Made by a program: the position numbers and the translations under genes. Under the pieces are notes generated by a model, which was not told the DNA's origin, made no database searches, and was given only the letters and a program-made list of their open reading frames with translations. A DNA stretch of 64,000 nt, from positions 1,364,001-1,428,000 of the forward strand of contig NC_011832.1 of the NCBI RefSeq assembly GCF_000021965.1, written 5' to 3'. The stretch comes from Methanosphaerula palustris E1-9c. Its GTDB lineage: Archaea; Halobacteriota; Methanomicrobia; Methanomicrobiales; Methanospirillaceae. Below are positions 1 through 64,000 of this stretch, piece by piece. Every line of letters starts with the position of its first letter. Positions within the stretch are counted from its first letter, which is position 1.

Positions 1-392
1 AGATCCGTATCCTGGCAGATGAGTCCAAGCGAGCGACCGGTCAGATCCGAAAACTCCTCAAGGATACCCAGAAGGCAGTGAGCTCGGCGGTGATGGCTGT
101 CGAGCAGGGGAGCAGGGTGGTCGAGGCCGGCGTCCGGCAGTCGACCGAGACGGGAAATTCGATCCGGGTCCTGGAGGAGTTCAATGAGCAGTCTGCGCAG
201 TCTGCGACCCAGATCGCTATCTCGAGCAAGGAGCAGTTGGTGGGGATGGAACAGGTCGCGATCTCCATGGAGAATATCAAGACGGCGAGCGTGCAGAATC
301 TGCAGGGGGCCAGGGAGGCTGAGAAGGTCGCCAGAAATCTCCAGGATCTGGGATTGAAACTGAAAGAGATGATGAACCGATATCAGACCTGA
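1..392 (+). CDS. Methyl-accepting chemotaxis protein, C-terminal end (partial)
   Basis: The gene enters from the left edge; the frame is open from base 3 and ends with TGA at 390-392. The roughly 129 visible residues are the helical signalling hairpin and distal end of a methyl-accepting chemotaxis receptor: alternating Ala/Gln/Glu-rich heptads (AVEQGSRVVEAG, ISSKEQLVGMEQVAISMENI) typical of the cytoplasmic four-helix bundle that docks CheA and CheW. The sensor domain and any membrane segments lie outside the window. It is 19 bases upstream of a cheA-type gene in the same direction, so it is probably the receptor of this chemosensory cluster. Family assignment is firm; the ligand cannot be inferred. 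Confidence 0.85.
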   Translation, partial: IRILADESKRATGQIRKLLKDTQKAVSSAVMAVEQGSRVVEAGVRQSTETGNSIRVLEEFNEQSAQSATQIAISSKEQLVGMEQVAISMENIKTASVQNLQGAREAEKVARNLQDLGLKLKEMMNRYQT

Positions 393-411
393 TCGCCGGC
401 CCAGGATCACC

Positions 412-2745
412 ATGGACAGTCACGAGATCGAATTTTTAAAGAGGCTGCTGGTCACCTACCGCACCGAGGCTCAGGAGCATCTCGCCACCCTCTCTTCCCA
501 GCTGGTCGAACTGGAGGCCAGCAGGGATGACCAGGTGAAGTCTCGGGAGATCCTGGAACTGGTCTTCCGGGAGGCGCACAGTCTGAAGGGCGCCTCCAGG
601 GCGGTGAACCTGGTCCAGGTCGAGAGGGTCTGCCAGGCGATCGAGAGCGTCTTCTCGGTCCTCAAACAGCAGAGCGCCTCCCCGTCAAAGGAGCTCTTCG
701 ATCTCTTCTCTGAAGTCATCGACACCGTCAGGACGATGGTGGCGGCCGCCGATCCCCAGGTCCCCCAGCCCGAGAGTCCGCAGACGAAGCGGTTGATCGC
801 CCGTCTCGAACACCTGGCCAGAAACGTTGCAGCCACTCAGGCAGGGCCTGCAGCGAATGTCGCGACCGGGATAGAACCCCTGGAGGGAACGGCCGGCGGC
901 GGCACCCCGGGGACCCTCGAGGGGATCGGGCCTGTCAGAAAGGCAAAGGACGAGGTGGTGCCGGAGACGACCGTCAGGATCTCCGTCGATAAACTCGAAC
1001 GGATCCTCCACCAGGTTGAGGAGTTCCTCCTCCTGAAGCTGGCGGTAAACGACCAGTTCAGTGAACTGCAGAGGATCCAGGCCCTGGTTGAGTCCTGGAG
1101 CGACGAATGGACGCGCGTTTCCTCCGACCTCGTCACCCTCCGCCAGGTCACCGGTGCTGCGTCATCTGAACGACTTGAACGGGTCCAGCCTTTCATCGAG
1201 CGCCAGCTGACCTTCCTTGACTGGAACCACCAGTTCATGCGGTCCCTGGACGGGGGTTTGAACGGATCGATCCGTTGCATGGATCGGGGCCGGCGATCCC
1301 TCGAGACCCTGGTCGACACTCTCCTCGATGACATGCGGGATGTCCTGATGCTTCCTGCTTCTTCCCTGTTTGATTCATTCCCGCGGTTGGTTCGGGACCT
1401 TGCACAGGCCCTGGGCAAGGAGGTGCGGCTCGAGATCCGGGGGAGCAGCATTGCGATCGATCGCAGGGTTCTGGACGAGATGCACGACCCGCTGATCCAC
1501 CTGCTGCGAAACGCGATCGATCATGGGATCGAACCCCTCACAATACGGAAGGAGCAGAAGAAGACCCGGTACGGACAGATTACGATCGAGATCGAGCTTC
1601 GGAGCGGGAGACAGGTGGGGATCACGATCGCTGATGACGGGGCCGGCGTCGATCTCCCCCAGGTAAAGCGGGCGGCGGTGAAGGGGGGTCTCATCTCCGA
1701 ACGGGAGGCCGAGCGGATGAACGATCAGGAGGTGACCAACCTCCTCTTTCGGTCAGGGATATCGACCAGCCCGATCATCACCGATCTCTCCGGTCACGGT
1801 CTCGGCCTGGCCATCGTGCTTGAGAAGGTCGAAAAACTGGGCGGGAGCGTGACCGTCGAGAGCACCCCTGGTGCGGGCACATCCTTCCACCTGCTCCTGC
1901 CGCTCACCCTGGTGAAATTCAAGGGGGTGCTGGTCACTCAGGATAACCGGTCGTTCGTCTTCCCGATGGCCTATGTCGAGCGGACGCTCCAGGTGTCGGT
2001 AGAATCGATCGCAGCGGTCCAGAACCACAAGACCCTGCTGTACGAAGGGGAGTTCATTCCAGTGGTGAGGCTCGGCAGCGTCCTGGAACTCCCGGATCCC
2101 CCTATGAGGGAGGCACAGACGAAGGTCTCGATCGTCGTGGCACGGGCCTCGAAGACCAGGATCGGGTTCTCGGTCGACGAAGTCCGCAATGAACAGGATG
2201 TGCTCGTCAAGAGCCTTGGAAAACAGCTCTCGCGGGTGCGGAACATCTCTGGAACCACGGTGATCGGCAATGGGACACTGGTACCGATCCTGCATGTACC
2301 GGACCTGATCAAGTCGGTGTTGAAGCCCGGGGCCGGGGCGAGGTATGGCCGCGAGGTCGTCGTCGCCGGAAGGCTCCCCTCTTCCATCCTGGTGGCCGAG
2401 GATTCGATCACCTCACGGACCCTTCTGAAGAACATCCTCGAGTCGGCAGGTTATCGGGTGACGACAGCGGTCGACGGCCAGGATGCATGGAACGTCCTGA
2501 TCTCCGGGGCCTTCGACCTGGTCGTCTCGGATGTCGACATGCCCCGGATGAGCGGATTCGACCTCACCAGAAAGATCCGGAGCGATCAGCGGCATGCTGA
2601 CCTGCCGGTGGTCCTGGTCACCTCCCTCGACTCTGCAGGTGACCGGGAACAGGGGATCGAGGTGGGCGCCAATGCCTATATCGTGAAGAGCAGCTTCGAT
2701 CAATCGAACCTGATCGAGATCATCGATCGGCTGGCAGGACCATGA
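412..2745 (+). CDS. cheA: CheA-type histidine kinase with C-terminal receiver domain
   Basis: The 777-residue protein has, in order, an Hpt domain (about 1-110, phosphorylatable His56 in EAHSLKGAS), a dimerisation region (about 185-330), an HATPase domain (about 340-510, N-box LLRNAIDHG, GHGLGLAIV), a CheW-like domain (about 515-645) and a receiver domain (about 670-777, acceptor Asp707 in SDVDMPRMSG). A CheA fused to a CheY-like receiver is usual in chemosensory systems controlling functions other than flagella, such as FrzE or WspE. The long stretch at about 110-185 is low in complexity and replaces a clear CheY-binding P2 domain. The stop overlaps the ATG of cheB (ATGA), so the two are probably translated together. 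Confidence 0.93.
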   Translation: MDSHEIEFLKRLLVTYRTEAQEHLATLSSQLVELEASRDDQVKSREILELVFREAHSLKGASRAVNLVQVERVCQAIESVFSVLKQQSASPSKELFDLFSEVIDTVRTMVAAADPQVPQPESPQTKRLIARLEHLARNVAATQAGPAANVATGIEPLEGTAGGGTPGTLEGIGPVRKAKDEVVPETTVRISVDKLERILHQVEEFLLLKLAVNDQFSELQRIQALVESWSDEWTRVSSDLVTLRQVTGAASSERLERVQPFIERQLTFLDWNHQFMRSLDGGLNGSIRCMDRGRRSLETLVDTLLDDMRDVLMLPASSLFDSFPRLVRDLAQALGKEVRLEIRGSSIAIDRRVLDEMHDPLIHLLRNAIDHGIEPLTIRKEQKKTRYGQITIEIELRSGRQVGITIADDGAGVDLPQVKRAAVKGGLISEREAERMNDQEVTNLLFRSGISTSPIITDLSGHGLGLAIVLEKVEKLGGSVTVESTPGAGTSFHLLLPLTLVKFKGVLVTQDNRSFVFPMAYVERTLQVSVESIAAVQNHKTLLYEGEFIPVVRLGSVLELPDPPMREAQTKVSIVVARASKTRIGFSVDEVRNEQDVLVKSLGKQLSRVRNISGTTVIGNGTLVPILHVPDLIKSVLKPGAGARYGREVVVAGRLPSSILVAEDSITSRTLLKNILESAGYRVTTAVDGQDAWNVLISGAFDLVVSDVDMPRMSGFDLTRKIRSDQRHADLPVVLVTSLDSAGDREQGIEVGANAYIVKSSFDQSNLIEIIDRLAGP

Positions 2746-3797
2746 CCTCCCAGAAGATCCGGGTGCTGGTGGTGGACGACTCCGCGGTCTCCAGGCAGAT
2801 CCTCTCTGCGATCCTCAACGCCGATCCGTCCATCCATGTTGCAGGGGAGGCCCCGGACGGGGAGACGGCGATCCGGCTGGCCAGGTCCCTGCGACCGGAT
2901 GTGATCGTCATGGACATCGTGATGCCGGGTCTGAACGGGTTCCTGACGACCCAGCAGATCATGGAGACCACGCCGGTGCCGATCATCATCGTCAGCGGGA
3001 TCGAGGACCCCGATGAGGTCGGGATCATCTTTTCTGCCATGCAGGCCGGTGCCCTCCTCAGTCTCAGAAAACCGGCCGGCCCCGGCCACCCAAATCATCT
3101 GAAGGAGGCCCGGGACCTGGTCTGGAATGTTAAGATGGTCTCGGAGATCAGGGTGGTCAAACGCCGGCCAACGGTAGTTTCGTCGCCACCCCGCCCGTTT
3201 TCTCATCATAACCGGGGTACTGGGCGGGGTGCACCGGTCCGGGTGATCGCCATCGGCGTCTCGACGGGGGGACCGATCGTCCTTCAGGAGATTCTTTCTC
3301 ACCTGCCGGCGGGCTTTCCGATCCCTATCCTGATCGTCCAGCATATCGCGGCCGGGTTCTCTGAGGGGTTTGCCGACTGGCTCTCCCAGGTGTCAGGGTT
3401 CCCTGTCCGCCTCGCCACCGATCGGGCATCCCTCAAACCCGGGGTGGCCCTTGTCGCCCCGGATGGGTTTCAGATGGGAATCGACAGCGACCACGGTATT
3501 CATCTCGTCGACGCCCCGCCCGAGAATGGTCTCAGACCGTCGGTCTCTTTTCTTTTCCGTTCCCTCGCCCAGGTCTGCAGCGAGAAGACGGCGGCTGTTC
3601 TGCTGACCGGGATGGGGACCGACGGGGCAGCTGAGTTGAAACACCTCCGAGACCTGGGGGCGGTGACTGTTGTGCAGGATCAGAAGAGTGCGCTGGTCTA
3701 CGGTATGCCCGGGGAGGCGGTCAGGCTGAATGCTGCAGGATATATCCTCACACCGGCGGAGATCGCCGACCTGATGGTAGATCTTTCACAGAAATAG
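2742..3797 (+). CDS. cheB: CheB protein-glutamate methylesterase
   Basis: This 351-residue protein has an N-terminal receiver domain (about 5-125, acceptor Asp58 in VMDIVMPG) and a C-terminal CheB methylesterase domain (about 165-345). The catalytic triad is visible as Ser174 (GVSTGGP), His201 (VQHIAAG) and Asp294 (GMGTDGA). It removes methyl groups from receptor glutamates during adaptation, and phosphorylation by the adjacent CheA should activate it. The ATG overlaps the cheA stop by four bases. No cheR or separate cheW is visible nearby; they may lie to the left of the window. Confidence 0.95.
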   Translation: MTSQKIRVLVVDDSAVSRQILSAILNADPSIHVAGEAPDGETAIRLARSLRPDVIVMDIVMPGLNGFLTTQQIMETTPVPIIIVSGIEDPDEVGIIFSAMQAGALLSLRKPAGPGHPNHLKEARDLVWNVKMVSEIRVVKRRPTVVSSPPRPFSHHNRGTGRGAPVRVIAIGVSTGGPIVLQEILSHLPAGFPIPILIVQHIAAGFSEGFADWLSQVSGFPVRLATDRASLKPGVALVAPDGFQMGIDSDHGIHLVDAPPENGLRPSVSFLFRSLAQVCSEKTAAVLLTGMGTDGAAELKHLRDLGAVTVVQDQKSALVYGMPGEAVRLNAAGYILTPAEIADLMVDLSQK

Positions 3798-3937
3798 TGG
3801 TGGACTGATGTGGTGTGGGCAGGGTTTTCCGTGGATGCCATCGATGGATTCGAGCTGGTGCTTTCAACACAATAAAATGGATGGACGGTCAAATGGGTTC
3901 TTCATACGGTCAGGCGTGTTAATGAGGCGAACGTAGC

Positions 3938-5668
3938 GTGGAGTATGAAAATCTGGAGAGAGAGCAATCGATTAAAGTAGTGATCGTCGAGGACAGCCCA
4001 ACCCAGCAGGAGTATCTCCGGTACATCCTGGAGAAGCACGGGTACACCGTTTTTGCTGCAACCAATGGGCAGCAGGCCCTCGATCTGATTGGAGAGGTCA
4101 GACCGGATCTATTAATCAGCGATGTGATCATGCCGGTGATGAATGGGTATGATCTCTGCAGGGCGATCAAATCGGATCCGGCATCCCAGGAGATACCAGT
4201 CATATTGCTCACGGCCCTTTCGGACACCAAGGATGTAGCCCTTGCCCTCCAGTCTGGCGCCGACAACTTCATCACGAAGCCCTATAACGAAGAGTACCTG
4301 ATCCTCCGCATCCGGCAGATCCTGGCTCCGGAGCGGGCGCTTCGGATGAAGGACTGGATGCAATCCCCGGTTCCGGTCTCCTTCGATGGGGAGGTATACC
4401 AGATCTCATCGGACAGGGGCCAGATCTTCGAGTTCCTGCTGACGGCCTACCAGGTGGCGATCATGAAGAACCAGGAGGCGATCAGGGCCGAGGAGCGGTT
4501 GAAGGTCTCCTATGAGAATCTCGCGGTGCTCAACCAGATCATCAGCCTCTGCAACACAACCCTCTCTCTGGACGAGTTGCTGGAGTTGACCATACAGAAG
4601 ATCCTCAACCTCTTCGGCTTTGAATTTGGAGCCCTCTACCTGATCAACGAGGAGAGGACCTGTGCTCATCTCCGGCATCACGTCGAGACGATCCCGGTGG
4701 AGGAGTCCTATCTGGACCTGATCCAGACCCTCGATATGGGTCTGCTACCGAACCGGGGGGTGCTGCTCAACGGGATTCCTGCTTTCTTCACCATCGATCA
4801 GACGACCTTCTACGAGGAACGGGAGAAGATCATCTTCAAGGAGCTGGGTGCGAAGGCGTACGCCATGGTCCCGGTGAAGTTTGGATCTGAGGTGCTTGGC
4901 GTGCTCGCCCTGACCAGTAAGAACGAGCACGAGTTCTCTGATGTGGAGATAGGGATGTTCGAGTCGGTCGGGCGCGAGGTCGGGAGTGCGGTGCAGAAGG
5001 CGCTCCTCCAGGAGCGGGTCACGACGGCCAACGACGAGATGAGTCTGTACCTGGACATCATGACCCACGATATCAATAACGTGATCACCAGTTCCATGGG
5101 TTATGCCAACCTGCTGGAGGATGAGTTGACCGGGCCTCAGTATGAGTTTGTCCAGAAGATCCGGACCAGCCTCGATCAGACCATCGAGATCATCAGGAAT
5201 GTCTCCACCATCCGCCGGCTTCATGAAAAGCAGGCACGGCTGGTGCCGATGGATCTGGATGCCGTGATCAGAAACCAGATCTCACGCTTCTCTGAGATCC
5301 CGTTCACCTATCCTGGGACCGGGGTGATGGTCTATGCCGACGACCTGATCGGCCAGGTCTTCACCAACCTTATTGGGAACAGCAGAAAATTCGCCGGCGA
5401 TGAGGTCTCAATCACCATCGGCGTCGAGGAGGATGAGGGTGTTGTCGAGGTGACGGTGGCTGACAACGGGCCCGGGATCCCTGATGATCAGAAGGCCCAG
5501 ATCTTCGATAGGTTCCAGAAGGGGACCACCAGCAAGAGTGGCAAGGGGCTCGGACTCTTCATCACCTGGATGCTGGTGGAGGGGTATGGCGGAACGATCC
5601 GGGCTGATGACCGGAAGGACGGCCGGCCCGGTACTGCGATCCACTTCACGCTCAAGAAATTTCTATGA
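3938..5668 (+). CDS. Hybrid receiver-GAF-histidine kinase
   Basis: The 576-residue soluble protein starts with GTG, preceded by a GAGG ribosome site. Its order is receiver (about 11-130, acceptor Asp62 in SDVIMPVMNG), coiled linker (about 170-195), GAF sensor (about 200-350), H-box (IMTHDINNV, the form common in methanogen kinases) and HATPase (N-box NLIGNSRKF, VADNGPGIPD, GKGLGLFI). A receiver at the N terminus of a kinase means that its activity is set by another kinase, plausibly the CheA encoded just upstream. No membrane segments are seen. The output target is not evident. It lies 140 bases after cheB and may be expressed with the cluster or from its own promoter. Confidence 0.9.
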   Translation: MEYENLEREQSIKVVIVEDSPTQQEYLRYILEKHGYTVFAATNGQQALDLIGEVRPDLLISDVIMPVMNGYDLCRAIKSDPASQEIPVILLTALSDTKDVALALQSGADNFITKPYNEEYLILRIRQILAPERALRMKDWMQSPVPVSFDGEVYQISSDRGQIFEFLLTAYQVAIMKNQEAIRAEERLKVSYENLAVLNQIISLCNTTLSLDELLELTIQKILNLFGFEFGALYLINEERTCAHLRHHVETIPVEESYLDLIQTLDMGLLPNRGVLLNGIPAFFTIDQTTFYEEREKIIFKELGAKAYAMVPVKFGSEVLGVLALTSKNEHEFSDVEIGMFESVGREVGSAVQKALLQERVTTANDEMSLYLDIMTHDINNVITSSMGYANLLEDELTGPQYEFVQKIRTSLDQTIEIIRNVSTIRRLHEKQARLVPMDLDAVIRNQISRFSEIPFTYPGTGVMVYADDLIGQVFTNLIGNSRKFAGDEVSITIGVEEDEGVVEVTVADNGPGIPDDQKAQIFDRFQKGTTSKSGKGLGLFITWMLVEGYGGTIRADDRKDGRPGTAIHFTLKKFL

Positions 5669-5730
5669 CCAGGACCAGGTGAAAGGGTTTCACCCGGCCC
5701 GTCTATATCTTAACATTGAGAGGGGTACGT

Positions 5731-6018
5731 ATGGGTGTCTTCCGCTATGATTCAAAGTACGCTGCACCGACGAAGGAGCAGCGCGAACGGTATATGAAGG
5801 GGGAGAGTAAGGAGATCCACTTCGGGGAGGAGGGGGAGATCATGGTGATCGAGTACGACGAGGCCGCGTACCTGAAGGACGAGGTCGACGGGGTCAGGAT
5901 CCTCTTCACTGGTGTCGAGGACAAGGGAAGGATCTACGACGAGGTGAAACTGCTGCTCGATCAACATCAGCAGAAGGTCGACCCGCGGGAGTCGTTTAAG
6001 AACGCTGGCGATCTGTGA
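5731..6018 (+). CDS. Small hypothetical protein, 95 residues
   Basis: The frame begins with an ATG at 5731, eight bases after a GAGAGGGG ribosome site; an in-frame TTG at 5716 lies upstream but has no site of its own. The product is acidic, starts MGVFRYDSKY, and is rich in Glu, Lys and Asp without Cys or hydrophobic segments. I do not recognise the family. It follows the receiver-GAF-kinase gene by 62 bases in the same direction and ends just before a T tract, so it may be the last gene of the chemosensory unit and could be a small adaptor, but nothing in the sequence proves this. Confidence 0.65.
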   Translation: MGVFRYDSKYAAPTKEQRERYMKGESKEIHFGEEGEIMVIEYDEAAYLKDEVDGVRILFTGVEDKGRIYDEVKLLLDQHQQKVDPRESFKNAGDL

Positions 6019-6061
6019 TCGGTGGGGTGGGATCCGCCCCCGGTTATTCAGAGATGGATCC

Positions 6062-6068
6062 TTTTTTT
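6062..6068 (+). terminator. T-tract terminator after the chemosensory cluster
   Basis: Seven T residues follow a GC-rich stretch 44 bases after the 95-residue gene. Archaeal RNA polymerase commonly stops at such tracts. An AT-rich stretch with TATA-like sequence (about 6100-6125) follows before the next gene, supporting a transcript boundary here. Confidence 0.5.
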
Positions 6069-6244
6069 CCAACGGAGTGAAATCAAAGAATGTAAGTTCA
6101 ATGGAATTATATTACATCTCTTATATTGTCCTTCTTCCTGAGTCCCGTAAATCATCATCACCACGTCACGAGAATTTTTATCCCCAGCCTGATTGAAGGA
6201 GAGGTTGACGTCACCGTCGAGATCCCGATTCCGGATGTGATCGC

Positions 6245-8413
6245 ATGAAGGCGGGCGAGACCGATCTCTTCACCCTGTTCAACGGTACCAAGCAGTTCAT
6301 CATCCCCATCTACCAGCGGAACTACCGCTGGGAGCTGCCGAACTGTGAGGAACTCTGGAACGACATCGTACGGGCGACCACAGACCCGACGAGGGCCGGC
6401 CACTTTCTTGGGTCCATCGTCTATATCAACAACAGCAAGGTATCTCTCACCACCTGGATCCCACAGTTCCTGGTCATCGACGGCCAGCAGCGCCTGACCA
6501 CCATCTCCCTCTTCATCCTCGCCCTCGTCCGTGCCCTCCAGGTGCAGGACCCAAACGCCACCACCCAGCAGCTGATCAGTGAGTTCCTCCTGAATGAACA
6601 CTATGAAGGAGATCTCCATAACAAACTGGTCCTCACACGGATAGACTTTGAGACCTACCATGCCCTCCTCAACAACCGCGACCTCCCCCGGAATGCTTCT
6701 CCCCGCATCGTCGAGAATTACCGCTTCTTCGAAGACAGGATCCGGCAATCCCCCTTCTCTCCGCTTGAACTCTACGATGGCATCCGCCACCTCTTCATCG
6801 TCGAGATCGCCCTCGACCCCGATCACGATAATCCCCAGCGGATCTTCGAGAGCCTCAACTCCACCGGCCTCGACCTCTCCCAGACCGATCAGATCCGGAA
6901 CTTCGTCCTGATGGACCAGGACCCCCATGAGCAGAAGGTACTCTACGAGGATTATTGGTACCCGATGGAACTCCTCTTCGGCAAAGATAACCCCGAGGAA
7001 CTCTTCGACCGGTTCATGCGGGACTACCTGACGGTCCACCGCGACGGCAGAATTCCAAAGATGGGCGAGGTGTTCAGGGAGTTCAAGACTTATGTTCGGA
7101 CACAGGGCGAGTCATCAGTCCACGACCTCGTCATCGATATCCACCGGTTTGCCAGATATTTCGTCTGTATGGCCTGCGGAGAGGAGGAGGATCCGGCCAT
7201 CGCCGCCGCGTTCAATGACCTGAACTTCCTGAAGGTCGACGTGGCCTACCCGTTCCTCCTCCAGGTCTACCACGACTATCGGACCGGACAGATCACCAGG
7301 GACGAACTGGTCGAGGTCGTCCGGCTCGCCGAGAGTTATGTCTTCCGCCGGGCTATCTGCGGGATTCCGACGAACTCCATGAACAAAACCTTCGCGGCCC
7401 TCGGTAAGGAGATCCGGCGAGACCACTATAGAGAGAGTGTGAAGGTCGCCCTCTTCATGCTCGACTCCTACCGCCGGTTCCCCGACGATGCCGAGTTCAT
7501 GCGGGAGATTGAAAGGAAGGATGTCTACAACTCCCGCATATGCAGTTATCTCCTGACGAAACTTGAGAACCACGGGACCAAGGAGCCGATCGCGGCTGCC
7601 AACTACACGGTCGAGCATATCATGCCCCAGAACCCGAGACTCTCCGAAGCATGGCAGCGGGAGCTCGGTGACGACTGGCAGCAGGTCCACCAGACCTATC
7701 TCCACTCCCTCGGCAACCTGACCCTGACCGGTTACAACTCCGAGCTCAGCGATCGGCCGTTCGCCGAGAAACGGGACATGGAAGGTGGCCTCGGCCGCAG
7801 TCCACTCAGGCTCAGCGCCGGCCTCGGGGAGGTTGCCACCTGGAACGAGCAGGAGATTCTGAACCGGGCCGAGAGATTAGCCCTGCTGGCGGCCAGGGTC
7901 TGGCCGGCTCCGGATCCTCTCGTCAAACCTGAAAAATCACAGGGTGAGGACTCATCGAATGGAGGCCCTCTCAAACAGCGGTGGACAGAAGAGCAGTTTA
8001 TGCCCGTTCTCGAGGGGCGGGCAGGGGCTGAGGCCGTCGAGGTCGCCCGGTCGATCCTGGACTGGGGGGTTCGTCATACAACACATATCTGGTGGGGGGA
8101 GGGGAAGAAAGACGGCTCGTTTGCCCCGATCTTCAACTGGAAAGGGGAGAGTTACTATCCGGTCCTTGTATGGACCAGGGGAGTACTGGTCATTCAATTC
8201 CAGTGGCTGCAGAATCGGCCGCCCTTTGATGCACCTGAGAAACGGAAAGAGTTGCTGGACCGCCTGAACGCCATCCCCGGGATCGCAATCCCCGAGGATT
8301 CACTCATCTACCGGCCCGCACTTCCTCTCACAAAGTTCCTTCCTGCGAAGACACGTGAGGAATTTTTCACTGTCCTCGACTGGGTGATCAGCGAGGTGAA
8401 GGAGAATGTATGA
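6245..8413 (+). CDS. DUF262/DUF1524 (GmrSD-like) protein with extra C-terminal domain
   Basis: The 722-residue protein has an N-terminal DUF262 domain with the PIYQRNYRW motif (about 21-29) and the DGQQR nucleotide-handling motif at 79-83, then a DUF1524 HNH-type nuclease domain (about 450-530; EHIMPQN and LGNLTLTGYN supply the His and Asn residues). This pair of domains is known from GmrSD, BrxU and SspE, which cut or nick phage DNA by sensing modification. Residues about 585-722 form an added domain (ARSILDWGV, WWGEGKKDGSF, IQFQWL) that is repeated at the end of the next gene. Its ATG overlaps the stop of a possible 41-codon upstream frame (GCATGA). A phage-defence role is inferred; the DNA target is unknown. 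Confidence 0.85.
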   Translation: MKAGETDLFTLFNGTKQFIIPIYQRNYRWELPNCEELWNDIVRATTDPTRAGHFLGSIVYINNSKVSLTTWIPQFLVIDGQQRLTTISLFILALVRALQVQDPNATTQQLISEFLLNEHYEGDLHNKLVLTRIDFETYHALLNNRDLPRNASPRIVENYRFFEDRIRQSPFSPLELYDGIRHLFIVEIALDPDHDNPQRIFESLNSTGLDLSQTDQIRNFVLMDQDPHEQKVLYEDYWYPMELLFGKDNPEELFDRFMRDYLTVHRDGRIPKMGEVFREFKTYVRTQGESSVHDLVIDIHRFARYFVCMACGEEEDPAIAAAFNDLNFLKVDVAYPFLLQVYHDYRTGQITRDELVEVVRLAESYVFRRAICGIPTNSMNKTFAALGKEIRRDHYRESVKVALFMLDSYRRFPDDAEFMREIERKDVYNSRICSYLLTKLENHGTKEPIAAANYTVEHIMPQNPRLSEAWQRELGDDWQQVHQTYLHSLGNLTLTGYNSELSDRPFAEKRDMEGGLGRSPLRLSAGLGEVATWNEQEILNRAERLALLAARVWPAPDPLVKPEKSQGEDSSNGGPLKQRWTEEQFMPVLEGRAGAEAVEVARSILDWGVRHTTHIWWGEGKKDGSFAPIFNWKGESYYPVLVWTRGVLVIQFQWLQNRPPFDAPEKRKELLDRLNAIPGIAIPEDSLIYRPALPLTKFLPAKTREEFFTVLDWVISEVKENV

Positions 8414-8497
8414 TCGAACCATCACCCTGTATCGTTCCCTGCGGAAAGCAGATGATCTGGAGGAACTAGATAGTGTGATGTTAATCTGAGGAGACCG

Positions 8498-9634
8498 ATG
8501 TCACGTCCAATTTTTGTACTGAACGACCAGGGTTCGCTAGTCCCGATCTTCGAGAGAGAGTACGAGTCGGAGGATATCTTTCAGCAGATGCTCGCGAAAT
8601 TTCCGGAGCTCCTGCTCACTGGCGACGACCGGACACCGTATTCTGGACTGCTCCTCCTCACCCGGGAACAGGAAGTGCCGATCGAGACCGGAGGGAGCAG
8701 GGTCTACTCCCTCGACCATCTCTTCGTCGACCAGAACGGGGTTCCGACGCTCGTCGAGGTGAAGCGTCGATCCGACACCCGGAACCGGCGGGAGATCGTG
8801 GCGCAGATGCTTGACTACGCCTCGAACGGCCTGGCGTGCTGGAACGTTGAGGACCTCCGCCGGAACTTCGAACGGACCTGCAGGGAGATCGAAAAAGAGC
8901 CGGCCGGTGTGCTTGCGGAGTTCCTCGGCGACGGTGGAGATGCGGAGGGTTTCTGGATGCAGATCGAGGAGAATATTCGCGATGAACGGATCCGGATGGT
9001 CTTTGTCGCGGACGAGATCTCGGTCGAGCTCCGGCGCATCGTCGCCTTCCTGAACCGGCAGATGCGGTCGTCCGAGATGCTGGCGATCGAGGTCCGGCAA
9101 TTCGTCGGCGAGGGGGTCCAAGCGTTCGTCCCGGATGTGATCGTCAGACCGGCGGCGTCGATGGGCGGGCGTTCATCGAGTGCGGATACCATGCGACAGG
9201 CGTGGACGGAGGACCGGTTCATGACTGTGCTCGATGAACGGGCCGGCGCTGAGGCTGTCGGGGTCGCCCGATCGATCCTCGACTGGGGTGTCGGGCATGC
9301 GACCCGGTTCTGGTGGGGCGAAGGGAAGAAGGACGGCTCGTTTGGACCGGTCTTCTGTTGGAAGGGGACGGACTACTACCCGGTCTTCGTATGGAGCACC
9401 GGCGTCGGAAAGATCCAGTTCCAGTGGCTGAAACTTCGGCCGCCGTTTGATTCAATCGAGAGACGGAGAGAACTGCTGAACCGTTTGAACGAAATTCCCG
9501 GGATCGCACTCCCCGAAGACGCACTCGGCGGCCGGCCATCCTTCCCTCTCAAAGCGCTCGTGCCTGCGAAGGCACGGAAGAGTTTCCTGGCCGTCCTCGA
9601 CTGGGTGGTCGACGAGGTGAAAAAGGAAGCGTGA
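8498..9634 (+). CDS. PD-(D/E)XK nuclease-like protein sharing its tail with the preceding DUF262 protein
   Basis: The 378-residue protein starts at an ATG preceded by GAGGAG. Residues about 60-115 carry a restriction-nuclease core: Asp73 (SLDHLFVDQNG), Glu87 and Lys89 (TLVEVKRR), followed by a QMLDYASNG helix, the layout of NucS/DUF91-type and other archaeal PD-(D/E)XK enzymes. Residues about 240-378 are roughly two-thirds identical by eye to the last 140 residues of the preceding protein. The two genes are 84 bases apart and co-directional, so they probably act together, with the shared tail as a common recognition or docking domain. The substrate is unknown; a defence role is inferred. Confidence 0.75.
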   Translation: MSRPIFVLNDQGSLVPIFEREYESEDIFQQMLAKFPELLLTGDDRTPYSGLLLLTREQEVPIETGGSRVYSLDHLFVDQNGVPTLVEVKRRSDTRNRREIVAQMLDYASNGLACWNVEDLRRNFERTCREIEKEPAGVLAEFLGDGGDAEGFWMQIEENIRDERIRMVFVADEISVELRRIVAFLNRQMRSSEMLAIEVRQFVGEGVQAFVPDVIVRPAASMGGRSSSADTMRQAWTEDRFMTVLDERAGAEAVGVARSILDWGVGHATRFWWGEGKKDGSFGPVFCWKGTDYYPVFVWSTGVGKIQFQWLKLRPPFDSIERRRELLNRLNEIPGIALPEDALGGRPSFPLKALVPAKARKSFLAVLDWVVDEVKKEA

Positions 9635-9794
9635 TCGAACCTCCACTCGGAATGTGCCCCCTGGGGCGAATCGGTTGATTCCTGAAACCACTATACCCGG
9701 TCCTGATCATCGATCACAGTTTTTCTCATATTCATCATCGCTGGAAGGAGTGCTCAAAATTATTATACTCATTTCTCCAATGAAGGGTGTGACC

Positions 9795-12700
9795 ATGTAC
9801 CGTGTCCTCTATGTTGATGATGAGCCGGCACTTCTGGAACTCGGGAAAATTTTTCTCGAGATGTCAGGTTTTATCACAGTAGAGACCGCCCTCTCCGCAC
9901 AGGAGGGTATCCAGGTGCTGAACAGAACTGTCTTTGACTGTATCGTCTCCGATTACCAGATGCCAGGAATGGACGGTCTCGCATTTCTCAAATACTTACG
10001 AGGAGAGCATAACGGGATCCCGTTCATTCTCTTCACCGGCCGGGGACGTGAGGAAGTGGTGATCGAAGCGGTGAACAGTGGTGTGGATTATTACCTCCAG
10101 AAGGGTGGTGATCCCACGTCCCAGTATGTCGATCTGCAGCATAAGATCAAACTGTCGATAGAACGTCGACGTACTGAAGATGAACTGAAAGAATCCCGAC
10201 AACAGATGACAGACATCATCGACCACCTGCCGGATGCCACCTGTGCCGTTGACCTGGATGGGAAGATTATCGCATGGAACCGGGCCATGGAGGAGATGAC
10301 CGGGGTACAAAAAGAGCAGATACTGGGAACAGGGGATCATTCCTATGCTCTTCCATTTTACGGCACGAGAAGACCGATCCTCCTCGACCTCATATTAAGG
10401 AACGATGAAGAGACCTGGAAAAAATATCCAAATACCTTCAAAGAAGACAATAAACTGATCTCAGAGATCTATATTCCCATCCTCTATGGCGGAAAAGGTG
10501 CTTACCTCTGGTTTATCGCCTCTCCGCTCTATGATACGCACGGCACCGTCATTGGGGCAATTGAGTCCATCCGGGATGTCACCGAGCGGAAGCGGCAGGA
10601 TCACATCCTCCATACCCAGCTGGACCTTGGTCTTGCACTCCAGTCGATCAGAGGGCTGCATGATGCGCTGGAGATCTGTCTATCTGCAGCGATTGAGATC
10701 TCCGGCATGGATGCCGGGGGCATCTATCTGGTCGATGAGGTGCATGGCTCTCTCGATCTCGCTGTTTCACGGAATCTCGGGGACGAGTTCGTACTAAGTG
10801 TCTCCCATTATTCGGCAGATTCCCCCAATACCCGGATAGTGATGACGGGAAAACCGATCTATATCCAGTACAAAAAAACAGGGATCGTCCATAGTCCAGT
10901 CCAGGAACAGGAAGGTCTGAAGGGGTTAATAATCATCCCGGTCATGTCCATGGGTAGGGTGATCGCCTGTATCAATATTTCCTCCCATATTTTTGACGAA
11001 ATCCCGGCAAATTCCCATATTGGCCTTGAAACGATCGCTACCCAGATTGGGGCGGCCATCGTGCGAATCCAGGCGGACGAAGCGCTTGCACAGAGCGAGC
11101 AGAAGTACCGGAACGTGGTCGAAGACCAGACTGAATTTATCTCCCGTTTCTTACCGGATGGAACGCACGTCTTTGTCAACGAGGCATACTGCAGGTATTT
11201 CCAAAAGTCGTCTGCTGAGATCATCGGGACGACGTTCACTCCGCAACAGCCTGCAGAAGACCAGAAAGCGGTACGGCAGCACATCAGGGGATTGACACAG
11301 GAGAAGCCGGTAGCAACGATGGAACACCGGATCGTCATGCCGGACGGGCAGATCAGATGGCAGCAATGGAGTGACCGGGCGATCTTTGATGAGGATGGGG
11401 ATCTTGTAGAATACCAGTCAATCGGACGGGACATCACCGATAGGAAGATGGCCGAGGACGGACTGAATACCGCCTATAAGCAGATCACGGCAACAGAAGA
11501 AGAGTTGCGTGAACACTATGACAAACTGAAAAATAGTGGGGATGCACTCCGTGAGAGTGAAGAGAAATACCGGAGCATTCTAGAAAATATTCAGGATGTC
11601 TACTACCGAAGCGACACTGCGGGAAACCTCATACTGGCAAGCCCCTCTGCAAAACAACTGTTAGGGTACGACTTAGAATCAGAGGTGAAAGGGAAGAATA
11701 TTGCGCAGTCTCTCTATTACTATCCGGAAGAACGCGAAAAATTCCTTGCAGAACTGGACAGCAGGGGATCAGTCACCGATTATGAAGTCACGTTGAAAAA
11801 GAGGGACGGAACACCGGTACCTGTCTCCACGAGCAGTCATAACTACTATGATGCAAACGGCAATCGCCTCGGTGTTGAGGGAATCTTCCGGGACATCACA
11901 GAACGTAAGAAGATGGAAGATTCGCTCAAAGCAAATGAGGAGAACTACCGATCTCTGGTTGATAACCTCAATGTGGGGGTCTACCGGAACACCCCAGAAT
12001 TCCCTGGCAGGACGATCTGGGCGAACCAGGCATTTGTCAGGATACTTGGATATGATTCTTTACCTGAACTGTTGGAACACCCGGTCGCCGATATCTATGC
12101 CAATCAGGATGAGCGGAAAAAGATCATTCAGGTCCTGGATACAGAGGGTTCTGTCAGGGACAGGGAACTGCACCTGAAGAAGAAAGACGGTACGCAGATC
12201 TGGGTTTCAATCAATGCACAGACAAAAAAGAAGTCGGATGGGACGATTGAATGGATTGACGGGATCTGTGACGATATCACTGCATTAAAGGAAGCAGAGG
12301 AGAAGGGCAGGCGATATCAACTCGAGATATCAAGGACCATTGATTACCTGCCTGATGCCGCCTTTATAATCAACCGGAAGGGAACGGTTATTGCATGGAA
12401 CCGGGCGATTGAAGAGATGACCGGGGTCAGAGCAGAGGAGATCGTCGGCAGGGGAGACTATGAATATGCCATCCCGTTTCATGGACACCGCCGGCCGATC
12501 CTGATCGATCTTATCTTTGCATTAGAGGATGCAGTACAAAAAGGAGATTACGTTGAGATAAAACGGACCGGGGAGATCCTCTCCGTCGAGAGTCCCAATC
12601 TGATACTCAAAGGTAAACCTTCGATTGTAAGGGCCATTGCAGCTCCGATCTATGACGAATCCGGAAATGTCGCTGGTGCCATCGAAACGATCACTGATAT

Positions 12701-13136
12701 CACCGAATTAAAACGGGCTCAGGAAGATCTTCGGGTGTCGGAGAACAGATATCATACCATCTTTGAGAACACCGGAACTGCTACCGTCCTCCTTGAGGAG
12801 AACACCACAATATCCCTGGCCAATGCTGAATTCGAGCGACTGTCTGGATATTCAAGAGAGGAGATTGAGGGGAAAATGAGCTGGACTGAATTTGTTTTTC
12901 ACGAGGATCTTGAGAGAATGTTCACCCAGCACCACCTGCGTCGGGAGAGGAATGAGACTGCCCTGAGACATTACGAGTTCCGGTTTATTACAAAGACAGG
13001 TGAGATCCGCAGTATCGTCCTGACCATTGATGTAATTCCGGGCACGACGCAGTCTGTTGCTTCCTTAATGGATATCACCGCCGAGGTCCGTGCATCGGAC
13101 GCCGTGAAACTGGCGAACAAACACTCGATCTCATAA
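9795..13136 (+). CDS. Multi-PAS/GAF receiver sensor protein lacking its kinase end
   Basis: From the ATG at 9795 (an alternative ATG at 9780) the protein has 1113 residues: a receiver domain (YVDDEP, acceptor in SDYQMPGMDG), then PAS, GAF, and at least five further PAS domains separated by short coiled linkers such as DITERKRQ and DITDRKMA. Two PAS modules are near-copies (the WNRAMEEMTGV and WNRAIEEMTGV segments), a sign of internal duplication. Proteins of this type in methanogens normally end in an HisKA/HATPase transmitter, but this frame stops at TAA right after LANKHSIS, where the H-box should begin. It is therefore either a signal-input protein or, more likely, the intact part of a broken kinase. 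Cytoplasmic; no membrane segments. Confidence 0.85.
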   Translation: MYRVLYVDDEPALLELGKIFLEMSGFITVETALSAQEGIQVLNRTVFDCIVSDYQMPGMDGLAFLKYLRGEHNGIPFILFTGRGREEVVIEAVNSGVDYYLQKGGDPTSQYVDLQHKIKLSIERRRTEDELKESRQQMTDIIDHLPDATCAVDLDGKIIAWNRAMEEMTGVQKEQILGTGDHSYALPFYGTRRPILLDLILRNDEETWKKYPNTFKEDNKLISEIYIPILYGGKGAYLWFIASPLYDTHGTVIGAIESIRDVTERKRQDHILHTQLDLGLALQSIRGLHDALEICLSAAIEISGMDAGGIYLVDEVHGSLDLAVSRNLGDEFVLSVSHYSADSPNTRIVMTGKPIYIQYKKTGIVHSPVQEQEGLKGLIIIPVMSMGRVIACINISSHIFDEIPANSHIGLETIATQIGAAIVRIQADEALAQSEQKYRNVVEDQTEFISRFLPDGTHVFVNEAYCRYFQKSSAEIIGTTFTPQQPAEDQKAVRQHIRGLTQEKPVATMEHRIVMPDGQIRWQQWSDRAIFDEDGDLVEYQSIGRDITDRKMAEDGLNTAYKQITATEEELREHYDKLKNSGDALRESEEKYRSILENIQDVYYRSDTAGNLILASPSAKQLLGYDLESEVKGKNIAQSLYYYPEEREKFLAELDSRGSVTDYEVTLKKRDGTPVPVSTSSHNYYDANGNRLGVEGIFRDITERKKMEDSLKANEENYRSLVDNLNVGVYRNTPEFPGRTIWANQAFVRILGYDSLPELLEHPVADIYANQDERKKIIQVLDTEGSVRDRELHLKKKDGTQIWVSINAQTKKKSDGTIEWIDGICDDITALKEAEEKGRRYQLEISRTIDYLPDAAFIINRKGTVIAWNRAIEEMTGVRAEEIVGRGDYEYAIPFHGHRRPILIDLIFALEDAVQKGDYVEIKRTGEILSVESPNLILKGKPSIVRAIAAPIYDESGNVAGAIETITDITELKRAQEDLRVSENRYHTIFENTGTATVLLEENTTISLANAEFERLSGYSREEIEGKMSWTEFVFHEDLERMFTQHHLRRERNETALRHYEFRFITKTGEIRSIVLTIDVIPGTTQSVASLMDITAEVRASDAVKLANKHSIS

Positions 13137-13446
13137 ATAATATCATCCGACACGACATTCTCAACCGACGTGCGGGTCTTTTTGGCTTTCTTGAATTGAT
13201 GCAATGGCATCTTGATAATTCTGTTCTCATCTCAAACCTTGAATGATAGAAGCAAACCGCCGAAGCGTTCAAAGAGCAGATCGAATTCACTGGGATTACC
13301 GTGATTGCGGGATCCTTTCCCAGAGGGGCAGGTAAAGGAACAATCCACAAATCCAAGGTAACTCTCAACCTCGGGGATATCACCCTGTTGGGTGATGCAG
13401 GGGATGCGGAAATATGTGTTGAGGTATATCCGGGCGTTAAAATTTA
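13107..13446 (+). pseudogene. Decayed histidine-kinase transmitter following the PAS protein
   Basis: In a different frame from the PAS protein the DNA reads LDLINNIIRHDILNRR and then GFLELMQWHLD, the classic phosphoacceptor region of methanogen PAS kinases. It ends at TGA near 13246. A further fragment in another frame reads AEAFKEQIEFTGIT, matching the second helix of the same domain, and continues to TAG at 13446. The transmitter therefore carries at least two frame disruptions, and no HATPase motifs (NLIDNA, GxGxG) can be found. This is a remnant of the gene starting at 9795. Confidence 0.75.
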
Positions 13447-13987
13447 GAGCGAACTGGTGATAATCTACAATCTCTCTTCCCATCAGATGCCGGCATTGTG
13501 GTATCTTTCATTGTTTGATTCGGGTATGTCAAAGAGATGAAGTCGAAGCAATCAATGATCGGGATGTGGTGATCCATTTTCGAACCGGTCACCCTCCTCA
13601 CTTCTCTCTCAGGGGATGCGGCATCCCCGATATTCTGCAGGTACTGGTGTTCAGATTCAGGGGCTCTCTTTGAATAAACTACAGGCAATTGATACGTTGA
13701 AAATCGGAAAATAATATTGATTGCAGTCCGATTTGTGTGGATGGTGACTGGTGGATAGGAGCGCTTCCCGGGGTCAACTATGATGTGTTGAAGCCGTTGG
13801 TCGACTTCATCATTATTTCCCGGGCAACCCTTTGAATCCCTCCAATCTAAGAATAGAATCTGATTTTTTCGATTTTCTGGCGAATTGTATAATGGATATG
13901 TTTAAATGTGTGCCATGCAGACTACAGTATAGGATTGCCTAGCACATACGCAATGCAGTATGGGGTGATTCCTGGAGCGAATCGAAT
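13447..13987 (+). other. Gene-free stretch before the PKD protein
   Basis: No convincing gene is seen. The left part may be more of the decayed kinase but nothing is recognisable. An AT-rich block near 13880-13910 (with TTTAAATG) could be the promoter of the secreted PKD protein, which would then have an untranslated leader of about 60 bases. GGAGCGA just upstream of 13988 serves as ribosome site. Confidence 0.4.
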
Positions 13988-15691
13988 ATGAAAAAGCATC
14001 TCTTAATACTCACCCTGATTACCGCAATCCTGCTGATTGGATTGGTCGGATCAGTCAGTGCTGCAAGAACGCCCGTTGCTCAATTCACGGCCAGTTCTAT
14101 CATCGGGACAGCCCCATTGACAGTTCATTTCACTGACCTGTCAACCGGAAATCCAACTGCATATGCCTGGAAGTTCGGCGATGGAACCACATCGAGTACA
14201 AAAAACCCAACGCATGTCTACAAGACCGCAGGTAAGTACACCGTCACTGAGACTGTCCAGAATCGTGCTGGGTCAACCACCATCGTAAAGACTGGATATA
14301 TCACCGTTGTAACACCCAAAACAACAGTTGTTCCAACCACGGTAGCTACACCCGTTCCAACTGCAATCCCAACCACGGTCGCCACACCCGTTCCAACTGC
14401 AATCCCAACCACGGTAGCTACACCCGTTCCAACTGCAATCCCAACCACGGTAGCCACGATTGGCCCTGTCACCAGTGCCATTGAGGCATCAGCATATGCG
14501 AATGCCGCCTACACTCAGGGGAATGCCCGCCTTGCGCAGATGCAGCAGGCCTATCAGGCATGGGTTGTTCCCTCTCGACCGGACCTCGTTAAGATTGCCA
14601 CGAATGCCAGAACATCAGGGCTGAAAGGCGATGGTGTCACCGATGATACTGCTGCCCTCCAGTCGCTCCTCACCAACCTCCCATCCGGGTCGACGATCTA
14701 CTTCCCTCCCGGTCATTACCGGATCGATGGACCCATCAGCATCAACAAGCCCTTCACCCTGTTCGGTGAATCGGGAACCGTGTTCGACTGTGAAAAAGCG
14801 ACACAGTATGTCTTCACCCTGAATGCCAAAGGCACGTCCGCTTCGCCGATGACGGGCATGACCATCACCGGAATCGTCTTTGAAGGTCCCGGGATTGAAA
14901 CCAACCCGGCGATGATTGATGCATATTATCTCCAGAACTTCCATGTATCCTATGTAAAGTTCCATAATATCGGGTATGCAGCAATCCGAGTGAACACCTG
15001 CACCGATGTCACGATTGAAAAGTCAATCTTCGATAATGTGTTCCAGACCGGACTGGGATATGGGGTCAGCATCACCGACCACAGCGATCTGATCTCTATT
15101 CACGACAACTTCTTTGTCACCAAGGGAAGGCACAGTGTCACAACCGGAACCAGTCAAACCGACCTGCCGGTGGCATCTTATGTTCAGAGAGTCACTGTCG
15201 AGAACAATTATTTCGAGAACACAACAGAGGGGGCAATCGATGCCCATAAACCGACCACTGGACCCTATGTCATAAGGGGTAATGTCATGAACAACTGTGT
15301 CAAGGGGGTAGAACTCGGCAGTGGTACGGCACAGATCAGCGACAATGTGATCGTAAACTGCAAAGGTGGCGTTGTATTAACGAACGCATACGCCGACCCA
15401 AATAATCTGCCAGCCAAAGTTGATCAGATTGTTGACAATACCATGATCAATATCCTCTATGAAGCCATAGATGTCGACCGGACCAATGTCCTCATTCAGG
15501 GGAATGTTGCGAAAGGCACGGGTAACGGCGGGACTGGGATCTACCTCGAACCCTATGTCCCGAACGTCTGCAATATCGACGGGAATGTAATTGATAGTTA
15601 CGCTCGCGGATTCCAGGCAAGTACGCCCAGCTCAACAATTTCACTGGTGAACAACTTCCTCAAGAGCAGTGGAAGTTATATTAATTTCTAA
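13988..15691 (+). CDS. Secreted PKD-domain and pectate-lyase-like beta-helix protein
   Basis: The 567-residue protein has a signal peptide (about 1-26, hydrophobic core LITAILLIGLVG, cleavage near SVSAA), a PKD domain (about 30-110, with YAWKFGDGTTS and NPTHVYKTAGKYTVT), a Thr/Pro/Val-rich linker made of 12-residue repeats (about 115-157), and a right-handed beta-helix of the pectate_lyase_3 type (about 195-567, GLKGDGVTDDTAALQ then many VxNNxF and GNV turns). It should be exported and held at or near the S-layer, where it could bind or cleave polysaccharide; catalytic residues cannot be assigned. No anchor is seen at its C terminus. It is monocistronic and closes at a T10 tract. Confidence 0.88.
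   Translation: MKKHLLILTLITAILLIGLVGSVSAARTPVAQFTASSIIGTAPLTVHFTDLSTGNPTAYAWKFGDGTTSSTKNPTHVYKTAGKYTVTETVQNRAGSTTIVKTGYITVVTPKTTVVPTTVATPVPTAIPTTVATPVPTAIPTTVATPVPTAIPTTVATIGPVTSAIEASAYANAAYTQGNARLAQMQQAYQAWVVPSRPDLVKIATNARTSGLKGDGVTDDTAALQSLLTNLPSGSTIYFPPGHYRIDGPISINKPFTLFGESGTVFDCEKATQYVFTLNAKGTSASPMTGMTITGIVFEGPGIETNPAMIDAYYLQNFHVSYVKFHNIGYAAIRVNTCTDVTIEKSIFDNVFQTGLGYGVSITDHSDLISIHDNFFVTKGRHSVTTGTSQTDLPVASYVQRVTVENNYFENTTEGAIDAHKPTTGPYVIRGNVMNNCVKGVELGSGTAQISDNVIVNCKGGVVLTNAYADPNNLPAKVDQIVDNTMINILYEAIDVDRTNVLIQGNVAKGTGNGGTGIYLEPYVPNVCNIDGNVIDSYARGFQASTPSSTISLVNNFLKSSGSYINF
14335..14457 (+). repeat. 36-bp tandem repeat encoding a Thr/Pro linker
   Basis: Three full 36-base units starting at 14335, 14371 and 14407, plus a partial fourth, encode TTVATPVPTAIP. 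Units differ at only a few positions, so the linker length is likely to vary between strains by slippage. Proline/threonine linkers of this kind separate domains in secreted archaeal proteins. Confidence 0.9.
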
Positions 15692-15701
15692 TTTTTTTTT
15701 T
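15692..15701 (+). terminator. T10 terminator
   Basis: Ten T residues begin at the first base after the TAA stop of the PKD/beta-helix gene, as expected of an archaeal intrinsic terminator. Confidence 0.7.
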
Positions 15702-15983
15702 GTTCTCCGAACTCTGTTGAGATCAGAGACTCTGATTCATATCTCCTCCTTTTCGTTATCACCTCTGGATGCACCTGTATCTATTTTTGAAGGATTTTCC
15801 GGAACTGTGCCCCGGAATCGTCACTCCCCCGAATGGGGAAGGTTCACCTCACCTGAGCGATCGGGGATGGGGTGGCATATGGTTTCGCCCAGAATCTGCC
15901 TGCAGGCGGTTCTCCACCCGGTGATACGGGCGAACCTGTCAATGGCATCGTTCTCATTCGAGTTCGAACGGTACATTCGAATG

Positions 15984-15992
15984 CTATATATG
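15984..15992 (+). promoter_or_regulatory. TATA box of the 216-residue protein gene
   Basis: CTATATATG is centred about 28 bases before the ATG at 16016, the spacing expected when transcription starts at or next to the start codon. There is no Shine-Dalgarno sequence before that ATG, which fits a leaderless mRNA and supports 16016 over upstream in-frame starts. Confidence 0.6.
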
Positions 15993-16015
15993 TCTCTCTC
16001 GCCCACGTCCATCCT

Positions 16016-16666
16016 ATGCAGATCGAACGTATCGCTTTCACCGACGACGATGAAGTCTCTCTCTTCTGGTACGAACCGACCGATGTCTTCCCCACCACCC
16101 ACGTCTTCGGCCGGTGGGAGGATGGTATCGCGTGCGGACCGTGCGCTGGGATCTCCCTGATCTACCTCATCAACTCGGTCGACGACTTCACGACGGCCTT
16201 CTCCTCACTCCGGCATGGTGCAAACGATCTCCCGACAGGGGCGAACGAGGGCCTGTATGTCAACCGGCACGTCGACGCGTTCAATGCTGGGCTCTGGGCT
16301 CTTGCGGCATCGAACGGCGGGTCGCTGGCTGGGATATCGGGTGACGAGGTCAAAGGTCTGCTTGGGGAGCTGAGCAAACATGTCTTCCTGGCGACCCCCG
16401 GGATGGAGATCACCGGTGCCAGCCTCGAGGGGCACGGTACCATGGTCGACTATCTGGCCGACGAAGAGAACCAGAAACTTTTGCTGGCCATGCTCGGGCG
16501 GTATTGCGACGAACCGGACTGGCAGAACACTCCCGGGCCGGATGCAGACGTGGTCGGGCCCCGGCTGAAGGGGAAGACGGCGCTGGTACTCCCGGGGGAC
16601 GAGGACCTGGTGGCCCTCGCCATCAACCTCTACAACAACGGTGCCTACGAAGAGGTCTCGGTGTAG
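16016..16666 (+). CDS. Hypothetical protein, 216 residues, paralogue of the gene at 18398-18937
   Basis: I do not recognise the family. The protein starts MQIERIAF and contains SLFWYEPTDVF, a variable middle, then LDYLADE-like (VDYLADEENQKLLLAMLG), YCDEPDW and a highly conserved end GKTALVLPGDEDLVALAINL. The same order of blocks occurs in the oppositely oriented gene at 18398-18937, which is about 37 residues shorter in the middle. No signal peptide, membrane segment or metal motif is visible. The start is set by a TATA box 28 bases upstream and by the match to the MQMEQ start of its paralogue. Function unknown; a cytoplasmic protein is inferred. Confidence 0.7.
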   Translation: MQIERIAFTDDDEVSLFWYEPTDVFPTTHVFGRWEDGIACGPCAGISLIYLINSVDDFTTAFSSLRHGANDLPTGANEGLYVNRHVDAFNAGLWALAASNGGSLAGISGDEVKGLLGELSKHVFLATPGMEITGASLEGHGTMVDYLADEENQKLLLAMLGRYCDEPDWQNTPGPDADVVGPRLKGKTALVLPGDEDLVALAINLYNNGAYEEVSV

Positions 16667-16740
16667 AGCAGGATAGCCCTTAATTTGTGTGCAGGGACAG
16701 CATCGCTCGCCCGTTCCTTTCCAGTAAATAGATTCCCCAA

Positions 16741-17598
16741 TTAAAGGATCCTGGTGATGGCAAATACGATGACGAACAGTCCCCAGGCGAGATAGAGCCG
16801 GCGGATCTGTTCCCGGCCCTCTTCTTCTGTCCGGGATCTCATAAGGCTCCAAAGACAGGAGATCGTCCAGAGGTCCATGACCGCTCCGAGGAAGAGGTAG
16901 TCAATCCCAAGCCAGCCCATCAGGAAGGGGAGCAGGGTCAACAGACAAAAAACGGCAAACATCACCCCGGTGATCCTGATCGCCGTGGTCCTTCCCCATC
17001 TCTTTGCGAGACTCTTCGAGGATCGGAGCTGGTCCCCTTCGACATCCATGGCATCCGATGCGATCTCCTCCCCGAGATCGAAGAGGAATGCCAGAGCTGC
17101 GAAGGTAAGGACGACCCCGTTGATCGTTCCTACCGCAATCCCCCCGAGCGTCACGGTCATCGCAACACAGACGGCCACGACCAGGTTGCCGGCAAATCCA
17201 AAGTTCTTGAGTCTGATATTGTAGAGGAGTGCGATCCCCCAGAAGACCGATACCAGGGCCAGCACCAGCGGACCGAGAAACGCCGCGGTTGTCAACCCGG
17301 CCGCAGTGAAGAGGAGGAAGAGGAGCCACAGTTCGGGAATGGAGATCCGACCTGAGGGGAGGGGGCGTGTGGGCAGATTGACGCTGTCGACATCCCGGTC
17401 AAAGTAATCATTGGAGATGTTCGCAGAACCGGAGATGAAGAAGAGCGTCAGGAATCCGAGCAGCACCTGGTTCACCGGGGGCAACCCTCCGATGGCGAGA
17501 ATCTCTCCGGCGACAAAAAAGATCCCGGCCCCCAGTGCAAGATCCATCCGGATGAGATCGCCAGATGCACGAATCTTCGTACTGATGCTCAACCGCAT
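16741..17598 (-). CDS. UbiA-family prenyltransferase, probable digeranylgeranylglyceryl phosphate synthase
   Basis: The 285-residue integral membrane protein has about eight or nine hydrophobic helices and both Asp-rich motifs of the UbiA superfamily: NDYFDRDVD (about 63-71) and DAMDVEGDQ (in the loop before SSKSLAKRWG). In archaea, members of this type transfer the second geranylgeranyl chain to geranylgeranylglyceryl phosphate, making the ether-lipid core; other members make quinones or haem. The length fits. It is monocistronic, lies between the two paralogues of unknown family, and is probably a core gene in an otherwise accessory stretch. Substrate is inferred from the host domain, not proven. 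Confidence 0.82.
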   Translation of the reverse strand: MRLSISTKIRASGDLIRMDLALGAGIFFVAGEILAIGGLPPVNQVLLGFLTLFFISGSANISNDYFDRDVDSVNLPTRPLPSGRISIPELWLLFLLFTAAGLTTAAFLGPLVLALVSVFWGIALLYNIRLKNFGFAGNLVVAVCVAMTVTLGGIAVGTINGVVLTFAALAFLFDLGEEIASDAMDVEGDQLRSSKSLAKRWGRTTAIRITGVMFAVFCLLTLLPFLMGWLGIDYLFLGAVMDLWTISCLWSLMRSRTEEEGREQIRRLYLAWGLFVIVFAITRIL

Positions 17599-18397
17599 GA
17601 TCCTGAATTGATGGTCCTCCTATTTGGACTGGTACCATTCCAGCTCTTTTGAAGCCTTTCAAGATACACAAACCCGCTGTCCATAATGATGATGAGGTGG
17701 GTGTGGTGTGAATGAAGTTTTACAGAGCCAGAGTGGGGTACATTTCGCCCTCCTGGGAGAAAGCAACAAAGAGGGATCGTGATGTATGAAATCCTGATAA
17801 AAAAGAAACGGACCGGTTCTGGCCAATCCATCCCAAAAAGGTGTCGAATAGGATGAAATCTCTAATGATTACTCGATTCAGATGCTAGATTCTGGTGTGG
17901 TTCTGTGTGGCACTTGGTTCTCCAGTAACTCTACAAGCAGTCCTGGCTGCAGTGTCCGCTCTAAAAACACTGCAGTTGGGATCTGGTGGTACTATCTATC
18001 TGCCCGATCGGTCAGCAGGCATGCTCTTCGTGAGTGCGATCCTGCCGACCTGACTGGAGATGGTTGTGATAAGAACCTGTCGGAGGGAGTTGGTGGTTCT
18101 GTTCCTCGATGGGAAACCTCCGATGCAGGTTACCACACCAACCTGTTGCCGGCGGTGCCATATATAATTCAAAGATACTGGTGGACCTATTCTTCTGATC
18201 TACGGTCCATTTTCAGGACCAGTTAGTCAAGGAGACGGATCGACAGGAGATCCCCTGTTAGAGAGCCGGCTGACCTGGTGGGGTTATCCACGAAGCATAA
18301 GTGATCTCAGCGTTGTGGCCGCCATCGCCTCTTGTTCTGTCGGGAGGAACCCGGCTGCGCTGGGATTCCATAATTCCCGTCCCGAATGAACGGAATC
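17599..18397 (+). other. Intergenic stretch without a convincing gene
   Basis: A 114-codon frame at 17882-18226 has no ribosome site, odd composition and no recognisable motif except DLTGDG, which could be a worn dockerin-type fragment. I see no RNA gene or clear repeat here. Confidence 0.35.
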
Positions 18398-18937
18398 TCA
18401 CTTCCCTTCTTCCTCGTCCTCAACAGTGACCATCTCGTACGCACCCCTATTGAAGAGGTTGATGGCGAGGGCCACCAGGTCCTCGTCCCCGGGGATCACC
18501 AGCGCTGTCTTCCCTTCGATCCGGGACCTGACCTCTGCCGGCTCAGGTCCGAGGGTCTCCTGCCAGCCCGGTTCATCGCAGTATAACCCGAGCATGGCCA
18601 GCATGAGCTTCCAATAATGGTCGTCGGCCAGGTAGTCCAGAATGCTCCCCTGCACGTCAAACCCTGCGTCGGCAGTTCCACGTGATTCCTGGAAGGCATG
18701 GTCGTTCAGTTCAGTCCAGAGCGCACCGACCTCGTCGGTCGACGCCGCAACCAGAGGTCCACCGTTCCGTATCATCAGATCGAAGTCGTCGAACGACGTG
18801 CAGAGAAAGAGGAGCGGGACTTCGATGGGACCGGCGCTTGCCAGCTGGCTGTAGAATACCCGTGTTGTGGAGCAGAGATCTGTAGGTTCATACCAGAAGA
18901 GAGAATAGCCATCGTCAAATATCTGTTCCATCTGCAT
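18398..18937 (-). CDS. Hypothetical protein, 179 residues, paralogue of the gene at 16016-16666
   Basis: The protein starts MQMEQIFDD and shares blocks with its paralogue: SLFWYEPTDL, LDYLADDHYWKLMLAMLG, YCDEPGW and GKTALVIPGDEDLVALAINL, followed by an acidic tail DEEEGK. The middle is about 37 residues shorter. There is no Shine-Dalgarno sequence before the ATG at 18937, but an AT-rich TTTAAGAT element lies about 28 bases upstream, so the mRNA is probably leaderless like that of the paralogue. Family unknown. The pair flanks the UbiA gene in inverted orientation, which suggests duplication with inversion. Confidence 0.7.
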   Translation of the reverse strand: MQMEQIFDDGYSLFWYEPTDLCSTTRVFYSQLASAGPIEVPLLFLCTSFDDFDLMIRNGGPLVAASTDEVGALWTELNDHAFQESRGTADAGFDVQGSILDYLADDHYWKLMLAMLGLYCDEPGWQETLGPEPAEVRSRIEGKTALVIPGDEDLVALAINLFNRGAYEMVTVEDEEEGK

Positions 18938-19646
18938 GATTGACGCGTAAGCATAAAGATCTTAAATAGAATTCGAAAGGTGCCGTTCAGGTCCGGGCCG
19001 GGTACCGGGGGTCGAACGTTTCGCCGCATCGATCATGTTCTGGTATGGGGAGGTGACGGGGCCGGCAGAGTCCTGGCGAAGTTCACGACAGTCCGCCCAT
19101 TACGAGGAGAGCCAGCCATATGCTCACTGATCCCCGGGATTCATGGCGAGTACGAAGCATGCCGGGCGGCCCTTACCTCCCTTTCGAACCGCTCCGCTCC
19201 TGCCGATGAATGTAGAGGTATCACGATGATCCCGGCTTGATGTGTATCGGTGGTGCTCCTGAGACGCACCACTCGGGTGATCCCGTCACGCCCTTCCTGA
19301 ATGGTAATGCAGACAGGATCCCGTATCTCACCGGTGTAAGATGGGGGCGTACGATTTCATGAACATTCGGATAAGAGCAAGCAGAACCGGTGTCTGCACA
19401 GATCTTTTCTCTTAAAGACCAGTACAGACGGTTCAGCTCTATCTCTTATTTGGCCCGCCTCTATTAATAATTTATTTTTTTGTCGCGGTATTTTTCGTGA
19501 ACCTTCACCGGCACCGCTGATCAGGGGTATCCCATGACCGGGAGGTCCGGATGAATGTCCTGGAAATCAGAACGCGGTCTATCGGTTGAATCCGGCTGGT
19601 TCAGATCGTTCGGAACCATTATATTCTGAAATGGCCATGATCGCTT
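18938..19646 (+). other. Intergenic stretch, mostly featureless
   Basis: No gene can be supported. A T-rich block near 19465-19482 may end transcripts, and TTATATTC near 19618-19626 could be the TATA box of the small membrane protein gene that follows. Confidence 0.35.
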
Positions 19647-19796
19647 ATGGAACGATCAACGCTTCTCAAGATCTTCGGTTTTCTGGTCGTTCTCGTCATC
19701 GCCATCACGGTGATATCATATCTGGGGCTCGATGGCGGGCTCGTGCGGGAGAACCTGCAGGGTGTGTTAGGATCCTTCAGCCGACCACCCCCGTAA
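19647..19796 (+). CDS. Small single-span membrane protein, 49 residues
   Basis: The frame starts MERSTLLKIFGF and has one strongly hydrophobic segment (about residues 8-28, LVVLVIAITVISYLGL) followed by a short charged tail ending SRPPP. A basic N terminus before the segment suggests either an uncleaved anchor or a short signal. A TATA-like TTATATTC is 21-29 bases upstream. No family is recognised and codon statistics cannot prove it; the clean hydrophobic profile is the main support. Confidence 0.5.
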   Translation: MERSTLLKIFGFLVVLVIAITVISYLGLDGGLVRENLQGVLGSFSRPPP

Positions 19797-20068
19797 CCGT
19801 GAGCCGGCAGGGTTCCTGGTCCCTGCATGGTTGTTCATCGCCTCTTCGATGCCGACCGTCACGGCATCGGCGTCGGCATGACGAACGGAACGAGTTCGAT
19901 CCAGTCGAGGTCCTGGCCGTCGTCAAGGAAGGTCAGTGTCAGGGGAGGCGACCCCTGCGCCACCGTTGTCATGGTCCTCGGCCTCACCGATGGTCGGCCG
20001 GGGGGTAATGGGGTTCGTGCGAGGTTGCATTCAGGGGGGTGCCGGCCCCGTAGTCCCGGCGGATCAGG

Positions 20069-20252
20069 CTCGCGATTCACTTTCCCACTCGAGCGAGGTC
20101 ACAACGTTTATCACCTCAGACAGAGATCTCTCGATCGCCCCAGCTGGAGAGACAGATCATCTGTCGTGCTTCCCACGCGAGGTGCCATGCCATTCCTTCT
20201 TTCGGGCACCAGTTCAACAACCGCCGCTTCAGAGCGGAGCGGCCAGGAGGAC
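20069..20252 (+). promoter_or_regulatory. Leader shared with the following paralogue
   Basis: About 180 bases before the ATG match the leader at 23377-23569 with only scattered changes: GGCTCGCGATTCAC, CGAGGTCACAA, CAGAGATCTCTCG, CCCCAGCTGGAGAGACAGA and the ribosome site GGCCAGGAGGA. The similarity covers noncoding DNA and is as strong as in parts of the coding region, so it may hold the promoter and an untranslated regulatory leader, or simply mark the extent of a duplication. Confidence 0.55.
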
Positions 20253-23015
20253 ATGATGGACCAGATCTCATCCACACGGAGGCGCCCCTGCGCCCTGGCA
20301 CCGGCGGTCATACTGCTGCTGGTGCTCTGCCTGCTCGCCGGAGGTGCACAGGCCGCGACCGATCCCATGGACACGGCCGCGAACGCGACGATCGAGCCGA
20401 CGCCGGTTCAGGTGCCGGCTGCAAAAGTTCTCGCTCCCTACTCGGGCATCCACACCGTCCCGGGTCAGGTTCAGGCCGAGGACTACGATCTCGGCGGCGA
20501 GGGGATCGCCTACCACGACACCACCCCCGGCAATGAAGGGGGAGTCTACCGGCAGGACGATGTCGACATCGAGACCGCCGGCGGGATCACCGATATCGGC
20601 TGGATCCGTTCCGGCGAATGGCTCGCCTACACCGTGAACACGACCACGCCACAGACCGTCGTCCTCCGGCTCTCGGCCGCGAACCCGGACGCGACCATAA
20701 AGCGGGTCACCATCTCGACGAATGGCACGACCGCCGGGACGATCGATCTCCGGCCGACCGGGTCCTTCAACACCTTCCTCATCCACGACTCGACACCCTT
20801 TTCGCTCCCCGCGGGAGCGACCACGGTCAGGCTCTTGTTCGACGGTATCGCACGGGTCAACCTCGATTACCTCGACTTCGAGCTGCCGGCGACGCAGGAA
20901 CCGACACCCGTCCCGACACCGACGCCGGAACTCCTCATCTCCACACCCGGCCTCCACACTCTCGGCGGTGACCTCTCGGCCGACGGGATCGGGGTCCTGA
21001 TCACGAGTTCGGACGTCATCCTCGACGGCATGGGCCACAGTATCGTGGGAACCAGCGCGAATGGCTCGATCGGCGTCTACGCCACCAGCCTCGCCACCCC
21101 GACGTCGTCCGGCCCCATCACGAACGTCACCGTCCGGAACCTTTCCGTCCGCCACTGGGACGAGGGGATCCAGGTCGGCGAAGCATCGGAGACCGTGGTC
21201 GAGGAGGTCGTCGCCGAGCAGAACCGCATCGGGCTCAGTTATGGCCCCCAGGGGGGGATCACTCATGACCACGTCGTCCGCAACTCCGTCCTTCGGGAGA
21301 ACACCAATCTCGGGCTTGACCTCTCCTACCCGGCCGGGGGCTTCGCGGTCGAACGGTGCTCGATTACTGGAAACAGCGTGGGTATAAACGCCGATATGGT
21401 CAGGTCGAGCGAGCGCACCACAAACCACCTTGCCGACTGCGACGTCTCGGAGAACGCCGGCGACGGCCTCACCAGCAAGGACGGCTCCTTCGTGGTCGTC
21501 CAGAACTGCACCTTCCGTGCCAACGGCGGCAACGGCCTGGAGTTCGAGCACGGCGGTGCCGAGATCGTCGGCAATCACATCGAAGAGAACGCCGGCGACG
21601 GCGTGCATGCGTCCGATCGCGGCGGGTCAAATATCCATGGCAACTGGATCACTGGCAACGGCCGGGGGATCGTCGTCGGCGGCGACTGGGGGTCCCGCGT
21701 CCGGAACAACTATCTGAACAACACTAACAACGGCTTTTTCGGGGCAGTCGAGGCCGGGATGATGAACTACGAGAAGACAGGTGGCGCGAACATCGTCGGC
21801 GGCCCGTACCTGGGCGGCAACTTCTGGGCCAGCCCGAACGGCACCGGTTTCTCGGAGACCCACCCGGACGCTGACCACGACGGCATCTGCGACGTCCCCT
21901 ACGTCGTCAATGCGGAGGATGGCGTCACCGACTTCCTGCCGCTCGCACCGTCGCCCGGCACGCCGGTGATCGCTCCGGCCCCGTACACGCAGCACCTGGT
22001 CCCCGGCAGGATCGAGGCCGAGGACTACGACCTCGGCGGGGAGGAGATCGCCTACCACGATACCACGCCCGGCAACACCGGTGGGGCATACCGCCAGGAC
22101 GACGTCGACATCGAGACCACCGGCGGGATCACCTATGTTGGCGGAATCCAGGACGGCGAGTGGCTCATCTACACGCTGAACGTCCCAGAGGGCGGGGCCT
22201 ACCTTATGACCGCCCGTGTCGCGACCCCGAACGAAGGATTGATGGCGAGGATCTCGGTCAACTCGGAGACGATGTTCGCTCTCATCAGATTCCCGGAGAC
22301 CGGGTCGTTTACGACCTACACGACGGTGGAGGCAAAGTACATTTACCTGCCGGCCGGGAATACCACCGTACGGCTGACCTTCCAGGGCGACGGTCTGAAC
22401 CTCGACTGGATCGCGTTCTCACCGCAGGATATCGTCACGCCAACACCGAAACCGCTCGTCGCTGTCCCCGGCGGCGCCGGCACCCCCTCTGATACGAACG
22501 CCGACGGGAAATATGATGATGTGAACGGCGACGGGAGATCTGACTTCAATGACGTGGTCCTCTTCTTCAACCAGATGGACTGGATCGCTGAGAATGAGCC
22601 GGTCGCCGGATTCGACTTCAGCGGGAACGGACAGATCGATTTCAATGACGTGGTATGGCTCTTCAACAACTTCGACGCCCCGCCGGTCAGAACCTATAAT
22701 GTCACGGCCGTTGCGATCGGCCCAGGCACGATCACGCCCTCAGGGAGGATCTCGGTTCCGGAGGGTGAGAACGTCACCTTCATTATGACGCACGAAAACG
22801 CCATGCCGACGCCGTACAGCACCCAGAGCGGCTATGGTAGCGGTAATCTCGTGCTCGTGGACCCAGCCATGACACCGACGCCGTTTCCAGAGCCGGAGCC
22901 AGGGGCCCCATGGGTACCCAATCCGAGTACCTTCACGCCATCGTACACCCTGTATGACGTCCGGTCTGACCATACCGTCTACAGTAGTTTCTACTATGTG
23001 ATGATCGTCGCCTGA
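20253..23015 (+). CDS. Secreted CBM / beta-helix / CBM / dockerin protein
   Basis: The ATG at 20253 follows AGGAGG and begins a 920-residue exported protein. A signal peptide (about 1-38, core VILLLVLCLLAGGAQA) is followed by a CBM6/35-like carbohydrate-binding domain (about 65-215, with VQAEDYDLGGEG and VDIETAGG), a Thr/Pro linker, a NosD-type right-handed beta-helix (about 230-560), a second CBM (about 575-725) and a dockerin-like calcium-binding segment (about 745-810; DGKYDDVNGDG and GNGQIDFNDV). A short C-terminal region rich in Pro and Thr ends the protein. It probably binds glycans at the cell surface and could dock on a cohesin. Close paralogue of the next gene. Confidence 0.85.
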   Translation: MMDQISSTRRRPCALAPAVILLLVLCLLAGGAQAATDPMDTAANATIEPTPVQVPAAKVLAPYSGIHTVPGQVQAEDYDLGGEGIAYHDTTPGNEGGVYRQDDVDIETAGGITDIGWIRSGEWLAYTVNTTTPQTVVLRLSAANPDATIKRVTISTNGTTAGTIDLRPTGSFNTFLIHDSTPFSLPAGATTVRLLFDGIARVNLDYLDFELPATQEPTPVPTPTPELLISTPGLHTLGGDLSADGIGVLITSSDVILDGMGHSIVGTSANGSIGVYATSLATPTSSGPITNVTVRNLSVRHWDEGIQVGEASETVVEEVVAEQNRIGLSYGPQGGITHDHVVRNSVLRENTNLGLDLSYPAGGFAVERCSITGNSVGINADMVRSSERTTNHLADCDVSENAGDGLTSKDGSFVVVQNCTFRANGGNGLEFEHGGAEIVGNHIEENAGDGVHASDRGGSNIHGNWITGNGRGIVVGGDWGSRVRNNYLNNTNNGFFGAVEAGMMNYEKTGGANIVGGPYLGGNFWASPNGTGFSETHPDADHDGICDVPYVVNAEDGVTDFLPLAPSPGTPVIAPAPYTQHLVPGRIEAEDYDLGGEEIAYHDTTPGNTGGAYRQDDVDIETTGGITYVGGIQDGEWLIYTLNVPEGGAYLMTARVATPNEGLMARISVNSETMFALIRFPETGSFTTYTTVEAKYIYLPAGNTTVRLTFQGDGLNLDWIAFSPQDIVTPTPKPLVAVPGGAGTPSDTNADGKYDDVNGDGRSDFNDVVLFFNQMDWIAENEPVAGFDFSGNGQIDFNDVVWLFNNFDAPPVRTYNVTAVAIGPGTITPSGRISVPEGENVTFIMTHENAMPTPYSTQSGYGSGNLVLVDPAMTPTPFPEPEPGAPWVPNPSTFTPSYTLYDVRSDHTVYSSFYYVMIVA

Positions 23016-23050
23016 CCATCCTCTCAGAATCCATATGGTAACTCGGACTG

Positions 23051-23092
23051 ATCGAATTCGCGGGCGTGGTCTGGCTCTTCAACCAGTTCTGA
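23051..23092 (+). pseudogene. Fragment of a dockerin repeat
   Basis: The sequence reads IEFAGVVWLFNQF followed by TGA and matches the second dockerin helix of the gene just upstream (IDFNDVVWLFNNF), at the DNA level as well. It is an orphan 3' end, left by duplication or by loss of an older C terminus. Confidence 0.6.
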
Positions 23093-23106
23093 GCGGCATG
23101 GATCCC

Positions 23107-23115
23107 CCTTTTTTT
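23107..23115 (+). terminator. T-tract terminator
   Basis: A run of T after CCCCC ends the unit of the first CBM/beta-helix gene and its dockerin fragment. Confidence 0.5.
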
Positions 23116-23376
23116 CATATACCCTTTTCAGCGGTGGAGAAACGATCCCGGTGATTGTACCGGCCTGATTCCGGAAAATTGGTTCTTCGATCCTGTCATG
23201 AATCTGGACGTTGTCCGGCAGAAATACCCAGGATATCTGTTTCTGGTATTTCCTAATCTTATCGCTCGAGCCGAGACGCTCGTCTGTCTTGCCGGTGACG
23301 TCGGGCCCATTCCCGGGTATCGAGGTGCATTCATCCGGGCAGGCGACCATCGTGCAGAGAGGATCTGCGAACCCGG

Positions 23377-23569
23377 CGGGTTCGGCTCGCGATTCACCCT
23401 CCTGTTCCCACTCAAGCGAGGTCACAAGTTTTATCAGATCGGGCAGAGATCTCTCGGTGCCCCAGCTGGAGAGACAGACCTTCTTTCGTGCTTCGCAAGC
23501 CAGGTGTCATGCCAATCCTCCTTCCCGGGCAGTTATAATTGTCGCTTCGAAGGAAGCGGCCAGGAGGAT
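23377..23569 (+). promoter_or_regulatory. Leader shared with the preceding paralogue
   Basis: This is the second copy of the conserved leader (see 20069-20252). It contains the same CCCCAGCTGGAGAGACAGA block and ends in GGCCAGGAGGATATG. Small insertions and changes show the two copies are diverging, but the blocks stay collinear. Confidence 0.55.
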
Positions 23570-26437
23570 ATGATGTACCGCATCTCATCCGCACTGAGGC
23601 GCCTCGGCGCCCTGGCGCCGGCGGTGGCACTGCCGCTGCTGCTGGTGCTCTGCCTGCTCGCCGGAGGCGCACAGGCCCTGACCGATCCTGTGGACACGGC
23701 CGCGCTCGCAAACGCAAACGCAAGCGCTCCCTACCCGGGCATTCATCCCGTGCCGGGGCTGGTCCAGGCCAGAGATTACGACCTCGGCGGCGAGGGCGTG
23801 GCCTACCACGACACCGAGCCCGCGAACCTCGGCGGGGCGTACAGGCCGGCCGAAGGTGTCGACATCGAGACGGCCGGCCTGTTCACGGATGTCGGCTGGA
23901 TCCGTGACGGGGAATGGCTCGACTACACGGTGAACGTGACCGAACCGCAGAATTTCGTCGTCTGGTTCCGGGCCGCGAACCCGGACACGATCATGAAAAG
24001 GGTCGCCATCTCGGTTGACGGTGTTCCTGCCGGGACGGTCGATCTTCGACCGACCGGGTCGTTCGACAATTATGCAGACAGCAATTCGACCCAAATCTCC
24101 CTCTCCGCAGGGGAGACCACGGTCCGGCTCTCGTTCGACGGAGTCTCACGGGTCAACCTGTTGGAACTCGACTTCCAGCTGGCGAATCCGCCAGTGTCGA
24201 CCCCTGTCCCGACGCCGACGCCGGAACTCCTCGTCTCGACGCCCGGCCTCCACACCCTTGACCACGACCTCTCGGCCGACCATATCGGCGTCATGATCAC
24301 GAGTTCGGATGTCGTCCTCGACGGCATGGGCCACAGCATCACCGGGACCGACGCGAACGACTCGATCGGCGTGTTCGCCACCAGCCTCGCCACCCCGACG
24401 TCGTCCGGCACCATCACAAACGTCACCATCCGGAACCTCACCGTCCGCCACTGGAAGGAAGGGATCCATGTCGGTATGGTGTCGGACTCCGTGGTCGAGA
24501 ACGTTGTCGCCGAGCAGAATCGCATCGGGCTCAGCATCAGCCCTAACGGCGTCACCACCGGGAGCAGCATACGCAACTCCGTCTTCCGGGAGAACACCGG
24601 CAGCGGGCTCGACCTCACCTACCCGGCTGGGGGGATCGCGGTCGATCGGTGCTCGATCACCGGGAACGGCGTGGGAATCAGCGCCTTTATGGTCCCGTCG
24701 AGCCACCTCGCTGACTGTGACATCTCTGATAATGTCGGCGACGGCCTCAGCAGTTCCACCGGCTCTTTCGCGGTCGTCCGGAACTGCACCGTCCGCGCCA
24801 ACGGCGGCAACGGCCTGGAGTTCGAGCACGGCGGTGCCGAGATCGTCGGCAATCACATCGAAGAGAACGCCGGCGACGGCGTGCATGCATCCGATCGCGG
24901 CGGATCCGACATCCATGGCAACTGGATCACCGGCAACGGCAGGGGGGTCGACGTCGGCGGCGACTGGCCGAGCCACGTCCGGAACAACTACCTGAACAAC
25001 ACCGTCAACGGCTACTTCGGGGCGGTCGAGGTCGGGATGATGAACTACGAGAAGACGGGTGGTGCGAACATCGTCGGCGGCCCGTACCTCGGCGGCAACT
25101 TCTGGGCCAGCCCGAACGGCACCGGCTTCTCGGAGACCCACCCGGACGCGGACCGCGACGGCATCTGCGACGTCTCCTACGTCGTCAATGCGGAGGATGG
25201 CGTCACCGACTTCCTGCCGCTTGCTCAGTCGCCCGGCACGCCGGTGATCGCTCCGGCCCCGTACACGCAGCACCTGGTCCCCGGTAAGATCGAGGCCGAG
25301 GACTACGATCTCGGCGGGGAGGAGATCGCCTACCACGATACCACGCCCGGCAACACCGGTGGGGCATACCGCCAGGACGACGTCGACATCGAGACCACCG
25401 GCGGGATCACCGACGTCGGCTGGATCCGCGACGGCGAGTACCTCATCTACACGCTGAATGTCACCAAGGAGGGGTTTTACCAGATGAACGCCCGGGTTGC
25501 GAGTCCGAACGACGGCAGGTCGGCGATGATCTCGGTCAATTCGCAGCCGATGTACAGCCTTGACCTCCCGAACACCGGATCGTATGGGACGTACACGACG
25601 GCAACCTTCGACGATGTTTACCTGCCGGCCGGGAACACCACCGTACGGCTGACCTTCCACGGCGATGGCGAGAACCTCGACTGGATCGCGTTCGCGCCGC
25701 AGCCGCAGACTCGCGAACCGTTCCGGATCCCCGGCACGATCCAGGCCGAGGACTACGAACCCGGCGGGTACGTCGACACCACGCCGGGCAACCAGGGCGG
25801 GGCATACCGCACTGACGACGTCGACATCGAGACCGCGAACGGTGTCACGGACGTCGGCTGGATCCGCACCGGCGAGTACCTGACCTACGAGGTATTTGTC
25901 GCGGAGGACGGGACCTACGAGATGTCCGTCCGCGTCGCGAGCCCGAACAGCGGTCGGTCGATCGTGCTGTCGGATCCCGAGACGCTCGCGACGGTTGCGG
26001 TCCCGAACACCGGGTCCTTCGACACCTACAGGACGGTCTCGGTCCCCGTCACTCTGACGTCCGGGTACCACCTCCTGAAATTCACCTTCTCCGGCGACGG
26101 TCAGAACCTCGACTGGATCGCGTTCGCACCGGCCGGCGTTACGACGCCCACACCGACGCCGGGACCGTCGGGCGAGGCCTCGTTCGTCGCGGTGCCGGCG
26201 ACGGCTCCGCACGGCAGCGCGGTGAAGTTCACCGTGACCCCGGCGACCGGCAAGAGCATCAGCTCGGCCCTGTGGTCGTTCGACGCCCCGGCCCATCTGA
26301 ACACCTGGAACTCGGGGGCCGTCAACCCGACGTTCTTCTACCCGGCCGCCGGCACCTTCTCGCCGCTGGTGAAGATCACCTACACGGACGGCTCAAGCGA
26401 GACCGTTGAGCGGACCGGCTCCATTCAGGCCACCTGA
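23570..26437 (+). CDS. Secreted CBM / beta-helix / CBM / CBM / PKD-like protein
   Basis: This 955-residue protein starts MMYRISSALRR at 23570 after AGGAGG. It has a signal peptide (about 1-40), a CBM6/35-like domain (about 50-200), a NosD-type beta-helix (about 220-545), two more CBM domains (about 560-715 and 720-865), and a PKD-like domain at the end (about 875-955; ATAPHGSAVKFTVTP and FFYPAAGTFSPLVKI). It has no dockerin, unlike its upstream paralogue. Segments such as 24790-24910 are nearly identical in DNA to 21510-21635, showing recent duplication or gene conversion. Role inferred: cell-surface glycan binding or adhesion. Confidence 0.85.
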   Translation: MMYRISSALRRLGALAPAVALPLLLVLCLLAGGAQALTDPVDTAALANANASAPYPGIHPVPGLVQARDYDLGGEGVAYHDTEPANLGGAYRPAEGVDIETAGLFTDVGWIRDGEWLDYTVNVTEPQNFVVWFRAANPDTIMKRVAISVDGVPAGTVDLRPTGSFDNYADSNSTQISLSAGETTVRLSFDGVSRVNLLELDFQLANPPVSTPVPTPTPELLVSTPGLHTLDHDLSADHIGVMITSSDVVLDGMGHSITGTDANDSIGVFATSLATPTSSGTITNVTIRNLTVRHWKEGIHVGMVSDSVVENVVAEQNRIGLSISPNGVTTGSSIRNSVFRENTGSGLDLTYPAGGIAVDRCSITGNGVGISAFMVPSSHLADCDISDNVGDGLSSSTGSFAVVRNCTVRANGGNGLEFEHGGAEIVGNHIEENAGDGVHASDRGGSDIHGNWITGNGRGVDVGGDWPSHVRNNYLNNTVNGYFGAVEVGMMNYEKTGGANIVGGPYLGGNFWASPNGTGFSETHPDADRDGICDVSYVVNAEDGVTDFLPLAQSPGTPVIAPAPYTQHLVPGKIEAEDYDLGGEEIAYHDTTPGNTGGAYRQDDVDIETTGGITDVGWIRDGEYLIYTLNVTKEGFYQMNARVASPNDGRSAMISVNSQPMYSLDLPNTGSYGTYTTATFDDVYLPAGNTTVRLTFHGDGENLDWIAFAPQPQTREPFRIPGTIQAEDYEPGGYVDTTPGNQGGAYRTDDVDIETANGVTDVGWIRTGEYLTYEVFVAEDGTYEMSVRVASPNSGRSIVLSDPETLATVAVPNTGSFDTYRTVSVPVTLTSGYHLLKFTFSGDGQNLDWIAFAPAGVTTPTPTPGPSGEASFVAVPATAPHGSAVKFTVTPATGKSISSALWSFDAPAHLNTWNSGAVNPTFFYPAAGTFSPLVKITYTDGSSETVERTGSIQAT

Positions 26438-26761
26438 ACCCCCTCCTTCCTTTTTTCCCCATGCCAGAGGTCGAGGAATGGAGCGACAGGCATGAAGACC
26501 CCTGCCCAAAAGGTTCCATCGGGAGGTTATGATGACCGTGCACTCCACAGCGCCGGTTCTGCTTCTGCCGCTATCAGTCTCGCCGCTGTCGACCAGGTTC
26601 TGTTGAAGGGAGGTGGCCGGTGGCTGCACCGTCGTCCTGTCGCGAGGAATGAGGACCGGTGGCGGTCCTTTTCGTCTTCAGGATTACATTTCATCGACCT
26701 GGTCACCGCCCCCCCAAAGAATCAACATCCTGGATTCCAGATGAGGGGTCCCCATCGATCC
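26438..26761 (+). other. Intergenic region with a dispersed repeat
   Basis: It separates convergent genes. A T6 tract near 26452-26458 can end the transcript coming from the left. Bases about 26600-26650 (GTTCTGTTGAAGGGAGGTGG, CACCGTCGTCCTGTCGCGA) match 37815-37870, so this is a copy of a repeat or dead gene piece found elsewhere in the window. Confidence 0.45.
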
Positions 26762-28792
26762 CTACTGTTCGTTGAAGAGCATGACGATATCATTGAAATC
26801 GATTTGGCCGTTCCTGTTGAAGTCGAAGGCACTGATCGGTTCGTTCTCGGCGATCCAGTCCATCTGGTTGAAGAAGAGGACCACGTCATTGAAGTCTGCG
26901 ATCCCGTCGCCATTGATGTCCTCATAGAGTCCGTCATGGTTGAGGTCCAGGGGAGTGTTTCCGGATGGGGGTACCGGCGTGATGACCAGGGCAAACTTCT
27001 GGATCCGGTTGTTCCCCGAGTCAGCGACGTAGACGTTTCCTGCGCTGTCCACCGCGACACCAGATGGCCGGTTGAACTGCCCATCCCCTGACCCCAGACT
27101 GCCCCATTCCGTGATGAACGTGCCATTCGGCGTGAACTTCTGGACCCGGGATTGAATCAACTCGGGAGGACCACAGGTGTACAAAATCTGGAAGCAGGTC
27201 ACATAAACGTTTCCCGCGCTGTCCACTGCGACACCACATGGCCGGTTGAACTGCCCGTTCCCCGTGCTAAAACTGTCCCATTTTGTGATGAATCCGCCAG
27301 TCGAATTGAACTTCTGGATTCGGGGGTTATCTGAGTCGACCACGTAGACATTCCCTGCGTTGTCCACTGTGATGTCATTGGGATAGAAGAACTGCTCGTC
27401 CCCCGTGCCGAAACTGCCCCATTGCGTGACGAATGTGCCGTTTTGATCGAACTTCTGGACCTGGCATTTATTCGCATCGGTGACGTAGATATTGCCGGCA
27501 CTGTCCACTGCGATACCAGATGGCTTGTTGAATTGCCCGTCTCCTGAACCATAACTGCCCCATTTCATGAGGAATCCGCCAGTCGAATTGAACTTCTGGA
27601 TTCGGCAGTTCCATATTTCGACCACGTAGACATTGTCGGCGCTATCCACCGCGATACCAGTTGGCCCGTTGAACTGTCCGTCTCCTGAGCCTTCACTGCC
27701 CCATTTTGTGATGAATCCGCCGGTTGCATTGAACTTCTGGATCCGGCAGTTTCCTGATTCAGCCACGTAGACGTTGCCGGTGCTGTCCACTGCGACATCA
27801 GATAATCCGCTGAACTGCCCGTCAAACGAGCCAAGAGCGCTCCCCCATTTTGTGATGAATCCGCCGGTTGCATTGAACTTCTGGATCCGATCGTTCAAGG
27901 TGTCGACCACGTAGACGTTATTGGCACTGTCCGCCGTGATCCCCTCTGGAGACCAGAACTGCCCGTCCCCATGGCCAAAACTGCCCCCTGTGGTGATGAA
28001 TCCACCGGACGAATTGAATTTCTGAATTCGATCGTTCCCCGTGTCGACCACGTAGACGTTATTGACGCTGTCCACTGCGACACCTGTTGGACTCTTGAAC
28101 TGCCCGTCTCCTGTGCCTTCACTGCCCCATTTTGTGATGAATCCACCGGTTGCATTGAACTTCTGGATCCGGTGGTTATACGAGTCGACTACGTAGACGC
28201 TTCCTGTGTTGTCCACCGCGACACCAGATGGCCAGTGGACCTGCCCGTCTCCTGAGCCTTCACTGCCCCATTTCATGAGGAATCCCCCGGACGAATTGAA
28301 CTTCTGGATCCGGTTGTTCTGCTTGTCGGTCACGTAGACATTGCCAGCACTATCCAGCGCGACACCAGATGGCTGGTTGAACTGCCCGTCTCCCGAACCA
28401 ATACTGCCCCATTTCATGAGGAATCCCCCGGACGAATTGAACTTCTGGATCCGGTTGTTATCCCTGTCGGCGATATAGACGTTGCCGTTGTTGTCCACTG
28501 CAACACCTTCAGGATTATTGAATTGTCCGTCTCCCGGGCCAGAACCGCCCCATTGTGTGGTGAATCCGCCGGTTGCATTGAATTTCTGGATCCGGAAGTT
28601 ATTCGTATCGACAACGTATATGTTTCCGTCGCTGTCCACTGCGACTCCAGATGGCTGGTTGAACTGCCCGTCTCCTGAACCAGAACTGCCCCATTGTGTG
28701 GTGTACACATACCCCCCTTCGGCCCAGACGACCTGGACGCTGCAACACAGGAGTAGAATACAGAATATATACAAAAAATACGAAGATCTCAT
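26762..28792 (-). CDS. Secreted NHL-repeat (beta-propeller) protein with C-terminal dockerin
   Basis: The 676-residue protein has a signal peptide (about 1-24, FLYIFCILLLCCSVQVVWA) and twelve NHL repeats with a period of about 47 residues, each running GDGQFNxPxGVAVDSxGNVYVxD and then NRIQKF. Twelve repeats would fold as two six-bladed propellers. Repeat 11 has a short insert with two Cys. The last 65 residues are a dockerin-like segment (DLNHDGLYEDINGDG, RNGQIDFNDI) very like that in the gene at 20253. Such propellers bind proteins or glycans outside the cell. The repeats are similar enough in DNA for unequal recombination. It converges with the CBM/PKD gene. Confidence 0.9.
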   Translation of the reverse strand: MRSSYFLYIFCILLLCCSVQVVWAEGGYVYTTQWGSSGSGDGQFNQPSGVAVDSDGNIYVVDTNNFRIQKFNATGGFTTQWGGSGPGDGQFNNPEGVAVDNNGNVYIADRDNNRIQKFNSSGGFLMKWGSIGSGDGQFNQPSGVALDSAGNVYVTDKQNNRIQKFNSSGGFLMKWGSEGSGDGQVHWPSGVAVDNTGSVYVVDSYNHRIQKFNATGGFITKWGSEGTGDGQFKSPTGVAVDSVNNVYVVDTGNDRIQKFNSSGGFITTGGSFGHGDGQFWSPEGITADSANNVYVVDTLNDRIQKFNATGGFITKWGSALGSFDGQFSGLSDVAVDSTGNVYVAESGNCRIQKFNATGGFITKWGSEGSGDGQFNGPTGIAVDSADNVYVVEIWNCRIQKFNSTGGFLMKWGSYGSGDGQFNKPSGIAVDSAGNIYVTDANKCQVQKFDQNGTFVTQWGSFGTGDEQFFYPNDITVDNAGNVYVVDSDNPRIQKFNSTGGFITKWDSFSTGNGQFNRPCGVAVDSAGNVYVTCFQILYTCGPPELIQSRVQKFTPNGTFITEWGSLGSGDGQFNRPSGVAVDSAGNVYVADSGNNRIQKFALVITPVPPSGNTPLDLNHDGLYEDINGDGIADFNDVVLFFNQMDWIAENEPISAFDFNRNGQIDFNDIVMLFNEQ

Positions 28793-29702
28793 TTGGAACC
28801 ACCACAGTCACTATTCCTGAATGGTCTGGTCTGACGATAAACCTTGTTCTTTAATTTTTCCTCCCGTCGCTCTGCAATGGTCTCAATGGTTGCCAGTACG
28901 AAAAAGCCCGGGGACCTTTCCACCGGGAAGAAGGGCGTCCGGAGATCCACGAATCGCCGGTACCGGCCAATCACCTCCACCCGAAGAACTCCCCTATTCC
29001 CTGGCGGTGAAGGCCGGGGTGATGACACGGCACCGGTCTCATGGTAAACCACGGGATCGTGTGATCTGGTGGAACCGTTCAACGGCGACAAAGACGGTTG
29101 CCATGATCGCTGAGGGAGGCTATCTCCAGTGGGGTGAGGATGGATTCCCAGTCCCGCTCACTTCCCACGACAGCCGGCCCATTCATTGCGAGGTCGAGCG
29201 GGATGATGGTTCGGGAACCGACAGCAGAGGGGTCGGCATCGATGAGCAGGGTCCTGCCGATCGGGGATATCTGACCTGCACGATCATCACGATGGAGGCT
29301 AATAACCTCGTTACGCCAACCCACTACCGTATGCCGGCGATCCCCGGCCATATCCCCCTGAAGCGATGGTCGCCTACCGGGTCTTGACCCACGTGGACAG
29401 TCCGGTCCAGCCCGTCGAGGGGCTCGGCCGGCCGGCTCTTGTGACGTCGGCACCGGCAGGGACGCTTCAGATTTCACGTTTCGAGATTTTCCGATCAGTA
29501 CTGACGAAGACCTGACACCTGAAAATCCCGGGTTTTCTCAGATCCTGATTCATTCATCAGGGGAAGCGGAGGTGAGAAGAATACTGGGACGATCATATTC
29601 TTGATGATGAACGTACAGAGGGAACCTCTCACCTATCGAACGGGAGGTACAGGAATTTTCGTCCGAAAAAGTATTCACCCTTACATTGCTTACCATTCGA
29701 TC
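28793..29702 (+). other. Intergenic region with a metallo-beta-lactamase-like fragment
   Basis: No intact gene is supported. On the minus strand about 29205-29273 reads GRTLLIDADPSAVGSRTI, which resembles the first strand and turn of ComEC-type metallo-beta-lactamase folds (LIDAG...GSR.V) and a better-kept fragment at 41199-41309. Flanking frames are disrupted. I take it as a gene remnant. Confidence 0.35.
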
Positions 29703-29903
29703 ATGTCAGCAGTCAAGCGGATACCTGTCACCGAAGCGGTATGGAAGGGACTTGCGGAGATGCGATCGGCAGGCCAGACCTATACCGATCTTCTAGCAGA
29801 GATGATCGATGACCGGAAGCATCGCCGGCTGGAGGAGGATGTCAGGAAGTGGAGCGGTCGGAAGAAAGATGGTTACGTTTCACTTTCGGAGATTGAGGAT
29901 TGA
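29703..29903 (+). CDS. Antitoxin of a RelE-type toxin-antitoxin pair, 66 residues
   Basis: The protein reads MSAVKRIPVTEAVWKGLAEM and goes on with a TYTDLLAEMIDD helix, a pattern of ribbon-helix-helix/VapB-like archaeal antitoxins: a short basic DNA-binding N terminus and an acidic, flexible C terminus (SLSEIED). Its TGA stop overlaps the TTG start of the downstream toxin frame (TTGA), the usual coupling of such pairs. It should bind its toxin and repress its own promoter. The toxin gene is frameshifted, so this antitoxin may now lack a partner. Confidence 0.75.
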   Translation: MSAVKRIPVTEAVWKGLAEMRSAGQTYTDLLAEMIDDRKHRRLEEDVRKWSGRKKDGYVSLSEIED

Positions 29904-30183
29904 CGTTTGATCTTATCATCTGGCGTGAATTGTCTGATGAGATCAATCGTCTGTCTGAGAAGACACAACGGTTCATCAAGACCCCCCAGAACGGGTTGAG
30001 GATGATCCCTTTCCGGGAAGTCAGGGGGATATCGATAAAGAGGTCTTACGAGGCGGTTCTGTCATCTACCGGCTTCATCTCTCCCGAAGGTATACTGTTT
30101 TTTATGATATCGATAAAGAGGGAGAGTTGGTTATTGTCCTGGAGATCCTGTCGATAGAGCAGGCTCATAAGATATACGGGTAG
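29900..30183 (+). pseudogene. RelE/ParE-family toxin, frameshifted
   Basis: Translation from TTG at 29900 gives MTFDLIIWRELSDEINRLSEKTQRFIK in the normal toxin frame. The rest of the family pattern (DPFPGSQGDIDKEV, VIYRLHLSRRYTVFYDID, ILSIEQAHKIYG, then TAG at 30181) is in the -1 frame. The switch falls between the FIK helix and DDPFPG, next to a run of six C (29982-29987), so loss of one base in the run explains it. The catalytic-type ending (YTVFY and EQAHKIY) is intact. It is either inactivated or read through by -1 slippage at the C run. Confidence 0.8.
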
Positions 30184-30283
30184 TATTGACCTGTTTCTTG
30201 TTGATTTTCTGGTCTCTCATTCTGGGGCATATGGGGTTTCGAGTCGTCACTGATCTGGAACCATCGGTGACTATTACACCACA

Positions 30284-30316
30284 TTACAGGTTTTGATAGG
30301 TGCCGGAGCCGGCTGG
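30284..30316 (+). repeat. Direct repeat, left copy, flanking the Fic gene
   Basis: TTACAGGTTTTGATAGGTG followed by CCGGAGCCGGCTGG recurs at 31766-31802 with three differences and a four-base insertion. The two copies are in the same orientation and enclose the Fic gene, as a target duplication or recombination junction would. Confidence 0.65.
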
Positions 30317-30397
30317 CCGTGCATCCGGCGGACGACCAGCAGCTCGCGGAGCCCAGGACTGCACTGTCCCGGAAGGGGGTCCCTGTTCCAGAACCTG

Positions 30398-31729
30398 TTA
30401 CTGGTCTCTTTGCTGGTACAGGAAGACCTGCCGTTTTCCATCCCGCATCGACCGCACCCTCCCGAGCCGCTCGAGTGTCTGCAGGTCGTGTCGTGCCGTC
30501 TGGAGCGCCACATGATAGGTGCCGGCGATCTCGGCGACGGTGAACGGCTGGAACGGGTGGGTGATGAACTCCTTCAGGATCGCTGCCTGCCGGAACGAGA
30601 GCCCCGGCAATTCCTCGACGAGCCGGAGCGACGCCTCTTCCTCCTGTCGTTTCGTCGCGATGTACTTCCGGAGGGAGTCGAGCGCCCGGCCGATCGTCCT
30701 GAGGTTGAAGTCGATGAAGTAGGTCATGTCGTTGCCGTCGGTCTCTGCGAACAGGTAGGCCCGTGTATACTGTGCCGGCGCATCGAGGAAGAGGCGCGAG
30801 ATCGAGAGGTATTCGAAGAGGTCGTACCGGTGCTTGAGGACGAACCAGTAGAAGAGCGCCCGGGCCATCCGCCCGTTCCCGTCGTTGAACGGATGGATGT
30901 ACCCGATCAGGAAGTGGATCACGATCGCCTTGACGATCGGGTGCACGAACGTCTCCTCATCATTCGCGAACCGGCAGAGGTCGTCGATCATCGGGGGGAT
31001 CTGATTGAAATCGGGCGGATCATGATAGACCACCGTCTGGTCGGCCCTGTCCTTGACCAGGATCTCGTTCGATTCGCGGAACTCTGTCTCGTCCGCCGTC
31101 TCTTCGAGCGTCCCCCGCGTGATCTCCTCGTGAATCTCCCGGATCAACGCAGGGGTCAGGGGCTTGTCGCGGATCTCCTGGAGCCAGGTGATCGTCAGGT
31201 AGTTGTTCCAAATCATCCGTTCTCCGTTCGTCCGCGGCTGTTTCCCTTCGCGCAGGAACTTCTTGGCCACGTCGCGTGTCGTCGCTGCACCCTCGAGCCT
31301 GCTCGACGCGATCGCCTCCTCCATCAGCGAGTCGATCAGGTACTGCTGCTTCGCCGTCTCGCTCGGCGGCATCCCCATGAACCCGTCGAAGGTCGCCGGC
31401 GACGATTTGTCCACCAGGTGCAGTGCCTGTTGGAATCGCTCGAGCACGGCGAAGCCGAAGGATTCGGGGCCGATCCGGATCGTCCTGAACTGGCTTGACC
31501 TGAGGAATTTTAAGAGCAGCCAGAAGATGGCCGGGTCGACCGGCAGATTCTTCCGCCGCAGGTCGTCCCAGTGGATGTATTCCAGTTCGTTGTACTTCCG
31601 CACCAGCACCACAATCGATCCGGCTTCCGGGCCGGTATTATGGTACTGCTGGAGCAGGTCCATGAACTCCTTGTAATGGGTTGCGAGCAGTTCCTTCTCG
31701 TCCGGGGGCTTCTCTGGGATTCGTGTCAT
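30398..31729 (-). CDS. Fic-family protein with C-terminal winged helix
   Basis: The 443-residue protein has the complete Fic active site HPFNDGNGRMAR starting at His279, which transfers AMP from ATP to a hydroxyl of a target protein. An upstream SSRLEG (142-147) fits the (S/T)xxxE(G/N) inhibitory helix, so it is a class II Fic restrained by Glu146. The C terminus (about 370-440; SFRQAAILKEF, TVAEIAGTYHVALQTARHDL) is a winged helix, so it may also bind DNA. A perfect palindrome lies 18-42 bases upstream of its ATG and is a natural operator. It stands alone, without a separate antitoxin, and lies between two direct repeats. The target protein is unknown. Confidence 0.92.
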   Translation of the reverse strand: MTRIPEKPPDEKELLATHYKEFMDLLQQYHNTGPEAGSIVVLVRKYNELEYIHWDDLRRKNLPVDPAIFWLLLKFLRSSQFRTIRIGPESFGFAVLERFQQALHLVDKSSPATFDGFMGMPPSETAKQQYLIDSLMEEAIASSRLEGAATTRDVAKKFLREGKQPRTNGERMIWNNYLTITWLQEIRDKPLTPALIREIHEEITRGTLEETADETEFRESNEILVKDRADQTVVYHDPPDFNQIPPMIDDLCRFANDEETFVHPIVKAIVIHFLIGYIHPFNDGNGRMARALFYWFVLKHRYDLFEYLSISRLFLDAPAQYTRAYLFAETDGNDMTYFIDFNLRTIGRALDSLRKYIATKRQEEEASLRLVEELPGLSFRQAAILKEFITHPFQPFTVAEIAGTYHVALQTARHDLQTLERLGRVRSMRDGKRQVFLYQQRDQ

Positions 31730-31746
31730 CGATGATCTGTAACTAT

Positions 31747-31771
31747 CTGTAAATGTTACAACAATTTACAG
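31747..31771 (-). promoter_or_regulatory. Palindromic operator upstream of the Fic gene
   Basis: CTGTAAAT and ATTTACAG form a perfect 8-base inverted repeat with a 9-base spacer; a third half-site (GTTACAG on the gene strand) lies between it and the ATG. The position over the promoter suggests autoregulation by the winged helix of the Fic protein. Confidence 0.55.
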
Positions 31772-31802
31772 GTTTGGATAGGTGCCGGCGCCGGCCGGCT
31801 GG
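31766..31802 (+). repeat. Direct repeat, right copy, flanking the Fic gene
   Basis: See 30284-30316. This copy has GGTTTGGATAGGTGCCGG and an extra CCGG. Its left end overlaps the half-site of the Fic palindrome. Confidence 0.65.
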
Positions 31803-32005
31803 TCGACGATCCAGGGAACCAGTGCCTCGAGGCCCCCGTCGCCATTGAGATCCTCATAGCGCCTGTCATTAGTGAGATCCCGGGGGTGTTTCCACCTGAG
31901 GGGATGTGAGGCATCGTGGCGACGGGCGTGACGGTGTGAACGTCTGGATCCGGTTGTTCCCCGTGTCGGTGACGAGGATATTACCGGCGTTGTCCATCGT
32001 GACAT
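31803..32005 (-). pseudogene. Remnant of an NHL-repeat/dockerin gene
   Basis: On the minus strand the DNA reads VDNAGNILVTDTGNNRIQ (an NHL blade like those of the gene at 26762-28792), then stops, and in another frame DLTNDRRYEDLNGDG and LVPWIVDQP, a dockerin-type end. It is the worn 3' end of a paralogue. Confidence 0.6.
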
Positions 32006-32163
32006 GTATCCTCCAATCAGACCATCAACCACTTCTCACGAGATGGATTCAGAATCATCTGATATTACTTTAAATATTTGTGAAGAAAATTAGGCGTGAT
32101 CGATCGCCTCTTCAAATCATTACCAGGATAAACGATGGAAAGGCGGTCCAGGTGGAGAAAGAT

Positions 32164-33072
32164 ATGAAGAAGGAAATCCTTTTCACGGTTCTTCTGGTCA
32201 TTGTTCTCGTCATAGCAGGGTGTACTTCCGGGCCAGGGCAGTCTGTCAGTCAGAAGAACACGACGATTGTTGTCGGAGCAAAGACGTTTAACGAACAGTA
32301 CATCCTGTCAGAGATGATAGCACAGATCCTCAAAGACAACGGGTACCAGGCCGTGGTGAAGTCCGGGCTGAACGACGGGACGCTCTTTGAAGGGATAAAG
32401 AACGGTCAGGTTGGAGTGTACGTCGAATATACCGGGACTGCCTATTCTCAGCTCCTCAAGCTGCCGGCGTTGCAGACCTGGGACCCTGACGTGGTCTCGG
32501 CAAAGGTGAAGGAGGGTCTTGCCGGGGAGAATATCACGGTTCTCTCACAGATCGGATTCAGGGATGACTACACAATCGCAGTCAGGGAGGACTGGGCAGT
32601 GAGCCATAACAATGTCTCCACCATCAGCGAGCTCGTCCCGTATGCAAAGGACCTTGTCTTTGGGAGCGATCTCGTCTTCCATGAACGCGAAGACGGGTTG
32701 CCAAGCCTCCAGAAGGTCTACGGGCTCACATTTAAGGACGTGAAACCGATGTCCCCTACCCTGATGTACGAGGCGATCAAGAACGGGCAGGTCGATGTGA
32801 TCCCACCATATACAACCGATTCGAGGGTTGACCTTTACAAACTGCGTACACTCAGGGATGATCGTTCGGCAATGCCTCCATACCATGCGATCCTTCTTGC
32901 CAATGCAGGGCTTGCGAAGAACCCTGGCGTGGTGCAGGCGCTCGCTGTCCTGAACGGAAAAATTGACACGACGACGATGCGGGAGTTGAACCGGCAGTTC
33001 GATATCGATAAGAGGGACGCGCAGGAGATCGCCCATACCTACCTGGTCCAGCAGGGGATCATCAAGGGCTGA
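32164..33072 (+). CDS. Osmoprotectant ABC transporter substrate-binding lipoprotein (OpuCC/OsmX type)
   Basis: The ATG at 32164 follows GGTGGAG; a longer in-frame start at 32080 lacks a ribosome site and would bury the signal. The 302-residue protein has a lipoprotein signal (about 1-20, VLLVIVLVIAGC lipobox) and the quaternary-amine binding fold: GAKTFNEQYILSEM, then VYVEYTGTAY, and GQVDVIPPYTTDSR. It captures compatible solutes such as glycine betaine or choline outside the membrane and hands them to the permeases encoded downstream. The gene is first in a four-gene operon, three bases from the ATPase gene. Confidence 0.9.
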   Translation: MKKEILFTVLLVIVLVIAGCTSGPGQSVSQKNTTIVVGAKTFNEQYILSEMIAQILKDNGYQAVVKSGLNDGTLFEGIKNGQVGVYVEYTGTAYSQLLKLPALQTWDPDVVSAKVKEGLAGENITVLSQIGFRDDYTIAVREDWAVSHNNVSTISELVPYAKDLVFGSDLVFHEREDGLPSLQKVYGLTFKDVKPMSPTLMYEAIKNGQVDVIPPYTTDSRVDLYKLRTLRDDRSAMPPYHAILLANAGLAKNPGVVQALAVLNGKIDTTTMRELNRQFDIDKRDAQEIAHTYLVQQGIIKG

Positions 33073-33075
33073 CTG

Positions 33076-34185
33076 ATGCAGAACAACCGACCATTCGAAC
33101 GGATTGACACGATTTTCCTCGACCGGGTGACCAAGCGGTACGGCTCGGTAGCAGCGGTGGAGAACCTCTCGCTTGAGATCGACGGGGGTGAACTGATCTG
33201 CCTGATCGGGGGATCAGGCTCAGGGAAGACGACCACACTCAGAATGTGTAATCGGCTCATCGAGCCCGACTCCGGACGTGTGCTGATCAACGGGGCCGAT
33301 CTAAAGACGATCGACCCGGTCAGACTGCGCAGGCACACCGGGTACGTGATCCAGTCGATCGGTCTCTTTCCTCATATGACGGTCGGGGAGAACATCGGGC
33401 TGATCCCACACCGTGAGGGATGGGATGAAGAGCGTGTAAAAAAAAGGGTCAGTGAACTGCTCCGGCTGGTCGCCCTCCCCCCGGAGACCTTCCTCTCCCG
33501 GTATCCCCGTGAGCTCTCAGGGGGGCAGCAGCAGCGGGTCGGTCTCGCCCGGGCCCTCGCGATGGACCCCCCGCTGCTGCTGATGGACGAGCCGTTCGGG
33601 GCACTCGACCCGCTGCTCCGTCACCAGTTACAGGATGAGTTTCTTAAGATCAAGCAGGTGATCGGGCGGACGATCCTCTTTGTGACCCATGACCTTGAAG
33701 AAGCATTCCGGCTCGGGGACCGGGTGGCCGTTCTCGATCAGGGACGACTGGTGCAGGTTGGTACCCCCGATGAACTCCTCTTCTCACCTGTCAACGCAGC
33801 AGTGGCGAATCTGTTCGGTTCCGGGGCAAAGTACAGGCATCTCGACCGGTTGACAGTCCGTGACCTGATGAGCCGGGTCCTGGTCCTGGACGGGGGGGTC
33901 TCCGCAGGTAATGCCGCCATCCTGCTCGATCAAAGACAGAGCTCCATCGCAGCCATTGTCTCTGATGGGGTGGCCCAGGGGGTGATCGAGAGAGACGGGC
34001 TGACAGCAGGGGAGCAGGCGATCAGCACCCTTGCCACCGATGTTCCGATGGTTGCCGCCAGCGATGGGGCGGAGGCGACGATCCGGATGCTCAGGGATCT
34101 GGCAGCCCCCTTCGCCCTGGTGATGGAGCACGATCATCCGGTTGGGATTCTGAACCCGGCAGAGGCGCTGCTTTCACTGGTGTAG
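33076..34185 (+). CDS. Osmoprotectant ABC transporter ATP-binding protein (OpuCA type)
   Basis: The 369-residue protein has all ABC motifs: Walker A GGSGSGKTT (45-53), Q-loop YVIQSIGLFP, signature LSGGQQQRVGLARAL, Walker B LLLMDEPFGALDP and switch His in VTHDLEEAF. The last about 110 residues form a pair of weak CBS-like repeats (TVRDLMSRVLVLD and later PMVAASDGAEAT), which in this family sense ionic strength and gate transport. It powers uptake of betaine-type solutes across the membrane together with the two permeases that follow. Confidence 0.93.
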   Translation: MQNNRPFERIDTIFLDRVTKRYGSVAAVENLSLEIDGGELICLIGGSGSGKTTTLRMCNRLIEPDSGRVLINGADLKTIDPVRLRRHTGYVIQSIGLFPHMTVGENIGLIPHREGWDEERVKKRVSELLRLVALPPETFLSRYPRELSGGQQQRVGLARALAMDPPLLLMDEPFGALDPLLRHQLQDEFLKIKQVIGRTILFVTHDLEEAFRLGDRVAVLDQGRLVQVGTPDELLFSPVNAAVANLFGSGAKYRHLDRLTVRDLMSRVLVLDGGVSAGNAAILLDQRQSSIAAIVSDGVAQGVIERDGLTAGEQAISTLATDVPMVAASDGAEATIRMLRDLAAPFALVMEHDHPVGILNPAEALLSLV

Positions 34186-34194
34186 GGCCTTGTT

Positions 34195-34851
34195 ATGGCA
34201 ACGATCGACGCAAATAGCCAGATTCTGGATCTCTGGACCAGGTATCATCTCTTCGACCGGACAGTCGAACATCTCGCGATCTTCGGGGTCGCTTTTATCG
34301 TTGCGGTCATCATCGGCCTCTGTATAGGACTTCTGCTGTACCGCCGCCAGGCCGCCTCCACCCTCACATTCGGAGGGCTCTCTGTCCTTGAGATGGTCCC
34401 TGACCTTGCGCTGCTCGCCCTTCTGATCCCGGTGGTCGGGATCGGGACCGTTCCCACGATCCTCGCCTGCATCGGCTACTCGGTGCTCCCTGTAGCACGG
34501 AACACCTATGCCGGACTGGTCCATGTCTCAGCGACACATCTCGATGTCGGTGCCGGGATCGGTCTCGACGAGCAGGAGACCCTGTTTCTGGTGCGGTTCC
34601 CTCTTGCCCTCCCCCTGATCGTCGGCGGTTGCAGGATCGCTGTGGTCTTCTGCATGGGGACCGTCACCCTCGGCGGACTGATTGGGGCCGGCGGTCTCGG
34701 GGGACCGCTCCAGACCGGGATAGCTACCAACAATCAGCCGCTCCTCCTGCTGACCGGCATCTGGATTGGTGTGCTCGCCGTGATCCTCGATGGGTTTGCA
34801 GGGATTGTCGAAGGTTGGGTCAGCAGGAGGTATGGCCTGTGGTCCTCCTGA
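34195..34851 (+). CDS. Osmoprotectant ABC transporter permease (first)
   Basis: This 218-residue membrane protein has five or six hydrophobic helices and the inner-membrane permease signature near ATHLDVGAGIGLDEQETLFLV (the EAA-like loop that contacts the ATPase). It belongs to the OpuCB/OpuCD class. Its 3' end overlaps the GTG start of the second permease by 13 bases, implying coupled translation. It forms the channel with that partner. Confidence 0.9.
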   Translation: MATIDANSQILDLWTRYHLFDRTVEHLAIFGVAFIVAVIIGLCIGLLLYRRQAASTLTFGGLSVLEMVPDLALLALLIPVVGIGTVPTILACIGYSVLPVARNTYAGLVHVSATHLDVGAGIGLDEQETLFLVRFPLALPLIVGGCRIAVVFCMGTVTLGGLIGAGGLGGPLQTGIATNNQPLLLLTGIWIGVLAVILDGFAGIVEGWVSRRYGLWSS

Positions 34852-35453
34852 GTACGCTCCTTGCAGCCATCGGGGATCATATCCTCCTCGCCTATTCGGC
34901 ACTGCTGGTGAGCATCCTCCTCGCAGTCCCACTGACCCTGCTCATGCTGTACTGCAGACCTGCTGCACGGGTGATCATGCCGGTTACCAACCTGGTCCAG
35001 GCAGTGCCCAGCCTCGCGGTGGTGGCGCTGATTGTGCCGCTGATCGGGATAGGGTTCTACCCGGCTGTTATCGCGATAGTCCTCAGGGCACTCCTCCCGC
35101 TCGTCAAGAATACCTGGGTCGGCCTGGTCAGCATCGACCCGGCAGAGATCGACGCGGCGAACGGACTCGGACTTACCCGGTGGGAGATCCTCCGGTATAT
35201 CAGGGCCCCTCACGCCCTCCCACCCTTCTTTGCCGGGGTCAGATTCGCCGCGATCCTTGCCAACAGCCTGGCCGTACTGACTGCAATCATCGGCAGCGGA
35301 GGTCTCGGGTCCCTGGTCTTTGAGGGGCTCGCAGGGATGAACACCGTGACGCTGGCAGCGGGGGCGGTTCCTGCGATCCTGCTTGCCCTGACGGTCGACC
35401 TGCTGCTCGGGCGGGCTGAGCAGGCAGTGATCCTTCGGGGGATTGATGACTGA
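34839..35453 (+). CDS. Osmoprotectant ABC transporter permease (second)
   Basis: The GTG at 34839 follows AGGAGG (34825-34830) and is the best start: residues beyond it (LLSTLLAAIGDHILLAYSALL) match the usual N terminus, whereas earlier in-frame starts would add an unrelated stretch. The 204-residue protein has about five helices and the EAA-type loop IDPAEIDAANGLGLTRWEIL. It pairs with the first permease. Its stop overlaps the next ATG by several bases. Confidence 0.88.
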   Translation: MVLLSTLLAAIGDHILLAYSALLVSILLAVPLTLLMLYCRPAARVIMPVTNLVQAVPSLAVVALIVPLIGIGFYPAVIAIVLRALLPLVKNTWVGLVSIDPAEIDAANGLGLTRWEILRYIRAPHALPPFFAGVRFAAILANSLAVLTAIIGSGGLGSLVFEGLAGMNTVTLAAGAVPAILLALTVDLLLGRAEQAVILRGIDD

Positions 35454-36648
35454 TCTCCGGATCACCCCCCTGCTGGCTCTTCAGGTCGTGATCTTCACCG
35501 ATACCTTCTCATTCGGGGTGGTACTCCCCTTCATGGTCTTTCTGGTGAGCGGTTTCGGGGGGGACGCCCTGGCCTTCGGAGCCATCGGCGCAATCTATCC
35601 GTTCTTCCAGACGATCAGCGCTCCGGTCCTTGGTCGCTGGTCTGACAAGGTGGGGAAGAGCCGGGTGCTGCTGATCTCGCAGGCCGGGACTGCTCTCTCC
35701 TGGTTGCTCTTTCTGGGCATCTTCTTCCTCCCGTCCACCGAGGTCTTCGGACTGCCGCTTCCGATCATCCTGATGCTTGGTGCCCGGGCAGTCGATGGCA
35801 TCACCGGCGGCAATGTCGGCGTCGCAAACGCCTGCCTCGGGGACCTGATCCCGGAGGCCGAACGGACAATGGCATTCGGACGGTTGAACGTCGCCTCGAA
35901 CACCGGCTACATCCTCGGGCCGGCGATCGCCGGGGTGGTCGCCTGGTCAGGCGGGTCGCTGATGGTCCCGGTGCTGCTTGCCCTGATGGTCTCTGCTGCT
36001 GGTGTCGTGATGATCCGGGTCGGGTTGCCGGATATCTGCAGAACCCGGGCGACTGGAGAGGCCGGCACTGGCCTTTTCAATCTCTTCAGGCGCCGCGGGG
36101 TCAGATCGCTGCTGGGGTTGACACTGCTGTACTTCCTGGCCTTCAACATCTTCTACACCGCGTTTCCGGTGGACGCAGCCGGCCGGCTGGGTTGGTCGGC
36201 GGCGACCCTCGGCCTCTACTTTGCCTTCCTCTCCGGGGTGATGGTCGTGGTACAGGGGCCGGTACTGAAACGTGCTGCAGAACGGTGGAGCCCCCGGACC
36301 CTGTTGATCGGCGGGGCACTGGTGCTGGCAGTCGGGTTCGCCCTGCTCTGGTTTGGGCAGACCACGACCGGGATATCGGCTGCGATCCTCTTTTCCCTCG
36401 GCAACGGTCTGGCCTGGCCCTCGTTTCTGACATTACTCTCGCTCAGTGTCGGGCCCGACGAGCAGGGGGCCGTCCAGGGGGCAGCCAGTGGGGTCGGGTC
36501 GTTCGCGAGTATCATCGGGTTGCTGCTCGGAGGGGTCCTGTATCTTGCGATCGGTCCGTCCACCTTCCTCTTCTGCACAGGAATTGTCCTGCTGACGGCC
36601 GGCCTCTTCATCGCCGGCCACTCAACCTCAGAGGAGAGAGTCCAGTGA
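35446..36648 (+). CDS. Major facilitator superfamily transporter
   Basis: The ATG at 35446 overlaps the end of the second permease gene; a TTG three bases earlier is less likely. The 400-residue protein has twelve hydrophobic helices and the motif-A loop GRWSDKVGKSRVLL between helices 2 and 3, with a related loop in the second half. The pattern resembles TetA/MdtG-type drug:proton exporters (GARAVDGITGGNVGVANACLGDL). Overlap with the osmoprotectant operon suggests co-expression, but its substrate is unknown. Confidence 0.87.
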   Translation: MTDLRITPLLALQVVIFTDTFSFGVVLPFMVFLVSGFGGDALAFGAIGAIYPFFQTISAPVLGRWSDKVGKSRVLLISQAGTALSWLLFLGIFFLPSTEVFGLPLPIILMLGARAVDGITGGNVGVANACLGDLIPEAERTMAFGRLNVASNTGYILGPAIAGVVAWSGGSLMVPVLLALMVSAAGVVMIRVGLPDICRTRATGEAGTGLFNLFRRRGVRSLLGLTLLYFLAFNIFYTAFPVDAAGRLGWSAATLGLYFAFLSGVMVVVQGPVLKRAAERWSPRTLLIGGALVLAVGFALLWFGQTTTGISAAILFSLGNGLAWPSFLTLLSLSVGPDEQGAVQGAASGVGSFASIIGLLLGGVLYLAIGPSTFLFCTGIVLLTAGLFIAGHSTSEERVQ

Positions 36649-37203
36649 GGCGACTATGGTCGTGTCGGCCGCCGGCCCCTAAGATCCCCGGTCATGCAGG
36701 ACTTTCCGGCCGGCAACTGGATCAGGGTCGAGTCACCCCTGGCCCAAATCCGGGACAAAGGACCGAAGGGTACCGGCCGTCGTGCCTCCAACGGTGTAGG
36801 TTGTCGCTGGTGTAGAGGTGACGTAGACCTGGGTGGGGAGTCATCCTGTTCGCGAAGGAAGCCAGACTGTTACGGGACTCTTCGTTTCCTGGATTCATGT
36901 TACAGCTGGCCTGTCCGGGCCCTCCGCCCCTTGTCGAAGAGGGTTTCTGGCGAGCTGCCCGGAGCCCGGACCTGGTCCGTCCGGTATATCTCCGCCCCGA
37001 CTTCTGGACTGTCGTAGGCTAGCGTGGATAGGATCTGCTGTTCAGGGGTGTAGGGCATATCGCCGTCATCCTCGTACACCCTGATACGGAACAGAATAGT
37101 CAGTTCCACCTCAGGTCAGAGCCTGGTTCTCTAACGCTGGTCTTTCGATCCCATGCACAAACATATTATTATCACCCGTGAACGTTACGGCAAAGGGGAT
37201 CGT
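36649..37203 (+). repeat. Intergenic region with a dispersed repeat copy
   Basis: Bases about 36845-36920 (TTCGCGAAGGAAGCCAGAC, TTACGGGACTCTTCGTTTCC) match 37868-37940. The rest contains only short frames; a minus-strand frame at 36900-37109 starts MELTILFRIRVYEDDGD and could be a gene end fragment. An SD-like AAAGGGGATC just before 37204 belongs to the hicB gene. Confidence 0.5.
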
Positions 37204-37452
37204 ATGTCCGAATATATGATTTCAATCAATATCGAGCACCTTGACGAGGGTGGCTATCGTGCAACAAGCGACAGCATCCAGGGACTCATCGCCCAGGGGA
37301 GAACTATTGCAGAAACGATGGAGATTGCACAGGATGTGGCAAAAAAACTTATCGAATCCTATTTCGAACATGGGGATCCTCTGCCCGAGCAGATGGTGCC
37401 GTCGACCAGATTGATAAAAAATATCAGGATCCCTGTCAGCGTCACGGTTTGA
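37204..37452 (+). CDS. hicB: HicB-family antitoxin
   Basis: The 82-residue protein starts at an ATG preceded by GGGGATC. It has the partial RNase H-like HicB fold: a strand ISINIEHLDEGGYRATS, the GLIAQGRTIAETMEIAQDVAKKLIESY helix region, and a short tail. HicB neutralises the HicA mRNA interferase. The usual HicB C-terminal DNA-binding domain is short or absent here, as in many archaeal members. The toxin frame begins four bases after its stop but is interrupted. Confidence 0.82.
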   Translation: MSEYMISINIEHLDEGGYRATSDSIQGLIAQGRTIAETMEIAQDVAKKLIESYFEHGDPLPEQMVPSTRLIKNIRIPVSVTV

Positions 37453-37456
37453 TGCA

Positions 37457-37683
37457 ATGACCCGAGTCTCGACACTCACCTCCAGCGATGTGATCGGCAT
37501 CTGAGGTCTGCAGGATTCGTCTTTGACCGGCAGGCCAAGGGGAGTCATGAGATCTGGTACAACCCTTCTCCCAGGAGAAGGACGGTAATTCCCAACCACC
37601 CGGGTGTCGATCTTTCAAAAGGTACCCTGCTCGCAATTCTCAAAGAAGCCGGACTGAGTCTTGAAGAATTTTTAAAACGTTGA
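37457..37683 (+). pseudogene. hicA: HicA-family toxin, frameshifted
   Basis: ATG at 37457 gives MTRVSTLTSSDVI and then a TGA after a few codons. From there the -1 frame continues RHLRSAGFVFDRQAKGSHEIW, then RRTVIPNHPGVDLSKGTLLAILKEAGLSLEEFLKR and TGA at 37681. This is the complete HicA double-stranded RNA-binding fold with its catalytic His (GSHEIW). Loss of one base near 37491-37496 explains the break. The toxin is dead unless the frame is restored in translation. Confidence 0.85.
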
Positions 37684-37814
37684 TATGAACTCCTACACCA
37701 GATCCTTTTTTTGATCTTTTCCGTGACTCCTCCCCTGGTTCCCGGCTCTTCCGGGTCGTCCTCATCGTGATCCCGTACGGGCGCCGGCAGCCGGCGGGGT
37801 CGGATGGGGAGCGT

Positions 37815-37945
37815 CACCGATCAGGTTCTTCTGCAGGAGGTGGCATGGGTGAGCACCGTCGTTCCTGTCGCGAAGGAAGTCCGGCCGTTACGGGACTCTT
37901 CGTTTCCTGGACCCCCGTTATGGCCGGCCCGTCCCTGTCGGCACA
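37815..37945 (+). repeat. Dispersed intergenic repeat
   Basis: The left part (GGTTCTTCTGCAGGAGGTGG and CACCGTCGTTCCTGTCGCGA) matches 26600-26650; the right part (CTGTCGCGAAGGAAG, TTACGGGACTCTTCGTTTCC, GGCCTG/GGCCGGCCCGTCC) matches 36845-36920. One frame is conserved in the two right-hand copies (REGS..VTGLFVSW), so the repeat may derive from a coding sequence. Confidence 0.6.
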
Positions 37946-38000
37946 GGGGCCTGGGTCTGGTGTGAATCAAAATCGAAACGTTTACGGTATCTGCGGTTAA

Positions 38001-38235
38001 TCGTTCATTACCACGTGTGCGGGGAAATTATACGTTCATTGTTGTTCTCAATGATGTTCGTATTGTTTCCTGTTCCATCCTATTCACCCAGTTCATCCCC
38101 ACATGCGTGGGGAGTATATTTATGTCAGGTTTCACCTCCCTCTGACAGGTCGGTTCATCCCCCATGCCAGGGAGAACGGTCGATCGTCTCCTCAATCCGG
38201 CAGGACCCGTTCCCCTCAGGGTGGGGAACTGCAGG
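38001..38235 (+). CRISPR. Degenerate CRISPR-like array
   Basis: Four imperfect units of about 28 bases share the frame GTTCATCCCC...GTGGGGAA: at about 38001, 38089, 38151 and 38207. The middle two are separated by 33 bases, giving a period of about 62, that of type I-E arrays; the inverted halves (CCCC/GGGG) match the I-E repeat read on this strand (CGGTTNATCCCC...GGGGAAC). The first gap is too long and the last unit lacks two bases. No cas gene is in the window. This is most likely the worn end of a lost array. Confidence 0.45.
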
Positions 38236-38282
38236 GCACCTGTCGACACGGACCTTCCTGACCAGCCCCGACTGCCATCACA

Positions 38283-38382
38283 GTCTGGCCTCTTCGTCCA
38301 GGTGAACGAGCGTCCCGGCAGCCGATGTGCCGACGATCCAGGGGACCAGTCCGTCGATGTGTTCGGCCTGCTGGTTGAATGA
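38283..38382 (-). pseudogene. Gene fragment related to pieces at 31803 and 57700
   Basis: The minus strand reads GLVPWIVGTSAAGTLVHLDEEARL and a stop. LVPWIV matches the fragment at 31803 (LVPWIVDQP) and HLDEEARL plus stop matches 57700-57735 (LHLDDEARL). The three pieces seem to be the tail of one gene family that ended with a dockerin-type segment. Confidence 0.45.
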
Positions 38383-38862
38383 TCAGATCTCCCGGGTGAT
38401 CTCCCGTATCCCGCCTTTCATCACGTCAAAGACCCGCCAGCCACGGGAGGAGACCGAGAGCCAGAACTGGCACGAACTGTCATCCCCTTTCAGGGCCGGG
38501 AGTCCGCGGAGGGTCTGAATCTCCTCTCTGTACTGGTCTGCGATCGCATGAAGCGATGGAGGCATCCGCCGGGTCCGCCTGATCAGGACCAGTACCAGTT
38601 CCTCGGATGACCAGGCCAGCAGGTCGGGGGGCAGGGAGCCGGGATGGGATCTGATCACCTGGTATCCCTGCTTCCGGAACCAGGCGGCGACTGCGCACCC
38701 CCCTCTCTGTCCGGCTCGGGTGGCCGGCACACGACGCCGCTCCCCGGCATACCCTCCCCGCCTGGCAGGTTTCAGAATGTAGTGATCGCCTTTCATCTCT
38801 GATGAACCGGAGGGACCGGGGATTGCCGGCGTCTGATTCTCTGCGTCGAGTGCCCGGGTCAT
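38383..38862 (-). CDS. Hypothetical protein, 159 residues, nuclease-like fold suspected
   Basis: An ATG at 38862 follows GAGGTGA. Residues about 58-100 read AAWFRKQGYQVIRSHP, PPDLLAWSSEELVLVLIRRTRR, which has the layout of archaeal restriction-like folds (x(D)x15-20(E)x(K)), but Arg stands where the catalytic Lys is expected. The C-terminal half (QYREEIQTLRGL...RGWRVFDVMKGGIREI) is shared with the 129-residue protein at 62167-62556. It overlaps the end of a 44-residue gene by four bases. Probably part of a lost mobile element like that at 59-63 kb. Function unknown. Confidence 0.65.
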   Translation of the reverse strand: MTRALDAENQTPAIPGPSGSSEMKGDHYILKPARRGGYAGERRRVPATRAGQRGGCAVAAWFRKQGYQVIRSHPGSLPPDLLAWSSEELVLVLIRRTRRMPPSLHAIADQYREEIQTLRGLPALKGDDSSCQFWLSVSSRGWRVFDVMKGGIREITREI

Positions 38863-38993
38863 CGGTTCACCTCGTTATTGATATGGATCCAGGGTGGTTT
38901 CCGACCCTGATCTCTGCCGGCAATCGTGATCTCCCCGGCGGAGATCCCATCTGTATCCGAGGTCAGAATGATGATCTGATTGATATTCGTCAT
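38859..38993 (-). CDS. Small protein, 44 residues, upstream of the 159-residue gene
   Basis: The frame begins MTNINQIIILTSDTDGIS and ends NNEVNR, with its TGA overlapping the next ATG (ATGA), and it contains the ribosome site of that gene in its last codons. Such coupling and the clean frame suggest translation. An AT-rich TTACTTAAT element is about 25-33 bases upstream of the ATG. No family is recognised. Confidence 0.5.
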   Translation of the reverse strand: MTNINQIIILTSDTDGISAGEITIAGRDQGRKPPWIHINNEVNR

Positions 38994-39141
38994 AGATGTT
39001 CATCAACTGGAAATTACTTAATGGGCGGACCGTGCAGGGTGAAAGTGATATATGCATGTCCCGGGCCGGCCGACGCCGGGAATCCGACTAACGCCTGAAA
39101 TTCGACTATCGTTGGAAACCGGCTAACACCGGAATTCAAAA

Positions 39142-39213
39142 ATGAAATGGTCTGAAGAATCTGGGTGGTGGCGATGCTGGATCATCAGGGCCGGCGGGGT
39201 GCAGGAGTTTTCA
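39142..39213 (+). pseudogene. C-terminal fragment of the 159/129-residue protein family
   Basis: The plus strand reads MKWSEESGWWRCWIIRAGGVQEF. This matches the C-terminal pattern of the proteins at 38383 (RGWRVFDVMKGGIREI) and 62167 (RWRYFAVYPGGIQEI). No start or upstream coding part exists, so it is a gene end left after a deletion. Confidence 0.55.
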
Positions 39214-39275
39214 CTTCAGGGGCCGGCCGTCACAATCGGAAAGAATAATGGTACCCTGTGGTATACTGTAGCATC

Positions 39276-39512
39276 ATGGCGACCAGCCAACCGATCAAGG
39301 TGGAGGCGGCGACAAAGGCCAGGCTTGCAGAGCTCAGGATCCATCCCCGTGAGACCTTCAACGATGTGATCGAACGCCTGGTCACTATGGCAGTGGATGA
39401 TGAGCCGCTATCTGTCGAAGAGGAGGAGGAGTTGAAAACGGCAGAGGCAGATGTCAAGGCTGGAAATTACAGACCGCTTGATGATGTCCTGCGGGACCAC
39501 GGGTTCCTTTGA
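39276..39512 (+). CDS. Antitoxin of a second RelE-type pair, 78 residues
   Basis: The protein begins MATSQPIKVEAATKARLAEL, then HPRETFNDVIERLV, the short DNA-binding pattern of archaeal VapB/RelB-like antitoxins, followed by an acidic helix (SVEEEEELKTAEADVKAG) and a tail DDVLRDHGFL that would wrap the toxin. Its TGA overlaps the TTG start of the toxin frame, the same arrangement as in the pair at 29703-30183. The toxin is frameshifted. Confidence 0.75.
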   Translation: MATSQPIKVEAATKARLAELRIHPRETFNDVIERLVTMAVDDEPLSVEEEEELKTAEADVKAGNYRPLDDVLRDHGFL

Positions 39513-39785
39513 GTCCCTATCAGATCGTGGTCACGCCGGCCGCAGATCGGAATCTTTGGTAACCTCGACCGCGTGGCGGCTCTCTGTATCCGGGAAGAAC
39601 TCCTGATCCTCGCCAGGGACCCCTCTCCCCTGGAATATGTCAAACGATTGAAGGGCCACAACAACCCTCCGGTATTTTCATTCAGGGTCAGGGATTACCG
39701 GGTGATCATTCAGATTCACCCTGACACCATGTTCATCGTCGCGGTTCCGGTTGGGCCACGCCGGACGGTGTACCGGGATCTCTAA
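39509..39785 (+). pseudogene. RelE/ParE-family toxin, frameshifted
   Basis: TTG at 39509 gives LSPYQIVVTPAADRNLW and then TAA. The +1 frame continues GNLDRVAALCIREELLILARDPSPLEYVKRLKGHNN, then FSFRVRDYRVIIQIHPDTMF and RRTVYRDL with TAA at 39783. One extra T in CTTTGG (about 39555) explains the break. The pattern DYRVI and HRRTVY-like end is typical of archaeal RelE. The downstream half is well kept, so the mutation is recent or is bypassed. Confidence 0.8.
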
Positions 39786-40060
39786 CTGTTTTCTAATAAA
39801 GCGATATATTGCCGTTATAGTGGCCATATAACAGTGGGTGTTCAATATCTGATCTCTCGTATACGGGGTATTGAGACGACACAATTTCCAGATGTCAACC
39901 GGGACATCTCCACCAGGGGAGCATCTATTCTGCTGAGGTACGCAAATTGTTCAACCTCGGAACCTCCTGATCGGCCGACGTGGAGGCATCCTGCTATCTC
40001 AGTCTCTGGTTGGGAGAGGGTGGATACCTCCAATGATATAAGACACCATGGACAATACTC

Positions 40061-40219
40061 ATGCGTAGATCGGAGGCGCCGGCGTTATCACACCGACATA
40101 AACCCCGTTGAATTGAGAAGAAAAGAACTTCACTCCAACCATCTGTACGCCGTGAAGAGCATGGTGATCCTGCTGTGGTGATCCAACCGTGGGAATACTA
40201 TGGAACAGTTATCCGTTGA
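40061..40219 (+). pseudogene. Antitoxin partner of the Doc protein, frameshifted
   Basis: One frame reads DINPVELRRKELHSNHLYAVK, and the -1 frame continues EHGDPAVVIQPWEYYGTVIR with TGA at 40217, overlapping the first codons of the doc gene by 20 bases. The join falls in AAGAG near 40155; loss of one G explains it. The 5' end is also uncertain (ATG at 40061 is in yet another frame). It looks like the small antitoxin that precedes Fic/Doc toxins in methanogens, recalled from similar loci and not verified here. Confidence 0.6.
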
Positions 40220-40589
40220 AGACGTGATCGGTTATCAGATCAGACTCATTCTGGCGAGCGATCTTCCCGAAGATCAGGGCACCGAAGGTCAGATGATCAA
40301 CCCGGGGAATCTCGACTTCACGATAGATTTCTGTAACGATATTTCTGAGCCGTTCGAGCGAGCTGCGTATCTCCTCTATCATATCACTACCGGTCATCCT
40401 TTCGTTTCGGGCAATAAACGAATGGCTTTTCTGCTTGCGGCGCTGGTCCTGTACCGGACCCCCGAGCACTACCAGATCGCCGGCCTTGCCGAAGAGAACG
40501 ATCGCGTCATCCGCAGCATCGCAGAAGGGCTGATGACTCAAGAAGAGATTGAAATCTGGCTGCGTTCTATTGCTCAAAAAGATTGGTGA
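40200..40589 (+). CDS. doc: Doc-family (death-on-curing) Fic-fold toxin
   Basis: This 129-residue protein has the Doc motif GHPFVSGNKRMA with the catalytic His66. Doc proteins use the Fic fold to phosphorylate elongation factor Tu (aEF-1A in archaea) and so stop translation. The helical layout before and after (FERAAYLLYHITTG, LLAALVLYRTP) fits. It is the only toxin of the four pairs in the window whose frame is intact, while its presumed antitoxin is broken. Its stop is one base from the end of a convergent gene. Confidence 0.88.
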   Translation: MEQLSVEDVIGYQIRLILASDLPEDQGTEGQMINPGNLDFTIDFCNDISEPFERAAYLLYHITTGHPFVSGNKRMAFLLAALVLYRTPEHYQIAGLAEENDRVIRSIAEGLMTQEEIEIWLRSIAQKDW

Positions 40590-40590
40590 A

Positions 40591-40860
40591 TTATTGTGCC
40601 AGGAGATCGAGAGTGGGCTTGTGTCTTTGCATCAGCATCTCGAAGTCCTCGTCCTGAGATGGACGGGCTGCCCGATCCTGCTCTCTGATCACAGGGTATT
40701 GAGGCGGAGAGATGACCGGGATCGACCTGACGCCGCCACCATCAGTCGTCTGCACGATCGAATCCCTGCTGTCCGATGAAGAAGCCTGATTCGGTCCGGC
40801 CGGCTTCACGATATTCTCCTTTGTCGTTTTCCCACTGTCAACCGTCAGTTGCGTTTGCAT
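40591..40860 (-). CDS. Hypothetical protein, 89 residues
   Basis: The ATG at 40860 is preceded at ideal distance by GGAGGTGA, the strongest ribosome site in this stretch, which supports translation. The product is polar and probably largely disordered (MQTQLTVDSGKTTKENIVKP, then SSSDSRDSIVQTTDGGG) with a more structured acidic C terminus (DEDFEMLMQRHKPTLDLLAQ). No family is recognised. It converges on doc with a one-base gap. Confidence 0.6.
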   Translation of the reverse strand: MQTQLTVDSGKTTKENIVKPAGPNQASSSDSRDSIVQTTDGGGVRSIPVISPPQYPVIREQDRAARPSQDEDFEMLMQRHKPTLDLLAQ

Positions 40861-41007
40861 TCCTTTTCACCTCCATGGACATCTGGATCTATTATCCAGC
40901 CTTCTGACATGGGTGTTCTGGTATTATTAATGTTGAGGTCTGGTATGCTCACAGTATTGGTCAGGACCGTGGATCAGAATTCACAATATATCTCCTGCTA
41001 TCGACGA

Positions 41008-41154
41008 TTACCTGAATGACCAGATCGTTCTGCAAAATTCCGGGATGACATCTCCGGCGATGCTCCCTTCGGCCTGGGGGCGCGAACTGGTCACATCGGT
41101 GATGAGGGGCCGGCCTCGTATCTCTTTAAAGGCGGCCCTCTCGACAGGGGTCAT
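41008..41154 (-). CDS. Possible small protein, 48 residues
   Basis: The frame MTPVERAAFKEIRGRPLITD... ends in TAA. A GAGGTAG sequence stands about seven bases before the ATG. Composition is unremarkable and no family is recognised; support is limited to the ribosome site. Confidence 0.35.
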   Translation of the reverse strand: MTPVERAAFKEIRGRPLITDVTSSRPQAEGSIAGDVIPEFCRTIWSFR

Positions 41155-41198
41155 GGATACTACCTCTTTCTGACAGGTTATTAACCTGATGAATTCAC

Positions 41199-41309
41199 TG
41201 CTGCGTTGCGACGGCTGCGTCGAGCGAGGTGATCCCCCTGACCTTGAGGTCGGCTACGATTCGAGAGCCGGCGTCGGTGTCGCCGGCATCGACGAGCATG
41301 GTTTTTGCA
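41199..41309 (-). pseudogene. Fragment of a ComEC-type metallo-beta-lactamase-fold protein
   Basis: The minus strand reads KTMLVDAGDTDAGSRIVADL and KVRGITSLDAAVAT before a stop. This fits the start of secreted/ComEC-type metallo-beta-lactamase domains (xLIDAGxxxxGxxVVxxLKxxGIxxLDxVVxTHPHxDH), broken just where the HxHxD motif should follow. Similar shorter pieces are at 29205-29273 and about 57655-57690. Confidence 0.6.
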
Positions 41310-41360
41310 GATGATGGAGCAAGTAAGTGGGAATAAGAGGAATCTTCACTAAGTAATAAA

Positions 41361-41425
41361 TGGAAGTTTAATAATTTAAAAAATCTAAAAAAATTTAACT
41401 TCCAAATATATATTTACAACTTCCA
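41361..41425 (+). promoter_or_regulatory. dndB promoter with AACTTCCA operator-like repeats
   Basis: TGGAAGTT (41361-41368) and AACTTCCA (41397-41404) form a perfect inverted repeat around an A/T-only core, and a third AACTTCCA lies at 41418-41425, 12 bases before the dndB ATG. The TATA-like AAATATATATTTAC (41404-41416) sits between the last two and about 28 bases upstream of the ATG, so the transcript is probably leaderless. A protein bound here would cover the TATA box and start site; DndB itself is a candidate, since DndB represses dnd genes in Salmonella. Confidence 0.65.
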
Positions 41426-41437
41426 CCAATCATATTT

Positions 41438-42580
41438 ATGGTATCGTCGTTTCTCAAGGAAGTGAATGCTCTCGATTCATTCACCTATAATTTTCCTGCG
41501 ATACGGGGAATCCAGGCTGGCCGAGAATATTATATCTCAATGTGTCCGCTGAAATTAATCCCCAAAATATTCATCTTCGATGAATCCACACTTCCAGCGC
41601 AATTGCGGGCACAGCGGACGCTTAACAAGGCAAGAATTCCTGATATTGCACAATATCTTGTCGATAATCCCAAAGACTATGTCTTTTCTGCCATCTCTGC
41701 TTCGATCAGTGGCGCTCCAGTACAGTTTATCCCGGCCGGCGAGAATGGCATGGAGACAAAGATCGGGGCCATTATCATACCAATGGATGCCCAATTCATC
41801 ATCAATGACGGGCAGCACCGGCGCGCTGCAATCGAAGCTGCACTCATTGAGCGGCCAGAACTAGCTAATGAAACAATTGCAGTTGTTTTTTTTATCGATA
41901 CCGGACTCAAACGCAGCCAACAGATATTTTCTGATCTCAACCGGCACGCGGTTCGTCCAACAAAATCGATCAGTATTCTGTATGATTATCGGGATCCATT
42001 TGCACGTTTTGTGATGGACCTTGCTGCCACACATCCCTTATTCAAAGGGTTTACCGAACTTGAAAAAACGACCATCTCGAATAGATCCATCAAAATGTTC
42101 ACCCTTTCAAGTCTTTATCAGGGAACACAGAGTCTACTCAATAAAAAGAAAAAAAATAAACATCTTTCTACTGAAGATGAAAAAATAGCACGGGAATTCT
42201 GGGAAGAAGTTTCAAAAAATATCCCCGAATGGGATCTATTAATAAAACATAAGGTTTCGAGCAGTGAACTTAGGACAGAATTTGTTCATGCACATGGTCT
42301 TGCAATCCACGCATTAGGAATAATGGGGCAAGCACTCATCAAACAACACCCAGAAGATTGGAAACAGCAACTTGAACAATTACAGAAGATAGACTGGTTA
42401 CGTTCTAATGAGCAGGTATGGGAAGGCCGGGCAATGAATAATGGGAGAATTTCAAAAGCCCAAATGAACCTTACTCTTACCGTAAATTATCTCAAACAGA
42501 TGATGAATCTCCCCCTAACCAATGAGGAAGAGAGAGTGGAGAAGAGATTTCTTAAGCAGACCCACGGAGGTATACGATGA
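41438..42580 (+). CDS. dndB: DndB, DGQHR-domain regulator of DNA phosphorothioation
   Basis: The 380-residue protein carries the diagnostic DGQHR motif at 124-128 (IINDGQHRRAAIE) within the DndB/DGQHR fold, and FFIDTGLKRSQQIFSDLNRHA, also conserved in the family. DndB is not needed for sulfur insertion but lowers modification frequency and represses transcription. The start is set by a TATA box about 28 bases upstream. The stop overlaps dndC by four bases (ATGA). Most described archaeal dnd loci are dndCDEA; presence of a leading dndB here is worth noting. Confidence 0.88.
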   Translation: MVSSFLKEVNALDSFTYNFPAIRGIQAGREYYISMCPLKLIPKIFIFDESTLPAQLRAQRTLNKARIPDIAQYLVDNPKDYVFSAISASISGAPVQFIPAGENGMETKIGAIIIPMDAQFIINDGQHRRAAIEAALIERPELANETIAVVFFIDTGLKRSQQIFSDLNRHAVRPTKSISILYDYRDPFARFVMDLAATHPLFKGFTELEKTTISNRSIKMFTLSSLYQGTQSLLNKKKKNKHLSTEDEKIAREFWEEVSKNIPEWDLLIKHKVSSSELRTEFVHAHGLAIHALGIMGQALIKQHPEDWKQQLEQLQKIDWLRSNEQVWEGRAMNNGRISKAQMNLTLTVNYLKQMMNLPLTNEEERVEKRFLKQTHGGIR

Positions 42581-44037
42581 GCGCCCAGCAGACTCTTGAT
42601 GGAAAAGCAATTTCTGTCTTTGATAAACATGGCCTCGATGCAATTCATCATGAGATCCAGGAAGTGTACTTGAGTGATAACCGCCCATGGGTTATTGGAT
42701 ATAGCGGTGGAAAGGATTCAACAACCACACTCCAACTTGTCTGGTATGCTATCGCTGAATTACCAGAAGAGAAACGATCTAAACATGTCTTTGTTATATC
42801 TTCAGATACCCTTGTTGAAACACCAGTGATTGTTGATTATATCACGAGCACTCAAGAAAAAATCAACAGAACAGCGGCAGAATCTAAAATGCCATTTACG
42901 GCAATTAAATTGAAGCCGCGTATCGTGGACTCCTTCTGGGTGAATCTAATTGGAAAAGGATATCCAGCACCAAGTACGCAGTTCCGGTGGTGTACTGAAC
43001 GACTGAAGATCCGGACTGCTGACCGATTTATTCTGGAAAGTGTCACCAAGTACGGCGAAGTTGTGATGGTTCTTGGGGTGCGAAAAGGAGAGAGTTCAAC
43101 CCGGGATCAGGTCATGGATCAGTACAAAATCCAGGGCTCAAAACTCTCTCATCACTCCAGGTTTGCGCAGTCGTATGTCTATACTCCCATCGAGGAGTTC
43201 TCTGTTGATGATGTCTGGACATACCTTCTCCAGAAGCCGTCACCATGGGGAAATAACAATCGTGATCTTCTTGCACTCTATAAGAATGCACAGGATGGTG
43301 AGTGCCCGCTGGTGGTGGATAAGGACACGACACCTTGTGGAAACAGCCGGTTTGGGTGTTGGGTCTGTACGGTTGTTGCAAAAGATCGTAGCATGACGGC
43401 TCTCATTGAAAATGGTGAGGACTGGTTAGAGCCGCTCCTTGAATTTAGGAATGAACTTGCTGATACACAGATTCCTGAAAAAAAACACCTATACCGGGAA
43501 TACAGAAGGATGAATGGGAAAGTGAAGGTGATGGAACGAGCGGATGGTTTGCACATTATTCGCGGGCCATACACCCTGGATTATTCGAAATATCAATTAA
43601 GAAAACTACTTGAAGCGCAGGTCAATGTCAGGAAAAATGGTCCATATCCTAATATATCTCTGATATTACCGGAAGAATTGTATGAAATTCGTCGCATCTG
43701 GCAGACCCAGCGTAGTGACTGGGATGACTCAGTTGCCCGTATTCATAAGGAAGTCATGGGAGAAGATCTTGGTTGGGTCAAGGATGATCTTGGAGCATTC
43801 TCTCAATCTGAGAATGAACTGCTTAAAAAGATCTGTAATGATCATAAAACTCCTCTCCGGCTTGTGACTAAATTACTCGATGTCGAACAACAGATGCAGG
43901 GAATGACCCGAAGATCTTCTATTTATAACCGGATAAATGAGGTTTTATCTGAAGAGTGGCGGAGTGAAGAGGAGATCAAGAACGATATGATAAAACCAGA
44001 TGCTGTTGATTCACGAAGACAGATCCGACATATGTGA
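42577..44037 (+). CDS. dndC: DndC, PAPS-reductase-like sulfurtransferase
   Basis: This 486-residue protein has the ATP pyrophosphatase PP-loop YSGGKDSTT (42-50) and Cys residues suited to a 4Fe-4S cluster: Cys139 (FRWCTERL), Cys243, and the group CGNSRFGCWVC (254, 261, 264). DndC activates the DNA backbone or carries sulfur from DndA so that a non-bridging oxygen is replaced by sulfur in an Rp linkage. Cytoplasmic. Coupled by ATGA to dndB and adjacent to dndD. All key residues are present, so the modification system appears functional. Confidence 0.95.
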   Translation: MSAQQTLDGKAISVFDKHGLDAIHHEIQEVYLSDNRPWVIGYSGGKDSTTTLQLVWYAIAELPEEKRSKHVFVISSDTLVETPVIVDYITSTQEKINRTAAESKMPFTAIKLKPRIVDSFWVNLIGKGYPAPSTQFRWCTERLKIRTADRFILESVTKYGEVVMVLGVRKGESSTRDQVMDQYKIQGSKLSHHSRFAQSYVYTPIEEFSVDDVWTYLLQKPSPWGNNNRDLLALYKNAQDGECPLVVDKDTTPCGNSRFGCWVCTVVAKDRSMTALIENGEDWLEPLLEFRNELADTQIPEKKHLYREYRRMNGKVKVMERADGLHIIRGPYTLDYSKYQLRKLLEAQVNVRKNGPYPNISLILPEELYEIRRIWQTQRSDWDDSVARIHKEVMGEDLGWVKDDLGAFSQSENELLKKICNDHKTPLRLVTKLLDVEQQMQGMTRRSSIYNRINEVLSEEWRSEEEIKNDMIKPDAVDSRRQIRHM

Positions 44038-44046
44038 GTGTGGAAG

Positions 44047-46080
44047 ATGCTCCTAAAATCACTTACTCTCGAAAATATCAGGATCTTTAAAGGAGTGAAC
44101 ACGCTTGATTTCACTCCGGTCCACAGTTCAAAAGAGCAAAAGTCGATCATTCTCATAGGTGGTAAAAATGGTGCAGGAAAGACGACCATGTTTGAATCGA
44201 TTCTGCTCTGCCTCTATGGTCAGAACTCTCCGGATGGCCGTATGGGGAAGAAGAAATATGAAAAATATATTGCACAGATGACGGCACGGAACAAAAAAAC
44301 TGAAGATCCCTATAATCCTGCCATCGATGTGGTTTTTGAGTTTTCACATTCTGGAACAACTCACTCTTATTCTGTCCGGAGAGAGTGGATCACTCATCCT
44401 CAATTTTCTGAGACACTCACCGTCAAACGGGATGGAGAGATACTTTCAGATATGGAGGTAGATCAATGGCAGGACCTGTTGAACGAACTGATTCCTCCGA
44501 GATTCGCTCGTCTCTTTTTGTTTGACGGGGAAAAAATTCAGAATCTTGTTGAAGACAATACGGATAATCTGTACCTTCGGGATTCATTTAAATCCCTGCT
44601 TGGTCTCGATATTGTCGAGCGCTTAAAAGCAGATCTTGGGATCTATCTCACCCGTCATCTTAAGGTCAAAGAGGTCCACCATATTACGCAAAAACTTGAC
44701 GAACTCGAAACATCAGGTAAAGATATTGATACAAAAAAAGATCATTACCTCCAGGACCGAGCACAGGTGCAGAGCCGTTATGATCAGATCTCTTCCGAGA
44801 TTGAGCGGCAGGAACAGATCGTTGCCAGCGAGGGCGGAAGCTTCGCCCGGAAACGTGAAGAACTCAAAAACCAGAAGAATCAACTGGATCATCAGATTAC
44901 CACGATCGAAGGGGATATACGAGAACTCTGTGCTGGTCTGTTCCCCTTTGCTATCATCCCTAAATATTGTAATCTGCTCAAACAGCATCTGATTGAGGAA
45001 GACACCATTCAGGCACGGAAACGCTCGGAGGATCTTATTCGGTCCAATGTCGACGAACTCAACAGGATCCTCAAATCCCCAGCCTTTTGGTCTGATCTAT
45101 CCATATCATCCTCACAAAAAGAGAGAGTTCGGACAAAACTCTCCACCCTTCTCGATGAAAAATTCCTGATGGGAAACAAAATCGACAGATCAATCCTGAT
45201 TCATCATCTCTCCCAGTATGAATATAACCGGCTATTGCAATGGATTGATGATTCGATCACCAACGTTCCCAAAAAAATGAATGACCTCTCCCTGCAACTT
45301 GAGAACCTGACCTCAAAGCGCCAGAAAGTTGCTGAGATGATCAATAAAGCTCCTTCTGATGATGTTATTGCTCCGTTGATTCAGAAACTCAACGAACTGA
45401 GCAAACATCTCGGAGAGTTATCAGAGAAGCTGCGGGTGGCTGATGAGAAGATCCATGAGTTCGATTCCCAGTTAAAAGAAATTGAGAGGCAAAGATTGAA
45501 ACTGGATGAAGAACTCCAGGGAGTCAAGTGCGGGTCCAAGAAGATGCAACTCGCTCAGCAGGTTACCCTCATCCTCAATGAATACATGAAAGAACTCCAG
45601 CGCCAGAAGGTCAGCCAACTCAGCGATAATATTCTCTCATGTTTCACCCGGTTGATCAGGAAAGACGATTATGTCAAAGATATCCTGATTGATGAAAATT
45701 ATGCAATTACCCTCTATGAACCGGATGGGCATGCAATCCCTAAAGAACTTCTCTCTGCCGGCGAAAAAGAGATCTTTGCGGTTTCTCTTCTCTGGGGGCT
45801 CACATTGACGTCAGGACGACAGCTTCCCTTTATCATCGATACGCCATTAGGACGATTGGATAGCGAACATCGAGGAAACCTGGTGATGGATTTCTTCCAG
45901 CATGCCGGGGATCAGATGATTATCTTCTCTACCGATACCGAGATTGACAAGGATTATTTCCGCACTCTGCAGCCCTACATTGCCCGGGCATATCATCTGA
46001 ATTACTCGAAAGAGGAGCGCCAAACCACTATCTCTCCGGGATATTTCTGGCAGAGCGAGCCTGTGGAGTTGGAATCATGA
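44047..46080 (+). CDS. dndD: DndD, SMC/RecF-like ATPase of DNA phosphorothioation
   Basis: ATG at 44047 gives MLLKSLTLENIRIF, the usual DndD start; a GTG at 44038 directly after the dndC stop is an alternative. The 677-residue protein has Walker A GGKNGAGKTT (38-47), two long coiled-coil arms (about 190-560), ABC signature LSAGEKEIF and Walker B FIIDTPLGRLD. DndD is thought to open or nick DNA to admit the sulfur-transfer machinery. It belongs to the SMC-like family but lacks a clear CxxC hook, unlike the related ATPase at 53205. The dndE ATG overlaps its stop. Confidence 0.95.
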   Translation: MLLKSLTLENIRIFKGVNTLDFTPVHSSKEQKSIILIGGKNGAGKTTMFESILLCLYGQNSPDGRMGKKKYEKYIAQMTARNKKTEDPYNPAIDVVFEFSHSGTTHSYSVRREWITHPQFSETLTVKRDGEILSDMEVDQWQDLLNELIPPRFARLFLFDGEKIQNLVEDNTDNLYLRDSFKSLLGLDIVERLKADLGIYLTRHLKVKEVHHITQKLDELETSGKDIDTKKDHYLQDRAQVQSRYDQISSEIERQEQIVASEGGSFARKREELKNQKNQLDHQITTIEGDIRELCAGLFPFAIIPKYCNLLKQHLIEEDTIQARKRSEDLIRSNVDELNRILKSPAFWSDLSISSSQKERVRTKLSTLLDEKFLMGNKIDRSILIHHLSQYEYNRLLQWIDDSITNVPKKMNDLSLQLENLTSKRQKVAEMINKAPSDDVIAPLIQKLNELSKHLGELSEKLRVADEKIHEFDSQLKEIERQRLKLDEELQGVKCGSKKMQLAQQVTLILNEYMKELQRQKVSQLSDNILSCFTRLIRKDDYVKDILIDENYAITLYEPDGHAIPKELLSAGEKEIFAVSLLWGLTLTSGRQLPFIIDTPLGRLDSEHRGNLVMDFFQHAGDQMIIFSTDTEIDKDYFRTLQPYIARAYHLNYSKEERQTTISPGYFWQSEPVELES

Positions 46081-46493
46081 TCTTTAATCGGATTCGTATC
46101 AGTGAGAAGGCAACTTACCGGCTCAATCAATTGAAGGGCCGAACACAATTGACTCCCAATATTCTCTCACGGGTTGCTATCTGTTATTCCCTGAATGATC
46201 CCACCATCCCGAACCCTGCGGAATATGACGAGAAGGGTCAGGAGATAAATCGGTTCACGCTTACCGGGGAGTGGGATACCTTCTTTGTCGCTCTCATCAA
46301 AGAGCGGTGCATACATGACGGTCTTGACCCGGAGACGGACCTATACGATCAACTCCGTGCCCACCTGAATCGGGGAGTATTCGGCATCTTCCCTCAGGTC
46401 AAGGATCTGGGAGATTTCCAGATCCTGTTGAAACACCAGGCTGATGGGATCAAGTCCGGTATGTTATCCGAGGAGCGGAATCATGGAAATTAA
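46077..46493 (+). CDS. dndE: DndE, nicked-DNA-binding protein of the phosphorothioation complex
   Basis: The 138-residue basic-helical protein matches DndE: NRIRISEKATYRLNQLKGRTQLTPNIL in pieces (ISEKATYRLNQL, GRTQLTPNILSRVA), then FTLTGEWDTFF and AHLNRGV. DndE forms a tetramer that binds nicked double-stranded DNA. It overlaps dndD by four bases and dndA by 11 bases, so the complex subunits are made together. It is a little longer than many bacterial DndE proteins (about 110-130 residues). Confidence 0.93.
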   Translation: MIFNRIRISEKATYRLNQLKGRTQLTPNILSRVAICYSLNDPTIPNPAEYDEKGQEINRFTLTGEWDTFFVALIKERCIHDGLDPETDLYDQLRAHLNRGVFGIFPQVKDLGDFQILLKHQADGIKSGMLSEERNHGN

Positions 46494-47646
46494 ACGCCCG
46501 ATATACATGGATTCACACGCAACTACCCCTGTCGACCCTCGCGTGTTCGAAGCGATGCTCCCCTATTTCTCCGAGATCTTCGGGAATGCCGGCAGTATCG
46601 ATCATAACTATGGGGCGGTGGCTGCTGATGCAGTGAAGAAAGCCCGGGAACAGTGTGCCCATATCCTGAACGCTCAGTCCGAGGAGATCATTTTCACGAG
46701 CGGGGCGACCGAGTCCGATAACATCGCTATTCTTGGTGTTGCCGAGCAGTACGCTGCTAAGGGCGATCATATCATCACCTGTGTTACCGAGCACAAGGCC
46801 GTGCTTGATACCTGCAAGCATCTCCAGATGGCCGGCAAATCTGTGACGTATTTACCAGTTGACCATTATGGGCTTGTCGACCCCGGCCAGGTTGAAGACG
46901 CCATCACCGAGAAGACTGTATTGATCTCCATCATGGCGGCGAACAACGAGATCGGGACGATTGCACCCATCAAAGAGATCGGGGAGATTGCTCACAAACA
47001 CGGCGTGCTCTTCCATACCGATGCAGCGCAGGCCGTCGGCCATATCCCGATGGATGCTAAGGAGATGAACATCGATCTGCTGTCCTTCTCCGGTCATAAG
47101 ATCTATGGGCCGAAGGGGATCGGCGGTTTGTATGTCCGGGGGAGCAAGCCCCGTGTGAAATTATCGCCGATTGTCTTTGGTGGCGGGCAGGAGAAGGGGA
47201 TTCGCTCGGGGACGCTGAATGTAACGGGTATCGTTGGGCTCGGAGAGGCGCTCGCAATTGCTAGGAAGGAGATGGGCAAGGAAGAAAAGCGGTTCCGTCA
47301 GTGGACAATGCAGATGTTCGATGCGTTCAAAGAAGCGTATCCATCGGTGATGTTGAATGGGCATCCAACCCAGCGGCTTGCTCACAACCTGAATGTCTGT
47401 TTCCCTGGCATCGAGAGCAAGGCATTGATTCATTTATTGAGGGACGATGTATCGATATCTGCTGGCTCTGCCTGCACGACCACGAGCGTTGAGCCATCGC
47501 ATGTGTTACTTGCGATTGGACGGACAGTCGAGGAGTCCCACTCGGCGGTGCGATTTGGATTGGGGAGAGGGAATTCGGAGAAGGAAGTGGGGTTGGGGAT
47601 AAAAAAGGTATACGATTATTTGAAACAATTAGAAAAATTAAAATGA
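46483..47646 (+). CDS. dndA: DndA, cysteine desulfurase
   Basis: From the ATG at 46483 (inside the dndE end) the protein has 387 residues and the fold-type I PLP enzyme motifs: HATTPVDPR, TSGATESDN, His104 (VTEHKAV), the PLP-binding Lys206 (SFSGHKIYGPKG) and the catalytic Cys331 (SAGSACTTTS). It takes sulfur from cysteine as a persulfide and passes it to DndC. Position after dndE (order B-C-D-E-A) matches archaeal clusters, whereas bacteria put dndA first and divergent. It ends four bases from the convergent DUF262 gene. Confidence 0.93.
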   Translation: MEIKRPIYMDSHATTPVDPRVFEAMLPYFSEIFGNAGSIDHNYGAVAADAVKKAREQCAHILNAQSEEIIFTSGATESDNIAILGVAEQYAAKGDHIITCVTEHKAVLDTCKHLQMAGKSVTYLPVDHYGLVDPGQVEDAITEKTVLISIMAANNEIGTIAPIKEIGEIAHKHGVLFHTDAAQAVGHIPMDAKEMNIDLLSFSGHKIYGPKGIGGLYVRGSKPRVKLSPIVFGGGQEKGIRSGTLNVTGIVGLGEALAIARKEMGKEEKRFRQWTMQMFDAFKEAYPSVMLNGHPTQRLAHNLNVCFPGIESKALIHLLRDDVSISAGSACTTTSVEPSHVLLAIGRTVEESHSAVRFGLGRGNSEKEVGLGIKKVYDYLKQLEKLK

Positions 47647-47650
47647 TTTA

Positions 47651-49453
47651 TTAATTTAATGTTCTTAGTTCAGCGTCATTAAATTTGAAAATTTCCAACG
47701 TTTCAGCAACAAGTGACTGAGATCGTTCTTCAATTTGTTCGGGTGTCCAAACAGATTCAGAAAAGACTTTTTCATTTAAATATAAACCATTATTATAGCC
47801 AATTCTGTTATTTTGTCCATCCACTTTAGTTCGCTTTTCTTCAAATAGATCTGTAGATAAAACGCTATTATATGCTGTTATTGTTAAATTCCCGATTTTA
47901 TGGATATATTTTTCGTGTAAATTTTTAAATTTGGGTAAATCTCCTCTCGTAAACATCTCTACCCATTTTGTATTAGGCTTCTCATTTTGGGGTAAAATAT
48001 GTTCAATAGTCCAATTATATTTTTTTTGCTTCTTTGCCCACAAATTTTTCCAATTTTCTCGAGTAAAATGGGTCTCTTCAATTTTACAGAGAATAAATCT
48101 TGCGACATCCTTATTTTCAGAATATATATTTCCTTTAATTTTTTCTCTGAACGTATTGATTGATGATCCATCATATCTTGATAAAGTCAATAATTCGTTG
48201 ACAATATAGTCAAAACAAATATGTTCTTTGTTATCTTCACATTTTTTTATTAGATCAATGAAAATTTGATCTAAGTCCCGAACTTTTGGGTAATCAATCA
48301 GATGACGTCTTACAAAAAATTTTACCAAAAACGTGATTATATCGCCCTGTAATTCACTTTTATCCTTGAAATTTGAAAATAAATACAATAAGAAAGAATA
48401 CGAGGGTATTCCACTTATATGATTCAAATCAATAATACCTTGTTTTATCGATTCATCTAATTCAGAATATTCAGGAGCTATAAATTTTTTATAAACGACT
48501 GATTTTTCAATCAAATCATAAAAAACAAAATTGACATCATTATCAATTAATTTTTCATAATGAGTAATTAAATTAGTTTTTGTTGCTTTTGTAGATTCAA
48601 ATATTTCTGATTTATATTTGAAAGCATTATAATAATGAATCAAAAACTTTTCTTGTAATTTATAATCATCTATATTTTCGATAAGTTTCTCCCAATTTTT
48701 GAAGGCAGAATCTTCATCCAGTATTAATTTATCGATTAATTCAGAGAACATTTTTGTTTTAATCAAGTCTGTTGCTGATAATGGCTCACCTCTATTATTA
48801 AGACTTTCAAATAGAAGGAATGCATCTGAATTACTACCTACTTCAATGGAAATTAATTTTCCAGTAAAAACTGTATCTAATATTTGTCGGATATTTGTAA
48901 ATTCGCAATCATTCAACTTATCTTTGAAAAATTGAAATGCAGAATAAAGTCTCCTAGTCTTAAATCGAGTTTGGCTTTGATTTTGAGATTCCCAAAGTCC
49001 AATAAGATTCATTATTTCACAATAATCATCATTATTTTGTTTCGTGAGCGAAAGTTCAAGCCTTAACTTTTCTGATTTATCAATTTTTAGAACCTTCTCA
49101 AGATTGACAAGATAATAATCATAAAATTTTTTCTCCTTTTCTGGGATGCTTTCCTTATTGATATTATTTAACCTTTCAAAAATTGCAGCATATAATAATG
49201 ACAAGGTAGTTATCCGCTGCTGGCCGTCAATAATTTGAAGATTTGGATTTCGACTGTTTCTTTCTTTATTGATGAGAATAATCGATCCTAAAAAGTGTCT
49301 CTCGTTTTGAGTTAAATCTGAATAGAAATCTTCCCAGTTTTCTTTTTTCCAAATATAATGTCGCTGATATTTAGGAATAACATATCTTACATTTTCGTTT
49401 TCCGTGAAAAGATTTAGTAAGTCAACTTCAGTTATAGTGTAATCAGATGCCAT
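47651..49453 (-). CDS. DUF262/DUF1524 protein inside the dnd island
   Basis: The 600-residue protein has VIPKYQRHYIW (25-35), DGQQRITTLS starting at Asp76, and a C-terminal HNH-like domain with WTIEHILPQN and IGNLTITAYN (about 505-565). These are the DUF262 NTPase and DUF1524 nuclease of GmrSD, BrxU and SspE; SspE reads phosphorothioate marks in the related Ssp system. It is very AT-rich, points toward dndA, and lies between the modification and restriction operons. A role as a sulfur-sensing nuclease is inferred from neighbours and family. It has no added C-terminal domain like the gene at 6245. Confidence 0.85.
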   Translation of the reverse strand: MASDYTITEVDLLNLFTENENVRYVIPKYQRHYIWKKENWEDFYSDLTQNERHFLGSIILINKERNSRNPNLQIIDGQQRITTLSLLYAAIFERLNNINKESIPEKEKKFYDYYLVNLEKVLKIDKSEKLRLELSLTKQNNDDYCEIMNLIGLWESQNQSQTRFKTRRLYSAFQFFKDKLNDCEFTNIRQILDTVFTGKLISIEVGSNSDAFLLFESLNNRGEPLSATDLIKTKMFSELIDKLILDEDSAFKNWEKLIENIDDYKLQEKFLIHYYNAFKYKSEIFESTKATKTNLITHYEKLIDNDVNFVFYDLIEKSVVYKKFIAPEYSELDESIKQGIIDLNHISGIPSYSFLLYLFSNFKDKSELQGDIITFLVKFFVRRHLIDYPKVRDLDQIFIDLIKKCEDNKEHICFDYIVNELLTLSRYDGSSINTFREKIKGNIYSENKDVARFILCKIEETHFTRENWKNLWAKKQKKYNWTIEHILPQNEKPNTKWVEMFTRGDLPKFKNLHEKYIHKIGNLTITAYNSVLSTDLFEEKRTKVDGQNNRIGYNNGLYLNEKVFSESVWTPEQIEERSQSLVAETLEIFKFNDAELRTLN

Positions 49454-49742
49454 GTATATAAAAATTTTAACAGATAATATTTAGGTCTGTTTAATTTATC
49501 TCATTACTGGCCCAAAACAATTTAAAAATGCATTGATATTTTAAGTTCTATTAAAATTGTCAGTTTTCACCCCAGACAATGTAACTAATCTTTACTTGGG
49601 GGCAAATATATTGTGAAGCGTTTCAACAGGCTATTTTATAAAATCTGAATATTTCGAACTCGAATCAACACCTTTTTATTCAATACGCATTTTATTAAGA
49701 ACTACGATAATTAACGCCAATAACCCTGAGGAGACCGACGAA
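49454..49742 (+). promoter_or_regulatory. Divergent promoter region between the DUF262 gene and the Pbe-like operon
   Basis: This very AT-rich 289-base region drives both directions. TAAATATTAT elements lie about 28-35 bases before the DUF262 ATG on the minus strand. On the plus strand CCCTGAGGAGACC gives the first operon gene a strong ribosome site. Several TTTAAAAA and TTTTATAAAA blocks could be TATA boxes but none can be singled out. No AACTTCCA element of the dndB type is seen. Confidence 0.5.
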
Positions 49743-50867
49743 ATGTCAGAGTGTAACCCAGAAATTGATGAGCTTATCGACCTGATACTCTCCAATCCCT
49801 TTTTGAAAAAAACCGGGGACGAAATTAGCGCCCGCGCCCTCATGAAGTGGATCAACCATCACTGGCGTTGCGACCCCCTGGAAAAGAAAGATGAAAGCAA
49901 GATCCTGGAAACTATAAAAAACCTGCATTATGATGGCGCTATCTCATACAAAACGATTGATAACCGTGTCCTGTTGATTGCTGAAGATCCTTTTTTTAAA
50001 TTACAAATAAATAGAAAAAAATTGAAATCGGGTGAAATTCAAATTCTTCAAATTGTTAATAATTGTAATACTCCAAACGAAGAATCACCCATTACTGAAG
50101 AGAAACCATCATTCGTAGATGAATATCAGAATAAACACAGTTTCGAATATTACGATGTTCTGATTCAAAATTTGAAAAAATACGAGGGATCCAACAAAAA
50201 AATACTGATGAATTGTCCAATCTTCTTCAAACTTCTTTGTGATATTCTCAACGATAAATTCACTGACTGGCATACTAAAATGATGATCAGTTCGGCGATT
50301 GCCTATTTCGTATTAGAAAAGGACGTTATTCCTGATCAAGAAGAAGATGGATACATCGATGATTTATTTATCGTCAGTTCTGTCCTTAAAGAAATTAAAG
50401 AAAGTTCCCCGGAATTGATTGATGAGAATTGGCTTTATGAAGAGGATATTTTTGCAACCATCGACGATGTCTATCTTCAGACATCTGAAATCCTTGGGGA
50501 CCTTACCTATGATGTTTTAAGAAAGGTAGGTTTGCATAAATTCAATTCGCTCAATCTAGAAGAATATTCTGGTAGTTACCCTCAAAAACTATCTAGAATA
50601 GCATCTGAAAAACGAGAGTTATTAGGAATCGTTGTTTTTCTGCTCAATAAACTACATGATAAAAAAATGAAAATAACCACGGTCGAGCAGATTAAGAATA
50701 TTCTCCAGAAATGTGGAGAGTCAGATGAGATCAACAGATTGATTGAATTATCAAAAATTAATCATAAATACTATGTTGGAATGAGAAAAGATGACGAGGA
50801 AGATTTTGAAGACATCCTTGAACGTCGATTGAAAGAAGCAAGATTGAATGCGCTTCTAGGGAAATAG
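49743..50867 (+). CDS. YkvA-domain (DUF1232) protein, first gene of the Pbe-like operon
   Basis: The 374-residue protein has a winged-helix-like N terminus (about 1-85), a linker, and a YkvA/DUF1232 core (about 160-230: KMMISSAIAYFVLEKDVIPD and YIDDLFIVSSVLKEI), then a helical C terminus. DUF1232 usually occurs in small membrane-associated proteins of unknown role; its use here is recurrent in sulfur-linked restriction clusters as far as I recall, and the order suggests the PbeA position of the archaeal PbeABCD module. That letter is an inference. The gene has an SD (GAGGAG) and starts the operon. Confidence 0.75.
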   Translation: MSECNPEIDELIDLILSNPFLKKTGDEISARALMKWINHHWRCDPLEKKDESKILETIKNLHYDGAISYKTIDNRVLLIAEDPFFKLQINRKKLKSGEIQILQIVNNCNTPNEESPITEEKPSFVDEYQNKHSFEYYDVLIQNLKKYEGSNKKILMNCPIFFKLLCDILNDKFTDWHTKMMISSAIAYFVLEKDVIPDQEEDGYIDDLFIVSSVLKEIKESSPELIDENWLYEEDIFATIDDVYLQTSEILGDLTYDVLRKVGLHKFNSLNLEEYSGSYPQKLSRIASEKRELLGIVVFLLNKLHDKKMKITTVEQIKNILQKCGESDEINRLIELSKINHKYYVGMRKDDEEDFEDILERRLKEARLNALLGK

Positions 50868-50877
50868 GGAGGTTGGC

Positions 50878-53001
50878 ATGTCTTTTCAGAATCTCAAATT
50901 GAAACACTCCTACTCTTCGGAAAAAGATAACCTGGTCGACGATTTTTACATCCCCGTATTAAATGAAGCACGGATATACCGGAGAGTCACAGGATATTTT
51001 TCCTCAAGTTCGCTCTTTATTGCAGCCCGGGGTTTTTCAAAATTTATTAAAAAGGGAGGTCATTTTCAATTCATCCTCAATGTCCAGTTATCGGATGAAG
51101 ATTATGAACAGATTGAAATGGGAATAAAATCTCCTGAAGGAATTATTCAGAGCAAATTTCTGTTAGACCTATCGAATCTCGAAGACGAATGTAAAAAAAA
51201 CCATGCTAAGGTGCTCGGTTGGCTTATTTCCAATAATCAGATGGAGATTAAAGTAGGATTTATCGAGAAAAAAGTAGTTGGGCACGCAATACTCCACCAG
51301 AAAATTGGAATCCTTGAAGATTATGAAAAAAATATCGTCACTTTCGTCGGATCGAATAACGAGAGTAAATCCGGCTGGTTATATAATTCTGAGAAATTCA
51401 AAGTTTTTTTTAATTGGGAGGAGAATTATCAGGATTCTATCAATGAGGATATTGAAGAATTTGATGATCTCTGGAATAATAGGGCTAGAAAAACTCGGGT
51501 CATTCCATTCCCTGAAGCAGTAAAGCAGGATCTCATCAATGTGTACAAAAACGGATTCTATTCCATCGAAGAGCTCCTTATGGAAGTTGAGGAGGTATGT
51601 GAGTCGGGTCTGGGATATAGAACGAAAAAAGATCCATCAATAGTTCTTCGTCATTACCAGCATGAAGCAATCGATGCCTGGTTTGCTAATAACTGTCAGG
51701 GAATTCTAGAGATGGCAACTGGCACTGGAAAGACATACACTGCTATTGGTGCATTACAGAAATTATTGAAGCAAGAGAAAAAACTGATAACAATTATTTG
51801 TACCCCGTTTCTTCATCTTACAACACAATGGGAACAGAATATCCATCAGATGGGTGTTGACCTTCCTATTATCTATGCGAGCAGTATGGATCCTAAGTGG
51901 AAGGATAAATGTACTGATAAAATCCTTGATAACCGCCTGGGAAAATTGCCGCAATTTATTATCCTTGCAACCCATGATACAATATCCTCCAAAAAATTTA
52001 TTGAAATGATGGAGGATCTCAAATCACCGGCTCTTCTCATTGCAGATGAAGTTCACGGAATGGGATCGGTGAAAAGGATCAATGGCCTGATCGATAAATA
52101 TCGTTATCGCCTAGGATTAAGTGCAACACCCCATCGCTATTTTGATGAGTTTGGAACGAATAAATTGATGGAATATTTCGACAAAACCGTGTACGAATTT
52201 AATCTTCACCAGGCAATCAATGAGATAAATCCTACTACAAATGAGTCTTATCTCGTCCCTTATGATTACCATCTTCTCTTTGCAGAGTTAAATTCGGAGG
52301 AGATGGACAATTATGCTGACATTAGCAGGCAAATTGCCATATCTTTTTCAAAATCTCATCGAACAAGAGAAGAAGAGATTATCCTGGAGATGAAATTACG
52401 GGAGCGACAGGATATATTAAAAAATGCCATCGAAAAGTACCCACAATTTATAGATTTGATCAATCAATTGAACAACGAGCGAGAAATATCTCATACTTTG
52501 ATCTATTGCTCTCCTCAGCAGATCGAGCCGGTACAGGATATTATCCGAAACTCAGAAAATATAGTTCAACATAAATTTACCTGCGGTGAGGATGCAATCA
52601 GACATCTGGAAAAATATTCTGGTATGACAGAACGGGAATACCTCCTCGACAATTTTGATAAAGGAAATTATGACGTTCTTGTTGCGATAAAATGTCTCGA
52701 TGAAGGCGTGGATGTTCCTTCTACAAAAAATGCAATCTTAATGTGCAGTTCAGGAAATCCAAAAGAGTACATTCAGAGACGCGGACGCGTTCTCCGGAGA
52801 TTTCCTGGTAAGGGTAAAGCCGTAATTTATGATTTTTTTTCCGTCCCCAACCTCAACGATTCCCGTTTGAATCCGGAGACTGAACAGAAGATTTTTGACT
52901 CTCAAATGAGCCGACTTGAAGAATTTGCAAAGGATGCCATGAATGAATCAGAGGTATTTCGTCAGATATTTCAAGAGAAGAAAAAATATGGTGTATTCTG
53001 A
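50878..53001 (+). CDS. PLD-domain and SF2 helicase protein of the Pbe-like operon
   Basis: This 707-residue protein joins a phospholipase-D-type domain (about 1-200, His140 and Lys142 in LHQKIGI, then TFVGSNNESKSGW) to a superfamily 2 helicase: Walker A MATGTGKT (279-286), DEVH (390-393), LSATPHR, and QRRGRVLRRF. Such fusions are common in restriction systems, where the helicase moves on DNA and the PLD part cuts or binds it. The second PLD HxK is not evident, so it may dimerise. SD GGGAGGT; the 64-residue gene follows after 8 bases. Confidence 0.88.
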   Translation: MSFQNLKLKHSYSSEKDNLVDDFYIPVLNEARIYRRVTGYFSSSSLFIAARGFSKFIKKGGHFQFILNVQLSDEDYEQIEMGIKSPEGIIQSKFLLDLSNLEDECKKNHAKVLGWLISNNQMEIKVGFIEKKVVGHAILHQKIGILEDYEKNIVTFVGSNNESKSGWLYNSEKFKVFFNWEENYQDSINEDIEEFDDLWNNRARKTRVIPFPEAVKQDLINVYKNGFYSIEELLMEVEEVCESGLGYRTKKDPSIVLRHYQHEAIDAWFANNCQGILEMATGTGKTYTAIGALQKLLKQEKKLITIICTPFLHLTTQWEQNIHQMGVDLPIIYASSMDPKWKDKCTDKILDNRLGKLPQFIILATHDTISSKKFIEMMEDLKSPALLIADEVHGMGSVKRINGLIDKYRYRLGLSATPHRYFDEFGTNKLMEYFDKTVYEFNLHQAINEINPTTNESYLVPYDYHLLFAELNSEEMDNYADISRQIAISFSKSHRTREEEIILEMKLRERQDILKNAIEKYPQFIDLINQLNNEREISHTLIYCSPQQIEPVQDIIRNSENIVQHKFTCGEDAIRHLEKYSGMTEREYLLDNFDKGNYDVLVAIKCLDEGVDVPSTKNAILMCSSGNPKEYIQRRGRVLRRFPGKGKAVIYDFFSVPNLNDSRLNPETEQKIFDSQMSRLEEFAKDAMNESEVFRQIFQEKKKYGVF

Positions 53002-53009
53002 GGTAGATT

Positions 53010-53204
53010 ATGAAAGAGGGTTCTGAATTTAACAAATTGATTTTAGAGACTATCGACGAACATTGCGATGATCGGAAGGTAAAAAGACTGATTCGAGAAT
53101 CACTGAGATATGAACTTGATATCTGGAACAGGCACATTCGGTCATCGGAAATTGAAGATGAATATGAACAGATGGTTAATGATGTTCTGAAGGGGAGAAA
53201 TTGA
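53010..53204 (+). CDS. 64-residue protein of the Pbe-like operon
   Basis: The ATG is preceded by GAGGT (53000-53004) overlapping the helicase stop, and the stop is adjacent to the ATG of the next gene, so the frame is tightly embedded. The product (MKEGSEFNKLILETIDEHCD...) is acidic and predicted helical, without known motif; the DEHCDDRKVKRLIRESLRYE segment could be a coiled or four-helix adaptor. It may serve as a linker between helicase and ATPase. Not recognised as a named family. Confidence 0.7.
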   Translation: MKEGSEFNKLILETIDEHCDDRKVKRLIRESLRYELDIWNRHIRSSEIEDEYEQMVNDVLKGRN

Positions 53205-55196
53205 ATGAAGTATGCGATTTCTTCCATTAGTATCAGTAATTATCGGCAATACTATGGAATACAAACTTTGGATATCAAAAATGATAAAATAAAAAATGTG
53301 TCACTCATTCTTGGAAAAAATGGTGCTGGTAAATCGAATTTATTGAATGCGATAACCTGGTGCCTGTATGGAATTGAGACCCATAAAAGTAAGGATATTT
53401 CTGACTCTACTGGAATGCCTATTATCAATACATCAGCATTAAAACATCTTCCCAAAGATCAAAATATCACTGCTGAAGTGGTTATCCACCTTAAAACAGA
53501 TAACGGTCCATGGATGATTAAGAGAACTCTTGGAGGTGGAAAAAGTGCTCTTGGAGAATATCATTTTGACGAAGCAAGTAAATTATCGGTAACTCACCAG
53601 GTGAATGGTCAAGATAAAATCGACATCGGTGATGATACACAGATTTTAATTAATAATCTCTTGCCAGAAGCCTTAAAGAATTTCTTCTTTATCGATGGCG
53701 AACAACTCCGGGATTTTTTTAAGGTTAGTACTCCTGAAAAAATCGCAGAAGCTATCGATGTGGTTTCTCAACTTGAACTCGTTTATAAAGCAGCAAATCA
53801 TTTGGAAAAGTTGGAGAAAAATATAAGGAAAAGTGTCTCAGCAACAACTCCTGAAATTGGGAAAGTTCAACATCAAATCGAACTGGCACAAGAAAAATTA
53901 GACAATCAGAAAGACACAATAGAAAGAATAGAGAAAGAGAAGAAATTAGATCAGGAAGAAATTATTAAGGTAAAGGATTTTCTTAAGAACCATAGTAGTT
54001 CGGTAATATCTACTCTAGAAAAAGAACGACAGTCTCTAGAAACTGATATACAAAAACTAAAAGAACAAATCGGGAAAAAAGAATATCAACGTAATTCTTA
54101 TCTTGTAGAGATCGCCCCATTTATTTATTTAAAAAAGGAGATTGAGCAAACCTATAAAATAATTGAGCAAAAAGTGGATAAAGGTGAATTACCTCCACGG
54201 ATAAAAAAGACCTTTATAAAAGAACTTCTCGAAAAAGGGTATTGTATCTGCGGAAATGAACTTGTGGGCAATGCGAGAGAAACACTCGAAGAATATAGTA
54301 ATAAAATTACTCTCTCCGAATTAAGTGAAATCTCGATTGTTGGAAAAACGACGATTGAAGAAATATTAACTAGTATTATAGATTTTCCTGCAACAATCGA
54401 TGCGTTTAACGATGAAATTCAGGATTTTAAAGATCAACTTGAGAAGAAGGAACGACGGCGTGAATTAATCTCTGACGAAATAAAAGACCATGATATCGCT
54501 GAGATTCATCGTTATGAAGACAGAAGAGAAGAACTCACAGATCTGATTGCAAAAAATAATCAACTCCTAATCGGCAATAATGCTGAAAAGAATGAATGTG
54601 ATGCGATATTAACTGAATTAAAGGAACAGGAAGCCCGAGAACTTTCAAAAGACAAGAAACACGCAGAATTAAATGAAAAATTATCACTTGTTCAGAATAC
54701 ATTAAAAATACTCGGAACTACTGAAAAAATAATCAAAACAAAAATCAGAAAACAGGTTGAATTAAACCTCAACAAGAATTTTAACACGTTAATTCGTAAA
54801 AAAACAGCATTTAGTTCAATTACAATCGATGAAAATTATGTTGTTAAAGTGCATCATGTCGACGGTTACAATGTCATCAATGATTTATCTGCAGGTGAAT
54901 ATCTGATTCTCGGTTTATCATTTATGAGTGCACTTATGACAATCTCCGGGTTCCAAGCACCAGTTATTATCGATACGCCTCTCGGGAAAATCGATAATGA
55001 ACATAGAGAGTATATAACAACAGAACTTCCAAAATTTTTAGAAGGTACGCAATTAATTTTTCTTGTCACCCCTACTGAATATGATAACAATGTTAAGGCG
55101 AACCTGAATAGGTATCTCCTGAAAGAGAATTTCTACCAGATAATTGAAAATAGTAATCAAACTGAGTCGACAGTGAGGAGGTACGATGGCAACTAA
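53205..55196 (+). CDS. DndD-like SMC/RecF-type ATPase of the Pbe-like operon
   Basis: The 663-residue protein has Walker A GKNGAGKSN (37-45), long coiled coils, a central CxC zinc-hook-like turn (GYCICGNEL, about 345), signature LSAGEYLILG and Walker B VIIDTPLGKIDNEHRE. It is clearly related to DndD (FIIDTPLGRLDSEHRG) but is a distinct paralogue with a hook. It would recognise DNA ends or bind DNA with the helicase. Its end overlaps the last gene by 11 bases, the same overlap as between dndE and dndA. Confidence 0.88.
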   Translation: MKYAISSISISNYRQYYGIQTLDIKNDKIKNVSLILGKNGAGKSNLLNAITWCLYGIETHKSKDISDSTGMPIINTSALKHLPKDQNITAEVVIHLKTDNGPWMIKRTLGGGKSALGEYHFDEASKLSVTHQVNGQDKIDIGDDTQILINNLLPEALKNFFFIDGEQLRDFFKVSTPEKIAEAIDVVSQLELVYKAANHLEKLEKNIRKSVSATTPEIGKVQHQIELAQEKLDNQKDTIERIEKEKKLDQEEIIKVKDFLKNHSSSVISTLEKERQSLETDIQKLKEQIGKKEYQRNSYLVEIAPFIYLKKEIEQTYKIIEQKVDKGELPPRIKKTFIKELLEKGYCICGNELVGNARETLEEYSNKITLSELSEISIVGKTTIEEILTSIIDFPATIDAFNDEIQDFKDQLEKKERRRELISDEIKDHDIAEIHRYEDRREELTDLIAKNNQLLIGNNAEKNECDAILTELKEQEARELSKDKKHAELNEKLSLVQNTLKILGTTEKIIKTKIRKQVELNLNKNFNTLIRKKTAFSSITIDENYVVKVHHVDGYNVINDLSAGEYLILGLSFMSALMTISGFQAPVIIDTPLGKIDNEHREYITTELPKFLEGTQLIFLVTPTEYDNNVKANLNRYLLKENFYQIIENSNQTESTVRRYDGN

Positions 55197-55626
55197 TCAT
55201 AATAACGAGCCACGAGATGCATCATACTCTAAAGAGCAATTTGAATATTATACGGATAAGGAGGGGGGATGGCTGAATAAAGGATCGAAATCTATCTTTG
55301 CCGGAAAATATCAAAAAGATCTTTTTATTTTTGCCATGGCAATAGGGAAATATCGAGATAAAAAATCCTTGGTTAAATCCCCAAAATTGGCCAATGTTCG
55401 TGTCGATGCAATGACCGAGAGGCAAAAATGGGCGTTATTATCGATTGGAATTTCTGAATCCCAAAATTTGCTCTGCCTTAAAGACGAATCTTCAATGTAT
55501 GCGAATGCGGAGGAATATGCAAACGAGGGTCTTAAAATTCTTATCTCCCATATTGAAAAGTATGGGATTAATTACCCAAAATCACTAGAAGCAGATTTAA
55601 AAGATATTTTAGAAGAAAAAACATGA
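55186..55626 (+). CDS. 146-residue last protein of the Pbe-like operon
   Basis: GAGGAGG precedes the ATG at 55186. The protein is helical and mixed charged, with YYTDKEGGWLNKGSKSIFAGKY and LFIFAMAIGKYRDKK, resembling the small proteins annotated as dnd-associated protein 4 in bacterial phosphorothioation-linked restriction clusters. I recall that family as about this length, but cannot verify it. The position at the end of the operon, paired with an SMC-like ATPase, mirrors DndE after DndD. It would be the fourth Pbe-type subunit if the 64-residue frame is extra. Confidence 0.7.
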   Translation: MATNHNNEPRDASYSKEQFEYYTDKEGGWLNKGSKSIFAGKYQKDLFIFAMAIGKYRDKKSLVKSPKLANVRVDAMTERQKWALLSIGISESQNLLCLKDESSMYANAEEYANEGLKILISHIEKYGINYPKSLEADLKDILEEKT

Positions 55627-55756
55627 TCCTCTTTCATAGAGGTCTTCCCAAAACAATTATCTCTAATTGTCCCTTAGGGTCTTTGTATGACCTTCATCGA
55701 AATTGATGATGATCTCTGGGATCTTTTGTCCCTTACTTCCCCCATAAAAGCCTCGA

Positions 55757-56636
55757 ATGGCTCTCACCTTCCGGGAGAAACTCGCCGTGGTGACCCGGTT
55801 CTACAATACCCGGGGCGGCCTTTGGCGCCTTCTACCAGGACTACCAGGCCGGCACCTTCCCACCTGAGATCGCCGGCCCGGTCCTCGACCTGTTAAAGAG
55901 CCTGCGGACCACCATCACCACGATGCCGATGCGCTACCTGGGCCGGTCGCTCTCGAAGGACGAGTATTCGATCTTCCAGTTCACCACCGGCTCCCGGTTC
56001 CCCCCCGGCCTCCCCATCGATCCCTGATCACATGCCGGCACCTTCACCTTCAGCCGGGAGATCTTCGCGGTCTTCCAGTACCTCGGCAATTTCCTCTCGG
56101 GCGAGGACTCGATCCTGTACCGGTGGGCGACATTCTCCGCCGTCGCCGACCGGTCCGGGACAGTCACCCCCGAACTGGTGATGGAGCGGCTCCGCACCGT
56201 CCCGGAGACCGAACGCTCGATACTGGACGCCAGAAGGGTGTACCTGAACCGGTTCGCAACCGCCGGCTCGCTCGCCTGCGTCTGGACCGGGGAGGCGATC
56301 AAAAACCCGCAGGACCTCCACATCGACCATGCGATCCCGTTCTCGCTCTGGAGGAACAACCAGCTCTGGAACCTGCTGCCGGCCGAGAAGCACGTGAACG
56401 CACGGAAGAGCGCCCGGATCCCCGCCCCGGCCCTCATCGAAGCCAGGTCGGAGGCGATCATCGGGAACTGGACGCTCCTCGATCGGGCGTATCCGCTTCG
56501 GTTCAGACAGGAGATCGCCGTCTCCCTGACCGGCAGAGAGGCCGGCGCGATCACTATATATGAGCAGGGGATCGACCATCTGATCGAGAAGTGCGAGTAT
56601 CTGAAATACTATAAAGAGACCAGACCTGCAAGGTGA
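55757..56636 (+). pseudogene. HNH endonuclease gene with frameshift and nonsense codon
   Basis: MALTFREKLAVVTRFYNTRGG begins at 55757; after a missing base near 55820 the next frame continues GAFYQDYQAGTFPPEIAG, up to GLPIDP and an in-frame TGA at 56025, then GTFTFSREIFAVFQYLGNF and the nuclease part. The latter has CVWTGEAIKNPQDLHIDHAIPF then NNQLWNLLPAEKHVNARKS, a good HNH with ligand Cys/His and catalytic His pairs. The last 152 codons alone are open and could yield a truncated protein. It lies at the GC-rich right border of the dnd island. Confidence 0.8.
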
Positions 56637-56640
56637 AAAA

Positions 56641-57210
56641 ATGAACGAAACAACAGATCATGTAACGGTCAAAGCGATGAAGTTCGATCAATTATTCAAA
56701 CAAATTACTCCAGAAGAGATATGCGACGATGTATTTACGCTGGTTGGAAAAGTTTTTCCGGTCATTACTGCGGGCAAGGAAGATCATTATAATTCCATGA
56801 CAGCCAGCGGGGGTGGCCTGGGGATGCTTTTCATGAAACCCACCACCTGGTGTATTCTTCGAGCAGACCGATATACGCTTGAAATGATTCTAAAAGAGCA
56901 AACATATACGATGTCGTACTTCCCGAATGAATATAAAGAACAAATACTCTTTCTGGGAAGTAAATCCGGAAGAGATAGTGAGAAGATGAAAGAAGTTGAA
57001 TTGACCGGTGTTCAAACTCCTTCCGGAGATATGTCTTTTAAAGAAGCCAGACTGATTATTGAATGTAAATTAACGCAGGTTACGACCCCAAATCCCCGTG
57101 ATTTTTACTCACAGGAAGCGAGAGATTATATAAACGAAGCCTACAAAGAAGCAAACGATCATCGCAGATATGTATTTGGAGAGATCACCCATGTTTGGGT
57201 AAAGAAATAA
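56641..57210 (+). CDS. Flavin reductase-like FMN-binding protein
   Basis: The 189-residue protein fits the flavoredoxin/flavin reductase-like split-barrel: MTASGGGLGMLFMKPTTW with the WCILRADRYTLEMI strand, FLGSKSGRD (phosphate-contact loop) and EARLIIECKLTQ. These enzymes bind FMN and transfer electrons; methanogens and sulfate reducers often use them with rubredoxin-type donors. It starts four bases after the HNH pseudogene stop, probably by chance. Not linked to the dnd genes by composition. Confidence 0.7.
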   Translation: MNETTDHVTVKAMKFDQLFKQITPEEICDDVFTLVGKVFPVITAGKEDHYNSMTASGGGLGMLFMKPTTWCILRADRYTLEMILKEQTYTMSYFPNEYKEQILFLGSKSGRDSEKMKEVELTGVQTPSGDMSFKEARLIIECKLTQVTTPNPRDFYSQEARDYINEAYKEANDHRRYVFGEITHVWVKK

Positions 57211-57756
57211 GAATAAACATGAATTAACGAAGAGAATGATCGGCCATTCTCTTCGCCATCCTGCAAATTATTCAATTTATAAATCTGCTCCTGACGGTGA
57301 CAATGCGTCGCCCCAATCGACCTTGACGTTCTGAGAATCGAATATCTGATCTGAAATTCGATCTTCTCGAAATGAGGATCTTTATTCGATCCTCTGGTTG
57401 ATAGCCTCCCAGAATTTCTGGTCGAAAAGCCTCGCAATCATCCTGTGCTAGTCTGGTAGTACCATGGCTTACCACGATATTCTCGACCGACGACTGAGTC
57501 TGAATTAAATGAGGAGTCTGATATCCTGAGTAAAACTGCATCTCCTGATGCTAGCACACCGATCTCTGCCGGCCCCGACTAGTCAGAAAGTGAGAGAGCC
57601 TGATCGACATCCAGGGGTTTGACGAATGGAAAGGATGACCGCGTATCCGTTCTGCAGGGCCGGCATCGACGAGCCTGACGAGTCCGGCCAGCCGGCCTCA
57701 CAGTCTGGCCTCGTCATCCAGGTGAAGTGATATCAGTTCCCTGAAAAGTCCGGATC
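57211..57756 (+). other. Intergenic stretch with gene fragments
   Basis: No intact gene is seen. On the minus strand about 57655-57690 reads RLVDAGPAE and about 57700-57735 reads LHLDDEARL before a stop, related to fragments at 41199 and 38283. The plus-strand copy CACAGTCTGGCCTC..TCCAGGTGAA also occurs at 38278-38305. Confidence 0.4.
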
Positions 57757-57945
57757 TCAACGCCGATGTTGTTTCTGTCGTTTTTTGAACCATTGCACGA
57801 TCTCAAAACCGATTGTAAAGGGAAGGCTGAACATCCAGGCAAGTCCGAACACCTATATCAGGGCGAGGAAAAATTCTCCCGGGTCACCCCCCAAACCCCA
57901 CGACCCTGAAGTTCCGCTGCCCCAGACGGACCACCACGGCGGCAC
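57757..57945 (-). pseudogene. Small membrane protein gene interrupted by TAG
   Basis: From a GTG at 57945 the frame reads VPPWWSVWGSGTSGSW, then EFFLALI, a TAG at codon 31 (57853-57855), and VFGLAWMFSLPFTIGFEIV followed by QWFKKRQKQHRR and TGA. The hydrophobic segment crosses the TAG, so the product would be a single-span protein if the codon were read. No SD is obvious. It may be a remnant. Confidence 0.4.
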
Positions 57946-57959
57946 TTCACCGGAAGATC

Positions 57960-58610
57960 TCACGCCGCTTTCCTGACCAGACGCGCTCCGAACTCATATG
58001 CTTTTTTGCAGTCCAGTGGGAACTGCTCATTCCGGTGTTTTTTCTTCTCTTCCGGGTCAAAGAGTGTGGAGACATACTTCGAATAGTCATCGTACAGGGA
58101 GGTATCGGTGACAAACATCGACTCGCAGGATCCGAAGATCCGATCCATCTCCATCTCCGTCAATTCTGCATTTCGGTCAAAGCCCCTCTCCTTCACCATC
58201 TCCTCCTGTGCCCCGGCTGTGTAGATGAATCCGGTCCGGATCTTTTTACCAAAGAGCGTGGACCGTTCTTTATCGTGCGGCGAGTACTGGAACATCAGCC
58301 GTTCGAGGAAGCACCGGGTCTCGCCGGTCGTGATCGCGTAGTAGATGGGCGAGCCGACCAGGATTGCATCCGCTCCTTCGATTTTCTTAAAGACCGGCTT
58401 GAGATCGTCTTTTATGGCACAGTGCCCATAGTTCTTTCCCCCGATCCTTTTGCAGGCCAAGCAGCTGGTGCAGCCCTTGTAGTCCAGATCGTAGAGATGG
58501 ATGAGTTCGGTTTTCGCCCCTTCGGATTGGGCGCCTTTGAGTGCATGTTCAAGGAGCGTCGCGGTGTTCCACTTTTTCCGGGGACTACCGTTGAATGCGA
58601 TGAGTTTCAT
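57960..58610 (-). CDS. Iron-sulfur flavoprotein / NADPH-dependent FMN reductase family
   Basis: The 216-residue protein starts MKLIAFNGSPRKKWNTATLL, the FMN-phosphate loop (GSPRKxxNTxxL), and has a Cys group YKGCTSCLACKRIGG...HC (about 47-65), a 4Fe-4S binding site in iron-sulfur flavoproteins of methanogens, plus VGSPIYYAITTG. It transfers electrons from ferredoxin or NADPH to small substrates such as oxygen or peroxides. Length and motifs are complete. It is monocistronic. Confidence 0.85.
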   Translation of the reverse strand: MKLIAFNGSPRKKWNTATLLEHALKGAQSEGAKTELIHLYDLDYKGCTSCLACKRIGGKNYGHCAIKDDLKPVFKKIEGADAILVGSPIYYAITTGETRCFLERLMFQYSPHDKERSTLFGKKIRTGFIYTAGAQEEMVKERGFDRNAELTEMEMDRIFGSCESMFVTDTSLYDDYSKYVSTLFDPEEKKKHRNEQFPLDCKKAYEFGARLVRKAA

Positions 58611-58640
58611 GAGAGGCTATTGGAAGATTGGCATAAATAG

Positions 58641-58940
58641 GTGGGGGTAGTCGCCGGCCTCTCAGCCTCTCTCGGGAACCAGGGGATGATCCTGCAGGTC
58701 CTCGGCGACCGGAACGGTGTCATGGTATGTCTCAAGGAGCAGGAACGGATCTGCCGCGAATTCGGAAACGTTGAAGGGCTTGCGTATTCACTCTGGGGCC
58801 AGATGACCATCTTCGAGTATCAGGGCCGGCGCACGGAGGCGTCCCACACGATCGAGGAGGCGCTTTCCCTCGCTACGAAAGGGGATTATACCCCCCTGAA
58901 AGCGGAGATTCGGGAGATGAAGGAGCAGTTTTGGCTCTGA
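58641..58940 (+). pseudogene. C-terminal fragment of a TPR-repeat protein
   Basis: The frame reads SLGNQGMILQVLGDRNGVM and LAYSLWGQMTIFEYQGRRTEAS, two TPR-like helical hairpins with NLG..Y/ALxxLG spacing, and ends normally. A TAG just before the first GTG cuts off the rest of the expected repeats, and no start with a ribosome site exists. It is likely the end of a larger TPR or STAND-type protein. Confidence 0.55.
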
Positions 58941-59039
58941 CAGTGACCATCATCATGGTTCGGATTCGATAAAGGTCCGGTTCGCGCACAATGCCTGGTT
59001 GGGACCGGTATCCCGGAGAAGATCCAACCACAGCCGGCC

Positions 59040-62000
59040 CTACCGGACATCCACCTGCTCCCGCACCAGTTTCTCATAACACCTGGAGCAGATCGCCGTC
59101 CCGCTGCCGGCGTGGTCGTACGTCGCCGCTTGGAGCCCGCAGACCGAGCACCGGCCGAGCAGGCCGGCGGTGATCGGCCTGACCTCATCGAACGGAATGG
59201 CACCGGGCAGGACCTGGACGGCGGCCTGCTCTCGCTCCTTCGCCTGGGTGTAACAAGACCGGCAGAGCCGGCGCGGGTGGTCCCCGCCCCGGTTCTTCAT
59301 CGCCGTGAACTTCTCCTGATAGTGCACCAGCCGGCCGGAGCAGAGCGGGCAGGTCTCGACGATCGCACCTTTGGCGATCTGGGAATAGTCGGAGGCGCGG
59401 ACCTGGGCGAGAGTCAGCACCGGTGGGCGGATTGAATTTTTTTCATCAACTTCAGTAGCATTTCCTTTTTTTTCAGCAGTTGATGAAAACGAACCGCCTC
59501 CAGTGTGCTCGTGTTTCGTCGATTCCGCGCCATATGATTTCTTTCCATAATTGTTTTCAGCAAACGCTGAATAACGTAAGGGGGGCACCGGACCGGCTCT
59601 CTGATCGAGCGAGACCTCTTTCGTTATTTCATTTGATGAAAATAATTCTTTCTTATTTTTTTTAATAGAAGATCCTTCTTCTTTTCCGCAATCTGCCGGT
59701 GCATCTGTCGGCGAGTTTTTTTCATCAACTGCTGAAGAAATGCTGAATAAATGCTGAAGTTGATGAAAAGAATTAGGTTCCGGATCAGCCGCATCGCCGC
59801 CGTCGTGATCGTCCGGCCGGAGCCATACAAGGCTACCCTTCGACCAGGAGGAATAGATCTCCCGGTTGAAGGTGAAGGCGGTTTCTTTCCGGCCGACCGA
59901 CGAACCACCATCCTGGCCGGCCGATGAGGTGGTCTGGTCGTGGGTCGATAACGCCGGGCACTTCTCCAGCAACCCTGAATACTTCGCCCCGTGGGAGAAG
60001 TAACCCGCGAAGGTTCTGCGGATTGGTTGATATGGGATCTGTGTCAGTTTAACGATCGTTTGTAGCGTGAATTCCGTAAGGCCAGCCCGGTCGATGATGT
60101 CGAGGATCTGGGATTCTCGTTTGGTCAGTTTCGCGTCCTGGCTGCCGGCCTCACCGTTCAGGGCCGTGAAGATGTCGGCGGCCGTCTTGAAGTCCTCCGG
60201 CGTTGCATAGAGACGGATCGTCTGGTCGTCGAGGGTGCGCCGGTCCCGCTGAAAGAAGCGGAGGAGGGCCGCGGACCTGATCAGGTCCGCGAGCATGTCG
60301 GGATTCCTCCGGTTCCGGGCGGATGAGAAACAGATCCTATGAGCGAACCGGGAGAGGTTCACCTCGACAAGGCCGAGACCCTGAAGAATCTCCCACATCG
60401 CCCGGCAGACCGTGACCTGTCGCGGCTCGCCGGCCGGCCCTGATTCGTCCCGTGACTCCTGCGCCAGTTTCCGAACGAGGACAGCGCGATCCTGTTCCGC
60501 TGACTCGTCGACCCAGACCATCAAGACCCGGTTCTGAACCTGCTCGTCTCCGGTCCCTTCCATCTTTGCGATCCACCAGAGGCACCGGGCCGGGATCGTG
60601 TATTCGATATACTTCCGCTCGGTGGTCAGGGTCCGATGGACGATCGGCTTTCGAAAGTCGGAGGTCGCCTCCTTCAGTGTCTCCTGTATGCCGTCGCTCA
60701 GGTCCTTGTCATCGACCAGAATTACGGACTGAGGCCTGAGGTCGTCCATGTAGAAGAGGGACTTATCCGAAAAGGAGCCTTTGATCTTATAGGCGTCCGG
60801 TACCTGTCGGAGCATCGCCCGGTATCCGTGGCTCTTACCCTTCCCGCTCTCCCCTGTTACCATGACATGAAGTCCTTGTGAGTTCTGGATTAGCCGCGAA
60901 GCGAGCGACAACGCGAGACATTGACCGAGGACCTGATCCCCGACGTGGTCCAGGTTGAACGCGTCGACCATGTAGGCGAGCGGGTCGCCGGTTTCGAGGA
61001 TCTGCCGGGCTTCGGCCAGGACCGCTTCATCTGCTGCGTCGGCCTCCACCGGCGTCGGAGCTGCACCATCCCGGCCGGCTGCCTCTTCTTTCGCGATGGC
61101 TTTCTCCTTCCGCCATGCCGCCTCCTTCTCGTCGCGGTTCTGCAGAGCCGCCGGCGTCTGTTTTGGCCTCTCGTACATCTCCCGGAGCTCCGGCCACCGC
61201 TGCGAACCGCCGCCGCACGAGGCGTGGTGGCAGCTGGCATAGACCGCCCCGCTCCCGAACTGGATCGCGAAGGCTCCATCTGTGTGAGCCGAGGAGAACG
61301 GACAGGCGTCGAGCCGGTAGAGGTCGCCGCCCTGGTACGGCCGGCGATCGGAGAAGCCGAGGCCGTGGTCGTGGAACCAGCCGGCAAGGTTGAGTGTCTC
61401 CCCCAGCTTGCGCCCGGTCCCCCTGTTCGAGGGAGCCGGCGCTGCTGCATTGACAACACCAGGATCCGTGATCGCCAGGGCTGCGAGCTGCTCCCGCGTC
61501 ACGATCGTGATCGAGTCCGGCACCGAGAGGAGCCGGCTCCGTCGGTGCGGCCTGGCCCCGGTCGAATCACCCTTTCTCGCAACGGTCCCGTAGACCTTCC
61601 AGATCCGCGAGGCATTGAACACGGCCGTATCGACCGAGGCCTTCTCATCAGAGAAGAGGCCGTCGAGTGCGACAAGAGCGGCTTTGATTAAAGCCGTGAC
61701 CTTGTCATCGTTGGGCAGGTCCACCCGGTACAGGAGGTGAGCACCGTTGCCGGAGTCGCCAGCGACCGGGGACGGCCAGCCCATCTCACCCAGGGCCGCC
61801 GCAATCCCGGCCGCTCGGTCCAGCGCCGCCTGGTGCTCCTTGTCGGAGGAGGAGACCCCCGAAGGCCGGGCCGGGTCGATATCGATCAGGAACCAGCGCC
61901 GGCTCAGGATGTCGCCATCGCTCGTCGACGAGTCCTTCTTGGCGAGCGGTCCCTTGATCCGGTTCGCCCTCCTCGCCAGGAGGTCCGGTAATACCGGGTT

Positions 62001-62183
62001 CGGGGTCAGGTAAATGCCATCGGGGTTCGCCGCGTCGAGCGCCTCGATCGCCTTCGCGGCGACGTCGAGGTCGTCGAAGTAGCCGGAGGCGATGCGATCG
62101 CCCGTCCAGCTCCGGACCTCGAAGACCTGGCCCGGAGCGAGCAGCACCTCGAGACCCTGCCGGATATCAGAGCCGGGAGGCAT
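59040..62183 (-). CDS. Primase/ATPase replication protein of a mobile element
   Basis: The ATG at 62183 follows GGTGAG; longer in-frame starts run through the neighbouring gene. The 1047-residue protein begins with an archaeo-eukaryotic primase-like domain (about 1-260: LIDIDPARP, then GNGAHLLYRVD, FNASRIWKVYGT, ARPHRRS), a Cys/His zinc patch (CPFSS...CHHASCGGG), and an AAA+/helicase domain with Walker A TGESGKGKS and VILVDDKDLSDG. The C-terminal part holds an insertion-like Ser/Lys-rich linker and two zinc ribbons (CPLC..CRSC and CSVC..CSRC). It matches the replication initiators of archaeal plasmids and integrated viruses. Translation overlaps the upstream 129-residue gene by 17 bases. Confidence 0.82.
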   Translation of the reverse strand: MPPGSDIRQGLEVLLAPGQVFEVRSWTGDRIASGYFDDLDVAAKAIEALDAANPDGIYLTPNPVLPDLLARRANRIKGPLAKKDSSTSDGDILSRRWFLIDIDPARPSGVSSSDKEHQAALDRAAGIAAALGEMGWPSPVAGDSGNGAHLLYRVDLPNDDKVTALIKAALVALDGLFSDEKASVDTAVFNASRIWKVYGTVARKGDSTGARPHRRSRLLSVPDSITIVTREQLAALAITDPGVVNAAAPAPSNRGTGRKLGETLNLAGWFHDHGLGFSDRRPYQGGDLYRLDACPFSSAHTDGAFAIQFGSGAVYASCHHASCGGGSQRWPELREMYERPKQTPAALQNRDEKEAAWRKEKAIAKEEAAGRDGAAPTPVEADAADEAVLAEARQILETGDPLAYMVDAFNLDHVGDQVLGQCLALSLASRLIQNSQGLHVMVTGESGKGKSHGYRAMLRQVPDAYKIKGSFSDKSLFYMDDLRPQSVILVDDKDLSDGIQETLKEATSDFRKPIVHRTLTTERKYIEYTIPARCLWWIAKMEGTGDEQVQNRVLMVWVDESAEQDRAVLVRKLAQESRDESGPAGEPRQVTVCRAMWEILQGLGLVEVNLSRFAHRICFSSARNRRNPDMLADLIRSAALLRFFQRDRRTLDDQTIRLYATPEDFKTAADIFTALNGEAGSQDAKLTKRESQILDIIDRAGLTEFTLQTIVKLTQIPYQPIRRTFAGYFSHGAKYSGLLEKCPALSTHDQTTSSAGQDGGSSVGRKETAFTFNREIYSSWSKGSLVWLRPDDHDGGDAADPEPNSFHQLQHLFSISSAVDEKNSPTDAPADCGKEEGSSIKKNKKELFSSNEITKEVSLDQRAGPVPPLRYSAFAENNYGKKSYGAESTKHEHTGGGSFSSTAEKKGNATEVDEKNSIRPPVLTLAQVRASDYSQIAKGAIVETCPLCSGRLVHYQEKFTAMKNRGGDHPRRLCRSCYTQAKEREQAAVQVLPGAIPFDEVRPITAGLLGRCSVCGLQAATYDHAGSGTAICSRCYEKLVREQVDVR

Positions 62184-62556
62184 CGTTCTCACCAATTTCC
62201 TGAATTCCACCGGGGTAGACGGCGAAGTACCGCCACCGGTCCGCCGTGGACCAGATCCAGAGATCGGCGGCAACGATCGACGAGATATACCGCCGGAGTT
62301 CATACAGATCCTCGGCATACACCTTTGCAACCTGGGCGAGGATCCCGGCCGGCTTCTTCCGTCGCCTGACGCAGACGAACCTGAAATGGTCGCCTTTCAT
62401 CGCAATCAGGTTCACGCCCGGGTAGCGGCCGTCGGTCCGGATCACCCCGTACCCGAGGCCCCGCAGACGAGAGGCCGCTTCATGTTCGATGGCGTGCCGT
62501 CGGAGGTAGGGAAAGAGCGGCTCCGCTCCGGTATCTTCCACAATTTCGGTTGACAT
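62167..62556 (-). CDS. 129-residue protein, nuclease-like fold suspected
   Basis: The protein has AASRLRGLGYGVIRTDGRYPGVNLIAMKG, RFVCVRRRKK, the layout of a Holliday-resolvase-like or restriction fold with poorly kept acidic residues, and a tail WRYFAVYPGGIQEI shared with the proteins at 38383 and 39142. It stands between the 104-residue gene and the replication gene in one operon. It might help process or protect the element's DNA. The ATG follows GGTGCGAT. Confidence 0.7.
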   Translation of the reverse strand: MSTEIVEDTGAEPLFPYLRRHAIEHEAASRLRGLGYGVIRTDGRYPGVNLIAMKGDHFRFVCVRRRKKPAGILAQVAKVYAEDLYELRRYISSIVAADLWIWSTADRWRYFAVYPGGIQEIGENDASRL

Positions 62557-62565
62557 ATCGCACCC

Positions 62566-62880
62566 TCACACCGAAGGCATCGGATCGAACCGGGACCTGG
62601 TTAGCCCGCGAGCGGCATCTACAAGAGCCGGCCGAGGTACAATATACCTGAGTTCAGACGGGAGACGAATCGCAGTCCCGCTGGCATCATAAATGACTGC
62701 CGTGTCCCGCAGGACCAACAGATCGCGCAGGGCGTTGTGATCGATGTGTACAGCCCGGTCGGCGTGATAGAGCCGAACCGTGCCGTTCAAGCCAGGGACG
62801 AGGGTGATGGCCCTGCCCGGATCCTCTACAGCACCCGGGATCGCTCCACGCATGCCTGATGAAAAAACTGATTCGCTCAT
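62566..62880 (-). CDS. 104-residue protein, first gene of the replication operon
   Basis: The ATG at 62880 follows GGGGAG at the right distance; a longer frame from 62919 lacks a site. The product reads MSESVFSSGMRGAIPGAVED and later TVRLYHADRAVHIDHNAL, LPSELRYIVPRPAL. It has no known motif; the pattern of short beta strands might suit a regulator or DNA-binding protein. It opens the element's replication operon and is divergent from the beta-helix gene. Confidence 0.6.
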   Translation of the reverse strand: MSESVFSSGMRGAIPGAVEDPGRAITLVPGLNGTVRLYHADRAVHIDHNALRDLLVLRDTAVIYDASGTAIRLPSELRYIVPRPALVDAARGLTRSRFDPMPSV

Positions 62881-62971
62881 TATTTCTCCCCAAAAGCGAT
62901 AGTAACATCGCGATTCCAAAATTATTCACATCAGAGTATAAACCTATCGATTCGGGGGATGATAGTAAATT

Positions 62972-64000
62972 ATGACCATAATCATTTCTCAAAAAAATTG
63001 CCCGGTTCCAGAGAAAAATAACGCCGATATCGTCCTGGATGGGGAGACAGATTTTGCGAAAATCGCCGCTGAAGCCGGGAAACCTGACAGGTGCATCAAA
63101 ATTCTGGCCGGCACACTTAATGGTAACGGTGGTTTCGCCCCTGACGGATCCCGGTATCTCCGGCCCGGTCCGGGGGTCACGATCATGGGGGCCGGACCCG
63201 GCCAGACGATCATCGAGGCGGCCGGATCGCCGTGCCGGATCGAGATCCCGGAGACCTCGCCGGGCGTCACGCTCGGCGGGTTCAGCGGTGTTGGTTACTT
63301 CGGGATCCAGAACTACGCCAGTCGGTTCACCTGCGAGGATGTCGAGATCGCTCACACCCTCGACGGCCGGACCTACCTCCCGTTCGGGAAGGCCGGCGGC
63401 TGCACGGCCGCGTTCATGAACTGGGGGAGGGACGGTCAGGTCCTCAGCGATCTGGTGTACCGGCGGTGTACCGCCCGGATGGCCTACCATCACGGCTTCT
63501 CCTGCAACACGACCGGCGCCGGCGCTGCCACGTTTCAGCGGGTCACGTTTGAGGAGTGCCAGGCGATCGCGTGCGGGAGCGGGCAGGAGGGGGACGGTGT
63601 GAGGGACTGGTCCTGCGGGTTCGATCTGATCGATACCGGTCACCTCCTGGGGCTCACGGTTCGAAAGTGCAGGGCGTTCGACTCCTGGCAGTCCGGGTTT
63701 CACACCGACGGCTCCTGGGAGGGGCACGAGCAGCGGACCGCCGATCTGCTCTTTGAGGATTGTGTAAGCGAAGGGAACGGCCAGCGGTCCGGGACCACGC
63801 CGGCCGAGCTGTACCAGTGCGGCTATTACCTGCAGGACCATGTGACCCTGAACCGGTGTCAGGCGAAGGGGAACCGGAAGGCTGGCTACCTATTCAAGAA
63901 CGAACGGCCGAAGTCAGTCGTGCTCGCGTCATGCAGTGACGACGGGAGCGCCTACGGCCTGGTGATCGAGTACGGCGGGGTCGGCATCATCGCCCGGCAG
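62972..64000 (+). CDS. Right-handed beta-helix protein (partial, runs off the right edge)
   Basis: The frame is open from ATG 62972 to base 64000, at least 343 residues. It begins MTIIISQKNCPVPEKNNADI with no signal peptide, then has a beta-helix cap (IKILAGTLNGNGGF, LRPGPGVTIMGAGPGQTII) and many turns of FxxCxxEGN, SGFHTDGSWEG type. Such folds bind or cleave glycans in phage tail spikes and surface proteins. Lack of a signal and position next to the replication operon make an element-encoded spike or cargo protein possible, although an archaeal surface protein with a noncanonical export route is also possible. GGGGGATGA stands upstream at an uncertain distance. Confidence 0.7.
   Translation, partial: MTIIISQKNCPVPEKNNADIVLDGETDFAKIAAEAGKPDRCIKILAGTLNGNGGFAPDGSRYLRPGPGVTIMGAGPGQTIIEAAGSPCRIEIPETSPGVTLGGFSGVGYFGIQNYASRFTCEDVEIAHTLDGRTYLPFGKAGGCTAAFMNWGRDGQVLSDLVYRRCTARMAYHHGFSCNTTGAGAATFQRVTFEECQAIACGSGQEGDGVRDWSCGFDLIDTGHLLGLTVRKCRAFDSWQSGFHTDGSWEGHEQRTADLLFEDCVSEGNGQRSGTTPAELYQCGYYLQDHVTLNRCQAKGNRKAGYLFKNERPKSVVLASCSDDGSAYGLVIEYGGVGIIARQ

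What the first reader, a model, noticed from the sequence alone, without database searches (positions are those of the whole stretch)
6245..9634. Two-gene system: DUF262/DUF1524 protein and PD-(D/E)XK protein sharing the same 140-residue tail
Seen: the last about 140 residues of both proteins are roughly two-thirds identical, including ARSILDWGV, WWGEGKKDGSF and IQFQWL, and even the DNA just after both stops (TGATCGAACC) is alike. Inference: segmental duplication attached one recognition or docking domain to two different nuclease cores, suggesting a defence pair that assembles on the same target or partner. I know of no named system with this layout.
Basis: partly seen in the sequence, partly recalled or inferred. 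Interest (0 to 1): 0.8.

Follow-up and report, generated by a model that had tools for sequence, protein, structure and literature searches.

The report
Two neighbouring nucleases sharing one tail
In a methane-producing archaeon, a defence-type DNA-cutting protein carries the same tail as the unrelated DNA-cutter encoded next door, apparently because the tail was copied from one gene to the other; each protein is of a known stand-alone kind, so this looks like a one-off swap of a targeting part rather than a conserved two-part system.

Summary
P0001 (6245-8413, GmrSD-type DUF262+DUF1524) and P0002 (8498-9634, NucS-like PD-(D/E)XK) share a C-terminal domain: 63% identical over 165 residues, 74% over 447 bp, including 10 bp at and past the stops. 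The domain has no Pfam, NCBIfam or PHROGs match. Elsewhere it belongs to the P0002 type: 23 other intact carriers (archaea, bacteria, two plasmids, a viral contig) pair it with the NucS-like domain. Among 25 copies in 232 genomes of the class, only P0001 is on a DUF262 protein, and no other carrier examined has a DUF262 gene within up to 10 kb. P0001's core relatives mostly end in DUF5655, more distant ones in DUF4268; P0002-type nuclease domains also occur with DUF4268. Both nuclease kinds thus use interchangeable tails, and here P0001 took on its neighbour's. The AlphaFold tail model is confident (pLDDT 93); fold matches are weak but include double-wing DNA-binding proteins. Best reading: two independent single-gene restriction-type nucleases that came to share one DNA-targeting domain by local duplication and domain exchange. 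A conserved, co-assembling defence pair is not supported.

The parts
6245..8413 (+). P0001, GmrSD-type protein (DUF262 + DUF1524) with C-terminal shared tail, 722 aa
6272..6907 (+). DUF262 / GmrSD_N domain (residues 10-221), with DGQQR at 6479-6493
   Evidence: Pfam E 1.6e-35; motif
7478..7882 (+). DUF1524 / GmrSD_C HNH-type nuclease domain (residues 412-546), with HIMPQ from residue 458
   Evidence: Pfam E 9.6e-25; motif
7982..8410 (+). shared tail, copy in P0001 (residues 580-722)
8498..9634 (+). P0002, NucS-like PD-(D/E)XK protein with C-terminal shared tail, 378 aa
8498..9154 (+). NucS-like nuclease domain (residues 1-219), D73 at 8714-8716, E87-V-K89 at 8756-8764
   Evidence: alignment A6, Foldseek to EndoMS/NucS, profile
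9194..9631 (+). shared tail, copy in P0002 (residues 233-378)
8411..8420 (+). TGATCGAACC at the stop of P0001, end of the duplicated segment
9632..9641 (+). TGATCGAACC at the stop of P0002, end of the duplicated segment

Best explanation
Two independent, single-gene restriction-type nucleases of known kinds lie in tandem. P0002 is the native type of carrier of the tail. A copy of the 3' part of a P0002-like gene was joined to the end of a GmrSD-type gene, filling the slot that its relatives fill with DUF5655 or DUF4268 (shown by sequence; the order of events is inferred). Inferred mechanism: the tail is a substrate-recognition domain, most likely binding DNA with a double-wing-like fold. In P0001 the DUF262 NTPase gates the DUF1524 nuclease once foreign or modified DNA is bound; in P0002 the NucS-like active site (D73, E87, K89) cuts. 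Both would act in parallel on the same class of DNA without needing to form a complex.
For: Tail carried by NucS-like proteins in all 23 other intact carriers examined; only P0001 among 25 copies in the class is on DUF262; no DUF262 gene near other carriers. Core relatives of P0001 align only to about residue 556 and end in DUF5655 or DUF4268. NucS-like relatives also end in DUF4268. Motifs of both nucleases intact; dN/dS of the tails about 0.27. Tail model pLDDT 93 with weak matches to DR2400 (DUF419) and the T4 MotA DNA-binding domain; double-wing link from PMC7641849 and PMC6755090. HEC-06 GmrSD-like proteins act alone (PMC11411939). P0002-like genes lie by CRISPR-Cas, hsdS and HmaC genes.
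Against: Fold matches of the tail are not significant (best E about 0.2; MotA E 1.3, probability 0.28, TM 0.41/0.52). The two genes are adjacent, same strand, 84 bp apart, which is also what a co-operating pair would look like. The window neighbours are signalling genes, not a defence island. The core tree does not show P0001 nested among DUF5655 carriers.
Confidence: 0.5

Rival explanations
1. One reading: a true two-gene defence system in which the shared tail docks both nucleases to one target or partner, or to each other, so that they act as a complex.
For: Same strand, 84-bp gap, both tails under constraint. Two-protein GmrSD-type systems exist (TgvAB, PMC11411939).
Against: The pair was found nowhere else; 23 P0002-type carriers occur without a DUF262 neighbour and P0001-like cores without a tail partner.
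Confidence: 0.2
2. The tail on P0001 is an accident: a duplication that fused to the gene and is tolerated, with P0001 working through its DUF262/DUF1524 core alone.
For: The fusion is found in one genome; the 609-aa DUF262/DUF1524 protein in the same window has no such tail; P0001's tail seems to change faster at protein level than P0002's.
Against: The reading frame is open through 143 tail residues with dN/dS about 0.27, well below 1, and conserved tail residues are kept. Relatives nearly always carry some tail.
Confidence: 0.15
3. P0001 is a phosphorothioate-sensing nuclease (SspE/DndI-like) that works with the Dnd cluster in the same window.
For: The window carries DndABCDE, PbeA and PbeC plus its own DUF262/DUF1524 'Orf5' protein. 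P0001 matches the PADLOC 'Orf5' models still more strongly. DndI (9jfl) is its best PDB sequence match.
Against: P0001 lies about 33 kb from the cluster. The cluster is 39% GC against 58-61% for P0001 and P0002, so it looks like a separate arrival. Of four genomes with close P0001 cores only G368 has a strong DndC match. The cluster already has its own Orf5 protein.
Confidence: 0.1

Closest known systems
GmrSD-family type IV restriction enzymes (GmrSD, BrxU/HEC-05, HEC-06, PADLOC 'Orf5')
   Same: P0001 has DUF262 and DUF1524 with the defining motifs; PADLOC Orf5 model E 6e-175 over residues 11-553
   Different: the C-terminal tail; closest relatives carry DUF5655 there
SspE / DndI, phosphorothioate-sensing DUF262/DUF1524 nucleases
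   Same: same two-domain core; best PDB matches by sequence
   Different: not in an operon with dnd or ssp genes; low sequence likeness; extra tail
NucS/EndoMS and Shedu SduA nucleases; PADLOC candidate PDC-S11
   Same: P0002's first 219 residues have the PD-(D/E)XK active site, Foldseek match to EndoMS, PDC-S11 model match at residues 18-246
   Different: P0002 itself has no Pfam match; PDC-S11 likeness stops before the tail
DUF5655 and DUF4268 C-terminal domains
   Same: occupy the same place in GmrSD-type proteins; DUF4268 also occurs on NucS-like nucleases
   Different: no demonstrable sequence homology with the tail
Double-wing DNA-binding domains (T4 MotA C-terminal domain, MmcQ/YjbR DUF419)
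   Same: weak Foldseek matches of the tail; similar make-up of helices and strands
   Different: no significant score and no sequence match

Membership tests
GmrSD family (P0001) | DUF262 with QR, DGQQR and FxxxN motifs | tested here: met
   Pfam GmrSD_N E 1.6e-35; YQR 23, DGQQR 79, FESLN 201
GmrSD family (P0001) | DUF1524 with His-Me/HNH motif | tested here: met
   Pfam GmrSD_C E 9.6e-25; HIMPQ 458, GN 490
GmrSD family (P0001) | NTP-dependent cleavage of modified DNA | not testable with these tools
   needs purified protein
SspE/DndI (P0001) | linked to phosphorothioation genes | tested here: inconclusive
   a Dnd cluster is in the window but about 33 kb away with its own Orf5; most close-core genomes lack a strong DndC
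NucS/EndoMS proper (P0002) | PD-(D/E)XK active site in a NucS-type fold | tested here: met
   D73, E87, K89, Q103 invariant in alignment A6; Foldseek probability 0.97-0.99 to EndoMS, E about 0.007
NucS/EndoMS proper (P0002) | sequence match to the NucS_C family model | tested here: not met
   no Pfam match for P0002; only distant relatives match, so it is called NucS-like, not NucS
PDC-S11 (P0002) | full-length match to the PADLOC model | tested here: not met
   match covers model 18-215 of 358 only, E 3e-11
DUF5655 or DUF4268 (tail) | match to the family profile | tested here: not met
   no Pfam match for 14 tails; hhalign probability 0.5-9.6%
Double-wing DNA-binding fold (tail) | structural match to MotA or MmcQ/YjbR domains | tested here: inconclusive
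   MotA 1kaf probability 0.28, TM 0.41/0.52; DR2400 2a1v probability 0.16
Conserved two-gene system | co-occurrence of both genes in other genomes | tested here: not met

The most novel reading that the evidence does not exclude
Probability: 0.15. Interest if true: 0.7.

Novelty: new variant of a known kind. Interest (0 to 1): 0.42.

Why it matters
What the variable C-terminal domains of GmrSD-family enzymes do is, as far as I could find, not established. Here one such tail sits both on a GmrSD enzyme and on an unrelated nuclease, and DUF4268 is found on both kinds as well. That makes these tails testable as portable targeting modules: swapping them should move target choice between nuclease families. 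The tail is also a compact, confidently modelled domain that the annotation libraries searched here do not contain.

Tried and rejected
Profile comparison of the tail with DUF4268 and DUF5655 gave no support for homology. Pfam, NCBIfam, PHROGs and PDB sequence searches of the tail gave nothing useful. No PDB structure of DUF5655 was found by sequence. The tail was not found in phage records, and a viral-contig scan with a tail alignment found none; a scan with full-length P0002 did find one viral-contig carrier. The age of the duplication is unsettled: the protein tree puts P0001's tail outside P0002+G532 (99/95), but synonymous divergence is lowest between P0001 and P0002 (0.83 against 1.57) and they share a flank that G532 lacks. 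A search for tail homologs of Pfam domains at loose E-values gave only unrelated families. The bacterial promoter and terminator scan was no better than shuffles and is not suited to archaea.

Full report
What is there. Two ORFs lie head to tail on the + strand, 84 bp apart. P0001 (6245-8413, 722 aa) has Pfam GmrSD_N at 10-221 and GmrSD_C at 412-546, with YQR, DGQQR, FxxxN and an HNH-type HIMPQ motif. P0002 (8498-9634, 378 aa) has no Pfam match, but its first 219 residues carry D73, E87-x-K89 and Q103, invariant among relatives, and its AlphaFold model matches EndoMS/NucS (Foldseek probability 0.97-0.99, E about 0.007). Distant relatives of this domain match NucS_C and, more weakly, Shedu SduA_C in Pfam.

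The shared tail. P0001 556-720 and P0002 212-376 are 63% identical (E 1e-72) and nothing else aligns convincingly. The DNA is 74% identical over 447 bp and ends with the same TGATCGAACC at both stops. dN/dS between the copies is about 0.27, so the difference has accumulated under constraint. These are the only two copies in the 2.92-Mb genome.

Who else carries the tail. Of 393 genomes sampled from the phylum 14 have it; of all 232 genomes held for the class 23 have 25 copies. P0001 is the only copy in a reading frame over 700 aa; intact others are about 370-430 aa. In 23 other intact carriers a profile of the NucS-like domain finds that domain upstream of the tail in the same ORF; they include two bacterial plasmids, Defluviicoccus and a viral contig. 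A GmrSD profile finds no DUF262/DUF1524 protein in any of those surroundings (up to 10 kb each side where the contig allows), only in the window. The nearest P0002 ortholog (G532, 75% identical over 378 residues) lies beside cas3 and cas1, with a cas2-like ORF and a repeat array, and no DUF262 gene on its 11.5-kb contig.

What other tails P0001's relatives carry. Relatives align to P0001 up to about residue 556 and stop there. At 46-51% core identity the tail is DUF5655 in eight proteins with Pfam support (L026-L028, L134, L136-L139) and something else in L025. L133 ends early in a DUF5655-like stretch, and L140, at 42%, has a weak DUF5655 match. More distant archaeal relatives carry DUF4268 (L031; L029, L030, L033 by alignment). 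NucS-like relatives of P0002 also carry DUF4268 (L073, L080, L082). So both nuclease kinds use a common set of exchangeable C-terminal domains, and P0001's tail sits where DUF5655 usually sits. The core tree does not resolve whether P0001 lost DUF5655 or never had it. That GmrSD proteins carry extra C-terminal domains, among them DUF4268 and DUF4357, was reported in PMC4619093.

Context. P0001-like genes sit among hsdM, hsdS or hsdR genes in G101, G368 and G332, as GmrSD-like genes often do (PMC11411939). P0002-like genes lie beside a CRISPR-Cas locus (G532), near hsdS (L020), and overlapping an HmaC/DUF499 gene next to a DUF1156 gene (L130). That supports a defence role for each family on its own. 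In the window itself the neighbours are chemotaxis and histidine-kinase genes, read from their sequences.

How it probably works. For P0001, published work on GmrSD, BrxU, SspE and DndI (PMC10952713, PMC9646914, PMC11662687) indicates a DUF262 sensor/NTPase gating a DUF1524 nuclease or nickase; P0001 keeps the motifs, activity is not shown. For P0002, nuclease activity is inferred from the conserved active site. The tail model is confident (pLDDT 93.4, pTM 0.88): two helices, five strands, then further helices. Foldseek gives no significant match, but the weak list contains DR2400 of the DUF419 (MmcQ/YjbR) family and the T4 MotA DNA-binding domain. [quoted passage not shown] DNA targeting is therefore the most likely role, held at modest confidence; docking remains open.

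Timing. The protein tree places P0001's tail outside P0002+G532 (99/95), while synonymous divergence and the shared flank place the two window copies closest. A duplication in this lineage with faster protein change in P0001, or an older one with later gene conversion, both fit.

Limits. The bacterial side was sampled thinly: one scan of genome contigs with narrow patterns and the plasmid collection. DUF262+tail fusions may exist there. Many assemblies are fragmented, so absence of a neighbour is limited by contig ends.

Noticed in passing
window 41399-55193: A DNA phosphorothioation cluster: DndB, DndC, DndD, DndE, DndA, then a DUF262/DUF1524 'Orf5' protein on the - strand (47654-49480), an unidentified ORF, PbeA and PbeC (PADLOC). 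GC is 39% against 53% for the window, so it looks acquired.
   Followed up: partly
L086 9266-10504 (G532 contig 74): The closest P0002 ortholog lies next to cas3, with cas1, a cas2-like ORF and a repeat array on the same 11.5-kb contig.
   Followed up: partly
L130 5997-10303 (G172): A P0002-type gene overlaps the end of an HmaC/DUF499 gene in a locus with a DUF1156 protein, so this nuclease type can be embedded in Hma-like defence loci.
   Followed up: partly
L122 9030-11515 (G131); similar in L011 (G080): A P0002-type gene is followed by a second NucS-like gene with a different C-terminal domain: two related nucleases in tandem with unlike tails.
   Followed up: no
L116 (G457), L121 (G198), L132 (G514): Broken copies of P0002-type genes with stops or only a tail remnant, as expected of genes with fast turnover.
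   Followed up: no
L071-L081 (G140, G253, G223, G228 and others): A second NucS-like family, frequent in the same order, with its own C-terminal domain; the two members scanned (L071, L072) match NucS_C just above its cut-off and nothing in Pfam for the C-terminal part.
   Followed up: no
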